54,588 nt of DNA, from contig PMLC01000135.1 of assembly GCA_003158745.1 (NCBI GenBank), positions 8,954-63,541 on the forward strand, in the 5' to 3' direction. Each line of letters opens with the position of its first letter. Positions within the stretch are counted from its first letter, which is position 1. Source of the DNA: Acidobacteriota bacterium. Lineage in GTDB: Bacteria; Acidobacteriota; Thermoanaerobaculia; Thermoanaerobaculales; Thermoanaerobaculaceae. The notes beneath the pieces were generated by a model. That model worked only from the letters and a program-made list of their open reading frames with translations. It had not been told where the DNA came from and did not search any database. A program made the translations under genes and the position numbers. Below, in pieces: positions 1 through 54,588 of the stretch.

Positions 1-2490
1 CGCCTCGCCGCCCGAGAGCGTCGTTGCCGACTGGCCGAGGGTGATGTACCCGAGACCGACCGCGACGATGGTGTCGAGGATGCGGGCAATCTTGGGGTGC
101 GCGGAGAACAGATCGCGCGCCTGCTCGACGGTGAGGGCGAGGACCTCGGCGATGTTGAGGCCCTTGTAACGAACCTCAAGCGTCTCGCGCCCATAGCGCT
201 CGCCCTTGCATACCTCGCAGGTGACGTAGACGTCCGGCAGGAAGTGCATCTCGATCTTGATCTGCCCGTCGCCGCCGCACGCCTCGCACCGGCCGCCGCG
301 CACGTTGAACGAGAACCGGCCGGGCTTGTAGCCACGCGCCCGCGCCTCGACGGTCATTGCGAACAGCTCGCGGATCGGGTCGAACACCTTCGTGTACGTC
401 GCCGGGTTCGAGCGCGGGGTGCGGCCGATCGGGGACTGGTCGATGTCGACGACCTTGTCGATGAACTGGATTCCCTCGATGCGGGCGTGGGCGCCGGCCC
501 GGTCGAGCGCCTTGTACAAGGAACGGGCGCACGCCTTGTACAGGACCTCGTTGATGAGCGTCGACTTCCCGGAGCCCGACACGCCGGTCACGCAGGTGAA
601 GGTCCCGAGAGGGAAGGCGACGTCGATCCCCTTGAGGTTGTGCTCGCGGGCGCCCTTGACCACGAGTTGATTTCCGCTTCCCCGGCGGCGGGACGAGGGT
701 ACCTCGATCGTCAGCTCGCCGGCGAGGTAGCGGCCGGTGAGGGAACGTTTCGACGCGATGATCTTGGCGGGCGGCCCCTGGGCGACGACCTCGCCGCCGT
801 GGATCCCTGCTCCGGGGCCTAGGTCCACGATCCAGTCGGCCTCGCGCATTGTCTCCTCGTCGTGCTCGACGACCATGACGGTGTTGCCGAGGTCGCGCAT
901 CCCCCTCAATGTCTCCAGGAGCTTGCGATTGTCGCGCTGGTGCAGCCCGATCGAGGGCTCGTCGAGGACGTACAGCACGCCCATGAGCTTGGAGCCGATC
1001 TGGGTTGCGAGGCGGATGCGCTGCGACTCGCCGCCCGAGAGCGTGCCGGAAGTGCGGTCAAGCGTCAGGTAGTCGAGGCCGACCGAGGCCATGAACCCGA
1101 GCCGGTCCTGGACTTCCTTGAGGATCTTGCTGACGATCGTCAGCTCGCGAGGTGTGAGGGCAAGCGCCCCGAACCACCGCAGCGCCTCCTGGACCTGGAG
1201 CTGAACGACGTCGAAGATGGTGCAGCCGCCCACGCGCACTGCCAGCGCCTCGCGCCGGAGCCGCTTGCCGCCGCACGAAGCGCATGGGCGCATCGACATG
1301 AAACGCTCGATCTCCGAGCGCGTGTCGTGCGAGGTCGTCTCGCGGTAGCGCCGCTCGATGTTGGGGACGAGGCCTTCAAAGCGCCCGCGGTACTCCCAGC
1401 GCGAGCGCTCGCCCACGAAGGCAAAGTTGAGCTCGTTCTCGGTCCCGAACAGGATGGCCTGGCGGACCTTCTCGGGCAGGTCGCGCCACGGTTTGGTGAG
1501 CGAGAACCTCATCGCCTGGGCCAGGACCTGGAGCTGGCGCCAGCGGAACGACCGCCGCCCCTCCTGGATGCCCACGAGGGCGCCGGCGGCGAGCGAGCGC
1601 TCGGGGTCGGCGATCAGCTTGTCGGGGTCCACCTCCTGGACGACGCCCAGGCCGGTGCAGGTCGGGCAGGCGCCCTGCGGGGAGTTGAACGAGAACAGGC
1701 GCGGCGAGAGCTCGGCGAGGGCGAACCCGCACTTGGGGCAGGAGTGACGCGAGGCGAGCACGTACTCCTCGCCCTGGGCCGGCGCGACGCGCACGACGCC
1801 GTCGCCAACCTTGAGCGCGGTTTCCAGCGAGTCCGCGAGGCGGTTGCCGAGGTCCGGGCGCACCTCGAGGCGGTCGATTACGACCTCGATTGTGTGCTTC
1901 TTCTTCTTGTCGAGGTCCGGCGGATTGGCGGCGTCCACGAGCTGGCCGTCCACACGGGCCCGCACGAACCCTTCCCGAACCATCTGGTCGAAGAACTTCC
2001 TGTGCTCGCCCTTGCGGCCCTCGGCGAGCGGGGCGAGCAGCATGAAGCGGGTCGCGGCGGGCATCGAGAGGATCCGGTCCGCCATCTGCTGCGTCGTCTG
2101 CCCCTGGATCGGGATGTCGCAGTCGGGGCAGAACGCCTGTCCGATCGAGGCGTACAGCAGCCTGAGGTAGTCGTAGATCTCGGTGACCGTCGCCACCGTC
2201 GAGCGGGGGTTCTTGGAGGTGGTTTTCTGCTCGATCGAGATCGCGGGGGACAGCCCGTCGATGGTGTCCACATCGGGCTTATCCATCTGCTCGAGGAACT
2301 GGCGGGCGTACGCCGAGAGTGACTCCACGTAGCGCCGCTGCCCCTCCGCGAACAGCGTGTCGAACGCAAGCGTGGACTTCCCCGACCCCGACACCCCCGT
2401 GACCACCACCAGCCGGTTGCGCGGGATGTCCAGGTCGATGTTCTTGAGGTTGTGCTCGCGGGCGCCGCGTATCGCGATCGTATCTCGCAT
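1..2490 (-). CDS. uvrA: UvrA, excinuclease ABC subunit A (3' end cut by window edge)
   Basis: UvrA is the damage-recognition ATPase of nucleotide excision repair; it dimerises and loads UvrB on lesions. The 830 visible residues (family about 940) show two ABC ATPase modules: Walker A GVSGSGKS at residues 32-39 and a second GVSGSGKST in the second half. The first signature LSGGES is present, and the second (LSGGEA) lies at the very window edge. Zinc-finger pairs are visible as CPKCG...CPTC in the first half and CEACG...CEVC in the second, and FLPDVYV is typical of UvrA. The ATG at 2490 gives the canonical beginning [12 protein letters not shown]. The upstream neighbour on the same strand ends 220 bp away, so the gene probably has its own promoter. 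Only the C-terminal ~110 residues are missing, through the window boundary and not through damage. Confidence 0.97.
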
Positions 2491-2710
2491 CGTGCTCTCA
2501 AACCCGGGCTGCGGCAGGGCTCTTCCCGAGCCCGTCCCGCCGGCGGGAACCTTTCATGTTACCTCTATGGCGGGCGCCCGTGAAGTCGCCGACCTTTCAC
2601 CGTGGCGCAGGGAGAACTGGACCGCGGCCTCGTGCTGCCCCCGGTGTGGGTCACCGACGACACCTGCCGGACCGGGGCACGGGTGCGCCTGGGACGGGTC
2701 CAGTCTCGAC

Positions 2711-3661
2711 TCAGGTCGGGGAACGATCGTCAGGGGCCGGGGCGAATACGACCGCGTTCCCTCCGGCTCTTTTGCCCTCGTACATGAGAGCGTCAGCGCG
2801 GGCGACCAGCGACTCCGCGTCATCGCCACTGCGCGCGAGCGTGCCACCCACGGAGATCGTGACGCCGATCTCGCCTGCGGGCGACGGCACGGCGGAGCTG
2901 GCGACCAGCGTCCTGAAGCGCTCGGCGAGGGCGTGCAGTTTCGGCTCGTCCACGTTGACGACGAGGACGAGGAACTCGTCGCCGCCCCAGCGGCCCACCA
3001 GGTCGAAGGCGCGGAGGTTGCCGGCGAGGTTCCGCGCCACCATCGCGAGGAGACGGTCGCCAATGGCGTGCCCGTAGCGATCGTTGACTGCCTTGAAGTC
3101 GTCGACGTCGGCGAAAAGCACGCCGAACGGCCAACCGTACCGCTCGGTCTCCTCCAGCCTTGCCCGGAGCGTGATCTCGGTGAAGACGCGGTTTGCAAGG
3201 TCGGTGATCTGGTCAACGTACGCCATCGCCTGCAACTCGCTGATCCGCTGCAGCGCGGCGACGGCGGCCGAGTTCTCGCTGAAGACCTCGACGGCGCCCG
3301 AGATCTTGCCGACAGAGTCGCGGATCGGAGCTACGCGCACCCGTACTGGAACGCGATGACCTTCCTTGTGGTGAAGGTAGACGGCCGCTTCCCGCGTCGC
3401 TCCGTCGACGAGCGTGGCAGAAATGGGACAGCTGTGCTCGCAGAGGCGGGTGCCCGCATCGTCCACGTGCATCAGGATCTCGTCGGAACAGCGGGAGTCC
3501 CTGACTTCCTGGGCGGGGTAGCCAGAGATCCGCTCGGCACCCCTGTTCCAGTAGGTGATCCGTCGCTCCGGGTCGACGAAGTAGACGCCGTCGTGCAGGT
3601 TCTCGACCAGCTCTCGGAAGAACTGCGGCGAATCGTCTGTCCGGTGTTTCTTGGCTGACAT
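2711..3661 (-). CDS. PAS-GGDEF diguanylate cyclase
   Basis: Predicted cytosolic enzyme that makes cyclic di-GMP from two GTP. An N-terminal PAS domain (about residues 10-130, with [20 protein letters not shown] typical of PAS) is followed by a PAC-like stretch, a short helix, and a GGDEF domain (about 150-305). The active-site motif is intact (GGDEF at 226-230). An RxxD I-site (RAFD) lies five residues before it, so product inhibition is expected. There is no signal peptide or membrane segment. The ATG lies 4 bp after the TAG of the S9-peptidase/FGE gene, so the two are almost certainly co-transcribed. The PAS ligand cannot be read from sequence. Diguanylate cyclase activity is a firm family inference; the signal it senses is unknown. 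Confidence 0.93.
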
Positions 3662-3665
3662 GGGT

Positions 3666-6380
3666 CTAGCGCTGGCTCCCTACCACGACGCGCAGGCCAG
3701 TGTACGCGAGGGATGGGCGGATGTCGCTGCGGGAGTCGGATGAGAGATCAGCGCTGGGGCCCAGCGCGATCCCAGAACCGTCCTCGAGCACCGCCCACTC
3801 CGCCGCGTTGCCGTCGAGGTCGAAGACCGTGTCGTCTCCCGCGCCGGGAAGCGAGCCAACCGGGAGGAGCAGCGGCGCATCACCAGGCAGCGCCTTGGCC
3901 GCCTCGAGCAGCCGGACGCGGTCGTCGGGGTTGGGCGCGTACCCCGCCCACCGGTCGAAGGTGTTGCCGCCGGTTCCGGCGGCCTCGGCGAGCTTTCTGG
4001 CTTCCTCTTCGGTTGGCAGCCGGAACGCACGCCCGGTGCGGGCCGCGAGCCACTGCGCGTATGCCTCCGCGCGCTCGAAGCTGACGCCCGTCATCGGCAT
4101 GGACGCGGTGGCCGGGGTGAAGGAGACCTTCGCGTCGAACGCCGCGAACTGAGCGTAGGTGACCTCGAAACGCCCGACTTCGAGACCTCGGAAGCGCACG
4201 GTCTCGGGGATGAGCGTTCCCTTCTCGAGGCGGCCGAAGGAGCCGCCCGCCCGGACCGCCTTGGACCGCTGCAGCAGCCCTGCGAGGGGCGAGCCCTCTT
4301 TGATCCCTGTCTCACCCGATGGCTGTTTGCCGAACAGGTACCGGTCGAACCACGCCAGGTCCTCCTCGAGCTTGCGCCGCTGGTGAGCGATCTTCCGGAA
4401 GGAGTGGGGCTCGCCGGGGAAGGTGAGGAAGCGCACCGGGGCCGCGCCGATCTGCTGGAGCGCACGGAACAATGACCATGACTGGTGAGGCGGCACGTTG
4501 CGGTCCTCGGTGCCGGTGTACACGATCGTGGGCGTGGTCACCTTGGTGAGGCGGAAGAACGGCGATTTGTCGAGGTAGACCTGGGGAGCCTCCCACGGCG
4601 TTCCGCCGAAATAGTAGTTGTCGAACGAGGCGCCGAAGTCCACGTTGGCCCAGTCGGAGAACCACTCGACGTCCGCGGCGCCGATCGAGGCGGCCTTGTA
4701 GCGTGTCGTCGTGGTGATCAGCGCTGCGCTCAGGATGCCGCCGTTGCTCCAGCCGGTAGTGCCCAACCGCTCCGGGTCGACGAGGCCGCGGCGAATGAGC
4801 TCGTCCACGCCCGTCTCGATGTCCGGGACCTCGAGCTCGTAGTAATGCCCGGCGATCGACTCGACCCAGTCGAGACCGTAGTCGGAGCTGCCATGGTAGT
4901 TGACCTGGAGGACGAACGCCCCCCGCTGGCGCCAGAGCAAGATCGGGTAGGCCCAGCTCTGGTCCCACTCGTCGTGATCCGCGCCCGAGGGCCCGCCGTG
5001 GATCGCGAGGATCAGCGGGGCGCGCGTCCCCTCGCGCCACTCCAGCGGGTAGTGAAGGAGCCCCTCGACCTCGTCGCCGCGGGCGCCCTTCCAGCGCACG
5101 ACCTCCACTTTCCCCGTGGGCTTGTCTTTCCAGGAGGCGTTGAGGTCGGCGAGCTTCTTCTCGCCGACGATGCGTGCGCCTTCGACGCGGGCGCCGTACC
5201 ACTGCGCGGGCTGAGTGGCGGTCGAGCAGGAGTACACGAGCGTCTTGCCGTCGCGGCCGAGATCGAGCCAGTCGATCGAGCCCGCATGGGTCCCCGTGAG
5301 ATCCTGCCGTCGCCACCCCCTGGCGGTCCGGACGATGCGGGCCGCACGGAAGTGCACGCCGTCGGCGAGCAGCGCGACGACGCCGTCCACGGTCGGCGCG
5401 AAAGCGTGGGCGAGGCCGCGATCGCAGGCGAGGTCGACCTTTTCGGTCTTCTTCAAAGCGAGGTCGAAGTAGTGCAGCTCGTTGACAGTCGCCGTCCGAT
5501 ACCGTGGGTGCCGAGTATACTCATTGACCAGGTAGAAACCCGCGCCGTCAGGGGCCCAGCGGACGCCCTGCGGCAGGATCTTCCCGTCTTCGAAGAGCCG
5601 CGTCCGCGCGCCCGTGGCGAGATCGACGAGGAAAGTCTGCGGCGGCACCCGCTGGTCGTACTCCCAGGAGAGGCTCTGCTGGGCGGTGACGACCGCGATG
5701 GCGCCGTCGGGCGCGACTGCGAGCGCGTCGATCCAGTCCCGGTCGGTGGTGAGGCGCTCGGGCTGGCCGCCCTCGAGCTTGAGGCGGAAGAGACGGACCG
5801 GCGGCTCGTGCTCGGTGTCGTCGACGAGCGTCGCGTCGTCCTTGCGCTGCTTGCGCTCGCGCTCCCACGCCGACGGCGACTCCTGGGCGGCCGCCACCAG
5901 GGAGGCGGCGCCGGTCCAGCCGAAGTGCGAGACGTCGCGGTCGAATCGCGTCACCGGGAACGCCTCGCCGCCAGCCACCGGGATCGCCCACAGCTGGGTC
6001 TTCCCGATCTCGTCGTCGCCCTTGCCGCCGGGCACCTTCCGCGTTGCCAGGAACGCGATGTGCCGGCCGTCGGGCGAGAACGCGGGTTCTTCGACGGTGT
6101 CCTGGCCTCTCGTCAGTGGCACCGAGGTCCCGTCGGCCAGGCGCGAGAGCCAGAGGTTGGACACTCGCTGCTCCTCACCGCCGGTCTTCTCGACCGTGGT
6201 GCGGACCCAGGCCGCTAGCGAACCGTCCGGCGACACCGTCCACGAGGAGGCGCTCTCGGCGAGCAGGATATCGTCGACGGTCCAGGTCCCGGAATCGGGC
6301 GCGGCGGCGAGCGCGGCCGCGCCGGCGAACGTTGCGGCGCCGGCGAGGATCAAGGTGCGGATGTGGCGGCTCCTGAGCAT
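3666..6380 (-). CDS. S9 prolyl-oligopeptidase-family peptidase fused to an FGE-sulfatase-like domain
   Basis: Secreted or periplasmic serine peptidase of the dipeptidyl-aminopeptidase/acylaminoacyl-peptidase type (904 residues; usual length 650-700). The order is: signal peptide (1-26), WD40/TolB-like beta-propeller (about 30-400), alpha/beta-hydrolase catalytic domain (about 430-690), and a C-terminal domain (about 715-904). The catalytic triad is visible: Ser545 in GWSNGG, Asp626 in TEDRN, His659 in EPHSF. The extra C-terminal domain resembles formylglycine-generating enzyme/SUMF1 folds, with RLPTEEE (family RLPTEAEWE) and LDGNAAEWA (family GNVWEW). It is short and shows no obvious catalytic cysteine pair, so it may only bind. 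A good Shine-Dalgarno (GGGGAGG) precedes the ATG. It is probably co-transcribed with the downstream PAS-GGDEF gene. The peptidase call is strong; the function of the added domain is unknown. Confidence 0.92.
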   Translation of the reverse strand: MLRSRHIRTLILAGAATFAGAAALAAAPDSGTWTVDDILLAESASSWTVSPDGSLAAWVRTTVEKTGGEEQRVSNLWLSRLADGTSVPLTRGQDTVEEPAFSPDGRHIAFLATRKVPGGKGDDEIGKTQLWAIPVAGGEAFPVTRFDRDVSHFGWTGAASLVAAAQESPSAWERERKQRKDDATLVDDTEHEPPVRLFRLKLEGGQPERLTTDRDWIDALAVAPDGAIAVVTAQQSLSWEYDQRVPPQTFLVDLATGARTRLFEDGKILPQGVRWAPDGAGFYLVNEYTRHPRYRTATVNELHYFDLALKKTEKVDLACDRGLAHAFAPTVDGVVALLADGVHFRAARIVRTARGWRRQDLTGTHAGSIDWLDLGRDGKTLVYSCSTATQPAQWYGARVEGARIVGEKKLADLNASWKDKPTGKVEVVRWKGARGDEVEGLLHYPLEWREGTRAPLILAIHGGPSGADHDEWDQSWAYPILLWRQRGAFVLQVNYHGSSDYGLDWVESIAGHYYELEVPDIETGVDELIRRGLVDPERLGTTGWSNGGILSAALITTTTRYKAASIGAADVEWFSDWANVDFGASFDNYYFGGTPWEAPQVYLDKSPFFRLTKVTTPTIVYTGTEDRNVPPHQSWSLFRALQQIGAAPVRFLTFPGEPHSFRKIAHQRRKLEEDLAWFDRYLFGKQPSGETGIKEGSPLAGLLQRSKAVRAGGSFGRLEKGTLIPETVRFRGLEVGRFEVTYAQFAAFDAKVSFTPATASMPMTGVSFERAEAYAQWLAARTGRAFRLPTEEEARKLAEAAGTGGNTFDRWAGYAPNPDDRVRLLEAAKALPGDAPLLLPVGSLPGAGDDTVFDLDGNAAEWAVLEDGSGIALGPSADLSSDSRSDIRPSLAYTGLRVVVGSQR

Positions 6381-6500
6381 CGGTGATGCCTCCCCTCCGG
6401 CCGGCCCCCTCGAGGTCCGGGGCGGCCGAGGCTTGCGGGAGCGAGGGTAGCAGGGAGCGGCGTCGCGGAAAACCGAGGCGCTCCCCTCGTGAATAAGGAC

Positions 6501-6710
6501 CTATGTTCGGCGCAGGATCTCGGTGTACTCGCTTGAGTCGTTGTCGTCCTTGGCGCCGACGGCGGTCCCGCAGGCGGAGCAGCGGTACTCGTACTTGTTG
6601 CCGGTCGGCAGCACCAGAAGCAGGTGGCGCCGCACGGGCTTCGACGCCCTGCACCTCGGGCAGAACAGCTCCGAGACCTCGAACTGGTCGAACTGCGCTT
6701 GCCTCTTCAT
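6501..6710 (-). CDS. Small zinc-ribbon protein
   Basis: A 69-residue cytosolic protein with a four-cysteine zinc ribbon: CPRC near residue 15 and CSAC near residue 42, separated by basic and hydrophobic residues, then an acidic tail. It resembles small rubredoxin-like or transcription-factor-like zinc ribbons of unknown function. The reading frame stays open for 38 codons upstream, but the ATG at 6710 begins the conserved-looking part and lies after batE, so I chose it. It sits between the bat operon and the S9 peptidase gene on the same strand. It may bind nucleic acid or protein, but the sequence alone does not say which. Confidence 0.7.
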   Translation of the reverse strand: MKRQAQFDQFEVSELFCPRCRASKPVRRHLLLVLPTGNKYEYRCSACGTAVGAKDDNDSSEYTEILRRT

Positions 6711-6768
6711 AGCCTCAAGACTCGCGCCTCCCGCGCCCCCCGTCAAGCGCCTCGAAACCGACCGCGGC

Positions 6769-7599
6769 TCAACGCGCTGCCGTCCCTGCCGTCTGCGCCG
6801 GCAGAAGGTCGAAGCGGCGGACATCCTCGGCGAGCACCCAGCCTCGGGCGCCCGACGAGTCCTGGACGTGCAGGTACTCAGCGCTCACGTCGAGGACCGG
6901 AACGGCCTCGCCTTCGCGCATCGTCCCGAGGACCGATGCCGTCGGCGAGGCGGCATCGAGGAGTTGGGCATCGCGCCGGACGACGATCGCCACCGGCGGA
7001 GTCAGGGAGCCGAGCCAAACGCCGAGGGCGGCGACCGTCCCGAGCGCGAGGGAGGTCCATGCTGCCGCCACCGGTCCCCGGAGCGGGCGCGCGAAGCGCG
7101 CGAAGGCGTGCGCGCCGAGCGAGCCGGCCAGCAGGATCGCCGCGAGGAGGGCGAGGTGGAGGCGGCGCACGAGGCGGCCGACGCTCGCCAGCGGCGAGGG
7201 CGACAGCTCGGCCGGATCGAGGTTGAGCACGGTCCGCAGCCGTTCGATCTCCCGGCCGGCCGCGGTGTCTCCCGGTTCCACCTCGCGCTCGCGCATGAGC
7301 GCCCAGAGCGCTTCGCCCAACGCGCCACGCCCCTGGGCGGCCTGCGCCCAGTTCCAGTACAGCGATCCGCTTTCGTGGCCGCTCACCGCGAGCTGACGGT
7401 AGATGGCCACTGCGCCCTCGGTGTCGCCAGCGCGCGCGAGGGCTGTCGCCTCGCGAAACCGCTGATCCGGATCGGCGGCCCGGGCAACCGCTCCCCACGC
7501 CGAGAGCGCCACACCCGCCAGCACCGCGCCGACGAGCAACGAGCCGGCGCCGCAGCGTCGAGCCGAGTGTTCTCTGCCGGGTGCTCGGCCCATTCTCAC
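6769..7599 (-). CDS. BatE-like TPR/SH3 membrane protein, last gene of the Bat cluster
   Basis: About 276 residues. It has a signal or anchor segment, a tetratricopeptide-like region (AVAIYRQLAVSG..., about 45-110), two membrane helices (about 150-205), and a C-terminal bacterial SH3 domain (IVVRRDAQLLDAASPTASVL...GWVLAEDV). This architecture is that of BatE in Bacteroides-type aerotolerance operons. The start is ambiguous among GTG 7605, GTG 7599 and ATG 7593. GTG 7599 has GGAGG five bases upstream and overlaps the batD stop as GTGA, the same coupling used at other junctions of this operon, so it is preferred. It probably acts in the periplasm as a partner of the VWA proteins. Its molecular role is unproven in any organism I know. 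Confidence 0.8.
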   Translation of the reverse strand: MRMGRAPGREHSARRCGAGSLLVGAVLAGVALSAWGAVARAADPDQRFREATALARAGDTEGAVAIYRQLAVSGHESGSLYWNWAQAAQGRGALGEALWALMREREVEPGDTAAGREIERLRTVLNLDPAELSPSPLASVGRLVRRLHLALLAAILLAGSLGAHAFARFARPLRGPVAAAWTSLALGTVAALGVWLGSLTPPVAIVVRRDAQLLDAASPTASVLGTMREGEAVPVLDVSAEYLHVQDSSGARGWVLAEDVRRFDLLPAQTAGTAAR

Positions 7600-9440
7600 G
7601 CCCACCTCCGGACGGCGGCTGTGGCTCGTGCGGCGACCTCCGCGACCTTCTCCGAATAGTCGCCGAGCTGGGGGGCGAACCGGAGGAAGCGGAGATCGCG
7701 GAGGATCCCCTTCAGCTCACGCTCGCGCTCGCCATCGGTGTCGGCGGGTCGCTCGTCCAGTTCGCCGAAAAGGCCGGCCAGCGCGCGTTCGATCGCCATC
7801 GCCGCACCTTCCTTGGTCGTGCCGCTCCTCCTCGCCTTCGCGATCTCGGCCAGCGCGTGCCGTGCGGAGACGCCGCGAGCCGACGAGCCGGAACCGCGGC
7901 GTAGCCGAAGCGTCGGCCACGCGAGGAGCGCCCCGTGACCCAGAACGACAAGGCCAAAGACCCATGCGAGGGCCACGGGTGTTAATCCAGGCAGCGCGCG
8001 ACCGACCGTGTCGGCCCCCGAGCGTAACGCGAGGTGTGGCTGCCCCCTCGGAGCGAGGTTCCCGCCGGCCGTCCCGGTCGCGCCGCCGGCCACGACGGTT
8101 GCCGACTGCTGACCCGCCGCCGCGACGACGAACGGAATGGCGGAGGTCGTATCCCGCTCCAGGCGGCTCATCTGGGGGTCGAAGTACGCGAAGGAAAGCG
8201 GCGGGACCTCGTGCGCGCCGGCGGTCTCCGGGACCACCACGTACTCCCACGTGAGCGAGCCGACGAGGCCCTGGGACGTCACCTTGAACTCGGGCTTCGG
8301 CTGAGGGGGGTAGACCTTGGCGCCCGCGACGGCCAGATCCGGCCCCTTGTCGATCCACTTCAGGTTGCCGGTGCCCTCCACGCGGAACCGCACGGTCGCG
8401 GCCTCACCGACCGCGAGGGTGGAACGGTCGATCGTGGTCGTCGCCCTGAACCTCCCCACGGCGCCCGCGAAACCCGGGGCGGCAGGCAGCGCCTTGACGA
8501 TGATGGGGATCGACCGGGTCGTCCGGGCCACCATCGCGTCGCCCCCGGGGATCGGCCCGAAGAAGCTCGCCTGCGGAACGGAGACCTTGAAGCCGGCTGC
8601 CGGGATCACGAGGCTGCCCGGTCGGGTCGGGAACAACAGCCTCCGCAGCACCGGGAACCTCTGGAACGTCTCGCCTTCGCGCTCCGCCTGCTCGCCGCGA
8701 GGGTTGCGCTCGTGCCCGAGTTCCTCCACCCAGAAAGCCTGCAGCTCGGGAGGCCGATCCAGTTGGATCCCGCTCACAGCGGTCTGGGTATACAGGTTGT
8801 AGGTGAGCAGCAGCGGCTCCCCAACGTAGAGCGTCGTGCGGTCGGTGTCTGCCTCTATGAACAGCTTGGCGTCCCGGCGAGGAGCGCGACCGGCGCCGAA
8901 CAGCGTGTCGAGCGGATCCTGACCGCGGAAGCCCGCGAACGGGTCGGGCGGCGGCTGCCGCTGCACGACGCGACCCTGCACGACCTCCAACGTGATCGGT
9001 GCCGTCGAGCGCTCCCGGTCGTCGATGACAGCCCGCGACGGCCCGATGCGGGCCGTGCCGACGTGGACCGGCTGCAGGACGTACAGGTAGGAGCGCGACT
9101 GGCTCGCCGACCCGTTGACCAGCGAGAACTGGGTGGACAGCGAGGGGCCAGCGAGGAGCTTCAGGTTCTCGAGCTCCGGCAGGGAGACTTCGCCCTTGAG
9201 GTTGAAGAGGCGCCCCTCGATCGTGATCGTCAGCTGGACCTGGTCGTCGAGGCCGATCCGGGTCACATCCGCGTCCGCCCTGAAGGTGGCGTCGCTCTCG
9301 GCCGCCTCGCCGCGCGTGGCCGCGGGACCCGAAGCGAGGACCAGAACCGAAAGAACGAGCGCGGCGCACGTGCCTCGACGGCCCCGGACGGCGGCGGGCA
9401 CGGTCGGCGCGGCGAGCGCAGGCCCAGGCACCCGGGTCAC
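7596..9440 (-). CDS. batD: BatD-family periplasmic protein (oxygen tolerance family)
   Basis: A 614-residue protein with a signal peptide ending near a run of Ala/Gly, followed by a series of beta-sandwich repeats (for example IEGRLFNLKGEVSLPEL, DRTTLYVGEPLLLTYNLY and FRVEGTGNLKWID) and one membrane helix near residues 480-505, with a cytosolic tail. The phrase YVGEPLLLTYNLYT and the overall plan match BatD (PF13584). The reading frame is open far upstream, but that part lies inside batB-batC and has no signal peptide. The GTG at 9440 overlaps the upstream TGA as GTGA and places the signal peptide correctly. It is thought to work with the VWA proteins BatA and BatB in a cell-envelope stress complex. 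The biochemical function is unknown. Confidence 0.9.
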   Translation of the reverse strand: MTRVPGPALAAPTVPAAVRGRRGTCAALVLSVLVLASGPAATRGEAAESDATFRADADVTRIGLDDQVQLTITIEGRLFNLKGEVSLPELENLKLLAGPSLSTQFSLVNGSASQSRSYLYVLQPVHVGTARIGPSRAVIDDRERSTAPITLEVVQGRVVQRQPPPDPFAGFRGQDPLDTLFGAGRAPRRDAKLFIEADTDRTTLYVGEPLLLTYNLYTQTAVSGIQLDRPPELQAFWVEELGHERNPRGEQAEREGETFQRFPVLRRLLFPTRPGSLVIPAAGFKVSVPQASFFGPIPGGDAMVARTTRSIPIIVKALPAAPGFAGAVGRFRATTTIDRSTLAVGEAATVRFRVEGTGNLKWIDKGPDLAVAGAKVYPPQPKPEFKVTSQGLVGSLTWEYVVVPETAGAHEVPPLSFAYFDPQMSRLERDTTSAIPFVVAAAGQQSATVVAGGATGTAGGNLAPRGQPHLALRSGADTVGRALPGLTPVALAWVFGLVVLGHGALLAWPTLRLRRGSGSSARGVSARHALAEIAKARRSGTTKEGAAMAIERALAGLFGELDERPADTDGERERELKGILRDLRFLRFAPQLGDYSEKVAEVAARATAAVRRWA

Positions 9441-11251
9441 CAGTCCTTCCCCTTCTTCCTGGCTGCCCGCAGAAGAGCGAGCTGCTTCTTCTGCTCGTCC
9501 TTCTCGTTCTGCTCGAGGGCGGAGAGCAGCTGCATCGCCCGCTCCTTGGGCATTCCGGTCTCCTGCTTCCACCGCTCCTGCTCCTTCTCCTCCTGGGTTG
9601 GCGGCCTCGGTGGCTGTTTCTGTTCCTGCTTCTGCTGATGTTGCTGCTGGTTCCCGTTCTTGTCCTGCTTGTTCTGGTCGTTGTTCGGTTGTTGCTGCCG
9701 CTCCTGCTGTTTTCTCTGCTGCTCCTGGAGAGCGCGCAGGGCGACCTCCAGGTTGTGCCGGGTGTCCGCGTCGCCCGGCTGCAACTCCAGCGCGCTGCGG
9801 TACGACTCGACCGCGCCTTTGAAGTCCTGCTTCTGCAGCAGCACGTTGCCCAGGTTGTAGCGCGCCGCCGCGGCGAACGGCGATCTCTCGTCCCCTCCCA
9901 GGGCCCGGAAGAGCTCCGCGGCCTGGTCGAGCTGCCCCGACTTGAATAGGGAGTCGGCCGTGTTGAACCGGGTGCAGGGGTCGTCCGGGCGTACGCCCGC
10001 CGCCTGTTCGAAGCGCTCCTCCGCCCTGGGGTAGTCGCCCTTCCCGTACGCCTTGCGCCCCTGCGAGGTGAACCGCTGCGGCCGCAGCAGCACCTCGTCG
10101 ACGACCGAGCCCTTCGCCTTCGGCTGCTCGACCGCCCCGGCAGTCGAGGCCGCGAGCAGTCCGAGCACGAGCGTCGCGGCGGCCGCGGGCCGGGCGGCGT
10201 TCGCGGTCCGGCGTTGTCCGCCGGCCGCCCGCGCCGGCTTTCTCCGGCGCCACTCGATCCGTGGCGGCGGAAGCAGCAGGCCGAGCGCAACAGCAACGAG
10301 GCCGACGCCGAGCGGCCACTGGAAACGCTCCTTCTTCCGGTACGTGTACTCCTGCGCGAGGGTGCGCTGCTCCATGCCCTCGATCGCCGCGGTGATCCTT
10401 GCGGCGGACGCGCTGGCAGTCGTGACGTGGACGTACTGCCCCCCGGTCGCGCGGGCGATCTCCTTGAGGTTGACCTCGTTGAGCTTCGAGATCACGACCG
10501 TGCCGCTCTCGTCCTTCTTGAAACCGGTGCGCCTGCCCTCGCGGTCGGCGTCCGGCACCGGGCTGCCGGCCTCGGTGCCGACGCCGACGGTGTGGACGGT
10601 TACGCCGGCTTCCCTGACCTTGCGGATGGCGGCGTCGAGGCCGCCGTCGAGATCCTCGCCGTCGCTCGCCAGCACGATGACCTTGTCCTTGCGGCCCTTG
10701 TCCACGAACATGTCGAGCGCCTTCTCGAGGCCGGAGGCCAGGGAGGTCCCTGGGGTCGGAACGATGCCGGGCTCCATGGTCTCGAGGAACAGGCCCACCG
10801 CATCGGCGTCAAGGGTCAGAGGGACGAGCGGGTACGCCTCCCCCTCGACCGCCACGAGCGCGAACCGGCTGCCCCCAAGGCGGTCCAGGAGCCAGGAGAG
10901 CGCCGCCTTCGCCACGAAGAGCCGGTTGGGCTGCACGTCCTCGGCGCCCATGGAAGCCGATGTGTCCGCGATCAGCACGACGTCCACACCCTCGCGCTCG
11001 ATCTTCTCGCGTACGAGTCCCCAGCGCGGCTGGGCGAGCGCGACGATCACGCATGCGGCCCCTGCCAGGAGGAGCCCGAGCCGGACGAAGCGCCACGCCT
11101 CATGCGGCTTGCGCAGGACCCGCCCCCACAGCGCGCGCGAGACCAGGCGCGCGGTGCGGTCGCGGTCCGAGCGCACGCCCCACCACTCGCCTGCCGCGAG
11201 CAGCGGCAGCAGCAGGAGCGCCAAGAGCCACGACGGATGTGCGAGCTCCAT
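9437..11251 (-). CDS. BatB-BatC fusion: membrane VWA protein with C-terminal TPR domain
   Basis: 604 residues. The N-terminal half is BatB: two membrane helices, a VWA domain with an intact MIDAS (DTSAS near residue 95) and a third membrane helix near 310-330. The C-terminal half follows a second hydrophobic segment near 350-375 and is BatC-like: TPR units (KAYGKGDYPRAEERFEQA..., ARYNLGNVLLQKQDFKGA...), then a Gln/Lys-rich low-complexity stretch (about 490-545) and a charged coiled tail ending KKGKDW. In many bacteria batB and batC are separate genes, so this is a fusion, or an ancestral joined form. The ATG lies 9 bp after the batA stop with GAGGAAGGGA before it. The MIDAS suggests a metal-dependent protein interaction. 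Confidence 0.9.
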   Translation of the reverse strand: MELAHPSWLLALLLLPLLAAGEWWGVRSDRDRTARLVSRALWGRVLRKPHEAWRFVRLGLLLAGAACVIVALAQPRWGLVREKIEREGVDVVLIADTSASMGAEDVQPNRLFVAKAALSWLLDRLGGSRFALVAVEGEAYPLVPLTLDADAVGLFLETMEPGIVPTPGTSLASGLEKALDMFVDKGRKDKVIVLASDGEDLDGGLDAAIRKVREAGVTVHTVGVGTEAGSPVPDADREGRRTGFKKDESGTVVISKLNEVNLKEIARATGGQYVHVTTASASAARITAAIEGMEQRTLAQEYTYRKKERFQWPLGVGLVAVALGLLLPPPRIEWRRRKPARAAGGQRRTANAARPAAAATLVLGLLAASTAGAVEQPKAKGSVVDEVLLRPQRFTSQGRKAYGKGDYPRAEERFEQAAGVRPDDPCTRFNTADSLFKSGQLDQAAELFRALGGDERSPFAAAARYNLGNVLLQKQDFKGAVESYRSALELQPGDADTRHNLEVALRALQEQQRKQQERQQQPNNDQNKQDKNGNQQQHQQKQEQKQPPRPPTQEEKEQERWKQETGMPKERAMQLLSALEQNEKDEQKKQLALLRAARKKGKDW

Positions 11252-11260
11252 GTCCCTTCC

Positions 11261-12283
11261 TCACGCCGGCGCGACGCGCAAGCCCGTCGCCCAGGCCGCC
11301 GACGCGGCCAGGAGCAGCGCCGCGGCGGTGGTCAGGTACGGCCGAAAGAGCTCGCGGTAGCGCGTGTAGCTCGTCAGCTTGATCTCGCTCTTCTCGAGCC
11401 GGTCGATGCGGTCGAAGATCACCCGCATCGAGGCGGAGTCGGTCGCGCGGAAGAACTCCGCCCCGGTGCGTGTCGCGATCATCTTCAGCAGTCCCTCGTC
11501 GATGTCCACCTGCATCGGCATCACGCGCGTCACCACCGCCCCCGTGAAGTCGTCCCGCACCCTCACCGGTACGGGCACCACGCCTCCCTTGCCGACGCCC
11601 ACGGTGTAGACGCGCACGCCCATCGCCCGCGCCATGTCTGTGGCGGTCGCGGGGTCGATCTCGCCCGTGTTGTTGCCGCCGTCCGTGACCAGCACGAGCA
11701 CCTTGCTCTTCGCCTGCGAGCGCCGCAGGCGGGCGAGCGCCGTCGCCATTCCGGAGCCGATCGCGGTGCCGTCCGGGAGCATGTCGAGGTGCACGTCGTC
11801 GAGCTGCCGCAGCAGCAGCGCCGTGTCGGTTGTCAGCGGCGACTTCGTCAGGCACTTGCTCGCGAAGACGACCAGGCCGATGCGATCGTTCGGGCGCCGC
11901 TTGATGAAGCTCGAGACAACCGACCTCGCGACCTCCAGACGGTTGCGCGGCAGGAAGTCCTGCGCCGCCATCGAGCCCGAGACATCCAGCGCGATGACGA
12001 TGTCCACGCCCTCGGTGGTCGCGTTCTGCTTCAGGCTGCCGTGCTGGGGCCTGGCCAGCGCCACGGCGGCGAGCGCGAGTCCGAGGCCCGCGAGTGTGAC
12101 GGGCAGGTGGCGGAGGCCCGTTCGCCAGGTCGGGGAGGCTTTGCCCGACCGGGACAGGCCCGGGAAGATCAGGGCGCGACCGGTGCGCTCGCGCAGCACG
12201 GCGGCCGCGACGACCAGGGGACCGGCCAGGGCTGCAAGCAGCCAGAGCGGCTCCTGGAAACGGAAGCCGAGGACGTCGGTCAC
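11261..12283 (-). CDS. batA: BatA-like membrane VWA protein
   Basis: 340 residues: two N-terminal membrane helices (about 10-30 and 55-80), a VWA domain with intact MIDAS DVSGSM near residue 95, a threonine metal ligand (PDGTAIGSG) and VTDGGNNTG, and a C-terminal membrane helix (about 310-335). The domain faces the periplasm in related proteins. The frame is open upstream through the previous gene, but GTG 12283 overlaps the preceding TGA as GTGA and gives the usual N-terminus (FRFQEPLWLLAAL). BatA and BatB are the paired VWA proteins of the aerotolerance cluster and are expected to form a complex served by the MoxR ATPase. Confidence 0.92.
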   Translation of the reverse strand: MTDVLGFRFQEPLWLLAALAGPLVVAAAVLRERTGRALIFPGLSRSGKASPTWRTGLRHLPVTLAGLGLALAAVALARPQHGSLKQNATTEGVDIVIALDVSGSMAAQDFLPRNRLEVARSVVSSFIKRRPNDRIGLVVFASKCLTKSPLTTDTALLLRQLDDVHLDMLPDGTAIGSGMATALARLRRSQAKSKVLVLVTDGGNNTGEIDPATATDMARAMGVRVYTVGVGKGGVVPVPVRVRDDFTGAVVTRVMPMQVDIDEGLLKMIATRTGAEFFRATDSASMRVIFDRIDRLEKSEIKLTSYTRYRELFRPYLTTAAALLLAASAAWATGLRVAPA

Positions 12284-13254
12284 GCCGCCTCCTCTCCGCT
12301 TTTCGCCGCTGGAGCCACAGCCTCGACGGCACTCAGCCGCGCTTCGAGGCTTCTGACCATGCCGCGAACCGCGGCCATGTGCCGCTTCCCGGTCTCGACC
12401 GCCGCCGCGCCGCGGGCGAACTTCACGAAGTCCGCGGTGTGCACGAGATCGCGCACCGCGGGCAGGAGTTCCCACCCATTGTCGTGGTCCCGCAGGAAAG
12501 CGATCGTCTCGCTGGAGGTCATCTCCAGGACCGCCGCGCCGAGGCGCCGCTCGAGGTAGCGCTTCGTGGTCTCCGCGAGCGTCACGTAAAACTCCTTGAA
12601 GCGTTCCTCCTCCAGCAGCCCGCTGGCGGCCAGGCGCTCGAGCACCGAAAGCGCCTCGACGTCGGGAGGCAAGGGCGGCACGGACGGAATTTCGACGTCC
12701 GCAGGATGGCGGCGCCGGCGCAGCAGCAGGACGACCAGCGCCGCGATCAGAGCGGCCGCCACGCCGCACGCGACGTAGAAGGGTGCGCCGATCGGGATCT
12801 GCACCGGCGGCCGGATGTCGGCGGGCTTCTGGCCCTCCGGGTCTTTGGACAGGAGCGACACGATGTGGAGCGGGATCGCCTGGCTCGTCGCCGTCCCGAT
12901 TGCGCCGTCGGGCAACCTGTAGCTCACCGTGAGGGGTGGGACCGCGGCGTCCTCGAGGACGAACGCGGTCGCCAGGTACGTCCTCCGGTTCGGCGGCGGC
13001 GGCGCGTCCGCCGGCGGCGGTGCGAGTCGGACCTCGACCTTCCCGTCGCCCGCGGACGCGGGGAACGTGTACGTCGCTCCGGCCGGACCCGAGACGTCGG
13101 CCGCCACGGTGAACTGCTGGCCGACCGACACCTCCGTCGAGGAGGCGCGCGCCGTCACGGTGACCGCGACCGTTCCCTGCGCGACCGCGGGCCCGGGCCC
13201 TGCCAGCGCCGTCGTCGCGAGGAGAGCGGCCGCGAGGAGCGGAGCGCCCCTCAC
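12280..13254 (-). CDS. BatD-like/DUF4381-like single-pass membrane protein of the MoxR cluster
   Basis: 324 residues: a signal peptide (about 1-26), a periplasmic beta-sandwich region (ASSTEVSVGQQFTVAADVSG...) resembling a shortened BatD, one membrane helix (about 172-192, followed by LLRRRRH), and a cytosolic helical domain (about 200-310) like that in DUF4381/BatD tails. It begins with ATG overlapping the DUF58 stop (ATGA) and ends overlapping batA (GTGA), so its expression is translationally coupled on both sides. It occupies the position where many MoxR-DUF58-VWA clusters encode a DUF4381 protein. I cannot name it more precisely. It probably scaffolds the VWA proteins. Confidence 0.75.
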   Translation of the reverse strand: MRGAPLLAAALLATTALAGPGPAVAQGTVAVTVTARASSTEVSVGQQFTVAADVSGPAGATYTFPASAGDGKVEVRLAPPPADAPPPPNRRTYLATAFVLEDAAVPPLTVSYRLPDGAIGTATSQAIPLHIVSLLSKDPEGQKPADIRPPVQIPIGAPFYVACGVAAALIAALVVLLLRRRRHPADVEIPSVPPLPPDVEALSVLERLAASGLLEEERFKEFYVTLAETTKRYLERRLGAAVLEMTSSETIAFLRDHDNGWELLPAVRDLVHTADFVKFARGAAAVETGKRHMAAVRGMVRSLEARLSAVEAVAPAAKSGEEAA

Positions 13255-14117
13255 CGTCTCTTCTCCCGCGCCCGGAAGAACGACGTGAGCGGGCGCTCGT
13301 ACGACTCGGCGGTCGAGAGCCTGACGCAGTCCACGCGCGTGCGGCGGAACACCCGGTCCGCCTCCTCGAACGACGCCGGGCGCAACCGCCTGCGGGTGCC
13401 CGCGTCGGAGACGTCCACCACGCGCAGCTCACCGGTCTCCGGGTCCGCGAGCGCGACGAGGCCCGCCGCCGGCAGCTCGCTCTCGCGTGGGTCGTGCACG
13501 TGGATCGCGATCACGTCGTGCCGGCGACGAAGCACTCCGAGCGAGCGCTGGTAATCGCGCGCCTGGAAGTCGGAGATCACGGCGATGATCCCGCGCCGCC
13601 TCATCACCTGGTGCGCGAAGCGAAGGGCGCCGTCGAGGTCGGTCCCCGTGCCCTGTGCCTCGGTCACCAAGAGGTCTCGAACGATCCGCAGCACGTGGTC
13701 GGAGCCGCGCGCCGGTGCGACGTAGCCCTCGATGCGGTCGGAGAACAGCACCGCGCCAACGCGGTCGTGATTCGCGACGGCCGAGAACGCGAGCACGGCG
13801 GCAAGCTCGGCGGCGAGGTCGCGCTTGACGAGGAACTGCGAGCCGAAGCGCTGCGAGCCGGAGACGTCCACGACCAGGAGCAGGGTAAGGTCGCGCTCCT
13901 CGACGAACTTCTTCACGTACGCTTGGCCCATCCGCGCCGTGACGTTCCAGTCGATCGACCGGACGTCGTCGCCCGGCGTGTACTCGCGCACCTCGACGAA
14001 TTCCATGCCGCGGCCCTTGAACACCGCGTTGTACGACCCCACGATCCCCGTGTTGAGGATCGTCCGCGTGCGGATCCGGATCCGGCGGATGCGCTCGAGC
14101 GTCTCGCGGTCCAGCAT
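13251..14117 (-). CDS. DUF58 domain protein
   Basis: 288 residues, cytosolic. It carries the DUF58 signature GMEFVEVREYTPGDDVRSID followed by WNVTAR, and a VWA-like core with VDVSGSQRFG, so the DxSxS metal site is present. DUF58 proteins almost always sit directly downstream of moxR, as here (59 bp after the moxR stop). They are believed to be MoxR clients or adaptors. The start ATG at 14117 gives the standard beginning (MLDRETLERIRRI). The stop overlaps the next start as ATGA. The family's biochemical role is not established. Confidence 0.93.
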   Translation of the reverse strand: MLDRETLERIRRIRIRTRTILNTGIVGSYNAVFKGRGMEFVEVREYTPGDDVRSIDWNVTARMGQAYVKKFVEERDLTLLLVVDVSGSQRFGSQFLVKRDLAAELAAVLAFSAVANHDRVGAVLFSDRIEGYVAPARGSDHVLRIVRDLLVTEAQGTGTDLDGALRFAHQVMRRRGIIAVISDFQARDYQRSLGVLRRRHDVIAIHVHDPRESELPAAGLVALADPETGELRVVDVSDAGTRRRLRPASFEEADRVFRRTRVDCVRLSTAESYERPLTSFFRAREKRR

Positions 14118-14176
14118 CTCCCGCCCCTACTCCCCGCGCCTAGAGAACCCCGGACCCCGGGCCCCTCTGCCCGGTC

Positions 14177-15175
<999 letters not shown>

Positions 15176-15493
15176 CTCCGTCTCCCCTGCGGTGCACGGC
15201 TTCGCCTCGCGGCCGACACCGACACGCGATCGACAAGCAACAACTATGCCGATCCCGCCGGTTCCGCCAAGTGCTGCAATCGCAGTGGTTTGTGGTTTCG
15301 AAATGGTCTCCGACGGGCATTCCCGGCACGCCTTTTTGGCGCCGGGCGCCGCCGTTGCACGCGCCGCGGAGGGCCCTTCCCGCATCGACGCAAAATTCGT
15401 GGTGACCATGAGCCGGTGCGCCCGCCGGTCGGGACGGGAGTCTCGCCTGGGCGCGGGTCCGAGCGGGATCGGAGCGCCTGAGGCCGGGACCTC
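15176..15493. other. Non-coding gap between moxR and higA
   Basis: About 318 bp upstream of moxR and downstream of higA. It holds a candidate moxR promoter (next entry) and GC-rich inverted sequence around 15330-15355 next to a T5 run on the plus strand. No convincing gene is seen on either strand. Confidence 0.5.
15243..15270 (-). promoter_or_regulatory. Candidate sigma-70-type promoter for the moxR-bat operon
   Basis: On the minus strand TTGGCG (15270-15265) and CATAGT (15248-15243) are separated by 16 bases; each matches four of six consensus positions. A start near 15236 would give a leader of about 60 bases before the moxR ATG. Weak by itself; supported mainly by position. Confidence 0.35.
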
Positions 15494-15847
15494 TCAGGTC
15501 GCCTTGGAGTGGACGAGGACTTCCTTGCTCAGCCGACCCCGCAGGTTGTCCTTCTGCACCTCGAGGTCGTAGCGACCCTGGAGGTTCATCCAGAACCGCT
15601 CGGAGGTGCCGAAGTACCGTGCGAGCCGGAGGGCCGTGTCGGCGGTGATCGCGCGCTTCCCGTGCACGATCTCGTTGATGCGCCGGGGGGGCACGCTCGT
15701 ATCCTTCGCGACCCGGTACTGGGACAGCCCGAGGGGTTTGAGAAACTCCTCGAGCAGGACCTCCCCGGGGTGCACCGGCGAGAACCGCGCCGCCCTGGGA
15801 GACCTCCGTCGCTTAGTGGTCGTCGACAATCTCGACTTCGTAGGCAT
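15494..15847 (-). CDS. higA: HigA-family antitoxin (XRE helix-turn-helix)
   Basis: 117 residues. The HigA/VapI family core is visible: HPGEVLLEEFLKPLGLSQ, a helix-turn-helix (about 45-70), VPPRRINEIVHGKRAITADT and LRLARYFGTSERFWMNLQ. It neutralises the HigB RNase and normally represses its own operon by binding palindromes in the promoter. The ATG at 15847 lies 35 bp inside the end of higB, the usual toxin-first order of hig systems. The short basic N-terminal stretch before the HPGE motif is longer than usual. Confidence 0.92.
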   Translation of the reverse strand: MPTKSRLSTTTKRRRSPRAARFSPVHPGEVLLEEFLKPLGLSQYRVAKDTSVPPRRINEIVHGKRAITADTALRLARYFGTSERFWMNLQGRYDLEVQKDNLRGRLSKEVLVHSKAT

Positions 15848-16094
15848 CGCCGTCCCTCCACACGAAGCAGATCCGCCACTGGTCGTTGATCCGGATGCTG
15901 TGTTGACCCTCCCGTTCCCGCGACAGCCTCTCCAGCCGGTTGCCGGGGGGAACCCGAAAGTCCGCGAGAGCCTCCGCCGCGTCGAGCATGGTGAGCTTCC
16001 GCAGCGCGACGCGCTGAAGATCAGTCGGAACGCGGCGAGAGCGCTGTCGCCCGAAGACCCTCCGGGCCTCATCGTCGCGGAAGCTCCGGATCAT
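15813..16094 (-). CDS. higB: HigB-family mRNA interferase toxin
   Basis: 93 residues of the RelE/HigB fold, which cleaves mRNA on the ribosome. Family motifs: MIRSFRDDEARRVF, RVALRKLTMLDAAEAL, PGNRLERL and the C-terminal SIRINDQWRICFVW with VEIVDDH (often DYH). It overlaps the antitoxin gene by 35 bp. The ATG follows only a few bases after the predicted -10 element, with no Shine-Dalgarno in front, so the message may be leaderless. This would give weak toxin translation compared with antitoxin. Confidence 0.92.
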   Translation of the reverse strand: MIRSFRDDEARRVFGRQRSRRVPTDLQRVALRKLTMLDAAEALADFRVPPGNRLERLSREREGQHSIRINDQWRICFVWRDGDAYEVEIVDDH

Positions 16095-16102
16095 CGGAAC
16101 GA

Positions 16103-16138
16103 AGCATAACGCAGAGCGATAATACTGTCACGCGTTAT
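16103..16138 (-). promoter_or_regulatory. higBA promoter with overlapping inverted-repeat operator
   Basis: On the minus strand -35 GTGACA (16131-16126) and -10 TATGCT (16108-16103) are 17 bases apart. The perfect 7-bp inverted repeat ATAACGC (16106-16112) / GCGTTAT (16132-16138) brackets the promoter, partly covering the -10. This is the expected layout of a HigA autorepression site. The predicted start is about 2 bases before the higB ATG. Confidence 0.6.
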
Positions 16139-16249
16139 GGCTGGACGAGGGCATTCGTGGCTGTCACCTTAGGCAGTCTCGCAAGGCGTGAGGGTGGCGG
16201 GTCTTCCACAGTTCAGCTCAGTGCGTAGGTGACACCTAGCCAACTCAGG

Positions 16250-17500
16250 TCACCGTTTCTTCTCTTCTTCGGAATGAGCGACCCACTCCCGCGCTCGTTG
16301 CTGACCCTCGGCGATCTGACTTGGCGTCATGAGGCGCTCGACCCTGTCCCTCTCCTGGTGTGCGGCCGATGCGACTGATTCCCCACCGGCGGCTGCAAGA
16401 GCGTTCCACTTGTACGCCTCGACGAGGTCGCGTGGGACGCCGGTTCCGCTCTCGTACATCCCTCCGAGTGTGAATTGTGCGTTGGTGTTGCCCTGGTCTG
16501 CGGCTTTGCGGTACCAACGGGCGGCCTCGGTGTCGTCCCTCGGGACGCCGGTGCCGTTAGCGTACATCAGCCCAAGTTGGGCTTGTGCGTGGGCGTTCCC
16601 CTGATCTGCGGCCTTCCGGTACCAGCGGGCGGCCTCGGCGGCGTTCAGCGGGACACCCCTGCCGTTCTCATACATCGTTCCGAGTTGGGCTTGTGCGTTT
16701 GCGAAACCCTGATCCGCGGCCTTGCGGTACCAGCGGACTGCCTGGGCATCGTCCCTAGAGACGCAGGTGCAGCCTTCGTACATCACCCCGAGTTTGAATT
16801 GGGCGTAGGCATCGCCCTTGTCTGCGGCCCTTCGGTACCAGCGGGCCGCCTCGGCAAGATTCTTCGGGACGCCCGTGCCGGTCTCATATACCCACGCGAG
16901 GTTGGCTTGTGCGTAGACATTGCCTTTGTCTGCGGCTTTGCGATACCAACGGGCGGCCTCGACATCATCTTTCGAAACGCCCGAGCCGTGGGCGTACATC
17001 CACCCGAGCCTGGCCTGTGAGTCGGTCTCGCCTTGGTCTGCGGCCTTGCGGTACCAGCGGGCGGCCTCGACGTCGTCTTTCGGAACACCCTCGCCGTCGG
17101 CGTACATCGACCCGAGGTTGCACTGTGCGTCGGGGTTCCCCTGATCTGCAGCCTTGCGGTACCAGCGGACCGCCTCGCCAAGGTGCTTTGGCACGCCGGA
17201 ACCGTTGTGGTACGACCACGCCAGGGAGTATTCTGCATTGGCGAAGCCCTGATCTGCGGCCTTGCGGAGCCAGCGGACGGCCTCGACACGGTCCTTCGGG
17301 ACGCCTTCGCCCCTCGCGTACATTCTCCCGAGCGCGTACTGGGCCTCGGCGAACCCTCCGTTGGCGAGCGGCGTCAAACGCCTAATAGCGGTCTTGAAGT
17401 CGCCCGCCTCGTACGCCTTCTCTCCCCTCCAGTAGTCCCACCTGGTGCACGAGGGAAGAACGAGCACCGCCAGCACCATCGCTAGCCTGCGGACCTGCAT
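16250..17500 (-). CDS. Sel1-repeat lipoprotein
   Basis: 416 residues. A lipoprotein signal (Met-Gln-Val... to LVLPSC, lipid Cys at residue 18) is followed by nine consecutive Sel1 repeats of 36 residues (for example AVRWYRKAADQGNPDAQCN and LGSMYADGEGVPKDDVEAA) and a helical tail ending EEEKKR. Sel1 proteins are helical solenoids that act as adaptors in signalling or envelope processes. GGAGG six bases before ATG 17500 decides the start; the frame is open far upstream but only as the shadow of the next gene. Repeat six is degenerate and carries two extra cysteines (EGCTCVSRD). It stands alone between the higBA pair and the Pat-like gene. Confidence 0.93.
   Translation of the reverse strand: MQVRRLAMVLAVLVLPSCTRWDYWRGEKAYEAGDFKTAIRRLTPLANGGFAEAQYALGRMYARGEGVPKDRVEAVRWLRKAADQGFANAEYSLAWSYHNGSGVPKHLGEAVRWYRKAADQGNPDAQCNLGSMYADGEGVPKDDVEAARWYRKAADQGETDSQARLGWMYAHGSGVSKDDVEAARWYRKAADKGNVYAQANLAWVYETGTGVPKNLAEAARWYRRAADKGDAYAQFKLGVMYEGCTCVSRDDAQAVRWYRKAADQGFANAQAQLGTMYENGRGVPLNAAEAARWYRKAADQGNAHAQAQLGLMYANGTGVPRDDTEAARWYRKAADQGNTNAQFTLGGMYESGTGVPRDLVEAYKWNALAAAGGESVASAAHQERDRVERLMTPSQIAEGQQRAREWVAHSEEEKKR
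16340..17390 (-). repeat. In-gene tandem array of ~108-bp units (Sel1 coding)
   Basis: Nine head-to-tail units of about 108 bases encode the Sel1 repeats. The stretch encoding RWYRKAADQG is nearly identical in DNA in most units, so copies can expand or contract by recombination. Not a CRISPR: there are no unique spacers, and the frame is kept throughout. Confidence 0.85.
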
Positions 17501-17646
17501 TCGACGCCTCCGCAACGAGTCTAGCTCCGTTCCGTTTGGGGTTCTCATGGCCCCGGGGCGGTCCCAAGGGTACCGCCGTTTGTCCTGCGTGCGTGGCACC
17601 CACAAACTGCGTGCCAGCGGATCGATCAGTACCAGGTACGACCCAA

Positions 17647-20373
17647 TCAACTTTCGGTTGGGGCTGGCACTTCGGCTTGCGTCTCGACTCCCAGCGGTTT
17701 CGAAACGTCGACCATTCCGTCCTCGGCCGGCGTCAGCTCGAAGCCGCGGCGCTCGAACAGGGTGATCATCCGGCGGTTGTCCGAGGTGGTCTGGGCGACG
17801 ATCCGCTTTGCGCCCCAGCCGGACGCGATCTCGAGGCAGTAGTCGGTCAAAACGGAGCCGAGGCCCTTGTTCTGCCAGGCGTCCGTGACCAGCACCGCGT
17901 ACTCGACGCTCTCGTGGTCGGGGTCCGCGACCAGCCGGCCCACGCCGACAAGACGCCGCTCGTCGCCGTCGGCAGTCTCCGCCACGATCGCGATCTCGCG
18001 GTCGTAATCGATGAAGCAGTAGCGGGTCGCGGCCTGATGGGTGGACCACTGGAACATGTAGCGGAAGCGGGAGTAGATCGTCTCGCGGGAGCAGCTCGCG
18101 AGCATCGCCTTCCACATTGGCTCGTCCTCCGGGCGGATCGGTCGCAGCACGAGGCGAGCGCCGTCGGGCAAGGAGGCAGGGTGCACGTACTCGTCGGGGT
18201 ACGGGCGCAGGGCGAGGTGCGCGTAGGGCTTGCCGGGGTGCGCGATGGCCGCGCGGTCCACGATGACGCGGGCGTCCAGGGCGATGGCGCCGCTCGGGGT
18301 GACGAGCAGGGGGTTGACGTCGAGCTCGCGGATCTCGGGGCAGTCTGCGACCAGGTACGACAGGCGCATGAGGATCTCGATCAGCCGGTCGACGTCGACC
18401 GCCGGCCGCCCGCGGAAACCGCGCAGCAGCGGCCAGGCGCGCAGCGACTCCAGCATCCGTCGGGCTAGGCGTTCGGAAAGCGGCGGCAGCCCGAGGGCGC
18501 GGTCGCCGAACACCTCTGCCGAGACTCCCCCGAGCCCGGCGAGGATCACCGCGCCGAACACTGGGTCCGTCTTCGCGCCCAGGATCACCTCGACGCCGTC
18601 CCCGGCCGACACCATCGGCTGCACGGTGATCCCTTCGATGCGGGCGCCGGGGACGCGCTCGCGGGCGTTGCCGACGATCCGCTCGAACGCAGCGCGCACC
18701 GCGGCGCCGTCGGCGAGGCCGAGCGCCACCCCGCCCACGTCGCTCTTGTGGGTAACATCCGGCGAGAGGAGCTTCGCCACGACCGGGTAGCCGATGCGGT
18801 CGGCAATGGCAACGGCGTCGTTGGGGGTCGCCGCCGGCTGCGGGCGCGTGACGGGAATCCCATACGCCTCCAGCAGGCTCTTCGATGCGGCCTCCGAGAG
18901 CGTGTCGCCGCTCGGCGGGATGAGAGACTCGAAGCGCGTGCGCAGCTCGGCGCGGTCGAGCGTGAACGTGACCGGGACGTCGCGCGGCGTCTCGTAGAGG
19001 ATCTCGAGGTTGCGAGCGTACGCCACCAGGGTCATGAACGCCTTGACGGCTTCTTCCGGGGTCCCATACGAGGCGACGCCTGCCCGCGTGAGGATGCCGA
19101 GCCCCTCCCGCACGCTCTTGCCGCCGAGCCACGCTGCGAGGATCGGCTTGGATGTCGTGGCGGCGAGCGCACCGAGTTCTCTGGCCGTCGCGCTGGGGTT
19201 GGTCATCGCCTGCGGAGTAAGGATGGCGAGCACCGCATCCACACCGGGGTCGGCGAGCACTGCGGCGGTCGCTTTGGCGTAGCGGCGCGACGTCGCGTCT
19301 CCCAGCACGTCCACGGGGTTGCCGTGGGACCAGGCAGGCGGGAGGGCCTCGTCGAGCTTCGCAACCGTTTCGGGCGAGAGCTCGGCGAGGATTCCGTCGC
19401 GGGCGATGAGGGCGTCGGTGGCCATGACGCCGGGCCCGCCGGCGTTGGTCACGATGGCGAGGCGCGGGCCGGCCGGCCCGCGGTGACGGCCCACCAGCTC
19501 GGCGCAGTTGAAAAGGTCCCCGATCTCGAACACGCGCGCGATCCCGGCGCGCTCGAATGCGGCCTCGTAGATCGCGTCCTCGGAGGCGAGCGCCCCGGTG
19601 TGCGACGCGGCCGCGCGGGCGGACTCCGGGAACCGTCCCGCCTTGTAGGCCACGATCGGCTTGGTGCGCGCGAAGGCGCGCGCCGCGGTCATGAACTTCC
19701 TCGCGTTGCGCAGCGACTCCACGTACAGGATCACCGACTCGGTCTGCTCGTCCTCGCCGAAGTAGTCGATGAGGTCGCCGAAATCGACGTCGAGCATGTT
19801 CCCGATCGAGACGAAATGGGAGAAGCCGATGCCCTGCTCGAGAGCCCAGTCGAGGACCGACGTGCACAGTGCTCCCGACTGCGAGATGAAAGCCACCTTG
19901 CCGGGCTTCGGCATTCCGAGCGCAAAGGTGGCGTTGAGGTCGAGGGCGGGCACGATGATGCCGAGGCAGTTCGGCCCGACGATACGCATCCCGTCAAAGC
20001 GGCGGGCCTCAGCGAGGACGCGCTCCTCGAGCGCCGCGCCCGCCGGGCCGGTCTCGCGGAACCCGGCCGAGACGATGACGAGCCCCAGGATGCCGGCCTC
20101 CCCGCACGCCCGGACGACCGCGGGCACCTCCTCGGCCGGCGAGCATACGACAGCGAGGTCGGGCGTGCGCGGGAGCTCGCGTACCGACGGGTAGCACGAC
20201 ACGCCGGCGACCGCCTCGCACGCGGGGTTCACCGGGTAGACGACGCCCCGGAAACCCGAGCCTACGAGGTTCCGGAGCACGGTCCCCGAGACGCCCTTCG
20301 GGTTCTCCGTCACACCCACCAGCGCGATCCGCTGGGGCTTGAAGATCCGGTCCAGTCTGTGGACGTCCACCAC
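17647..20373 (-). CDS. NDP-forming acyl-CoA synthetase fused to GNAT acetyltransferase (Pat-like protein acyltransferase)
   Basis: About 908 residues in the order CoA-binding Rossmann domain (about 1-130), succinyl-CoA-ligase-like domains (about 150-450), ATP-grasp domain (about 480-700) and C-terminal GNAT domain (about 735-890, with VTDAWQNKGLGSVLTDYCLE as the acetyl-CoA loop). This is the layout of Salmonella Pat, which acetylates and controls acetyl-CoA synthetase and other enzymes. SHTGALASEDAIYEAAF keeps the histidine (about residue 258) that is phosphorylated in active NDP-forming synthetases, so the synthetase half may be functional. GGGAGG precedes two adjacent GTG codons (20373 and 20370); either could start. 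Divergent from tricorn. Acetyltransferase assignment is strong; targets are unknown. Confidence 0.92.
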   Translation of the reverse strand: MVDVHRLDRIFKPQRIALVGVTENPKGVSGTVLRNLVGSGFRGVVYPVNPACEAVAGVSCYPSVRELPRTPDLAVVCSPAEEVPAVVRACGEAGILGLVIVSAGFRETGPAGAALEERVLAEARRFDGMRIVGPNCLGIIVPALDLNATFALGMPKPGKVAFISQSGALCTSVLDWALEQGIGFSHFVSIGNMLDVDFGDLIDYFGEDEQTESVILYVESLRNARKFMTAARAFARTKPIVAYKAGRFPESARAAASHTGALASEDAIYEAAFERAGIARVFEIGDLFNCAELVGRHRGPAGPRLAIVTNAGGPGVMATDALIARDGILAELSPETVAKLDEALPPAWSHGNPVDVLGDATSRRYAKATAAVLADPGVDAVLAILTPQAMTNPSATARELGALAATTSKPILAAWLGGKSVREGLGILTRAGVASYGTPEEAVKAFMTLVAYARNLEILYETPRDVPVTFTLDRAELRTRFESLIPPSGDTLSEAASKSLLEAYGIPVTRPQPAATPNDAVAIADRIGYPVVAKLLSPDVTHKSDVGGVALGLADGAAVRAAFERIVGNARERVPGARIEGITVQPMVSAGDGVEVILGAKTDPVFGAVILAGLGGVSAEVFGDRALGLPPLSERLARRMLESLRAWPLLRGFRGRPAVDVDRLIEILMRLSYLVADCPEIRELDVNPLLVTPSGAIALDARVIVDRAAIAHPGKPYAHLALRPYPDEYVHPASLPDGARLVLRPIRPEDEPMWKAMLASCSRETIYSRFRYMFQWSTHQAATRYCFIDYDREIAIVAETADGDERRLVGVGRLVADPDHESVEYAVLVTDAWQNKGLGSVLTDYCLEIASGWGAKRIVAQTTSDNRRMITLFERRGFELTPAEDGMVDVSKPLGVETQAEVPAPTES

Positions 20374-20560
20374 ACCTCCCGCCCCGACATGGTACCCCGC
20401 CCGGCGTCGGGCGGTCGCCGATCCCGACATGCAGGCCGTTCGAAGCTGCGTTCCCCGGGCGGCTGTTCGGGGGAGCCCATTCCCGCCCGGCGAAACCTCT
20501 TGGTCGCGCCGGCGTATCCTTAAAAGTGAACGTGGCCCTGGCCGCAGATCCCAAGGAGGA

Positions 20561-23500
20561 ATGATGCGCAACCGAGGCCGCGGCCTCGCCGCGGCGCTGA
20601 CGCTGTCGGCTTCTGCAGTTTGGTGCGCGGCCGCAGCCGCCCCCGCCTACATTCGATACCCGGACATCAACGGCAACCGAATCGTGTTCGCGGCCGAGGG
20701 CGACCTCTGGGTCGCGAGCGATGCCGGCGGCGTCGCTCGCCGGCTGACGACCCACCCGGGGACCGAGTACTTCCCGCGCTTCTCCCCGGATGGGAAGTGG
20801 ATCGCCTTCACGGGCGAATACGACGGCAACCAAGACGTCTACGTCATTCCCGCCGAGGGCGGCGAGCCCCGGCGGCTGACGTGGCATCCGGGCGCCGACC
20901 AGGTCGTCGGATGGATCCCGGACGGCACGAAGGTGCTATTCCGCAGCCGCGCCGAGAACCCCCAGGCGTGGGAACTATTCGCCGTCGGCCTCGACGGGTC
21001 CGATCCGGAGAAACTCCCGCTCGGTTGGGCGGCTCGGATCGACATTGACCCCGACTCCGGGATCTGGGCGTTCAATCGCGTGACCTCTGAGGGGCGAACC
21101 TGGAAGCGCTATCGCGGCGGCATGGCCAGTGACATCTGGGTCGGTCGGCCCGAGCTAGCAGACTTCAGGAAGGTGGGCGACCTCGGCAGCCCGCAGGAGT
21201 TTCCCATGTGGCACGGGGGAAGAATCTACTTCTCGTGCGACGATGGGGGCACCATCAACATCTGGTCCATGAAGCCCGACGGGTCTGACCGCAGGCGCCA
21301 CACCGAATTCAAGGAGTGGGATGCGCGCTGGCCGGCGATGAGCCGCGACGGACGCATTGCCTTCACACTCGGCGGCGATATCGAGGTGTTCAACAGCTCT
21401 GACAATTCAGTTCACAAAGTGAACGTGGAACTCCCCAGCGACCGCACCCTCACGCGCGTGCGCTACCCGGAGCCCGGCCGGACGCTGACCTCGTTCGACA
21501 TTGCGCCGACTGGCGACCGGGTCGCCATCGTGACGCGAGGCGAGATCTTCACCATCCCAATCAAGGACGGGCCAACCATGCCGGTGACGAAGGGTCACGG
21601 CGCCCGCGAGAGTTGGGCCGGCTTCGCCCCCGACGGCAAGCGTCTCGTGTACGTTACCGACGCACCGCGCGAGGAGGAGATCCGCACCACCGACGCATGG
21701 GGACGGGGAGAGCCCAAGGTGGTCGTGCCCGCCGGCCAGAGTGGTTACCACTACACGCCGGCGTGGTCGCCTGACGGCAAGCTCATCGCCTACTCGGACC
21801 AGACCCAGACGCTATACGTGGTGCCCGCCGATGGCGGCACGCCGAGAGTCGCGGATCACAGCGACCAGGCCGCCATCCGCGACTACGCCTGGAGCCCGGA
21901 CGGACGCTGGCTCGCCTACTCGAAGGCCGCCCGCACCGACTACTCCGCGATCTGCATCTACGACACCAGGGATGGGATGGTCCACCGCGTCAGCGGGGCC
22001 TTCACCAACGACTACTCGCCGGCGTGGGACCCACAGGGGCGTTACCTCTACTTCCTCTCCAGCCGCGCCACCAACCCCGTCCTCGACTCCAACGACGCCA
22101 ACGTGATCGAGGCGAAGAACACCCAACCGTTCATGGTCCTGCTGCGCACGGACGTGCCTAACCCGTTTGCCGCCACCAAGGGCTTGCCGGAGGCGGAGAA
22201 GGGGGGCGAGAAGGCCAAGGACGGGAAGGCGAGGACCGACGAGAAGAGCAGCGAGGCCAAGAAGCCCGAGAGCAAGGACGCCAGCAAGGACGACAAAGCT
22301 GAGAAGCCTCCGGAACCCGTGGGGATTGACTTTGACGGCCTGGCGGAGCGCTACCTCGAGCTGCCGAACGTGGACCGCGGGCGCTACTCCAACATCGGCG
22401 CGACCGCGAAGTTCGTCTACTTCCTTTCGGCGCCGATTAAGGGCATGGGCGAGCAGCCGGCGCTGTTCGAGGAAGGCGAGCCGGACGCCACGCTCTACAG
22501 CTACGACCTCGACAAGAAAAAGCTCAAGCCGTTCACCGAGGGCGTCTCGGCCTTCGCCGTCGCCCTCAAGGCTGACAAGCTCGCGGTGATGAAGAAGCGC
22601 GGCGACATCTTCGTTTTCGACGCCGGCACCACTGCGGGCGATGCGGGAGAAGCAAAGATCTCGCTGGACGGCGTCGTGGTGGAGCTCGATCCGCGGGAGG
22701 AGTGGGCGCAGATCTTCTGGGAGGCGTGGCGGCAGGAACGCGATTTCTACTGGGACGCGGGCATGGGTGGCCTCGACTGGAAGGCGATCGGCGAACACTA
22801 CGCGACGCTGTTGCCGAGGCTCGGCGCCCGCTCCGATCTTCAAGACCTCATCGGCGAGATGATCGGCGAGCTCAACACCTCTCACACGTACGTGTTCGGC
22901 GGCGACCCGGGCGTGCGGGTCCCGCACGTATCCACCGGCCTCGTCGGTGCCGACGTGAAACGCGAGGGCAACGCGTATAGGGTGGTGCGGATCTACCGCG
23001 GCGACCCCGCCGACAACGTGCGCTCTCCGCTCGACGAGCCGGGGGTGAACGTCGTCGAGGGCACCTACATCCTCGCCGTCAACCACCGTCCGTTCGCCAA
23101 GGCCAGGCCGTTCGTTGCCGCCTTCGAGGAGCTTGCCGAAAAGGATGTGGTCCTAACCGTCAATTCGAAGCCGGGTCCGGAGGGTGCCCGCGACGTCGTC
23201 GTCCGGCCGCTCGGAACCGACCGCGAACTTCGCTACGCCGATTGGGTGCGGAAGAACCGAGAGTACGTGGCGGCGAAGACCGGGGGGAAGATCGGGTACA
23301 TCCATCTCACCGACATGCAGACCGATGGGATGACCGAGTTCAACACCTGGTTTTTCCCACAACTCGACAAGGAAGGCATGGTCGTCGACTGTCGGTGGAA
23401 CGGCGGTGGCTGGGTTTCCCAGATCATCCTCGAGCGCCTCCGTCGCAAGGTGGACAGCTTTGACCGCGCGCGAGGCGGCAACATCGAGACGTATCCTGCA

Positions 23501-23920
23501 CGCACGCTGAACGGGCCGTTCGTCGTGCTCACCAACCAGTTTGCGGGTTCCGATGGGGACATTTTCCCGGCCGCCGTCCAGCTCGAGAAACTCGCCCCTG
23601 TGATCGGCATGCGTTCGTGGGGTGGCGTCGTAGGGATCAACGAAATCCGGCCGCTCGTGGACATGGGCCTCCTCACCGAGCCCGAGGCCGCCTGGAATGA
23701 TCCGAACCACGGATGGACGATCGAGAACCACGGCGTGGATCCGGACATCGTGGTGGAGAACCTCCCCCAGGACCTCGTCAGGGGAACCGACGCGCAGCTC
23801 GACCGCGCCATCGCGGAGGTGATGAAGCTGCACAGCGCGCGCCCGCCCCTCAGGCCGAAATTCGACAAAGTGCGAGACCGCAGTCGGGATGCCTTCAGGA
23901 AGGAACTGATCCAACCGTAG
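20561..23920 (+). CDS. Tricorn protease (S41 family)
   Basis: 1119 residues. A signal peptide (to about residue 28) is followed by two beta-propellers (about 30-370 and 370-690), a charged linker, and the C1-PDZ-C2 catalytic part. Catalytic residues match Tricorn: Ser774-His775 in LNTSHTYVFGG, the nucleophile Ser997-Asp998 in FAGSDGD, and Glu1055 in IENHGVDPD. The enzyme cuts peptides, mostly downstream of larger proteases. Inside the second propeller a Lys/Glu/Asp/Ser-rich low-complexity segment (about residues 545-585, DNA near 22190-22315) is not part of archaeal Tricorn. The signal peptide implies periplasmic location, unlike archaeal Tricorn. ATGs at 20561 and 20564 are both possible after AAGGAGG. 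Confidence 0.96.
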   Translation: MMRNRGRGLAAALTLSASAVWCAAAAAPAYIRYPDINGNRIVFAAEGDLWVASDAGGVARRLTTHPGTEYFPRFSPDGKWIAFTGEYDGNQDVYVIPAEGGEPRRLTWHPGADQVVGWIPDGTKVLFRSRAENPQAWELFAVGLDGSDPEKLPLGWAARIDIDPDSGIWAFNRVTSEGRTWKRYRGGMASDIWVGRPELADFRKVGDLGSPQEFPMWHGGRIYFSCDDGGTINIWSMKPDGSDRRRHTEFKEWDARWPAMSRDGRIAFTLGGDIEVFNSSDNSVHKVNVELPSDRTLTRVRYPEPGRTLTSFDIAPTGDRVAIVTRGEIFTIPIKDGPTMPVTKGHGARESWAGFAPDGKRLVYVTDAPREEEIRTTDAWGRGEPKVVVPAGQSGYHYTPAWSPDGKLIAYSDQTQTLYVVPADGGTPRVADHSDQAAIRDYAWSPDGRWLAYSKAARTDYSAICIYDTRDGMVHRVSGAFTNDYSPAWDPQGRYLYFLSSRATNPVLDSNDANVIEAKNTQPFMVLLRTDVPNPFAATKGLPEAEKGGEKAKDGKARTDEKSSEAKKPESKDASKDDKAEKPPEPVGIDFDGLAERYLELPNVDRGRYSNIGATAKFVYFLSAPIKGMGEQPALFEEGEPDATLYSYDLDKKKLKPFTEGVSAFAVALKADKLAVMKKRGDIFVFDAGTTAGDAGEAKISLDGVVVELDPREEWAQIFWEAWRQERDFYWDAGMGGLDWKAIGEHYATLLPRLGARSDLQDLIGEMIGELNTSHTYVFGGDPGVRVPHVSTGLVGADVKREGNAYRVVRIYRGDPADNVRSPLDEPGVNVVEGTYILAVNHRPFAKARPFVAAFEELAEKDVVLTVNSKPGPEGARDVVVRPLGTDRELRYADWVRKNREYVAAKTGGKIGYIHLTDMQTDGMTEFNTWFFPQLDKEGMVVDCRWNGGGWVSQIILERLRRKVDSFDRARGGNIETYPARTLNGPFVVLTNQFAGSDGDIFPAAVQLEKLAPVIGMRSWGGVVGINEIRPLVDMGLLTEPEAAWNDPNHGWTIENHGVDPDIVVENLPQDLVRGTDAQLDRAIAEVMKLHSARPPLRPKFDKVRDRSRDAFRKELIQP

Positions 23921-24043
23921 GGTCCAGAAACGCTCCAGCGATGTCGGCGGGCGGCGGAGTCTCCACCGCCCGCGTTCTCTCGGCCGCGACGACGATGAGG
24001 CTCTTGCGAAGTTGCGGTAGCATCGTTTCCGGAGCATTGGACC

Positions 24044-26179
24044 GTGCTGGGATTGGCCAAAGCGGGGAGCGGTAGCGGGAGGCGGGTGCGCCGGGTCGGC
24101 CTCGCGTCGGCTACGCTGCTGCTGGCCAAAGGGGCGTTCGGGCTCACGCATCCGGTGGTGTCGCTGCTCTGCGCCGGAACGGAGCCCGGCGCGCCGACTG
24201 CCTGCCTCGCATACGCCAACGCCTTCCGCTCGGTGACCTACCCGGTGCGATGGGTAGCGCCGGAGCAGTGGCGCGGCGCGCCCGGTGAGGTCGTGGTGGT
24301 TCCCGGCACGGAGGTTGGCAAACTCTCGAGTGAGGTTCGGACCAGGCTCGTCGCGTTCGTGGAGGCGGGCGGCGATCTCGTCACCGCGCTCGACACCTCA
24401 CTCGCTCGCGCCCTGGGTCTGGAGTTCGCCGAAACGTCGATTGCGGTGACGGGCACCCGGGATGCGGCGGCGCCCGGTCTCTCCATCCGGTGGCGCGTCC
24501 CCGCCCAGGTGCGTCCGTTCACGGTCCCACAGAACGGGAAGGTCTTCTCTTGGACCGAGGCCCGTGCGTACCCGCTGGTAGCGGCATTTCGCCGCGGCCA
24601 TGGGGACGTGCTCTTCCTGGGCGTCGAGCTGGACGACCAGAACCCTCTCGGCACGTCGCGGTTCCCGTTCTTCCTCCAGGCGGTCGGCTCGGCGTTCGAG
24701 GTGTCGCCGCCGCTGGCCTCCTCACGCCTCGTGTTCTACGCGGACCTCGGAGATCACAACGGGCACGACCCAGAGGCGATCGCGGCTGCGTGGTGGCGCC
24801 GGGGGATCCGCGAGGTGCACGTCGGGACGTGGGACGCCTTCGAGGCCAAGTGGGAACTGTACGAGCGGCTCATCGCGGCCTGCCACCGGCGCGGGATCCT
24901 GGTCTACGCCTGGTTCGAGCTGCCCGAGGTCACGAGGCCTTTCTGGGACGCGCACCCCGAGTGGCGGGAAAAGACCGCCAGCGGCGCGGACGCGCACGTG
25001 GACTGGCGCCGCCTGATGGCGCTCTCCATCCCCGAGTGTTTCGAAGCCGTGGCCCGCTGGGCCAACGACCTGCTCCTGCGCTTCGACTGGGACGGTGCCG
25101 ATCTGGCCGAGGTCTACTTCGAGTCGCCGATGGGGCTGGAGCAGCCCGAGGTATTCACGCCGATGAACAGTGTCGTGCGCGAGGCGTTTCGGGCACGCTC
25201 AGGTTTCGATCCGAAGGACCTCTTCGACGAGCGGTCGCCTCGCTTCTTCGAGCGTGACCCCGCCGCGCTCGAATCGTTCTTCTCGTACCGGCGCGACGCG
25301 GCGGTCGACCTGCACGAGCGCCTGCTCGGGGTGATCGCCGGGGTCCGGGAGCGCAAGCCGCACCTCGATGTCGTGCTCACGCTCGTGGACGCCCTCTACG
25401 ATACGAGCATGCGCGACCGCCTCGGCATCGACACGCAGCGGATCGTTTCCCTGGGGGCGAGGTTCCCGTTTGAGCTGCAGGTCGAGGACCCGTTCACGCT
25501 GTGGGTGTTGGGCCCCGAGCGCTACGCAAAGATCGCCGCCGACTATGCGCGAATCGTCCCGCCCGGACAGCGGCTCGCGGTGGACGTCAACGTCGTCCCG
25601 CGAGGGGGAGATGTCCGCCCCACCGCCCAGCAGACGGGTCTCGAGCTCTACCGCCTGGTCGCCGAGGCGCGCCGCAGCTTCCCGAGGGTTTGTCTGTACT
25701 CCGAGGCGACGGTTTACCCGCAGGACGGCGCCCTGCTGCCGAGCGCCCTCGCGGCCACGGCGAGCATCGCACCCTCAGGTGCCCACGAAGCCATCGTGGA
25801 GAGCGACGGCACAGTCGAGCTCTCGACGGGGGCCGGTTCGGTCGCCGTCCGCCTCGACGGCCGCAACTGGCCTGCCGTCCACGGTGGCGACATGCTCCTC
25901 CCGCGCGGGCGCCACGTCGTTGAGTGGGAGGAGGGCACCGGCCTTTCAAGCCGCCTGCGCCTCCTTGGCATCACGGGTGTGCTCCTGGACGCGAACGCGG
26001 AAAGCGGCGCTCTGAGCGTGCGCTACGCGTCGCCTGCCCGGGTGTTCGTGCTGCTTCCGTTTCGGCCGGGGCGGACCGAGGTGGACGGGAAACCCCTCGC
26101 GCTCGCGGTCGCACAGAGCGATCCTGGCTTCGTGCTTTGCGCCCCCGCCGGCGAACACGTCCTCATCATCGCGCCGTGA
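24044..26179 (+). CDS. Secreted TIM-barrel protein, putative glycoside-hydrolase-like (GHL10-type)
   Basis: 711 residues, begun by GTG at 24044 with GGAG nine bases upstream. A hydrophobic N-terminus suggests export. Residues about 35-210 look like a glutamine-amidotransferase-like or flavodoxin-like domain (VVVPGTEVGKLSSEVRTRLV, then GHGDVLFLGVELDD). Residues about 225-545 form a probable (beta/alpha)8 barrel with RGILVYAWFELPEV, followed by HPEWREK, as in hypothetical glycoside-hydrolase-like families. The C-terminus is beta-rich. It lies 124 bp after tricorn on the same strand. I cannot assign a substrate. Acidic residues near AEVYFESP are candidate catalytic positions but are unproven. 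Confidence 0.6.
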   Translation: MLGLAKAGSGSGRRVRRVGLASATLLLAKGAFGLTHPVVSLLCAGTEPGAPTACLAYANAFRSVTYPVRWVAPEQWRGAPGEVVVVPGTEVGKLSSEVRTRLVAFVEAGGDLVTALDTSLARALGLEFAETSIAVTGTRDAAAPGLSIRWRVPAQVRPFTVPQNGKVFSWTEARAYPLVAAFRRGHGDVLFLGVELDDQNPLGTSRFPFFLQAVGSAFEVSPPLASSRLVFYADLGDHNGHDPEAIAAAWWRRGIREVHVGTWDAFEAKWELYERLIAACHRRGILVYAWFELPEVTRPFWDAHPEWREKTASGADAHVDWRRLMALSIPECFEAVARWANDLLLRFDWDGADLAEVYFESPMGLEQPEVFTPMNSVVREAFRARSGFDPKDLFDERSPRFFERDPAALESFFSYRRDAAVDLHERLLGVIAGVRERKPHLDVVLTLVDALYDTSMRDRLGIDTQRIVSLGARFPFELQVEDPFTLWVLGPERYAKIAADYARIVPPGQRLAVDVNVVPRGGDVRPTAQQTGLELYRLVAEARRSFPRVCLYSEATVYPQDGALLPSALAATASIAPSGAHEAIVESDGTVELSTGAGSVAVRLDGRNWPAVHGGDMLLPRGRHVVEWEEGTGLSSRLRLLGITGVLLDANAESGALSVRYASPARVFVLLPFRPGRTEVDGKPLALAVAQSDPGFVLCAPAGEHVLIIAP

Positions 26180-26220
26180 CGGATTGATTGGTGGGCCTGC
26201 GCGAAAAGAGGGCGCTCCGA

Positions 26221-27111
26221 TCAGCGCGTTCGTGCCTGGGAATCCGGCACGAGCGCGACATCTTCGAGGATGACGACGCCTTTGGGGGAACGGTCGAACA
26301 CGAGGCGAATCACCCTCAGACTCGACGGGTCGAAACGCGGCGCCGCGGCGACGAACGACGCAAGCGGCAGCTCGAAGTCCTGCAGCACGGGCTCCGTCGC
26401 CTTGCCGTAGAACCCGCTCTCGTCGCGAAGCTTGGTGAACCTCGCCACGAGTGGCAGAGGGACGGCGCGGAAGCGGCTGATTGGGAGCCGCGCCACGGCA
26501 CCCGCGCCATCCGCGAGTTCCACGCTGAAATCGAGCGGCTGGGGCGGCTGGTCCTTGGTCGGTGTCGCTGCGGGTGGTTGGTCCGCTCCCTTGGGCTGTT
26601 TCCCTGCCGTCTCGGGTTTCGGTAGCTCTTCGTCGCTCTCGGCGAGGGCGAACACCAGCGAGGATCGTCGGCTCAACATGTTCCTCTATGGAGTGGTTGC
26701 CGTGGACGATCAGCACGAGCGGGAACGGCCCCTCGCCGAGCGGGTATCAGACGCGGCCGTTGCGCGGGAAGTGCTTCGCGTCGAAACCCCAGTACCAAGC
26801 CCGGGCCTTCATCTTGAACCCCTCATTCCCCTTGAGGAACGGCGTGGCATCGACCGACTCGGTCTTGATGGCGACGCCTGTGGCGAACTCGGGACGTCGA
26901 GCAGCCCGAGGCCGGGGCGAAACGCAGCGCCGGCGGCGACGGCCATGACCACCATGGCGGCGGTGACGCTGAGCGCGGCGCCTCGCAGCGCGGCCGGACC
27001 GGGATTGAGCGCCCTCCCGGATTCTGCGATGCGGCCCCGGAGCTTGCGCCACTTCCCGGCGCCGGACCGTGCCGGCTCAGCTACGGCGTCGAGGTTCGGG
27101 CCATCTATCAT
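26221..27111 (-). pseudogene. Decayed alpha/beta-hydrolase-family gene (frameshift, stop and internal deletion)
   Basis: Three pieces of one protein are spread over two frames. Piece one starts at ATG 27111 with a basic stretch and a membrane helix (ALSVTAAMVVMAVAAGAAF). Near 26886-26900 the sense shifts frame to EFATGVAIKTESVDATPF. An in-frame TGA (26747-26749) then stands where a Trp is plausible, directly before YPLGEGPFPLVLIVHGNHS, the first strand and oxyanion region of a large hydrolase. A few residues on, the protein sense jumps to SLVFALAESDEELPKPE and a beta-rich C-terminal module (to 26221), so several hundred catalytic residues are gone. No catalytic serine motif remains. Confidence 0.7.
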
Positions 27112-27224
27112 GAGCCCTCCGCTCCGCCCCCCGTGCTCGCGATCCCGGGACGGCTCGCGCCCGACATCCTACTCAATTCCGACGTCGGCCACGGTGTGAA
27201 GGTCGTGGGCGCCGACCCGGTTCG

Positions 27225-27252
27225 GGATTGGCACGACAGGATTGGCACGACA
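27225..27252 (+). repeat. Perfect tandem duplication of 14 bp
   Basis: GGATTGGCACGACA occurs twice in a row, followed by a partial third copy (AGGATCGG). It lies between the decayed hydrolase start and the acyltransferase start, about 55 bp before the latter. Confidence 0.8.
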
Positions 27253-27306
27253 AGGATCGGCTCGACCCCTTGTCCCGGTGCTCTGCGGCGGCTACCCTCG
27301 CAGGGC

Positions 27307-28194
27307 GTGAGGAGCGAGCGCACCAACAGACGCGAGTACCGCCTCTACCGCGCGGTGCAGGCGCTCGGCCGTGCCATGCCGTTCTGGATGCTGCAGAAGA
27401 TCGGCGCGGTGCTGGGTGTCGTCTTCCTCCTGGCGTCCTCCCGCCGTCGCACGGTGATGCGAAACCTCGCGCGCGTGTATCCCGGTCGGTCCGCGTTGTC
27501 CCATTTCGGGGTCGCGCTGCGGTGTGCCGCCCACTTCGGCCGGATCACGTTCGATTTCATCAAATGGTCGCACGCGCCCGCCGAGACGATCCGCCGCAAG
27601 GTCAGCTGCGAGGGTCAGGAGAACATCGCGGAGGCCGTGCGCCGGGGTAAGGGGTGCTTCGTCCTCTCGGCGCACTTCGGCCACTGGGAAGTGGCGGCGC
27701 AGTGGCTGGCCGTCAGCGGCTTTCCCCAGGGCATGGTGTACCGCCCGCTCGAAAACCCGCTCGTGGAGGAGGAACTCGCGCGGACCCGCACGCGGTTCGG
27801 CAATACCCTGATCCCAAAGGAAGGAGCGCCGCGGGGGATCATGAGGACGATCCGTCGCGGGGGCCTCGTCGACATCCTCCTGGACCAGAAGGCCGATCTG
27901 GAGCACAGCGTCATCGTGACCTTCCTGAACGTTGCGACTCCCACAACGCCATCACTCGCGAAGATCGTACTCGCGACCGGTGCAGCGGTGGTGCCGCTGT
28001 TCTCGTACCCGGACGGGACGGGCTACAGTTTTCGCCTCGATCCACCGGTCCCCGTCGAGCCCGGCGACACAGTCACCACCTTGACCCAGCGTTACAACGA
28101 CGCCGTCTCCCGCGAGATCTTCGCGCATCCGCACCTGTGGTTCTGGTTCCACGACCGCTGGACGCCGCGCAAGCGCCGCAGCACGGGGCTGTAG
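27307..28194 (+). CDS. LpxL/HtrB-family lysophospholipid/lipid A acyltransferase
   Basis: About 295 residues. The acyltransferase HX4E motif is visible as HFGHWE (His123-Glu128), followed by GMVYRPLENPLVEEEL, RRGGLVDILLDQKAD, and the C-terminal WFWFHDRWTPRKR typical of LpxL. It transfers secondary acyl chains to lipid A precursors at the inner membrane. A hydrophobic helix precedes the motif (about 28-45). The frame is open to 27133, but GTG 27307 gives the usual family length. Together with lpxC at 41.6 kb it supports an outer membrane with lipid A. It is not in an operon with other Lpx genes. Confidence 0.92.
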   Translation: MRSERTNRREYRLYRAVQALGRAMPFWMLQKIGAVLGVVFLLASSRRRTVMRNLARVYPGRSALSHFGVALRCAAHFGRITFDFIKWSHAPAETIRRKVSCEGQENIAEAVRRGKGCFVLSAHFGHWEVAAQWLAVSGFPQGMVYRPLENPLVEEELARTRTRFGNTLIPKEGAPRGIMRTIRRGGLVDILLDQKADLEHSVIVTFLNVATPTTPSLAKIVLATGAAVVPLFSYPDGTGYSFRLDPPVPVEPGDTVTTLTQRYNDAVSREIFAHPHLWFWFHDRWTPRKRRSTGL

Positions 28195-28286
28195 CCGTCA
28201 CCTCGGTGTGCGCCCCCGGGAGCATCGAAGCCGTCTGTGCCTTCCAGGCGTTCATATCGCTCCCCGTCCAAACATCGCGTTTTCGT

Positions 28287-28431
28287 TGTCATCTTGAGGC
28301 GCCCGGGCGCGAGGGGGCCGTGGAGAACCACTGTTATCGCGAGGAGTTCCGCCAAAGGCGGGACGACGTGGCGATCTCGCCGACTTCCACGAGATTGCTT
28401 CGCCTCGCCAGCGGCGGGGCTCACAATGACA
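28287..28431. repeat. Imperfect palindromic intergenic repeat (TGTCAT...ATGACA ends)
   Basis: About 145 bp bounded by TGTCAT and ATGACA, with internal phrases such as CGAGGAGTTCCGCC, GGCGATCTCGCC and GAGATTGCTTCGCC. It resembles the dispersed 'tgtcatcctgag ... aatgacag' elements common in environmental bacterial genomes (from memory). It lies between the convergent acyltransferase and acetate-family genes. Function unknown; possibly a bidirectional terminator or MITE remnant. Confidence 0.5.
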
Positions 28432-28483
28432 GTAAGGTGGGGGGCCTTGCTGTCATTCCTCTACGAAAGACGGTGAATTGGCA

Positions 28484-29383
28484 TCAGGCGAACTGGTCCT
28501 TCTTGAGCACGACCTGCTCGTAGAAATCGATGCCTGTCGCCGACAGTCGCGCCGCCTCGGGCCGGCTCGAGCCGTCCGCGGCGACTGTGAAGACCATGCC
28601 GCCGAGCTCGGCGAGATACTCGAGGTCCGGCCGGATGCCGCGCCCTGCGGCCTGTTCGGCGACCGCCGTCTCCAGCTCGGCAAGGGGCAACGGTTGGAAG
28701 CCGTGCTCCCGCCACTGCCGGTAGAGGCGGGCGAAGATGGCGCGTCGGAGCGAGGAGTCGAACGCGGCCTTCGGGGCGGCGCGAAACACGGGACCCGCGA
28801 TCGGGAACACCACCCGCCCCGCGGTCGGGTTCACGAGCAGGGCAAAGGCGATCCAGAGCGAGATCGCTCCGAGCCCCACGGTGAACACCGCGATCGGGAG
28901 GTCGAACGCCCGCGTGCCCGCGACGGCGTTGGCGAGCTTGCAGACGTACAGGAGATCGATGTCCAGCAGGAACGCGAGCAGCAGCCCGCTGTAGAAGCCG
29001 AAGCCATACGTGATCACCACGAAGATCACGAGCGAGGCCGCCTCGACGGCGTGGACGATCGCCGCGTCCGGGACGAACCCCCTTGCGAGCGAGTCGAGTA
29101 CCCACCAGTTGAGCGTCCAGTTGAACGCGAACGCGGTGAACAGCGTGCCGCCGTAGAGGTTCTTGTTGGCGAACCCCATCAGGCCGGCCAGGAGCTGGCA
29201 GCCGGCGCCAAAGAGGAGGCACATCACGGCGGCCGTTTTCAGCCCCGTGGGCGTCAGGCGGAAACCGAACGCGATGGGCGTGAGCGCGGCGCACCCGAGC
29301 GCCAGGCCGATCAGCCCGAGGGGTGTCGGCTCCGCGAAGATTTCGTGGTGGGGGGTCGCGGCAAGGTCGATCTTCCGGATCAT
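28484..29383 (-). CDS. GPR1/FUN34/YaaH (AceTr) family transporter with C-terminal winged-helix-like domain
   Basis: 299 residues. The first ~205 carry about six membrane helices and AEPTPLGLIGLALGCAAL, LMGFANKNLYGGTLFTAFAF and LNWWVL, features of the succinate/acetate channel family (SatP/YaaH, usually about 190-210 residues). The remaining ~90 residues are soluble and look like a winged helix: FARLYRQWREHGFQPLPLAE, an EYLAELGGMVF strand-turn, and ARLSATGIDFYEQVV. Such a tail is unusual for this family and may make transport or regulation responsive to a partner. GGAGGACACACG before ATG 29383 sets the start. No adjacent acs/ackA gene is seen, though the Pat-like gene 8 kb away also relates to acetate metabolism. 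Confidence 0.8.
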   Translation of the reverse strand: MIRKIDLAATPHHEIFAEPTPLGLIGLALGCAALTPIAFGFRLTPTGLKTAAVMCLLFGAGCQLLAGLMGFANKNLYGGTLFTAFAFNWTLNWWVLDSLARGFVPDAAIVHAVEAASLVIFVVITYGFGFYSGLLLAFLLDIDLLYVCKLANAVAGTRAFDLPIAVFTVGLGAISLWIAFALLVNPTAGRVVFPIAGPVFRAAPKAAFDSSLRRAIFARLYRQWREHGFQPLPLAELETAVAEQAAGRGIRPDLEYLAELGGMVFTVAADGSSRPEAARLSATGIDFYEQVVLKKDQFA

Positions 29384-29555
29384 CGTGTGTCCTCCAGTAC
29401 TGCATCCAACATCCGGCGACTGCGGAGCGCTGACGTCACGCGGCACCGGCGGATTTGAATACCCCTCCCGGTGTTAGGCCGGAGTGTCTACTTCATCGGG
29501 GCAACGTCCCTCGCCGGCCAAGCAGCCCCGCAGGCGTGCCTGCTGCAAGCGCTGT

Positions 29556-29939
29556 TTAGACGGCTGGCGTGTGCTGGCCGAGTTGCTTGCTGACGGCAGC
29601 AACGAGGTGATGTAGGAGTTCATCGGGGTCGGCATAGCCCCCACACTCGAATTGGGATTCAATGTCATTACCGGAAATCTCCGCATCGCAATGGTAGATC
29701 CAGCAAGTGAGAGGCGTGCCGGGAATTGCCGTCGTGAAGAAGGCCTCCTTTCGACCTTGGCGCACCCAAATGGGTGGTTCAGCGTCGCGTGGCCACGCCT
29801 TGGCAAGCTCGGCGAAACACCGCCGCTGGAACGGCGTCACACCCTCCGAGTCAGGCCGAATGGAAGCTGACCAAGCCTTCCGCCAGTGACGATGCCACTC
29901 TCGGTTCTCGCGCAGCCACTTGCCTAAACTCTTGATCAT
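29556..29939 (-). CDS. Hypothetical protein, lower-GC orphan
   Basis: 127 residues with no signal peptide or membrane helix. The N-terminus is rich in Trp, Arg and Lys (WLRENREWHRHWRKAW), and the rest contains Trp, Cys and Asp residues (TCWIYHCDAEISG, FECGGYADPDELLHHLV). Base composition is visibly less GC-rich than the flanking genes, and codons are less biased, which suggests recent transfer. Its size and acidic second half recall small immunity or structural proteins, but I see no recognisable domain. It is isolated, with about 170 bp to the transporter start and 490 bp of non-coding DNA upstream. Confidence 0.6.
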   Translation of the reverse strand: MIKSLGKWLRENREWHRHWRKAWSASIRPDSEGVTPFQRRCFAELAKAWPRDAEPPIWVRQGRKEAFFTTAIPGTPLTCWIYHCDAEISGNDIESQFECGGYADPDELLHHLVAAVSKQLGQHTPAV

Positions 29940-30429
29940 TCCTTGTCCAGACGCCTGACTTTAGAGAGTTTTGCCAAACTAAGACGAGAAGTGGCGGGAT
30001 ACGAGCAAACTAAGCGGGCCGCGTGACCACTGCGGATGCGGAGTCCTTTGAGTCTGGATCGCTTCAGTTGCTTGGACGCCTGCATCGCATTCTCCGCGAT
30101 CCTCTCTTCAGCACCGTGCTCTCGTGGACCTACCGACGTCTCTCCCATTCTTAGTGGTGAGTATAGGCCAATTGAGACAAGATCGACCGTGTGTGCGTTT
30201 GTCTCTTGGGTGGGGGGTCTTCAATCCGCCGCTGGAGTGCGGCAGCCATGGCTCGTGCGGTCGCGGTCGCTGGAGTCTCGGGCCGCAGCGAGCGGGGGCG
30301 AGCAAGGCTCGAGCAACGCCGCACCCCAGGGGCAAGAGAAAATACTGGCTCGAAGGGCCAAAGTAAGCAGAAGCTCAGAGCCCACGGGGGAAAGAACCCG
30401 GCACGGAGTGCCAACAAAATGGACCGCGC
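29940..30429. other. Long non-coding gap with a palindromic patch
   Basis: About 490 bp without a convincing gene; several short open frames exist but none has a recognisable product. It contains a perfect 10-bp palindrome AGCCATGGCT (around 30244) inside a phrase (CTGGAGTGCGGCAGCCATGG) that I recall as a recurrent intergenic sequence in environmental genomes. Lower GC in its left half matches the neighbouring orphan gene. Confidence 0.45.
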
Positions 30430-31509
30430 TCAGGGTTCGGGGTCCGGCGGAGGCGGGTCGGAAAGGACGGCGCGGTCGAGCCGGACCGTGAGGTTCCCCA
30501 CGTGCTCGGCCCGTCCGGAGAAGGCGACGGGGATCCCGCTCCCGAGCTCGACGAAGATCGTGAGCGCGCCGCGCATGCCGAGAAAGCCGAGATCCACGTC
30601 GTCCTGCGGTTGGGTGGCGTCCAGCCCGTGCCCCGTCACACGCACGGACCGGACCAGGACATCGCCGTCGCGGTGGCGGCTCCCCGCCGGCCACGACTCG
30701 TCGAACCCGACGCGCACCCTCGAAAGCCCGCCTGAGGCAAAGGCGAGCTCGACGTACCCGTCGTCGGCGAGCATCACGATCTGTAGCGAGCCGTCCTTGC
30801 GGTCTAGGCGAGCGGCGGAGGCGATGTAGAGCAGTGCGTACGCATCGGTGACGGGCGTTCCTTCGGGGGGACTCACCGTCGGGTGGGCGAGGTACTGCTT
30901 GCGGAGCGTCCAACCCTCCGGGCCGAGTTTCTCCTCGAGCGCGGAGGACGGCGCCGAGCGCCAGGTGTACAAGCCGCCGTCGGTGAAGCGCAGGAGCTTG
31001 TGGTAGGAACTGCCTCCAGTCACGGTCTTCTCGCCGCCAAGGGCGGCGCCGGTGGCGGGGTCGAGCCAGAGCGTGACCCACTCGTCACGACCGAAGGGAA
31101 GGGTGGTGGTCGCAGAGAGCGCCACCGCGTCACCGCCCGGGGGCGGGACGGGCCGTGCCTTCGGCGGTCGCCGCAGAACGGCCGCGAGCCTTGCCGCGGG
31201 CAGCGTTTCGACGCGCAGCGTGGTCGAAGCGCCGAAGATGAGCTTGTGAGCCGAGTAGTGCAGCTCGCTCCAGATCACCGGACCGAATGGCGCCAGGGCG
31301 GGCGCCTCCGGAACAACCGTCCGCGCCGCGTCGGCTTCGCCCGCGGGCGGTGGCGCGACGATCGGAGAAGGGACGGAAGTGAGGGTGGGAGTGGGCGGAG
31401 GTGGTTCGGGTTGGCGGCTCGCGCCCGCTGCGGCGAGGCAGGCCACGGCCAGCGCTGCCGCGGCTACCAGCTGCGCGCGATGTGCGAGCCCGACGGGATG
31501 CCTCCCCAC
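30430..31509 (-). CDS. Secreted/lipoprotein of unknown function (paralogue of the gene at 51.8 kb)
   Basis: About 360 residues from GTG 31509, with an export signal ending in a lipobox-like AVAC near residue 23, then a Pro-rich linker (about 28-60). The core (about 75-345) is beta-rich: FGPVIWSELHYSAHKLIFGA, EWVTLWLDPATGAALGGEKT, LLYIASAARL, LGFLGMRGALTIFVELGSG, IPVAFSGRAEHVGNLTVRL. It shares order and motifs with the protein encoded at 51838-52698, so both belong to one family that I cannot name. The shape recalls DUF3108-like periplasmic proteins, but that is a guess. Start choice is uncertain; the frame is open upstream. Confidence 0.7.
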   Translation of the reverse strand: MGRHPVGLAHRAQLVAAAALAVACLAAAGASRQPEPPPPTPTLTSVPSPIVAPPPAGEADAARTVVPEAPALAPFGPVIWSELHYSAHKLIFGASTTLRVETLPAARLAAVLRRPPKARPVPPPGGDAVALSATTTLPFGRDEWVTLWLDPATGAALGGEKTVTGGSSYHKLLRFTDGGLYTWRSAPSSALEEKLGPEGWTLRKQYLAHPTVSPPEGTPVTDAYALLYIASAARLDRKDGSLQIVMLADDGYVELAFASGGLSRVRVGFDESWPAGSRHRDGDVLVRSVRVTGHGLDATQPQDDVDLGFLGMRGALTIFVELGSGIPVAFSGRAEHVGNLTVRLDRAVLSDPPPPDPEP

Positions 31510-31909
31510 AATGACCTGCCACCGAAATGGTAGCAGCAAGGACCGCCACCGGGAGTAAACGCGTGTCGCGGCTGTGGAAGGCCTCGACGTGCCTGGCGCG
31601 ATCATGGGGCATGGAACCCTGTGCGCCCTCCGGGCCTCGGGTGGCCGCGCGGCGGCGGTTTCGGAGGAGGCGATCGCCGACGCGTTCGGGCGCTGCGGGG
31701 GCGTGGGCATCACCGCCAGGATCGTGCGCTCGGCGAGCGCGTGCTGCTTCAGCTCACCGGCAGCCGCCTCATACTGCCCTCAAAGCGATAGTCGCTCGAC
31801 GGGTGGTATGGGCTCAGCCCCGCTGCAGCGGGCCCCTTGGCGGTTCGTTGCCAAGCCATGGTGCCGCGGGTGGTCATCGAGGTGCTGACTGCGTTGCTTG
31901 TGGCGGGAT
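31510..31909. other. Non-coding gap with a perfect GC palindrome
   Basis: About 400 bp between two minus-strand genes. The perfect 14-bp palindrome CCCGCTGCAGCGGG (31819-31832) stands out, but no T-run follows. A short open stretch around 31725-31795 might encode a gene fragment (…LGERVLLQLTGSRLILP), but it is too short to call. Confidence 0.4.
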
Positions 31910-33484
31910 CTATCGAGTCCGGTTCAGCATCTGACGAAGTTCGGCCAGCTTTTCCCTGGACCGTGCCAGCTGCTCCGCCAGCTTCACCTGACCGTCGGCT
32001 GCGAGCGTCTCAGAGGTCGCTTGCATGCGCTCGAGGACCTCCGACGCGAGTTGCAGAGCGGCGTCTCTGTCGGCCTCGGCAACGGCACGCGCCTCGGGCG
32101 CCGCGCCGGCCTTCCGCAGCCGCTCGAGCGCAAGAAGCCCGGCGAACTGGGCGGCCGCGCCGTGCGCGAGCAGGATGGACCAATTGGGGGGTGGCGGGCC
32201 CTCCTCGCACAGCACCTTCCAGAGCACCTGCCGCTCCCACGCGTCCAGATTCCACGACCTGCCGCCAACCGGGATCGAGAGGGGACGATCCTCGTGTCCC
32301 CGGATTTCGAGCAGGTGTGCTGCGCGATCGAGGAACGGCTTGAGCCTCTCGGGGGGCTCTGCGGGTGCGGTGGCGGCCACGGTCGAAGGAAGGCCGGGTG
32401 CGGAAGTACCGGCACTTGGGTCAGGGCCATTGTCCGCGGTGGCTGTGAAGACGGCTCCGGTTGGCTCCTTCGCCAGGGCCCGCCTGGCATCGAGAAGCGT
32501 TGCGGCAAAGGCACCGCTGAGCGCCGAGAGCCTCTTGGCATCTTCGACCGCCCCAGCGTTCACCAGGCGCCCAATCTGGGCACGGAAGCCCTCCACGACG
32601 CCGGACGCGAGCCTCAGGGCCGTCTGCAAGCTCAATCGGGCGGCGCGCTCCGCTTCGGGACTCCGACCCGCCCGCTCCAGTTCGTCCAACGATAGGAGCA
32701 AGGTGAGCTGCACCGCGATGCACTCGGGGATTGGGCGGTGCCAGTCGCTGGCCGGCTCCTTGCCTTCGCACAACGACCGCCACAGCACGCGGCGCTCCCA
32801 GGCGCTCAAAGACAACGTTCTGCGGCCGAACGAGATCTCGAGGGGGCGCTCCTCGTGACCCCGGGCCCGAAGGAACGCCGCCGCGCGCTGGAGGTATGGG
32901 CGCAACGCCGGGTCGGGCGCTGGCGAGTTGTCGGGCGCCGCGGGGTCTCCGCCCGGCGGTGGGTCAACCTGAGGGTCGGCGGGCGCGGCCTGCGTCACCG
33001 GCGGAGGGGTGCTCGCTCCGGCTCCGCGCAGCAGCGTGAGGATCTCGAGCAGCTTGTTGCGGAACCCCGAGAGCCGCTTCGCCTCGTCGGTCTGGCCGCT
33101 CGTGACCATTTCCTCAATCGCTTGGCGCAGCCCCTCTGTGTAGCTCGCGGCCACGTCGCGCGTCGCGGCAAGCCGCTGCCGGACCTCGTCGGGTTGTTCA
33201 ACTTGTTGCGGGTGGCTTGCGGACTCGAGCACGGTGGACACAGCCAGGTGAAGGCCTGCACCCAGGGCGATCCAGGCCTGAGGGTCGGACCAATCGGCGG
33301 TTGGGCCGCACAGGACCGACCAGGCCGCCTTGCGCTCCTCCGCGGAGAGAGCCAAGGGAACCGGATCTAATGGAATCGTGAGGGGGCGGGCCTCGTCGCC
33401 GTGCGCACGGAGGAACGCCGCCACCCGCTGCAGATACGGCTCGAGCAGCTCGTGGCGGACGTCTTCAGGTGTTGGCGCGGACAC
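31910..33484 (-). CDS. Protein of three tandem copies of an unrecognised ~180-residue domain
   Basis: 524 residues from GTG 33484 (GGGGGAG six bases upstream). Three homologous units are visible, starting about residues 14, 194 and 381. Each begins PYLQRVAAFLRAHG / PYLQRAAAFLRARG / PFLDRAAHLLEIRG, then an ArgPro-Leu-x-Ile beta strand, then an alpha segment (SAEERKAAWSVLCG / SAWERRVLWRSLCE / DAWERQVLWKVLCE). Each goes on through a helical region that ends with a Lys/Arg-rich coiled helix (AKRLSGFRNKLLEIL and similar). Units are joined by Pro-rich linkers. There is no signal peptide or membrane helix. I know no family matching this. It is divergent from the Fpg/Nei-type glycosylase gene, with 186 bp between the starts. 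Confidence 0.7.
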   Translation of the reverse strand: MSAPTPEDVRHELLEPYLQRVAAFLRAHGDEARPLTIPLDPVPLALSAEERKAAWSVLCGPTADWSDPQAWIALGAGLHLAVSTVLESASHPQQVEQPDEVRQRLAATRDVAASYTEGLRQAIEEMVTSGQTDEAKRLSGFRNKLLEILTLLRGAGASTPPPVTQAAPADPQVDPPPGGDPAAPDNSPAPDPALRPYLQRAAAFLRARGHEERPLEISFGRRTLSLSAWERRVLWRSLCEGKEPASDWHRPIPECIAVQLTLLLSLDELERAGRSPEAERAARLSLQTALRLASGVVEGFRAQIGRLVNAGAVEDAKRLSALSGAFAATLLDARRALAKEPTGAVFTATADNGPDPSAGTSAPGLPSTVAATAPAEPPERLKPFLDRAAHLLEIRGHEDRPLSIPVGGRSWNLDAWERQVLWKVLCEEGPPPPNWSILLAHGAAAQFAGLLALERLRKAGAAPEARAVAEADRDAALQLASEVLERMQATSETLAADGQVKLAEQLARSREKLAELRQMLNRTR

Positions 33485-33670
33485 TCGAACTCCCCCCGCA
33501 GCGACTCTGTGAAGTCGCGCCGCGGGGCGAAAGCCAGTATCGGCCACGCTCCGCGGTCTGTCAAAGAGGAGGCTCTGGGACTAGCTTCTCAAAGTTGCAA
33601 CTGTTGCGTCAGGGAATGCCGGATCGACGCGCTGCTGCGCTCCGGGCCGGAGCGCGCGTACGATTGGACG

Positions 33671-34570
33671 ATGCCCGAGCTGCCCGACGTTGTGGTGTAC
33701 GTGGAGCGAGTCGCGGCCAGGGTGGTCGGCCGCGAACTGCGGCGCGTGAGCATTGCGAGCCCGTTTCTGCTCCGCACGGTGACGCCGCCGCTGGCCGAGG
33801 CGGAGGGGAAGACCGTGCGCGAGGTGCGGCGGCTCGGCAAGCGGATCGTCCTCGCGTTGGATGGCAGCCTCTTTCTGGTGATCCACCTGATGATCGCGGG
33901 CCGGCTGCGCTGGCGCGACCCGGGTGCGGCCGTGCCCAAGAGGGTCGGCCTGGCGGCGTTCGAGTTCCCAGACGGCACGCTCCTGCTCACTGAGGCGAGC
34001 CCGAAGAAGCGGGCATCGCTCCACGTGGTGCGTGGGGAGACCGACCTCGCCGTCTTCGGCCGCGGCGGGGTCGAAGTGCTGGAGACGGACCTCGCGGGGT
34101 TCTCCGCGGCGCTCACGCGCGAAAACCACACGCTCAAGCGCGCCCTCACCGACCCCGCACTGTTCTCAGGGATCGGCAACGCCTACTCGGACGAGATCCT
34201 CCACCGGGCGCGGCTGTCGCCGCTGGCGCTGTCGCAACAGCTGGATCCGGCCGATGTGGAAAGGCTCTACCATGCGGCCCGCGCCACGCTCTCGGAGTGG
34301 GTCGACCGTCTTCGTCGCGAGGTTGGGGACGGCTTCCCTGAGAAGGTGACCGCATTCCGCGAGGGGATGGCCGTGCACGGGCGGTACGGGCAACCGTGCC
34401 CGGACTGCGGCGCGCCCGTGCAGCGTATCGTGTACGCCCAGAACGAGGCCAACTACTGCGTGCCCTGCCAGACTGGCGGGAGGCTCCTCGCCGACCGCGC
34501 TCTGTCGCGGTTGCTCAAGAAGGACTGGCCGCGGACGCTCGAGGAGCTCGAGGAAAGGCGCCGCCGATAG
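33671..34570 (+). CDS. Fpg/Nei-family DNA glycosylase
   Basis: 299 residues. It begins MPELPDVV, with the catalytic N-terminal Pro2 and Glu3 of formamidopyrimidine-DNA glycosylase/endonuclease VIII. The middle holds LGKRIVL (conserved lysine) and the helix-two-turn-helix region with FSGIGNAYSDEILHRARLSP. The C-terminal zinc finger is CPDCGAPVQRIVYAQNEANY followed by CVPCQ (four cysteines). It removes oxidised bases in base-excision repair and cleaves the AP site. Residues distinguishing Fpg from Nei cannot be settled by eye, so I give no symbol. The frame is open upstream, but ATG 33671 is the only start compatible with Pro2 chemistry. Confidence 0.95.
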   Translation: MPELPDVVVYVERVAARVVGRELRRVSIASPFLLRTVTPPLAEAEGKTVREVRRLGKRIVLALDGSLFLVIHLMIAGRLRWRDPGAAVPKRVGLAAFEFPDGTLLLTEASPKKRASLHVVRGETDLAVFGRGGVEVLETDLAGFSAALTRENHTLKRALTDPALFSGIGNAYSDEILHRARLSPLALSQQLDPADVERLYHAARATLSEWVDRLRREVGDGFPEKVTAFREGMAVHGRYGQPCPDCGAPVQRIVYAQNEANYCVPCQTGGRLLADRALSRLLKKDWPRTLEELEERRRR

Positions 34571-34825
34571 GGGACCATCTATCCGGGCGGGGGGTCCCGC
34601 GGCCGCTCCACCGCCCACCCGGCCGCTCTTGACCCCCGTGGCCCCCGGCGAGCCGCGGCAGAGCCGCATCTCGCCTGTGCGTTGCGCTTGCCGGTACGCA
34701 TCTCACGTAGCCTCCGGCTACGCTCCGCTGCTCCCGCCTCGTGCGCCTTGCACCTGGCCCACTCTCGGCAGCGCGGCTGCACGCATTTCGCCATCGCCCT
34801 GCCTGCGTTGTCTCTCAGATCTTCG
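34571..34825. other. Non-coding region with a perfect hairpin
   Basis: The gap between the glycosylase and the MFS gene totals about 377 bp. This part contains CGTAGCC-TCC-GGCTACG (34706-34722), a 7-bp stem with a 3-base loop. It may act as a terminator in either direction, although no U-run is clear. No gene seen. Confidence 0.45.
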
Positions 34826-34947
34826 CTCTCAACTCTTCACTCTTGACTATCCTCGTGGAACCTCCGAACCTTCGAACCTGCGAACCTTCGAACGGTCGTT
34901 TCCCCTCTGCCCCTCCGCTCCTCTGCCTGCCTTCCTGACCCCTGCCT
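34826..34947. repeat. 3'-end repeat A (word-like GAACCTTC units)
   Basis: Low-complexity sequence ending directly at the MFS stop codon. It contains about five near-copies of GAACCTTC/GAACCTGC/GAACCTCC (34857-34896), a run of CTCTGCCCCTCCGCTCCTCTGCC and a CTCTTCACTCTTGACT stretch. Read on the minus strand it matches repeat B word for word over a stretch of about 35 bases (GCAGAGGGGAA..CCGTTCG.AGGTTC). See the findings for the shared class. Confidence 0.7.
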
Positions 34948-36387
34948 TCACCGCCGCTGTATGCGGCCGCGCGCGAGGGAGGCGAAGACACCGGCGATGC
35001 AGAGCGCGGCGAGGAAAGTGAAGATCGCGTGGCTGCTCGCCAGAATCAGCGGAGCGTTCGCACGGGCGATCCTGGCGCTCCCCATGACCTGGGCGAAGAC
35101 GAGCGCGACGATCGACATCGAAAACGCCTGGCCGACCTGGCGCATGGTGCCGAGGGTCGCCGCAGCGACACCGTAACTGCGCGTCTGTACGGCGCTCATG
35201 ACGGCGTTGGTGTTGGGTGAGGAGAATAGGCCGAACCCCACGCCGATCAGCGCCAGTCCCGAGGCTACCGCCCCCAGAGGACTCGCGCTCCCGAGGTGAG
35301 CGAAGAGGATCAGCGCCAGCGAGGTCAGGGCCATACCGGCGGAGGCCACGAGGCGAGGCTCGACGCGGTCCGACAGGCGCCCAGCCAACGGTGACAACAC
35401 CGCCATAAGGACCGGCTGGATCAGGAGGATCGCGCCGGCGCTCTGGGGGGCGAGGCCGCGGACCGCCTGGAGGTGGAGCGAGAGCAGAAACGTGACCGCG
35501 AACGTTGCGCTGTAGTTGATGAGCGCCGCGAGGTTCGAGAGCGCGAACACGACGTTGCGGAAGAGGCCGAGTTCCAGGATCGGGTGAGTCGCGCGCAGCT
35601 CGCGGACCACGAAGGCTGCCACGCCCGCCGCGCCGGTCAGCACGAGCCAGCGGCCGACATCCAGCGCCCTGAGTGTAGAGATCCCGGCCAGCAGCGCCGC
35701 AAGGCTCGCCGCCCACAGCAAGGCGCCGGCCGCATCGTACCCATCCGTGTGCTCGCCTCGCCATTCCTCGGGGACCCATATGACCATCAGCAATACCGCC
35801 GGCACGCCGAGCACGGCGCTGACGAAGAAGATGCTGCGCCACCCGAGTTGCTGGGTGAGCATGCCGCCAATGACCGGCCCGAGGGAGAGCCCCGTGTAGA
35901 CGGCGGCAGTGTTGATGCCGAGCACGCGCCCCCGTTGGCCCTGCGGGTACGCGCTGGTCAGGATCGCAAGCGACGAGGCAAAGCCGATCGCGCCCCCGGC
36001 GCCCTGGGCGACTCGGAGGGCGATTAGCGTAGCTGCCGAAGGGGCGAGGCCGCACGCGGCCGAGCACGCGGCGTAGGAAGCCATCCCGACGATGAAGAGT
36101 CTCTTGCGTCCCAATAGGTCGCCGAGACGGCCGAACGGCAATAGGCAAGACGCCGAGGCCACGAGGAAAGCGCTGACGATCCAGTTGACCTGAACGGCCG
36201 ATGCGTGCAGGTCGGCGCTCAGAGCCGGGGTCGCGAGGTTGAGGGCTGAAGACATGAACGGCGGCAAGAAGGAGGCTAGGCACGTTGCCACGAGGATAGT
36301 GGGCCGTCCGGAGGATCGGTCGGGCGCGGCAGTTCCTGGATCGAGTGCGGATGGGAGCGCTTCACGGCTCACGGGGGAGCTGTGCAT
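34948..36387 (-). CDS. MFS multidrug-type exporter (DHA2/EmrB-QacA family)
   Basis: 479 residues with about 14 membrane helices, as in the DHA2 branch of the major facilitator superfamily. The loop 2-3 motif is GRLGDLLGRKRLF, and motif C is GLSLGPVIGGMLTQQLGWRS, which marks proton-driven drug exporters. A motif-A-like repeat GRLSDRVEPRL lies between helices 10 and 11. It begins 43 bp after the GAF-GGDEF-EAL gene on the same strand and may share its transcript. The substrate cannot be read from sequence. Its stop is followed at once by repeat A. Confidence 0.93.
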   Translation of the reverse strand: MHSSPVSREALPSALDPGTAAPDRSSGRPTILVATCLASFLPPFMSSALNLATPALSADLHASAVQVNWIVSAFLVASASCLLPFGRLGDLLGRKRLFIVGMASYAACSAACGLAPSAATLIALRVAQGAGGAIGFASSLAILTSAYPQGQRGRVLGINTAAVYTGLSLGPVIGGMLTQQLGWRSIFFVSAVLGVPAVLLMVIWVPEEWRGEHTDGYDAAGALLWAASLAALLAGISTLRALDVGRWLVLTGAAGVAAFVVRELRATHPILELGLFRNVVFALSNLAALINYSATFAVTFLLSLHLQAVRGLAPQSAGAILLIQPVLMAVLSPLAGRLSDRVEPRLVASAGMALTSLALILFAHLGSASPLGAVASGLALIGVGFGLFSSPNTNAVMSAVQTRSYGVAAATLGTMRQVGQAFSMSIVALVFAQVMGSARIARANAPLILASSHAIFTFLAALCIAGVFASLARGRIQRR

Positions 36388-36430
36388 CAGGTGACTCTAT
36401 CAAAGGGAACCACGCCGGCCTTGCGTGCCG

Positions 36431-38578
36431 TCAGGACGTGCGCCGGAGGAACTCGACCAAACCCTCGCGGGGAAGGTCCACGGATAGGAACCAGCCTTGC
36501 CCGCAGGGACAACGGAGCTGGGTGAGCACGTCGGCCTGCGCCTGGTGCTCGATGCCCTCGGCAACGACCTCGATGTTGAGGCCGCGGCCGAGCCGGACGA
36601 TCGCCTGGACGAGTGCGCTCGCTCCCTTGTCGCTCGTAATTCCCTCGATGAACACCCGGTCGATCTTGACCATGTCGACGGGGAAGCGCCGGAGGTGCGC
36701 GAGCGAGGAGTAACCGGTCCCGAAGTCATCAAGGGCGAGCTTGATGCCCAGTGTCTTGAGGCGGTTGAGGATGAACGGGACCTTCTCCGTTTCGAGGAGG
36801 ATTGCTCCCTCGGTGATCTCGAGCACGAGGCGTTCGGGCTCGAGCCCCGTGCTTTGCAGGATCTCGGCCACCTCGTCCACCAGAGTGGCCTCCCGGAGAT
36901 GGGCCGGCGACAGGTTGACGGAAAGGAGGAAGTCGTCGGGCAACGCCGTCTCGCGGCGTAACTCCTGCAACGTCTCGCACGCGTGACGGAGGACCCATCG
37001 ATCGATCTGGACAAGGAGGCCCGCCTGCTCCGCGAGAGGAAGAAATGTCCCGGCGGGGAGCAGGCCCCGTAAGGTGTGCCGCCACCGAACGAGGGCCTCG
37101 ACTCCGATCGCGCGACCGTGGGCGAGCGAGAAGATCGGCTGGTAATGGACCGCGAGATTACCCTGCTCGACCGCACGCTTCAGCTCACCCTGGAGGTCGA
37201 GTCTCTCGAGCGCGTCGGCGTGCATCGTCTCCTGGAACACGACGATGCGGTCCTTCCCCTGGTTCTTGGCCACGTTCTTCGCGGTATCGGCGTCGCGGAG
37301 CAGGGCCTCGGCACTCGACGCGGTGATGCTCTCGATGGCGATCCCGATGCTGGCCCGGAGCCATACGCGTCTCTCGTCGATCGAGAAAGGCTCCGTGAAG
37401 AGGGCCATGATGCGCTCAGCCGCCGCGAATGCGTCCGAGGGCGAAGACACCTCCTCGACGAGGATTGCAAACTCATCCCCGCCGAAGCGGGCCATCGCAT
37501 CGCATGAGCGGACGCACCCTCGCAATCGGTCGGCGAACGCGATGAGGACCTCGTCGCCGGATGCGTGGCCCAGGCTGTCATTGATCAGCTTGAAGTCGTC
37601 GAGGTCTAGGAAGAGCAGCGCCACCAGCTGTCCCGGGCGCCGCCGGCGCGAGAGGGCGTGGTTCACCCGGTCGAGGAACAGGGCGCGGTTCGGGAGGTTC
37701 GTGAGCAGATCGTGCAAAGCCTGGTAGACGTTCTGGGAGGCGAGCAGGCGCTGCTCCTCGTACAGCCTCGCGTTGGCGATGGCGGTCGCGGCCTGCTCCC
37801 CGAACAGGCTCAGCGCCCGGAGCTGATGCTCGTTGTAGACTCGTCCAGCAACAGCGTTGACGTTGAGCACGCCGAGAAGCGTGTCGCGGTGGATGAGAGG
37901 CACCGACATCGAGCTCGCAGGCGGCTCGACCGGCCATCGAGCCGGATCGATGACGCCGGTGACGAGCACAGGCTCGCGCGTCTGGGCGACTCGGCCCGCA
38001 ATACCCTCCCCGAAACCGACCCTCGCCCCGGATGCTCCGCTGGAGCCCCAAACGCTGACGGTCCGCAACTCAGCACTGCCGTGCACGAGCATGATCGAGC
38101 CGTCGCGCGTCTCGAGAAGCTCGTGCGCGCACTCCAGAATGGTCTCGAGCACCTGCTGGAGGTCGAGGATCAGGTTCATCGCCTTGGCGGCTTCGAGCAG
38201 GGAGGTGACCTCGCGCAGGCGGTTGGTGAGCGCCGCCGTGAGGACACGCTCGTCCACTAGCAGCTTCGTCAGCCGGCGGAGCTGCAGTTCCTTTTCGATG
38301 GCGTACGCGCAGAAAAGCACCACGATGCCAAGGAGCCCGCCCTGCGCCGCAAATGGGGGGAGCCAGCTCGGCGATCGATAGTCCCGCCAGAGCGTGAACG
38401 TGACCAGTGCCACGACCACCGACAGGAACATCGATAGCGTCATGATCCACAGCTGCAGACGCCGTTGCTCCACCGCTTCTAGCGTCGGGGTCTCGAAGCT
38501 GCGGAGACCGGCGATGCGCGCGGCGCGCTCGGTGAGCTTCAGGTCAGGAGCGCTCTCTGGAGCGTTCACGTTCGGCAT
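36431..38578 (-). CDS. Membrane-bound GAF-GGDEF-EAL dual c-di-GMP enzyme
   Basis: 715 residues: two membrane helices (about 45-65 and 75-95), a coiled region, a GAF domain (about 130-285), a GGDEF domain (about 295-455) with intact GGDEF and an RxxD I-site (RSCD) five residues before it, and an EAL domain (about 475-710) with EALVRW, DDFGTGYSS and EVVAEGIEH intact. Both synthesis and hydrolysis of c-di-GMP are possible; which one dominates depends on the GAF signal. Near the end CPCGQGWFLSVDLP replaces the common QGYLFSRPLP and adds two cysteines. It is followed by the MFS gene. Regulation is not visible. Confidence 0.95.
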   Translation of the reverse strand: MPNVNAPESAPDLKLTERAARIAGLRSFETPTLEAVEQRRLQLWIMTLSMFLSVVVALVTFTLWRDYRSPSWLPPFAAQGGLLGIVVLFCAYAIEKELQLRRLTKLLVDERVLTAALTNRLREVTSLLEAAKAMNLILDLQQVLETILECAHELLETRDGSIMLVHGSAELRTVSVWGSSGASGARVGFGEGIAGRVAQTREPVLVTGVIDPARWPVEPPASSMSVPLIHRDTLLGVLNVNAVAGRVYNEHQLRALSLFGEQAATAIANARLYEEQRLLASQNVYQALHDLLTNLPNRALFLDRVNHALSRRRRPGQLVALLFLDLDDFKLINDSLGHASGDEVLIAFADRLRGCVRSCDAMARFGGDEFAILVEEVSSPSDAFAAAERIMALFTEPFSIDERRVWLRASIGIAIESITASSAEALLRDADTAKNVAKNQGKDRIVVFQETMHADALERLDLQGELKRAVEQGNLAVHYQPIFSLAHGRAIGVEALVRWRHTLRGLLPAGTFLPLAEQAGLLVQIDRWVLRHACETLQELRRETALPDDFLLSVNLSPAHLREATLVDEVAEILQSTGLEPERLVLEITEGAILLETEKVPFILNRLKTLGIKLALDDFGTGYSSLAHLRRFPVDMVKIDRVFIEGITSDKGASALVQAIVRLGRGLNIEVVAEGIEHQAQADVLTQLRCPCGQGWFLSVDLPREGLVEFLRRTS

Positions 38579-38874
38579 GCAGTCGTCTCAAACAGATTTT
38601 GCCTGGCCGCCCTTAATGCCTTGCGTCGGGCAGGCCCGCGTTTCGGCGCTGTCCGTGTGATGATCGATGCAATCATGCCTGATTATGGTACTACGGCCCA
38701 ACGCGCAAGGTCCATCGAGGTTGTAAGGTCGCCATGGTGGGTCTACCCCTTCTCCGTGCGTCCCTCGGCTGCTCGAGCAGGCTACGAGGCAGCGTGTACG
38801 GTTGTTCTCGCAGCCTGGGAGGAAGGCCTGCCTCGGCCGCGATCCGCAATGGGGTAAGGGCGGCTGGGAGGGCC

Positions 38875-39255
38875 CTAATCGCCGAGCAAGTACTGGACAA
38901 GCACTTGGACGCGCCCTTCATCGGCGGAGAACATTGCCGGCATGTCGGATCGGTAGCGCTCCGAGATCCCGCGAAGCCTCGCGTCCGCCTGTTTGAACGG
39001 CGCCGGACCGTGCAGGAACCGAACGAGTTTCGGCCCCTCCCAGCGGCTGCGCAGGTGCTGCAGCGGAGGCCCTGTATTGGTCCCCATTCGGTCACGGCCG
39101 TGGCACGTCGGGCAGGACTCCGTCAGGTAGACCAGCCGGCCGGGCGCCGGTGTGGGCGGGGCGCCGTCGGACTCGCTCGGACCGGCCGAGCACCCGGCCA
39201 TCATCACGGCAAGGAGCAGGACCCCGACAAGCCCGTGCGAACCGACCCCTGTCAT
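38875..39255 (-). CDS. Small c-type cytochrome lipoprotein
   Basis: 126 residues. A lipoprotein signal with lipobox ending at Cys22 (MMAGC) is followed by a Pro-rich linker and a single-haem cytochrome c domain: CPTCH at 48-52 as the haem attachment, and the likely axial Met in SDMPAM near residue 106. It would be an electron carrier anchored to the periplasmic face of a membrane. The frame extends upstream, but ATG 39255 is the start compatible with the signal. It lies between repeat B and the GAF-GGDEF-EAL gene, without an obvious oxidase partner in the window. Confidence 0.88.
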   Translation of the reverse strand: MTGVGSHGLVGVLLLAVMMAGCSAGPSESDGAPPTPAPGRLVYLTESCPTCHGRDRMGTNTGPPLQHLRSRWEGPKLVRFLHGPAPFKQADARLRGISERYRSDMPAMFSADEGRVQVLVQYLLGD

Positions 39256-39287
39256 GGCTGTGATCTTAGACCGACTCGACGACATAC

Positions 39288-39498
39288 GCAGAGGAGCAGA
39301 GGGGAACGAAACCGTTCGGAGGTTCACACGTTCACAGGTTCGGACGCCAAGAGGTTCAACGACGCAGAGGGGCGGAGGAGCAGAGGAGAACTACACGACC
39401 GGTTTCGTCTCTCTCCTCTGCTCCTCAGCTCCCATGCACCTCTGCTGTTGTTTGGTCGAACCTTCGAGCCTTTGAACCTGCGGACTTTCGAACCTTCT
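39288..39498. repeat. 3'-end repeat B (long imperfect hairpin)
   Basis: Two arms of about 90 bp: the left arm (39288-39394) has units like AGGTTCACACGTTCACAGG and GGAGGAGCAGAGGAGA, and the right arm (39405-39498) carries their reverse complements (TCTCCTCTGCTCC, CGAACCTTCGAGCC, GAACCTGCGG). The right end touches the smpB stop codon. It is homologous to repeat A. Probably forms a long RNA stem at the 3' end of the smpB transcript. Confidence 0.8.
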
Positions 39499-39499
39499 G

Positions 39500-39946
39500 C
39501 TACCGGCGTTCCTTCATCGCCGCGGCGGCTTCGCGGTCGAGTGTCCTGCGCCTGATCGTCTCTCGCTTGTCGTGGAGCTTCTTGCCTCGCGCCAGCGCGA
39601 GTTCGACCTTGATCCAGTTGCCCTCGACGCCGATCGCCAGCGGTATGACGCTGAGGCCCTTCTCGGCGACCTTGCTGGCCAGACGGATGATGTCACGCTT
39701 GGTCATCAGGAGTTTCCGCCGTCGGGTGGGATCGTGATTCGCGTATCCGGCGTTCTCGTACGGCGCGATGTTCACGTCTGCGAGGAATGCCTCCCCGCCC
39801 TCGAACGCCACCCAGCCCTCCATGAGCTTGGCGTGCCCGTCGCGTATGGACTTCACCTCGCTACCTGTGAGGGCGATGCCTGCTGTGATCCGTTCGAGGA
39901 GTTCGTACTCAAAGCGGGCGCGCCGGTTGGTCGCGAGCAGCTTCAT
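39500..39946 (-). CDS. smpB: SsrA-binding protein SmpB
   Basis: 148 residues, the normal size. SmpB binds tmRNA and brings it to stalled ribosomes for trans-translation. Family phrases are clear: NRRARFEYELLERITAGIAL, GSEVKSIRDGHAKL, VNIAPYENAGYANHDPTRRR and KLLMTKRDI, LARGKKLHDKRETIRRRTLD. The ATG overlaps the stop of the upstream HD-GYP gene as ATGA, so its translation should be coupled to it. No ssrA gene is seen nearby. Downstream is repeat B. Confidence 0.98.
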   Translation of the reverse strand: MKLLATNRRARFEYELLERITAGIALTGSEVKSIRDGHAKLMEGWVAFEGGEAFLADVNIAPYENAGYANHDPTRRRKLLMTKRDIIRLASKVAEKGLSVIPLAIGVEGNWIKVELALARGKKLHDKRETIRRRTLDREAAAAMKERR

Positions 39947-41436
39947 GCGCGAACGACCTCGAGAAGGACGGGGATCAGCTCGGGGTCGAACTGGCGTCCG
40001 GCCTCGGCGCGGATGGCGTCCGCCGCAGCATCCCGGGTCACGGCCCGACGGTACGAGGACGGCGACGTGAGCACGTCGTAGACCTCGGCCAGGTGGATGA
40101 TCCGGCTCGGAAGGGGGATCATGGCCCCGGCGAGGCGCTGGGGGTACCCGGTGCCGTCCCAGCGCTCGTGGTGGTGGCGGATGGCACCCGCCAGGTCGCC
40201 GGGGAACTCCGCGGCCTCGACGATGCGCGCTCCGACGACGGGGTGCCGCTGGTAGAGGCGGCGCTCGGGTTCGCCGGGTCTGTCCATTCGATAGACGCGG
40301 GTGTAGTCCAGCTCCCGCATACCGACATCGTGGAGGTACGCCGCGACCGTGATTAGCTCTTCCTCGTCGGACGAGAGGCGGAGGGCGACCGCGAAACGCT
40401 GGGCGATCTCAGAGGTCGTCTGCGAGTGCTGGCGAAGGTTAGGGTAGGCGGTCTCGCCGGGCTCGAGAAGAACGTGCGCGAGGTTCCTCGCAGCCCTCCG
40501 GTAGTTCCGCAGGGCGGTCGCCAACTCGAGGTGGTGTAGCGCAGTCGCGAAGACGGCGTCACCCGAGGTCGTACCGGTCGGTGTGACGAGCGAGAGCGCA
40601 ACCCACACCGGCGGGCCGCTCAGAAGAACGGCGGTGCGTATCTCCTCCTGGCGCGTCTGGCTGCCGCCGCTGGGCTGTTCGTCCCACCCCCACCGCTCCG
40701 CCGGGGGCATGCGGACCCCAGACCCGAGGAGAGCGCGGGTCTGGTGCGTGGCCAGGGCCTCCCGGTGCTGCTGGTCGAGAGGGGTCGTCCGCAGGGCGAG
40801 GACGCGGGTGCTCCCTCCGTCCGTCAACGTCAGGGCCGCAACGGCCACGTCGGGGAGCCGGGCGAGGGATCGCACCAGGCCGGCGAGCTCCTCGATGACC
40901 CATCGGTGCGGGAGGGTAGGGCTGGCCCGCGGGGTGTCCGCGGCTATCGCCGGTGCGGGCTCCTCCTGAGCGCTCGCCGCTGTGCCGTAGGCACCCGAGT
41001 CCGCGAGGAACTGCTCCAGCTCTTGGCGGATGCTCTTTGCGATAGTGATGTCTTCGGGGCCGAAGAGTGCTTTGCGGGACTTGTCGCGCACGTCCACGAG
41101 TCCGACGAAGCGGTTGGCCACCGTGAGCGGAATCGTCAGCAGGCGGGATGTGCCGGCACTCTCAAGGTGCGTGTGCAGCGATGGGAACTCCTGCAGATCG
41201 TTGAGGTACGCGGGTGCTGTGCGCCGACGGCGAACCCAGTCCATCAGCGGATGGCCGAGAACTAGCGACTCAGGAACGCTGTCCCGCCGCCCAAAACCGT
41301 AGCTGGTTGCGAGGTTGAAATCGCCCTCCGGCCCTTCGAGGTAGAGCGCGGCCTTGGTGGCCTGGAGCTCCTCCATGCAGCGATAGAGGAGCTCCTTGGC
41401 GTTGCGCTCGTGCTCGGTATCCCAGGACAAAGGCAT
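39943..41436 (-). CDS. GAF/HD-GYP c-di-GMP phosphodiesterase-type protein
   Basis: 497 residues: an N-terminal GAF-like domain (about 10-150, GLVDVRDKSRKALFGPEDIT), a second less clear sensor-like region (about 180-320), and a C-terminal HD-GYP domain (about 330-495). The HD pair is His369-Asp370 (LHDVGMRELD, where HDIGK is usual), followed by HHHERWDGTGYP with Gly430-Tyr431-Pro432. These residues are those needed to hydrolyse c-di-GMP to GMP, so it is probably active. The frame is open far upstream as the shadow of lpxC; ATG 41436 gives a full domain. It is divergent from lpxC (141 bp gap with an inverted repeat) and overlaps smpB by ATGA. Confidence 0.92.
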   Translation of the reverse strand: MPLSWDTEHERNAKELLYRCMEELQATKAALYLEGPEGDFNLATSYGFGRRDSVPESLVLGHPLMDWVRRRRTAPAYLNDLQEFPSLHTHLESAGTSRLLTIPLTVANRFVGLVDVRDKSRKALFGPEDITIAKSIRQELEQFLADSGAYGTAASAQEEPAPAIAADTPRASPTLPHRWVIEELAGLVRSLARLPDVAVAALTLTDGGSTRVLALRTTPLDQQHREALATHQTRALLGSGVRMPPAERWGWDEQPSGGSQTRQEEIRTAVLLSGPPVWVALSLVTPTGTTSGDAVFATALHHLELATALRNYRRAARNLAHVLLEPGETAYPNLRQHSQTTSEIAQRFAVALRLSSDEEELITVAAYLHDVGMRELDYTRVYRMDRPGEPERRLYQRHPVVGARIVEAAEFPGDLAGAIRHHHERWDGTGYPQRLAGAMIPLPSRIIHLAEVYDVLTSPSSYRRAVTRDAAADAIRAEAGRQFDPELIPVLLEVVRA

Positions 41437-41465
41437 GCTGTTCCCGGCCGAAAGTCTATCACCTT

Positions 41466-41491
41466 GGTGTGTGGTGGCTGAGCCACACACC
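41466..41491. promoter_or_regulatory. Inverted-repeat site 1: GGTGTGTGG-N8-CCACACACC
   Basis: A perfect 9-bp inverted repeat in the gap between the divergent HD-GYP and lpxC genes. Its inner 12 bases are GTGTGG-N8-CCACAC, exactly the pattern found 1.16 kb downstream at site 2. It could be an operator for both genes, or a hairpin in either 5' leader. Confidence 0.65.
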
Positions 41492-41577
41492 GCTGCACCG
41501 ACGCCACAGCAAAGGTGTGCGGCGCAGCCTCCCAGGCTGGCACGTTTCTGGCTCTTCCGCGAGGTGGAGGCGTGTGA

Positions 41578-42492
41578 ATGGCCTGGCAAAAGACGGTTCG
41601 ACGAGCCGTGAGCGCGAATGGAGTTGGGATCCACGGGGGGAAACAGGTGGCTCTGCGTCTGCGCCCCGCCCCGCCTGGCACGGGCGTAGTCTTCGTCCGC
41701 ACGGACCTCGGCATCGCCATCCCGGCGAGGGCCGAGAACGCCCGCGACCTTGCGTACGCCACGACGTTGCGCCTGCGCGGTGCGGAGGCTCGCACCGTCG
41801 AGCATCTGATGGCGGCTGTGGGGGGGGTTGGCATAACCAACCTGTTCGTGGATCTCTCCGCTGCCGAGGTGCCGATCCTGGACGGCTCCGCGTTGCCGTT
41901 CGTCGAGATGATCCGGCGTGCCGGGTTCGTCGACCAGGGGGCCAGTTTGCCGGAGATGCAGGTGCGGCGGGTCGTCCGGGTCGGTGACAAGGAGCGCTGG
42001 ATCGAGCTGCGCCCAGCTCCGGAGCTGTTCGTAGACTACCTCGTCAGCTACGACTCGCCGGCGGTCGGGAGGCAACGTTTCGTTGGCGCGATCACGCCCC
42101 AGCGGTTCGCCTCCGCTATAGCCCCGGCGCGCACTTTCGGCTTCCTGGAGGAGGTGGCGTCGCTCCGCCGGCGCGGGCTCGGCCTCGGCGGTTCGCTCGA
42201 CAACTGCATCGTGGTGGATCGCGAGCGTATCCTGTCGGGCGATCTGCGGTTCCGCGACGAGTTCGTGCGCCACAAGGTACTCGACTTGATCGGCGACCTG
42301 GCCCTGCTGGAGTATCCGTTGCGTGCCCAGGTCGTGGCCCACAGGGCCGGCCACTCGCTGCACGTGGCCGTGGTGAACGAACTGCTTGCCAGTCCCGAGG
42401 CGTGGGAGCTCCTGGAGCCCGACCGGCTGGCGCCGCTCACGGTGCGGCCGTATGTCGGCGACTCGGAGCCCGAAGCCGTGGCCGCAAGCTGA
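41578..42492 (+). CDS. lpxC: UDP-3-O-acyl-N-acetylglucosamine deacetylase LpxC
   Basis: 304 residues. LpxC removes the acetyl group from UDP-3-O-acyl-GlcNAc, the first committed step of lipid A synthesis. Zinc ligands and catalytic residues are visible: His76 (TVEHLMAAV), His232 and Asp236 (RHKVLDLIGD) and His259 (AGHSLHVAV). The other LpxC signatures are NGVGIHGGKQV, LDGSALPFVE and FGFLEEV. ATG 41578 follows GGAGG. It is first in a plus-strand run with DUF4390, a kinase and an activator. Repeat C lies right after its stop, so the downstream genes may have their own promoter (site 2). Confidence 0.98.
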   Translation: MAWQKTVRRAVSANGVGIHGGKQVALRLRPAPPGTGVVFVRTDLGIAIPARAENARDLAYATTLRLRGAEARTVEHLMAAVGGVGITNLFVDLSAAEVPILDGSALPFVEMIRRAGFVDQGASLPEMQVRRVVRVGDKERWIELRPAPELFVDYLVSYDSPAVGRQRFVGAITPQRFASAIAPARTFGFLEEVASLRRRGLGLGGSLDNCIVVDRERILSGDLRFRDEFVRHKVLDLIGDLALLEYPLRAQVVAHRAGHSLHVAVVNELLASPEAWELLEPDRLAPLTVRPYVGDSEPEAVAAS

Positions 42493-42495
42493 ACG

Positions 42496-42625
42496 GCAGT
42501 TAACAGTTGACAGTTCACAGTTGACAGTCAGCAGTCCATAGCTGCGTCTCGTCTTTGTCTTTGGGTGGGTGGGAGACTGTCAACTGTCAACTGGAGGGAT
42601 GGGCGGGCGGAAACTGTCGACTGCC
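42496..42625. repeat. 3'-end repeat C (ACAGTTGACAGT hairpin)
   Basis: The left arm repeats ACAGTTGACAGT/TCACAGTTGACAGT (42500-42535), and the right arm has GACTGTCAACTGTCAACTGG and AAACTGTCGACTGCC (42574-42625), its reverse complement. The left end begins 4 bp after the lpxC stop. The same word is frequent between genes in several bacterial phyla, from memory. Likely an RNA stem at the lpxC 3' end. Confidence 0.75.
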
Positions 42626-42630
42626 GTCAC

Positions 42631-42650
42631 GTGTGGTACGATTGCCACAC
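42631..42650. promoter_or_regulatory. Inverted-repeat site 2: GTGTGG-N8-CCACAC
   Basis: A perfect 6-bp inverted repeat that ends one base before the ATG of the DUF4390 gene and contains a TACGAT -10-like hexamer in its spacer. It is identical in both arms and in spacer length to the core of site 1. There is no Shine-Dalgarno between it and the ATG. It may be an operator or a leader hairpin that controls the kinase operon. Confidence 0.6.
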
Positions 42651-42651
42651 T

Positions 42652-43152
42652 ATGATTCTGGCCGCGATCCTGCTGGCCGCGGCACCGATGTCCGAGCTCG
42701 ATGTGCTGCTGACACCGGCACCCGGGAGGCTGGCCGTCGAAGTCACGGTCAATCGGGAACTCCCTGCGGAGTGGAGCGAAGCCCTCTCGGCGGGCGCTCC
42801 CGTCAGTATCACCTACCGTCTGCGCCTGTATCGCAACCGTCACTGGCTTTGGGACCAGCGCGTGGCGGGCCACGAGCTGGTTGTCAAGGCGCAGCGCGAC
42901 CCACTGACCGGCGTGTTCACCCTCGTTGCGGAGCTGGACGGCGAGATCCTGGCATCCGGCCAGGTCGGGAGTCTCGACGAGGCCGTCCGTTGGGTGACGC
43001 ATCCCCCGAAGTCAGAGATCGCGGTTCCCTTGCACCGCGAGCCCCTCCTCCTCTTCCTGCGGGCCGAGTTCCTCACGCACTACAAGCTGCTGGTGATCCC
43101 GTCAACGGTCGGGACCGACTGGCTCGGCCTATCGGTGCCGGAGCTGCCGTGA
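42652..43152 (+). CDS. DUF4390 secreted protein, upstream partner of the NtrY-like kinase
   Basis: 166 residues with a very short hydrophobic start (MILAAILLAAAPMSELDVLL) likely to be a signal or anchor. DUF4390-like features: YRLRLYRNRHWLWDQRVAGH, VSLDEAV and PLLLFLRAEFLTHYKLL. DUF4390 genes usually lie immediately upstream of NtrY-type kinases, as here. The stop overlaps the kinase GTG as GTGA. It may be the periplasmic sensing partner. The ATG directly follows inverted-repeat site 2, without a Shine-Dalgarno, so the start is either leaderless or structure-controlled. Confidence 0.85.
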   Translation: MILAAILLAAAPMSELDVLLTPAPGRLAVEVTVNRELPAEWSEALSAGAPVSITYRLRLYRNRHWLWDQRVAGHELVVKAQRDPLTGVFTLVAELDGEILASGQVGSLDEAVRWVTHPPKSEIAVPLHREPLLLFLRAEFLTHYKLLVIPSTVGTDWLGLSVPELP

Positions 43153-45257
43153 GCGACTGGCGGCGGAGCTGGCAACGCTACCGGCGCCAGAACCGTTTCC
43201 TGGTGGGCCTGTACCTGCTCCTGCTGCTGCTCGCGGGGGCGGCCTACGCCCTCTTTTCCCGCATGGCTCGCCTGCCTGCTGAACAGTTCACCAACCGGTT
43301 GCTCACGTTCCTGTTGTGGTGGTTTGACCTCACGCTGATCGCCATCCTGCTCTTCATTCTGCTGCGGAACTTCTTCAAGCTGGCGCTCGAGCGGCACTAC
43401 GGGATCCTCGGATCGCGCTTCAGGACGAAGCTCCTGCTCTCCTACCTCGTCGTGATCCTGGTGCCCACCGCGCTGCTTTTCCTGCTTTCCGCCGGGCTGC
43501 TCTCGGGGGCGGCGAAGGCTTGGTTCTCGGAGCCGGTCGAGCGCATGGCTAGTGCCAGCGTCGAGCTCTCGGACGCCGTACGGGCCCAGGCGGAGGCGCG
43601 CACGATGCGCGCTGCCGGAGTGATCGCCGACCGTCTTCAACGGATTGCGAGCGAGCCCGGTCGACTGTCGGAGCTGGAGCGTCTACACGCGGAGCTCGGG
43701 GACCACCTCACCGGCCTGCTCCAGGGTGGGATCCCGGTCGTGGAGTTTGCGGATCCTCGCCAGCGGTTGCTCCAGAGGTTGCCGCCGCTGCCGCCGGAGG
43801 CGTTCAGAGTGGATGGCGTGCGTGGCGAGCGCTTCGGCGGGACACTGGTGGTGCGGGCATGGAAGCGACTGCCGGACAGGTTTGCGGTGCTGGTGGGCGA
43901 GGCGCTCCCCGAGGAGCTCGTGGCGGCGCAGGCACGCCTCGCGGCTGGCGGCGTCGCCTACGAACGCCTCAAGATGGAACGCCCGACGATCACCGCCACC
44001 GTGGTGCTCGGTTTCGGTGGCCTCGCATTGATCGTGGCTTTCGGAGCGATCTGGCTCGGTTTGTACCTCTCCCGGCGCTTCACTGCGCCGCTTGTCGCGC
44101 TCGCGGCGACGACTCAGAGGATTGCCGGAGGCGAGTCGCTCGAGACCGTGCCCCTCCCGGCCGAGGACGAGGTGGGGATGCTACTCGGCTCGTTCAACTC
44201 GATGGTCCAGCGTCTGAGCCAGCGCGAGAACGAGCTGAAGTCCGCGGTCCACCGCTTGGACGCGGTGCTGGGAGCGGTGCGCACGGGCGTGCTGACACTC
44301 GACGCGCAGCGGGAACACGTAGCCGGCAACCCGGCGGCGGCCGCGATGCTGGGCGTACCAGAGCTCGCGACCGGGGAGCTTCCCCTCGAGGCCCTGGCCG
44401 TGGCAGGCCTGCCGCGCCTGGTGGAGACCATCCGCACGGCTGAGGGAGCAGTGCGTGGATCGCTCACCATCTACCCGGGAGAAATCGCGCGGCACCTCGA
44501 GATGGCGCTCGTGCCGCTCGGTGACCCGACGCGGCCGGAAGGGTGGGTTGTGGCTTTGGAGGACCTCACGCAGCTGCTGCGCGCCCAGCGGCAGGCGGCG
44601 TGGAGTGAGGTGGCCCGGCGCATCGCCCACCAGATCAAGAACCCGCTCACGCCGATCCGGCTCGCGGCGGAGCGCATGGCGCGGCAGGTCGAGCGCGGCA
44701 ACCTAGACATCGAGACGATCGTCACGCAAGGGAGCCAAGCGATTGTGCAGCACGTCCAGGCGATGCAGGAAATGGTCGACAGCTTCGCGCGCTACGCCAA
44801 GATGCCACCGCTCGCGAGGAGGCCGGTGCCGATCGGCGAGCTGGCCCAGCAGGCCGTGGCGCTCTACCAGGGTGTCCGAGAGGGCCTTTCGATCGTGCTC
44901 GCCGACGGCTCGCATGGGATGAACGTCCTGATCGACCCGGAGCAGTTCCGCCAGGTCCTGACAAACCTCATCGACAACGCGGTCGAAGCTTCGCCTGCGA
45001 ATGGAGTGGTCGTGGTGGGGATCGAGAGGGAAGCGGACGAGGTGGTGGTCTCGGTGACGGATGAGGGCCCGGGGTTGCCGATGGAAGATCCGGAGGTGCT
45101 CTTCCAACCGTTCTACTCGACGAAGGGGAGGGGCTCGGGGGTGGGCCTCGCGATGGTGCAGAGGATAGTCACCGACCACGGTGGGACGGTGAGGCTGGAG
45201 CCCAACGAGCTTCACGGAGTGCGGGCGGTGGTGCGGATTCCGGAGGGCGAGGCGTGA
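43149..45257 (+). CDS. NtrY-like membrane sensor histidine kinase
   Basis: 702 residues with several membrane helices (about 20-40, 55-75, 95-115 and 280-305), an extracytoplasmic region between the third and fourth, HAMP (about 305-355), a PAS-like domain (about 365-470), HisKA and HATPase. The phospho-acceptor is His494 in EVARRIAHQIKNPLTPIRL. N box NLIDNAVEAS, and G boxes DEGPGLP and GRGSGVGLAMVQRI are intact. The architecture matches NtrY (nitrogen/envelope-responsive kinases). Start is GTG 43149, which overlaps the DUF4390 TGA. It is coupled by GTGA to the response regulator. Its position next to lpxC suggests an envelope-stress role rather than nitrogen. Confidence 0.93.
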   Translation: MSDWRRSWQRYRRQNRFLVGLYLLLLLLAGAAYALFSRMARLPAEQFTNRLLTFLLWWFDLTLIAILLFILLRNFFKLALERHYGILGSRFRTKLLLSYLVVILVPTALLFLLSAGLLSGAAKAWFSEPVERMASASVELSDAVRAQAEARTMRAAGVIADRLQRIASEPGRLSELERLHAELGDHLTGLLQGGIPVVEFADPRQRLLQRLPPLPPEAFRVDGVRGERFGGTLVVRAWKRLPDRFAVLVGEALPEELVAAQARLAAGGVAYERLKMERPTITATVVLGFGGLALIVAFGAIWLGLYLSRRFTAPLVALAATTQRIAGGESLETVPLPAEDEVGMLLGSFNSMVQRLSQRENELKSAVHRLDAVLGAVRTGVLTLDAQREHVAGNPAAAAMLGVPELATGELPLEALAVAGLPRLVETIRTAEGAVRGSLTIYPGEIARHLEMALVPLGDPTRPEGWVVALEDLTQLLRAQRQAAWSEVARRIAHQIKNPLTPIRLAAERMARQVERGNLDIETIVTQGSQAIVQHVQAMQEMVDSFARYAKMPPLARRPVPIGELAQQAVALYQGVREGLSIVLADGSHGMNVLIDPEQFRQVLTNLIDNAVEASPANGVVVVGIEREADEVVVSVTDEGPGLPMEDPEVLFQPFYSTKGRGSGVGLAMVQRIVTDHGGTVRLEPNELHGVRAVVRIPEGEA

Positions 45258-46594
45258 GCCACGGGAGCATCCTTGTCGTCGACGACGAACGGGGGATTCT
45301 CGAGCAGTTGGGGGGGATCCTGCGTGACGAGGGGTTCGCGGTGACGGCGGTGCCGTCCGGCGAGGAGGCGCTCACGGCCGTCTCGCGCGAGCTGTACGAC
45401 TTGATCCTGCTCGACGTCGCACTCCCCGGCATGGACGGTATCGAGGCGCTGCGCCAGATGCGCTCGTCCGGGCAGGGAATGCCAGTCGTCATGATCTCCG
45501 GCCACGCCACCGCGGAGCAGGCAGTGCGCGCCTTGAAGGAAGGGGCGGTCGACTTCCTGGAGAAGCCCCTCGCACTCGAGCGAGTACTCCTCACGGTGAG
45601 TAACACCCTGGCGCATGCGCGCCTCGAGCAGCAGCTCCTGGTCGAGCGCGAGGAGGAGGGACCTTCGCTCACCGGCGTGTCACCGGCGATCGTGGAGCTG
45701 CGGCGCCAGATCATGCTCGCCGCCCCCACCGACTCTCGGGTGTTCATCACGGGTCCCAACGGTGCCGGGAAGGAGGTCGTGGCGCGCCAACTGCACCACT
45801 ACTCGCGCCGCTCAGCCGGACCGTTCGTGGCCGTCAACTGTGCCGCGATCCCCGCAGAGCTCATCGAGAGCGAGCTGTTTGGCCACCTGAAAGGGGCTTT
45901 CACCGGCGCGGTGGAGAGTAAGCGAGGCAAGTTCGAACTCGCCGACGGCGGCACCCTCTTCCTCGACGAGGTCGGCGACATGAGCCTCCTCACCCAGGCC
46001 AAGGTGCTGCGCGTGCTGCAGGAATCGCGTTTCACCCGTCTGGGGGGGGCACACGAGGTGCGGGTGGACGTTCGGGTTGTAGCCGCCACCAACAAGAACC
46101 TCGAGGACGAGATCGGAGGAGGCCGGTTCCGGCAGGACCTCCTCTTCCGCCTCAACGTGATCCCCATCAGGGTGCCGTCCGTCAGGGAGCGGCCGGAGGA
46201 CGTGCCGCTGCTCGTCCAGGAGTTCATGCTCCGGTTCGCCCGGCGTGTCGGCGCCAGGCCCAAGCTCGTGACTCCGGGAGCCATGGAGGTCCTAAAGTCG
46301 CACTCCTGGCCCGGCAACGTGCGCGAGGTCCGCAACGTGGTCGAGCGCCTCATGATCATGGTGGCCGGCGATGAGATCACCCCGGCTGTCCTGGATCTCC
46401 CTGCCGGTGCGGTGGCCGTTACGGGGGGCGCCATGACAACGCTCAGGCAGGCGCGTGAGCTTTTCGAGCGGGAGTACATCGCGAGGGTCGTGGGCTCCTG
46501 CGGCGGCAACATGTCCCGGGCCGCGCGGGTGCTCGGTCTCGAACGCTCGCACCTGTACCGCAAGCTCCGCGCCCTCGGTTTGCGCCCGCGTTGA
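45254..46594 (+). CDS. NtrC-family sigma-54-dependent response regulator
   Basis: 446 residues: receiver domain (phospho-acceptor Asp54 in LILLDVALPGMDG), AAA+ sigma-54 interaction domain with Walker A GPNGAGKE (GESGTGKE is usual), GAFTGA at 214-219, and Walker B GGTLFLDEV, then a Fis-type helix-turn-helix (about 410-443, NMSRAARVLGLERSHLYRKL). GAFTGA means it can drive sigma-54 promoters. Start is GTG 45254, overlapping the kinase stop. It is the likely partner of the kinase. No clear -24/-12 element was seen in the immediate upstream region of lpxC. Targets are unknown. Confidence 0.95.
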   Translation: MSHGSILVVDDERGILEQLGGILRDEGFAVTAVPSGEEALTAVSRELYDLILLDVALPGMDGIEALRQMRSSGQGMPVVMISGHATAEQAVRALKEGAVDFLEKPLALERVLLTVSNTLAHARLEQQLLVEREEEGPSLTGVSPAIVELRRQIMLAAPTDSRVFITGPNGAGKEVVARQLHHYSRRSAGPFVAVNCAAIPAELIESELFGHLKGAFTGAVESKRGKFELADGGTLFLDEVGDMSLLTQAKVLRVLQESRFTRLGGAHEVRVDVRVVAATNKNLEDEIGGGRFRQDLLFRLNVIPIRVPSVRERPEDVPLLVQEFMLRFARRVGARPKLVTPGAMEVLKSHSWPGNVREVRNVVERLMIMVAGDEITPAVLDLPAGAVAVTGGAMTTLRQARELFEREYIARVVGSCGGNMSRAARVLGLERSHLYRKLRALGLRPR

Positions 46595-46625
46595 CCGCTC
46601 CGCGCCAGGGCGGTAGCATGAGCGG

Positions 46626-48842
46626 ATGGGGTACCCGGGCGATTCGAACCTCGATCAAGCCGTGCAGCAGCGCATCCTCACTGCCTTCAAGGAGGCAGTT
46701 CGCCTGTACCGCGAAGGGCACGGCGAGGAGGCGCGAACCATTCTGCGTTCCATCGCCGACGTCGACGCGAGCTTCACCCCGGCCCAACGCCTGGAGCAGG
46801 CAATCTCCGCCGGTGCACCGGTCGATCTCGCGCAGCTGATTGGCGAGGTCGCCGCACGCGGTGACGTGGACGTCGATGCGACGGTGGCGAAAGCGCGGCA
46901 GGCCCTCGCCCAGCGCGATTTCCAGGGCGCACTGACCCTCGTCCAAACTGTCTTGCGCGATCTGCCGGGTCACGCTGAGGCGAGGCAGCTGGCCGGGGAG
47001 ATTCAAGGCAGGATGCGTGCAGGCGGCGAGATCCAGACTCACATCGAGCGGGTTCGCCAGGCGCTCGACGCCGGCCTCGCCGAAGAGGCGAGGGGCTTCC
47101 TCAAGCTGGCAAAGAACCTCGATCCGACGCACCCGGAGCTCGCGCTGCTCGAGCGGCGACTCCAGCTCGCTGCGCAGCCGCTCGCGACCGAAGCCGAGCC
47201 CGAATTCGAGTTCGAGGTGTTCGAGCAACCCTCTGAACGGCCAGACACGGCCCCGGAGCCCTCCGCTCCGCCGGTGCAGGCTCCCGTTTCGGCGGCTCCG
47301 GTGCCGGGAACCGCCGGAGCACAGTCCCAGCCGCCCCACGCTCCGAAGGCTCCCTCGGTTCCGTCGGTGTCGACACCCCCGCAGGTGGCTGCGCAGCCTG
47401 CGGCGGCCGCAGCAGCCCCGACGTCCCTGCCGCCAACACCTGGGGCGGCGCCAGTGCCTCCTCCGACCGTCGGCGGGATGACGTTCGACGCGCCCGGTGC
47501 GAGCGCGCCGGTCGAATTTCACCCGGGGTTTGCCGACGATTTCGGAGCCCCAGACGCCGGCCAGGCGGAGAACACCTCGGCGCGCGTTGATGCGCTTCTC
47601 GAGCAGGGGCAGCGGGAGTTCGATCAGGGAGATTTTCAGGGTGCTGTCGATACCTGGTCCAGGATCTACCTCATCGACGTGTCCAACGCAGAGGCCGACC
47701 GCCGCATCGAGCAGGCGCGCCGTCGCCGGGAGGAGATCGAGCGTCAGGCGGAGCAGCACTTCTACGAGGCGCGGGAGGCATTCGAACAGAAGCGGTTCGA
47801 GGACGCTCGTGCGGCCTGCCAGCAGGTCCTCAAGCTCGTTCCTCAGCACCTCGAGGCTCACGACCTCCTGCAGCGTCTCGAAACCCCCGCAGCGCCGCCG
47901 CCGCCGTCATCGAACCTCGCGGCTGAGGAGGATCTCTTCCGCGATGAGTTCGTGCCGGCGACAATTTCCTCCCCGTCCGGGTCCTCGCCGGCGGTACGCT
48001 CGACGGCGCCGGCCTCACGACCGATGGCGCCACCCGAATCAGGCGAGGCGGCGGGATCTCGCGAGGTCGCCGGGCCGGTGGCGCGCGCTCGAACCACCTC
48101 CCTGCCTCTGGCGTGGATTGGGGTCGGCCTCGGTGTGCTGTTGCTCGTGGGGGTCGGCGCGCTTCTCCTTCGGGGCAAGGTCTTCTCTGGCGGGCGGACG
48201 GCAGCGACGGAGGCGATCGCCGAATCCGAACAGCTCGCCAAGCAAGGCCGGCTCCAGGAGGCGATCCAGTTGCTCCAGAGCCTCCAGGGCGGGGTCGAGG
48301 GTGAGTTGGCGAACCGCGTGAACCAGCGGGTACTGGAGTATCAACGTCGGCTCAAGGCGTCGGCGACCCCAAAACCCGCGGCCGATGGGCAGGCGGTGAA
48401 GGACGCCCTCGCCGCAGGCCACCGCGTAAAGGCGATGGGATTGGTCCGGGAGGGCCTCGCAAAGGTCCCTGGCGACGCGGAGCTGACGAGGCTGCAGTCG
48501 GAGATCACGGCGTACGACCCCGCCATCGCCGCGCTCTCGGACGCGGTGGCCGCCAAAAACTGGGAGTCAATCCGTTTGCTCACGGACCAGATGCTCAAGA
48601 ACCACCCCGAAGATGCGGAGTTGCTCCGCGGCTGGTCGGTTGCCACCTTCAACGTTGCCGTGCTGCACCTGAGGAAGTATCAGGTGGCGGAGGGGCACGA
48701 GCTGCTCGTCGAGCTCTCGAAACGGGTCAGTGACCCCGACGCCGACCGGCTCCAGCAGCTGGCGAAGAGCTACCTGTCGAGGCCGGTCGACCCGAGGTAC
48801 CAGATCTTCGTGAGCAACGTGGATCTGCGGCAGGTCGACTGA
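46626..48842 (+). CDS. Large TPR protein with central membrane anchor
   Basis: 738 residues. The N-terminal part (1-200) has TPR-like helical repeats (AVRLYREGHGEEARTIL, ARQALAQRDFQGALTLV, ALDAGLAEEARGFLKLAKNL). A Pro/Ala-rich low-complexity stretch follows (about 200-300), a second TPR block (about 325-420, REFDQGDFQGAVDTWSRIYL), another Pro/Ser linker, a membrane helix (about 494-516) and a C-terminal periplasmic TPR-like block (about 525-735). It probably scaffolds cytoplasmic and periplasmic partners. The start at 46626 is 31 bp after the response-regulator gene, and its stop overlaps the RDD gene start. Function unknown, but context suggests envelope regulation. Confidence 0.85.
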   Translation: MGYPGDSNLDQAVQQRILTAFKEAVRLYREGHGEEARTILRSIADVDASFTPAQRLEQAISAGAPVDLAQLIGEVAARGDVDVDATVAKARQALAQRDFQGALTLVQTVLRDLPGHAEARQLAGEIQGRMRAGGEIQTHIERVRQALDAGLAEEARGFLKLAKNLDPTHPELALLERRLQLAAQPLATEAEPEFEFEVFEQPSERPDTAPEPSAPPVQAPVSAAPVPGTAGAQSQPPHAPKAPSVPSVSTPPQVAAQPAAAAAAPTSLPPTPGAAPVPPPTVGGMTFDAPGASAPVEFHPGFADDFGAPDAGQAENTSARVDALLEQGQREFDQGDFQGAVDTWSRIYLIDVSNAEADRRIEQARRRREEIERQAEQHFYEAREAFEQKRFEDARAACQQVLKLVPQHLEAHDLLQRLETPAAPPPPSSNLAAEEDLFRDEFVPATISSPSGSSPAVRSTAPASRPMAPPESGEAAGSREVAGPVARARTTSLPLAWIGVGLGVLLLVGVGALLLRGKVFSGGRTAATEAIAESEQLAKQGRLQEAIQLLQSLQGGVEGELANRVNQRVLEYQRRLKASATPKPAADGQAVKDALAAGHRVKAMGLVREGLAKVPGDAELTRLQSEITAYDPAIAALSDAVAAKNWESIRLLTDQMLKNHPEDAELLRGWSVATFNVAVLHLRKYQVAEGHELLVELSKRVSDPDADRLQQLAKSYLSRPVDPRYQIFVSNVDLRQVD

Positions 48843-49357
48843 TGGCGCCTCGCACGCCGCCGTCAGGGCAGCTCGACATCCCCCTCGTATGGGAGACCGA
48901 GCCGGGAGCCGAGACAAAGGAAACTGCGCCGGCGCCGGGGAACGCGCCGGCTGCCTCCGCGCCCGTTGCCGGTGCCGTGCGGTTGTGGGTGGCGGCGCTT
49001 GTCGACGCGGGCATAACGGCCGTTGGGGCGGCCGCGTTGGTGGCGCTGGCAGCGCTGCTCGTCGAGAGCATCGCGCCGGGGCAGTTGGTGCTCGCAGCAG
49101 CCGCTGGCGTGGAGGCCGTGGCCGTCGTTGCCCTCGGGTGCTTGTGGGGCTGGCGCGCAACCCCGGGCATGCTAGTCCTGGGCGTCTGCTTCTCTGAGCC
49201 TATCCCGTTCGGTCGGGTGTGCAGGCTGTGGCTGGTGTGGTTGCCTTCCCTCGTGCTGGCAGGCATCCCGCTCGTTGTGCGTCGCCGTGGCGAGAGCGCG
49301 GCCGAGCGTCTCGCGGGCGGTGTGCTCAGGTTTCGCTCGCTTCCCGCGAGCGTTTGA
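48842..49357 (+). CDS. RDD-family membrane protein
   Basis: 171 residues. A proline-rich cytosolic N-terminus of about 45 residues is followed by RLWVAALVDAGITAVGAAAL (the R..D signature of RDD), a second membrane helix, and LWGWRATPGMLVLGV, a family phrase before the last helical segment. RDD proteins are small membrane proteins, some linked to ion or osmotic homeostasis. Start ATG shares one base with the preceding stop (TGATG), so it is coupled to the TPR gene. Its end overlaps the convergent DUF4177 gene by 32 bp. Confidence 0.8.
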   Translation: MAPRTPPSGQLDIPLVWETEPGAETKETAPAPGNAPAASAPVAGAVRLWVAALVDAGITAVGAAALVALAALLVESIAPGQLVLAAAAGVEAVAVVALGCLWGWRATPGMLVLGVCFSEPIPFGRVCRLWLVWLPSLVLAGIPLVVRRRGESAAERLAGGVLRFRSLPASV

Positions 49358-49529
49358 ACACCATGCCGATATGGTCCGTGGCTCCCGTCTTGAAGTTGAT
49401 CGCGGTGATGCCGACGAGCTCCCAGCCGTCCTCCCCTAGGCGGTTGAGGTCTGGTTCCTTCATCGGATCGAGGCGGTAGTTCTCCGAGCGGACGTTGATG
49501 ATCCGATACTCCCAGACGACGCGCGCCAT
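49326..49529 (-). CDS. DUF4177-type small protein
   Basis: 67 residues. Family features are WEYRIINV, LNRLGEDGWELVGITAIN and TGATDHIGMVFKR, the pattern of DUF4177 (small cytosolic proteins, function unknown). The ATG at 49529 starts it; the open frame upstream belongs to the shadow of the glycosyltransferase gene. Its 3' end overlaps the RDD gene tail to tail by 32 bp, so the two transcripts are antisense there. Confidence 0.8.
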   Translation of the reverse strand: MARVVWEYRIINVRSENYRLDPMKEPDLNRLGEDGWELVGITAINFKTGATDHIGMVFKRSREASET

Positions 49530-49595
49530 GCCGGCCTCCCCGCCCTCCCAGGCGTTCTGTTCTGCGCTTTTGCTCGCTCGAGTATACCATCGAGG

Positions 49596-50330
49596 ATGAA
49601 GGCCGTGGCGAGCCAAACCAGCCTCTCGGTTGTGGTTCCCGCGTACAACGAGGAGCATCGCCTCCCCTCCACTCTCGATCGCATTGCTCGGTACCTGGCC
49701 GGCCAGGGTCGGCTCTTGCCGACCGAGATCGTGGTCGTCGATGACGGATCCACCGACGGGACCTCTGGCGTGGTGGAGGCGTTTCGGCCCCCGCAGGGAA
49801 TCGAGGTCAGGCTCGTGCGGCTCGGCTCCAACCGCGGAAAAGGCGCTGGCGTCCGCGCCGGTCTGGCGGCGAGCCGCGGTTCGCGCGTCTTGATCTCGGA
49901 CGCCGATCTCTCCTCGCCTATCGAGGAAATTGAGGCGTTGCTGGCGTGCGGCGCGGACGTGGCGGTCGGTTCGCGCGGCGTGCGGCGCGAGCTGATCGGC
50001 AGGCACCAGCCCCTGGTGCGGGACACGATGGGACGGATCTTCAACCTTGCTCTCCGCATGATGGGCCTCACGCGCTTCAGGGACACGCAGTGCGGTTTCA
50101 AACTGCTGGACGGCGAGCTCGCCCGCCGTCTTGCCGGAACCATGCGCCTCGACGGGTTCGCTTTCGACGTGGAGATGCTGGCGCGGGCGCAGCGCCTCGG
50201 CGTCACGATCGCCGAGGTCCCGGTGCGCTGGTACCACGTGGATGCATCCCGCGTCCGCCCCCTGCGCCATGGCCTCCAAATGCTGCGTGACGCGCTCCGC
50301 GTGCGCCTCTGGCTCTGGCTGGGCCGCTGA
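49596..50330 (+). CDS. GT2 glycosyltransferase, dolichyl/undecaprenyl-phosphate sugar synthase type
   Basis: 244 residues. GT-A fold phrases: SVVVPAYNEEHRLPSTLDRI, EIVVVDDGSTDGTSGVVEAF, SNRGKGAGVRAGLAASRG, the metal-binding VLISDADLSSP, and DTQCGFKLLDGELAR with FAFDVEMLARAQRLGV. These match GT2 enzymes such as dolichyl-phosphate beta-glucosyltransferase (ALG5) relatives that charge a polyprenyl phosphate with a sugar. There is no C-terminal membrane anchor. It stands alone, divergent from the DUF4177 gene. The sugar donor is not determinable. Confidence 0.9.
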   Translation: MKAVASQTSLSVVVPAYNEEHRLPSTLDRIARYLAGQGRLLPTEIVVVDDGSTDGTSGVVEAFRPPQGIEVRLVRLGSNRGKGAGVRAGLAASRGSRVLISDADLSSPIEEIEALLACGADVAVGSRGVRRELIGRHQPLVRDTMGRIFNLALRMMGLTRFRDTQCGFKLLDGELARRLAGTMRLDGFAFDVEMLARAQRLGVTIAEVPVRWYHVDASRVRPLRHGLQMLRDALRVRLWLWLGR

Positions 50331-50337
50331 CCAACCG

Positions 50338-50460
50338 GAAGAGGAAAGAGGTAAAAGGTAAGAGGTAAGAGGGAAGACGGAAGACTCCCCGGCAGTCCCG
50401 TCTCTCGTCTTCCGTCTACCGTCTACCTTCTGCCTTTTACCTCCCACCTTCTTCCTTTCG
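50338..50460. repeat. 3'-end repeat D (GGAAGACGG hairpin)
   Basis: The left arm (50338-50389) has AGAGGTAAAAGGTAAGAGG and GGGAAGACGGAAGACT; the right arm (50398-50460) has CGTCTTCCGTCTACCGTC and CTTTTACCTCCCACCTTC, its reverse complement. It starts 8 bp after the glycosyltransferase stop and ends at the VOC remnant. Confidence 0.8.
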
Positions 50461-50462
50461 TC

Positions 50463-50690
50463 TCACTTATTCGTCACCGGCTGGAGGAGCCCGAACATGG
50501 TGCCCTCCGGGTTCGCGCAGCAGGCGTGCAGCCCGACGCCAGCGATCTCGCCGGGGCCGTGGATCTTCGTCCCGCCCGCCGACTCGACTCCGGCGAGGGC
50601 GTCTTGGGGGGTTCCACGTCGATGGTGTTGATGACCCGCTGCGCGAGGTGACCGTGCTCGATCCGGGCTGAAGACCGCTCTGCAATTCTC
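50463..50690 (-). pseudogene. Frameshifted fragment of a VOC (glyoxalase-like) protein
   Basis: The C-terminal VOC half is readable: GLHACCANPEGTMFGLLQP preceded by ALAGVESAGGTKIHGPGEI, as in small dioxygenase/glyoxalase-family proteins. The expected strand before it, QRVINTIDVEP, lies in a different frame, so a frameshift is present near 50605-50615. The N-terminal half of the domain is absent. A short degenerate remnant. Confidence 0.65.
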
Positions 50691-50759
50691 GCGCGCCCGA
50701 CCAGCGCTCGCCGGAGGCGTCCAGGGTACGGGGAGACGCACGACCTGGAACTCGGAGCG

Positions 50760-51329
50760 CTACTCCAAGAGCAGTCTGACCCCGCCGACGAGTTGCGCCG
50801 CCAGGTTATAGACCACCGCCGTCACGGCTCCGAGAACGAACCCAGCGGCACCATAAACCAGCGGAAGCAGCACGATGGCGAGGACCGCCAGCAGCGGCCC
50901 GTGGAGGAACGGGATCTCCTCCGCCAGAGGGGTGAACGACACGACCGCGACCGCGAGTCCGACAAACAGGCCCATCACCGCGTGGATGAGCCCGCTCAGC
51001 GCGGCAAGCGATGCCACCCCGATCCGCTTGACCCGCCAGAAAACGGCCGTGGCTTCGACGAACTCGGTCTGGGGCGCTCCGACTTCCTCCGGGCCATGCG
51101 AGGGCAGCGGCGGGTCTTCGAACGGTGAGCTTCCGAGCGGCAGGACAGGAGGCGGTGGCTCGGGAGGTGCCGCGACCGGGTGCGTTGGCGCCGGCTCGGG
51201 TTCCGTGCCGGACAGCGCGACCTTGAAGGGGTGGCCGCACGACGGGCATTTGAGGTCGCGTCCCTGGTACCGGTCGGGAACCGCGAGCTGACGGCCGCAT
51301 CCAGTGCAGGTGTTTGTGATTGTAGCCAT
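50760..51329 (-). CDS. Zinc-ribbon membrane protein (DUF3566-like)
   Basis: 189 residues. An N-terminal zinc ribbon (CTGCG at about 8-12 and CPSCG at about 28-32) is followed by a Pro-rich linker (about 45-90), then two membrane helices with a conserved-looking C-terminus LVYGAAGFVLGAVTAVVYNL and GGVRLLLE, similar to the DUF3566 transmembrane domain. ATG 51329 matches a zinc-ribbon start (MATITNTCTGCGR). Function unknown. Confidence 0.75.
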   Translation of the reverse strand: MATITNTCTGCGRQLAVPDRYQGRDLKCPSCGHPFKVALSGTEPEPAPTHPVAAPPEPPPPVLPLGSSPFEDPPLPSHGPEEVGAPQTEFVEATAVFWRVKRIGVASLAALSGLIHAVMGLFVGLAVAVVSFTPLAEEIPFLHGPLLAVLAIVLLPLVYGAAGFVLGAVTAVVYNLAAQLVGGVRLLLE

Positions 51330-51449
51330 CGCACCCCCTCGCTCCCGACGGTCGCCGCAGCGAGGCGAACGCGGAGCCTCCCCATGGTAGACCACGCCGC
51401 CCATGTCACCAGGTGCGCCGGCGTGGTTGCGAGCGTGCGATCATTGTGC

Positions 51450-51650
51450 ATGTCCATGGGAACCATTCTTGTGGCTGTCGTCTTCAGCCTGGCGGGGTTC
51501 GCCGCATTCCGCTACGGCAAGAAGAACAGCGAGGTGCGGCCGATGCTGCTCGGCGCGGCGCTCATGGTGTACGGCTACTTCGTCTCGAACGTATGGCTCT
51601 CCCTCCTTGTGGGTTGTGTGCTGACCGCCCTCATCTTCTTCCCGCGGTGA
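51450..51650 (+). CDS. Small two-helix membrane protein
   Basis: 66 residues, two membrane helices (VAVVFSLAGFAAFRYGK and SLLVGCVLTALIFF) with a short polar loop (KKNSEVRPM). ATG 51450 or 51456 can start it; the longer open frame upstream is not coding. Similar short proteins are widespread without function. Confidence 0.65.
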   Translation: MSMGTILVAVVFSLAGFAAFRYGKKNSEVRPMLLGAALMVYGYFVSNVWLSLLVGCVLTALIFFPR

Positions 51651-51837
51651 CCGGCGGCCCTGGCCCAACGAAACTCGCTGATCACGTGAGGCGGCGGCCT
51701 CGTGCCACAATCCGTGTAACCCTGTGTTCGAGGATAACGCCGGCGCGAGGACGCCGGCGACGGGCGTGACCGTGGCGGCCCACCCGGTGATGCGCCCGAA
51801 CAGACGCTCACAGCCGCCCTGTCATACTCTCCATCGG

Positions 51838-52698
51838 ATGGGGCTTCGCCGCGTCACCGCCGCGCTCGGGTTTCTCCTCGCAACCTCTCCGGCTGCCGTG
51901 CTGGCCGGTGACCCGCCGCCCGGGCGGCCCCAGGCGCCAGCCTTGGGATGGAACGAGCTGCGGTACGCCGCGCGCAAAGCGGGAATCTCCGCCACGATTG
52001 AGCTTCGCCTCGACCGGGGGTCGGACGATCTGGCTAACGGCATCCTGCTGGAGAGCACGACGCACCTACCGGGCAGGACGTTCGTCGCGCGCGAGCGCGT
52101 GGACCCGGTCCTGGCCGGCGCGCGCGAGATCGTCGACACCGAGACCGGAGCGAGGCACCACCGCAAGACCTACACGCTTCGTGAGCGGGGGTTCGAGCTC
52201 GACCTCCTGGAGCCCGCGTCGTTGCCCGAGATGCTCCTGCCGCCTGAGCGGTGGACGAAGCGGAGCACATCGTTCACCAGGTACCCGCGGGCGCTCGCCG
52301 CCGGAACCACGATCACCGGCCCGGCCGGTCTGTTGTACGCGACCTCGACTGCCGGCCTCACGTCCCCGGGCGATTCCATGACGATCCACGTCCTCGTCCA
52401 GACCCAGGTGGAGCGGGTGACGGTGCGGGTCGAGGGGGCCGAGCCGGTGGATCTTGCGTTCGAGGAGAACGCAGGCGGACGGACGAGCGCTGTGCACGAG
52501 CAGCTGATGGTGTTGCGGCTGGTCGCGGCAAGCCAACCGGTCGAGCCAGGCTCGTCGAGCGCGTTTCGCATCTTCGGGCTCGAGGGCGACGTCCAGCTGC
52601 TCTGGGATTCGGGGCGCCGTCTCCCCGTGGAAATCTCCGGCCACGTGAAGATGCTCGGCCAGGTCACGGTCCGCCTCGCCTCCGTCACCCTGCGCTGA
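51838..52698 (+). CDS. Secreted protein of unknown function (paralogue of the gene at 30.4 kb)
   Basis: 286 residues with a signal peptide (to about residue 24, AAVLAGDPP) and a beta-rich body. It matches the 30.4-kb protein in order and motifs: LGWNELRYAARKAGISATIE (WSELHYSAHK...), TGARHHRKTYTLRE, GPAGLLYATSTAGL, FGLEGDVQLLWDSGRRLPVE and ISGHVKMLGQVTVRLASVTL (FSGRAEHVGNLTVRL). The start ATG at 51838 is uncertain by a few codons. The stop is followed by a terminator-like hairpin. Function unknown. Confidence 0.75.
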   Translation: MGLRRVTAALGFLLATSPAAVLAGDPPPGRPQAPALGWNELRYAARKAGISATIELRLDRGSDDLANGILLESTTHLPGRTFVARERVDPVLAGAREIVDTETGARHHRKTYTLRERGFELDLLEPASLPEMLLPPERWTKRSTSFTRYPRALAAGTTITGPAGLLYATSTAGLTSPGDSMTIHVLVQTQVERVTVRVEGAEPVDLAFEENAGGRTSAVHEQLMVLRLVAASQPVEPGSSSAFRIFGLEGDVQLLWDSGRRLPVEISGHVKMLGQVTVRLASVTLR

Positions 52699-52701
52699 GC
52701 A

Positions 52702-52723
52702 AGCCCTCTCGGTCGGGAGGGCT
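52702..52723 (+). terminator. Terminator-like hairpin
   Basis: AGCCCTC (52702-52708) and GAGGGCT (52717-52723) form a 7-bp stem with an 8-base loop, starting 3 bp after the preceding stop codon. There is no long U-run, only CACGATT, so termination may be weak. Confidence 0.5.
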
Positions 52724-52779
52724 CACGATTCAAGCGCTCCCCTGTGTTCCCGACACACCCCTCACCGGCTGGTTGACGA

Positions 52780-52801
52780 CTCGTACGAGATAACGTACGT
52801 T
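52780..52801 (+). promoter_or_regulatory. yefM-yoeB operator pair
   Basis: Two perfect 10-bp palindromes, CTCGTACGAG (centre 52784/85) and AACGTACGTT (centre 52796/97), have centres exactly 12 bp apart. This spacing is that of the long and short palindromes bound by the YefM-YoeB complex in E. coli, whose core is TGTACA. A TTGACG hexamer (52773-52778) just upstream could be the -35. Confidence 0.7.
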
Positions 52802-52817
52802 TCCTGAGGAGGCGCTC

Positions 52818-53060
52818 ATGGCACCGATCCGGGTGAGCGAGGCGCGCGACCGCCTGTACAGGCTGGTGGACGAAACCGCCGAGTCGCACGAGCCGATCGT
52901 CATCACCGGCAAGCGGGGCAACGCGGTGCTCGTATCCGAGGACGACTGGCGCGCGATCCAGGAGACGCTCTACCTGCTCTCGGTGCCCGGTATGCGCGAG
53001 TCGATCCGCGAGGGGATGGCGACCCCGGTCGACAAGTGCGACACGGAGCCCGGCTGGTGA
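52818..53060 (+). CDS. yefM: YefM/Phd-family antitoxin
   Basis: 80 residues. Family phrases: VSEARDRLYRLVDETAESHE, PIVITGKRGNAVLVSEDDW and ETLYLLSVPGMRESIREG. It binds YoeB and represses the operon. GAGGAGG precedes ATG 52818. The stop overlaps the toxin GTG as GTGA. Confidence 0.94.
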   Translation: MAPIRVSEARDRLYRLVDETAESHEPIVITGKRGNAVLVSEDDWRAIQETLYLLSVPGMRESIREGMATPVDKCDTEPGW

Positions 53061-53329
53061 AGCGCCGCCCCTGGCGCGTCGTCTTCACGAAGCAGGCTCA
53101 GAAGGACGCCCGCCGCATCGCCAAGGCGGGGCTGCGCGAGAACGCCCAGACGCTGCTCGACCTCCTCGCGGAGAACCCACTCCGCCGCCCGCCGCCGTTC
53201 GAGAACCTCGTCGGCGACCTTGCCGGGGCCCACTCGCGCCGCATCACCATCCAGCACAGGCTCGTCTATCAGGTCCTCAAGAAGCCGCGCACCGTCAAGG
53301 CCCTCCGCCTGTGGACCCACTACGAGTAG
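53057..53329 (+). CDS. yoeB: YoeB/Txe-family mRNA endonuclease toxin
   Basis: 90 residues, RelE-like fold. Typical features: VVFTKQAQKDARRI, ENPLRRPPPFENL, SRRITIQHRLVYQVL and the C-terminal TLRLWTHYE-type ending (here LRLWTHYE), with Arg, His and Tyr at active-site positions. It cleaves mRNA on the ribosome at the A site. The start is GTG 53057, not an upstream codon, because it overlaps the antitoxin stop by GTGA. Confidence 0.93.
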   Translation: MKRRPWRVVFTKQAQKDARRIAKAGLRENAQTLLDLLAENPLRRPPPFENLVGDLAGAHSRRITIQHRLVYQVLKKPRTVKALRLWTHYE

Positions 53330-53609
53330 GGGGTGAAAGGAGCCAAAGTTCACGCCTCTTTTGCGCAACTTGGGTTGTTCACCCTGAAAGGCAACCCACG
53401 CCTGCGCCAGCCAGCCTCGAAGGAGGGCCCACCAACTGGAGGCCCCATTTCGGGAGATCCGCTCGTCCGGTTCGGAGGGAGGGCGCCGGGTCAACCGGCT
53501 CTCCCTACCCCTATCCGAAACTCACTGCTGCAGGAACTGGCGAGAGCCCGCTGGATTTGGCGGCCTATTCCGTGACCCCTGCCCCCCCCCTGCGCCCGGA
53601 CCCCGGTCT

Positions 53610-54588
53610 CTACGCCTGGCCGTACAGCGGGAACGTCTTCGTCAGCTCCTCGACCTCGGTCTTGACCTTGGCCCAGACGGCCTCGTCCTCGCTCTTGAGA
53701 ACGCGGTCGATCAGCGCGGCGATCGCCTTCATCTCGTGCGGGCCCATGCCGCGCGTGGTGATGGCCGGGGTGCCGATACGGATGCCGGAGCCGATGTAGG
53801 GCTTGCGCGTGTCGAACGGCACGGTGTTCTTGTTGACGGTGATGCCGGCCTTGCCGAGACGGTCCTCGCCCTTCTTGCCGGAGATCCCGTCGCTGCCGAG
53901 GTTGATCAGCATGAGGTGCGTGTCCGTGCCGCCGGAGACCATCCGCCAGCCGAGCGACTGCAGCTCGCTGCACAGCGTGCTGGCGTTCTCGAGCACCTTC
54001 GCGATGTAGTCGCGGTATCCCGGGGTGAGCGCCTCGGCGAACGCCACGGCCTTCGCCGCGATCACGTGCATGAGCGGGCCGCCCTGGACGCCGGGGAACA
54101 CCGCCTTGTCGAGCGCCTCGGCGAACTCCTGCTTGCACATCACCATCCCGCCGCGCGGGCCGCGCAGCGTCTTGTGCGTCGTGGTGGTGACGAACTCGCA
54201 GTATGGGACCGGCGAGGGGTGCATCCCGACGGCGACCATCCCCGCGATGTGGGCGATGTCGGCCATCACCATCGCGCCCGACTCGTGGGCGATCTCCGCG
54301 ATGAGCTTGAAGTCGATGGTGCGCGGGTAGGCCGACGCGCCGCAGACGATGAGTTTCGGCTTGTGGGTGCGCGCCAGCTCGCGCAGGGCGTCGTAGTCGA
54401 TCGTCTCGGTGTCCGGCCGCACGAGGTACGGCACCACCTTGAACGTCTTGCCGGAGTAGTTGAGCGGGTGGCCGTGCGTCAGGTGTCCGCCGTGCGAGAG
54501 GTCGAGGCCGAGGATCGTGTCGCCCGGCTGGCAGGTGGCGAGGTAGACCGACATGTTCGCCTGCGCGCCCGAGTGCGGCTGCACGTTG
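53610..54588 (-). CDS. glyA: Serine hydroxymethyltransferase GlyA (5' end cut by window edge)
   Basis: 326 residues visible of about 415; the N-terminus lies beyond the window. It interconverts serine and glycine with tetrahydrofolate, using pyridoxal phosphate. The PLP lysine is in [25 protein letters not shown] opens the visible part, and [20 protein letters not shown] and [12 protein letters not shown] are family phrases. The C-terminus ends normally (TFPLYGQA). Codon and base use are typical of the window. It is the last gene; about 280 bp separate it from yoeB. Confidence 0.97.

Follow-up and report, generated by a model that had tools for sequence, protein, structure and literature searches.

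Conserved palindromes flanking lpxC in an acidobacterium are putative operators of an NtrX-like sigma-54 regulator

Known regulators of lpxC and related two-component systems

The lpxC gene codes for the enzyme of the committed step of outer-membrane lipid A synthesis. Among the described systems, the closest is that of Desulfovibrio vulgaris DVU2934, an NtrC-family regulator with the GAFTGA motif, which was found by DAP-chip and EMSA to bind a single target, lpxC (DVU2917) (PMC3333781, PMC4641369). The DVU2934 operon also encodes a histidine kinase and an HD-GYP protein (PMC3333781), the latter of which hydrolyses c-di-GMP (PMC4114195). Apart from D. vulgaris itself, only two Desulfovibrio have the validated DVU2934 motif upstream of lpxC; the remaining genomes with an ortholog, Acidobacterium capsulatum among them, were found to lack it there (PMC3333781). 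The acidobacterial locus described here likewise combines an NtrC-family GAFTGA regulator, lpxC as its predicted target, and a kinase and an HD-GYP protein encoded nearby, a likeness in regulator type, target and gene context. It differs in that the regulator gene adjoins lpxC, is accompanied by a DUF4390 gene, and has the same site on its own promoter.

In Rhodobacter sphaeroides, the lpxC transcript changes upon deletion of ntrYX; the effect is repressive and was judged to be indirect, as no NtrX site was found at lpxC, while other envelope genes are direct targets (PMC7240162). The NtrY/NtrX family is shared with the present locus, where, in contrast, a candidate site lies directly at lpxC together with a sigma-54 promoter and sites are not in excess elsewhere. 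At glnA, enteric NtrC acts from tandem palindromic enhancers on a sigma-54 promoter, and the same regulator represses sigma-70 promoters. The tandem palindromic enhancer design probably recurs here, with a different motif (TGTGG-N8-CCACA), target and kinase. Bordetella PlrP is a DUF4390 protein that has been proposed as the third component of NtrYX systems, restraining the phosphatase activity of the kinase (PMC13001219). As in PlrP-PlrS-PlrR, the DUF4390 protein of the present locus is encoded directly 5' of an NtrYX-family pair; unlike it, the Bordetella system is tied to rsmB and trkAH, with no link to sigma-54 or lpxC in the text of PMC13001219. Finally, a sigma-54 type promoter has been predicted for lpxC of Leptospira (PMC12655853).

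Two identical palindromes flank lpxC

The window, i.e., the whole stretch of 54,588 nucleotides that was analysed, carries the gene order SmpB, GAF-HD-GYP (divergent), site 1, lpxC, site 2, DUF4390, NtrY-like kinase, NtrX-like regulator, TPR protein and glycosyltransferase (Table 1). Sites 1 and 2 have identical arms and an identical 8-bp spacing with unlike spacers, just as the sequence-only reading had described them, and the core of site 1 sits within a perfect 9-bp repeat (41466-41491).

Table 1. Features of the lpxC region in window coordinates
Feature	Position	Strand	Evidence or remark
GAF-HD-GYP protein, divergent neighbour	39943-41436	-	PF13487, E=6e-32; possible secondary target
Extended -10-like element of the HD-GYP gene, TG-A-TAGACT	41453-41458	-	conserved in relatives
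Site 1, inverted repeat GTGTGG-TGGCTGAG-CCACAC	41469-41488	.	candidate enhancer/UAS of lpxC
CCACAG half site	41504-41509	.	follows the right arm of site 1 after 21 bp, about two helical turns
Predicted sigma-54 -24/-12 promoter of lpxC, TGGCACG-TTTC-TGGCT (TGGCACGTTTCTGGCT)	41538-41553	+	score 20.5 of 21.5
lpxC, UDP-3-O-acyl-GlcNAc deacetylase, 304 aa	41578-42492	+	PF03331, E=1e-93; TIGR00325 above cut-off
Site 2, inverted repeat GTGTGG-TACGATTG-CCACAC	42631-42650	.	overlaps the DUF4390-ntrY-ntrX promoter; candidate auto-operator
Extended -10-like element within site 2, TGG-TACGAT	42637-42642	+	9 bp before ATG
DUF4390 protein, signal-peptide-like N-terminus	42652-43152	+	PF14334, E=7e-13, above cut-off
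NtrY-like membrane sensor histidine kinase (HAMP, HisKA, HATPase)	43149-45257	+	domain search
NtrX-like response regulator (REC, AAA+ with GAFTGA, Fis-type HTH)	45254-46594	+	PF00072, PF00158, PF02954

The exact pattern GTGTGG-N8-CCACAC occurs twice in the 3,735,526-base genome, at sites 1 and 2 only, and the reversed control pattern has no exact match; the motif is hence neither frequent in coding sequence nor scattered at random positions. With 5-bp arms there are three sites against five for the reversed control, the third of which (G000:C52:32909) falls within long ORFs and was set aside, and with one mismatch allowed there are 73 against 182. As about 0.4 occurrences per genome would be expected from the composition of the window (68% GC), two exact sites in neighbouring gaps are unlikely to be a product of chance, in agreement with the earlier estimate; the decisive evidence, however, is their conservation.

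Short repeats of other kinds are also seen in the region. The gap between lpxC and DUF4390 (42497-42620) contains several short ACTGTCAACTGT-like copies in both orientations, and the same gap at two related loci (L068 and L069) has similar short repeats with other letters (e.g., GAGTTAAGAGT); this gap seems prone to acquiring them. Another intergenic stretch of the window, at about 39440-39500, has low-complexity repeats of the AACCTTCGAACC type.

Conservation of the sites

Our sample of the class comprised 37 orthologous lpxC loci, scanned up to 230 bp upstream and up to 420 bp downstream of the gene. TGTGG-N8-CCACA is present upstream of lpxC in 19 of these (25 under a relaxed pattern permitting one variant per arm) and downstream of it, before the DUF4390-ntrYX operon, in 20 (22 relaxed), counts that do not represent independent events since the loci are kin; at between a third and a half of the class loci, these patterns recognise no site. 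Exact arms separated by N4-N7 or N9-N12 are absent from the 37 loci save for a single N5 match upstream, and eight control palindromes of the same design yielded no match at the same loci. Beyond the class, the scan covered 20 loci of other Acidobacteriota (by record name Acidobacteriaceae, Terriglobia, Pyrinomonadaceae and others), 12 of which have the upstream site.

Closer to home, both sites lie at the same two places in another eight genomes of the genus and in three of a sister genus if arm variants are allowed, the sole exception among close relatives being an lpxC/HD-GYP gap without site 1 (L064 in G008). Both sites recur while the flanks and the site 1 spacer diverge among relatives, and site 2 is kept in 12 of 12 close relatives although its upstream flank does not align. 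Thus, where the sequence-only reading would have been undermined by absence of the motif from orthologous gaps, alignment with related genomes finds it there, and we conclude that sites 1 and 2 are real, non-random, conserved regulatory sites.

Across 61 genomes, the motif with 6-bp arms has 32 occurrences, of which 22 by our own count adjoin the lpxC/DUF4390 locus; the other ten do not exceed the total of 16 for the reversed control. A large regulon was rejected, there being no excess of sites away from this locus, and the scans yield lpxC and the regulator's own operon as the only targets predicted from sequence.

Two lineages depart from the common arrangement. In Rokubacteria, the gene order and the sigma-54 promoter are kept and the TGTGG-N8-CCACA motif was not found; the lpxC upstream regions there (L121, L146, L191) have a palindrome of another kind, TGTCTCATAAACGAGAC or one close to it, along with sigma-54 promoters at -37 to -39, and this palindrome may be a candidate operator of the adjacent regulator in those genomes. 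In genus g6 (L098 in G015 and L100 in G013), the lpxC at this place is strongly diverged (32-36% identity), with DUF4390, NtrY and NtrX retained, as is site 2 beside DUF4390; decay or a changed function of this lpxC copy is possible.

A sigma-54 promoter and putative enhancer at lpxC

The sigma-54 promoter beside lpxC was not part of the sequence-only reading and is added by the present analysis. We took as a match a score of at least 18.5 of 21.5 within 120 bp. Such an element precedes lpxC in all 37 orthologs, as compared to a background of 163 of 6930 stretches drawn at random from these loci (2.4%) and 250 of 7400 shuffles. It has the -24 GG/-12 GC of the consensus TGGCAYG-N4-YYGCW, and rpoN is present in this genome (G000:C157) as well as in the genomes of 57 of 60 relatives. 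None of the other genes tested in the window is preceded by such an element, most gammaproteobacterial lpxC genes score lower in the same kind of scan, and a clear sigma-54 promoter was not found at several lpxC loci of other Acidobacteriota (L120, L124, L141, L160, L178, L179).

Within the family, 58-70 bp separate the centre of site 1 from the -24 GG downstream of it; in most other families, the distance is about 92-121 bp. Between site 1 and the promoter, CCACA is found at the place of the half site in 11 of 12 aligned upstream regions, at a spacing of 19-21 bp as counted by eye, and the half site is probably the second, weaker dyad of a tandem UAS. With dyad-symmetric elements, namely site 1 and this second half site, lying upstream of a sigma-54 promoter, site 1 is best read as a putative enhancer of that promoter.

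The DUF4390-NtrY-NtrX operon and its promoter

The DUF4390 gene lies directly 5' of the NtrYX-family pair and overlaps the start of the kinase gene. The best NCBIfam match of the kinase is the Leptospira LIC_11548 family kinase, below cut-off. In the regulator, a receiver (REC), an AAA+ sigma-54 domain containing GAFTGA and a Fis-type HTH are combined; its best NCBIfam match is NtrX (NF051870) with 464 bits against an equivalog cut-off of 600, so that it is termed NtrX-like rather than filed as NtrX. Among solved chains, 5m7n is nearest to it. All six tested genomes with this lpxC locus also have a close NtrX ortholog (E <= 1e-115), which is absent from 11 of 12 tested genomes without the locus. 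The order lpxC-ntrY-ntrX is conserved in the class and also occurs at some loci of Rokubacteria, Deltaproteobacteria and Magnetococcales. In other Acidobacteriota classes, a TGTGG-N8-CCACA-type site was looked for near the best NtrX homologs or before ntrYX and was not found; thus, autoregulation appears limited to the class. The recognition helix, (G)(L/I)ERSHLYRK, is almost unchanged in Rokubacteria, which lack the motif, and there is no clean co-variation of helix and motif.

At site 2, TGGTA is invariant in 22 of 22 relatives, with the spacer opening with TA in all of them and usually running on to a T at its sixth base. With the extended -10-like element so close to the ATG, the DUF4390 transcript is predicted to be nearly leaderless. 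A sigma-70 consensus scan of 39400-45300 found no promoter, and both extended -10 elements are therefore defined by conservation only. A regulator bound to the site 2 dyad would exclude polymerase, which makes autorepression the natural reading, with the direction of control being inferred.

The HD-GYP neighbour

In 11 of 12 close relatives, the lpxC alignment has AGT(C/G)TA-N-CA on the plus strand, i.e., TG-n-TA(G/C)ACT on the minus strand, at the HD-GYP promoter, the predicted -35 of which falls within site 1 in this genus. A side effect of site 1 on the HD-GYP gene is hence possible. Nevertheless, site 1 stays with lpxC where the divergent neighbour is not HD-GYP (families f7 and f8: L080, L084, L085, L088, L092, L095), which identifies lpxC as the conserved target. 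The sequence-only reading had a single regulator, possibly the NtrC-like protein encoded here, controlling c-di-GMP turnover, lipid A synthesis and its own operon. Of this, the regulator itself, whose best match is NtrX, most likely acts at lpxC and its own operon, and these two targets are supported; c-di-GMP turnover as a primary target is not, since the upstream site follows lpxC and not HD-GYP.

Near the HD-GYP gene, a GAF-GGDEF-EAL-like protein was recognised by eye from its translation (36431-38578, minus strand), so that lpxC has genes for two likely c-di-GMP enzymes no more than about 5 kb away.

Proposed circuit and alternative explanations

We consider it likely that both sites are operators of the NtrX-like regulator, mediating sigma-54 activation of lpxC and negative feedback on its own operon. 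The role of this regulator is supported by the conservation and synteny of the sites, the sigma-54 promoter of lpxC, the GAFTGA motif and the co-occurrence of NtrX with this lpxC locus. In the circuit that we infer, with NtrX as the binder, activation at site 1 and repression at site 2, the signal would pass from the NtrY-like kinase, of which the DUF4390 protein is the probable periplasmic partner, to the NtrX-like regulator by phosphorylation. Site 1 and the weaker dyad next to it would then be bound by the phosphorylated regulator and serve as its upstream enhancer, and its GAFTGA AAA+ domain would open the sigma-54 promoter for lpxC expression. On site 2, the regulator would cover the extended -10 element and bar the housekeeping polymerase, thereby repressing its own synthesis.

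Most of the residual doubt about the binder concerns another DNA-binding protein, encoded elsewhere, to which the sites might belong, the adjacency of NtrX being incidental. Other Acidobacteriota that keep the lpxC site have ntrX elsewhere without a site of its own, and Rokubacteria keep lpxC-ntrYX and the sigma-54 promoter without the motif, both of which would fit such a protein. However, sigma-54 promoters require an AAA+ activator, and the local one carries GAFTGA and is found together with the locus; site 2 falls on the promoter of this very regulator; and DVU2934 offers a precedent, so that we regard a foreign binder as unlikely. Slightly less so, but still improbable, is that the NtrX-like regulator binds both sites and activates its own operon from site 2. 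Response regulators often activate their own genes, and sequence does not reveal in which direction control runs; against this positive autoregulation, the -10 element lies at the middle of the dyad, as is typical of repression, and no -24/-12 element precedes DUF4390 (best score 15.5).

That the repeats act as RNA hairpins, be it as attenuator, terminator or by sequestering the start codon, is very improbable. Site 2 does fold beside the start codon, with -22.9 kcal/mol for 56 nt (z = -3.0), but an lpxC transcript begun at the predicted sigma-54 start, which is downstream of site 1, would not contain that repeat. Moreover, the arm variants are mostly one-sided and break pairing (TGTTG/CCACA or TGTGG/CAACA at L071, L072, L073, L076, L077, L078 and L082), with one two-sided case (L074); the TA that opens the site 2 spacer is invariant; and no T run follows either repeat. 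A hairpin is rejected for site 1 and considered unlikely for site 2. Almost no weight attaches to a chance repeat or a dispersed repeat element. Short palindromes do arise randomly, at the expected rate given above, but the positions are the same in several families of the class and also in classes other than this one, and there is no further excess of sites genome-wide; counts at orthologous loci, of spacings and of control motifs rule both out. The NtrX-like regulator acting at lpxC and on its own operon thus remains our preferred reading.

A receiver-LpxC fusion in the same group

The other lpxC of this genome (L259:6958-8418, minus strand; G000:C159) encodes an N-terminal receiver fused to LpxC (PF00072 and PF03331). 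The fusion keeps the phospho-acceptor motif and is also found in the other 22 examined loci of families f1, f2 and f4 (L257, L258, L269-L288), an assignment based on Pfam in two, the receiver motif in most, and the span of protein matches alone in three; in G004, G007 and G022, the missing REC motif is ascribed to the way the ORFs were delimited, as tblastn matches span the receiver region. This genus has REC-LpxC as a second lpxC; in several relatives without the sigma-54 lpxC locus, no other lpxC was found. The fusion loci include every tested genome without the NtrX ortholog except G009, in which no lpxC was found. Two-component control of LpxC in this group may hence be exerted either transcriptionally or by direct fusion. 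That lineages without the first of these designs depend on the second is a tentative proposal, for which we see the chances as a little short of even.

Implications

Proteolysis in E. coli is the best-studied control of LpxC. Two-component effects on lpxC appear in the available part of one review (PMC12444477) only as those of broad regulons, with no dedicated system in that part. Dedicated control of lpxC by an NtrC-family regulator was already known from Desulfovibrio; what is new is a deeply conserved arrangement of regulator and candidate operators at lpxC. With a concrete conserved candidate operator, a sigma-54 promoter and a named regulator, the question becomes testable with one protein and two DNA probes. 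The locus also places DUF4390 beside an NtrYX-type pair outside Proteobacteria, and it favours the view that the bacterial exterior is under sigma-54 control (PMC3162934).
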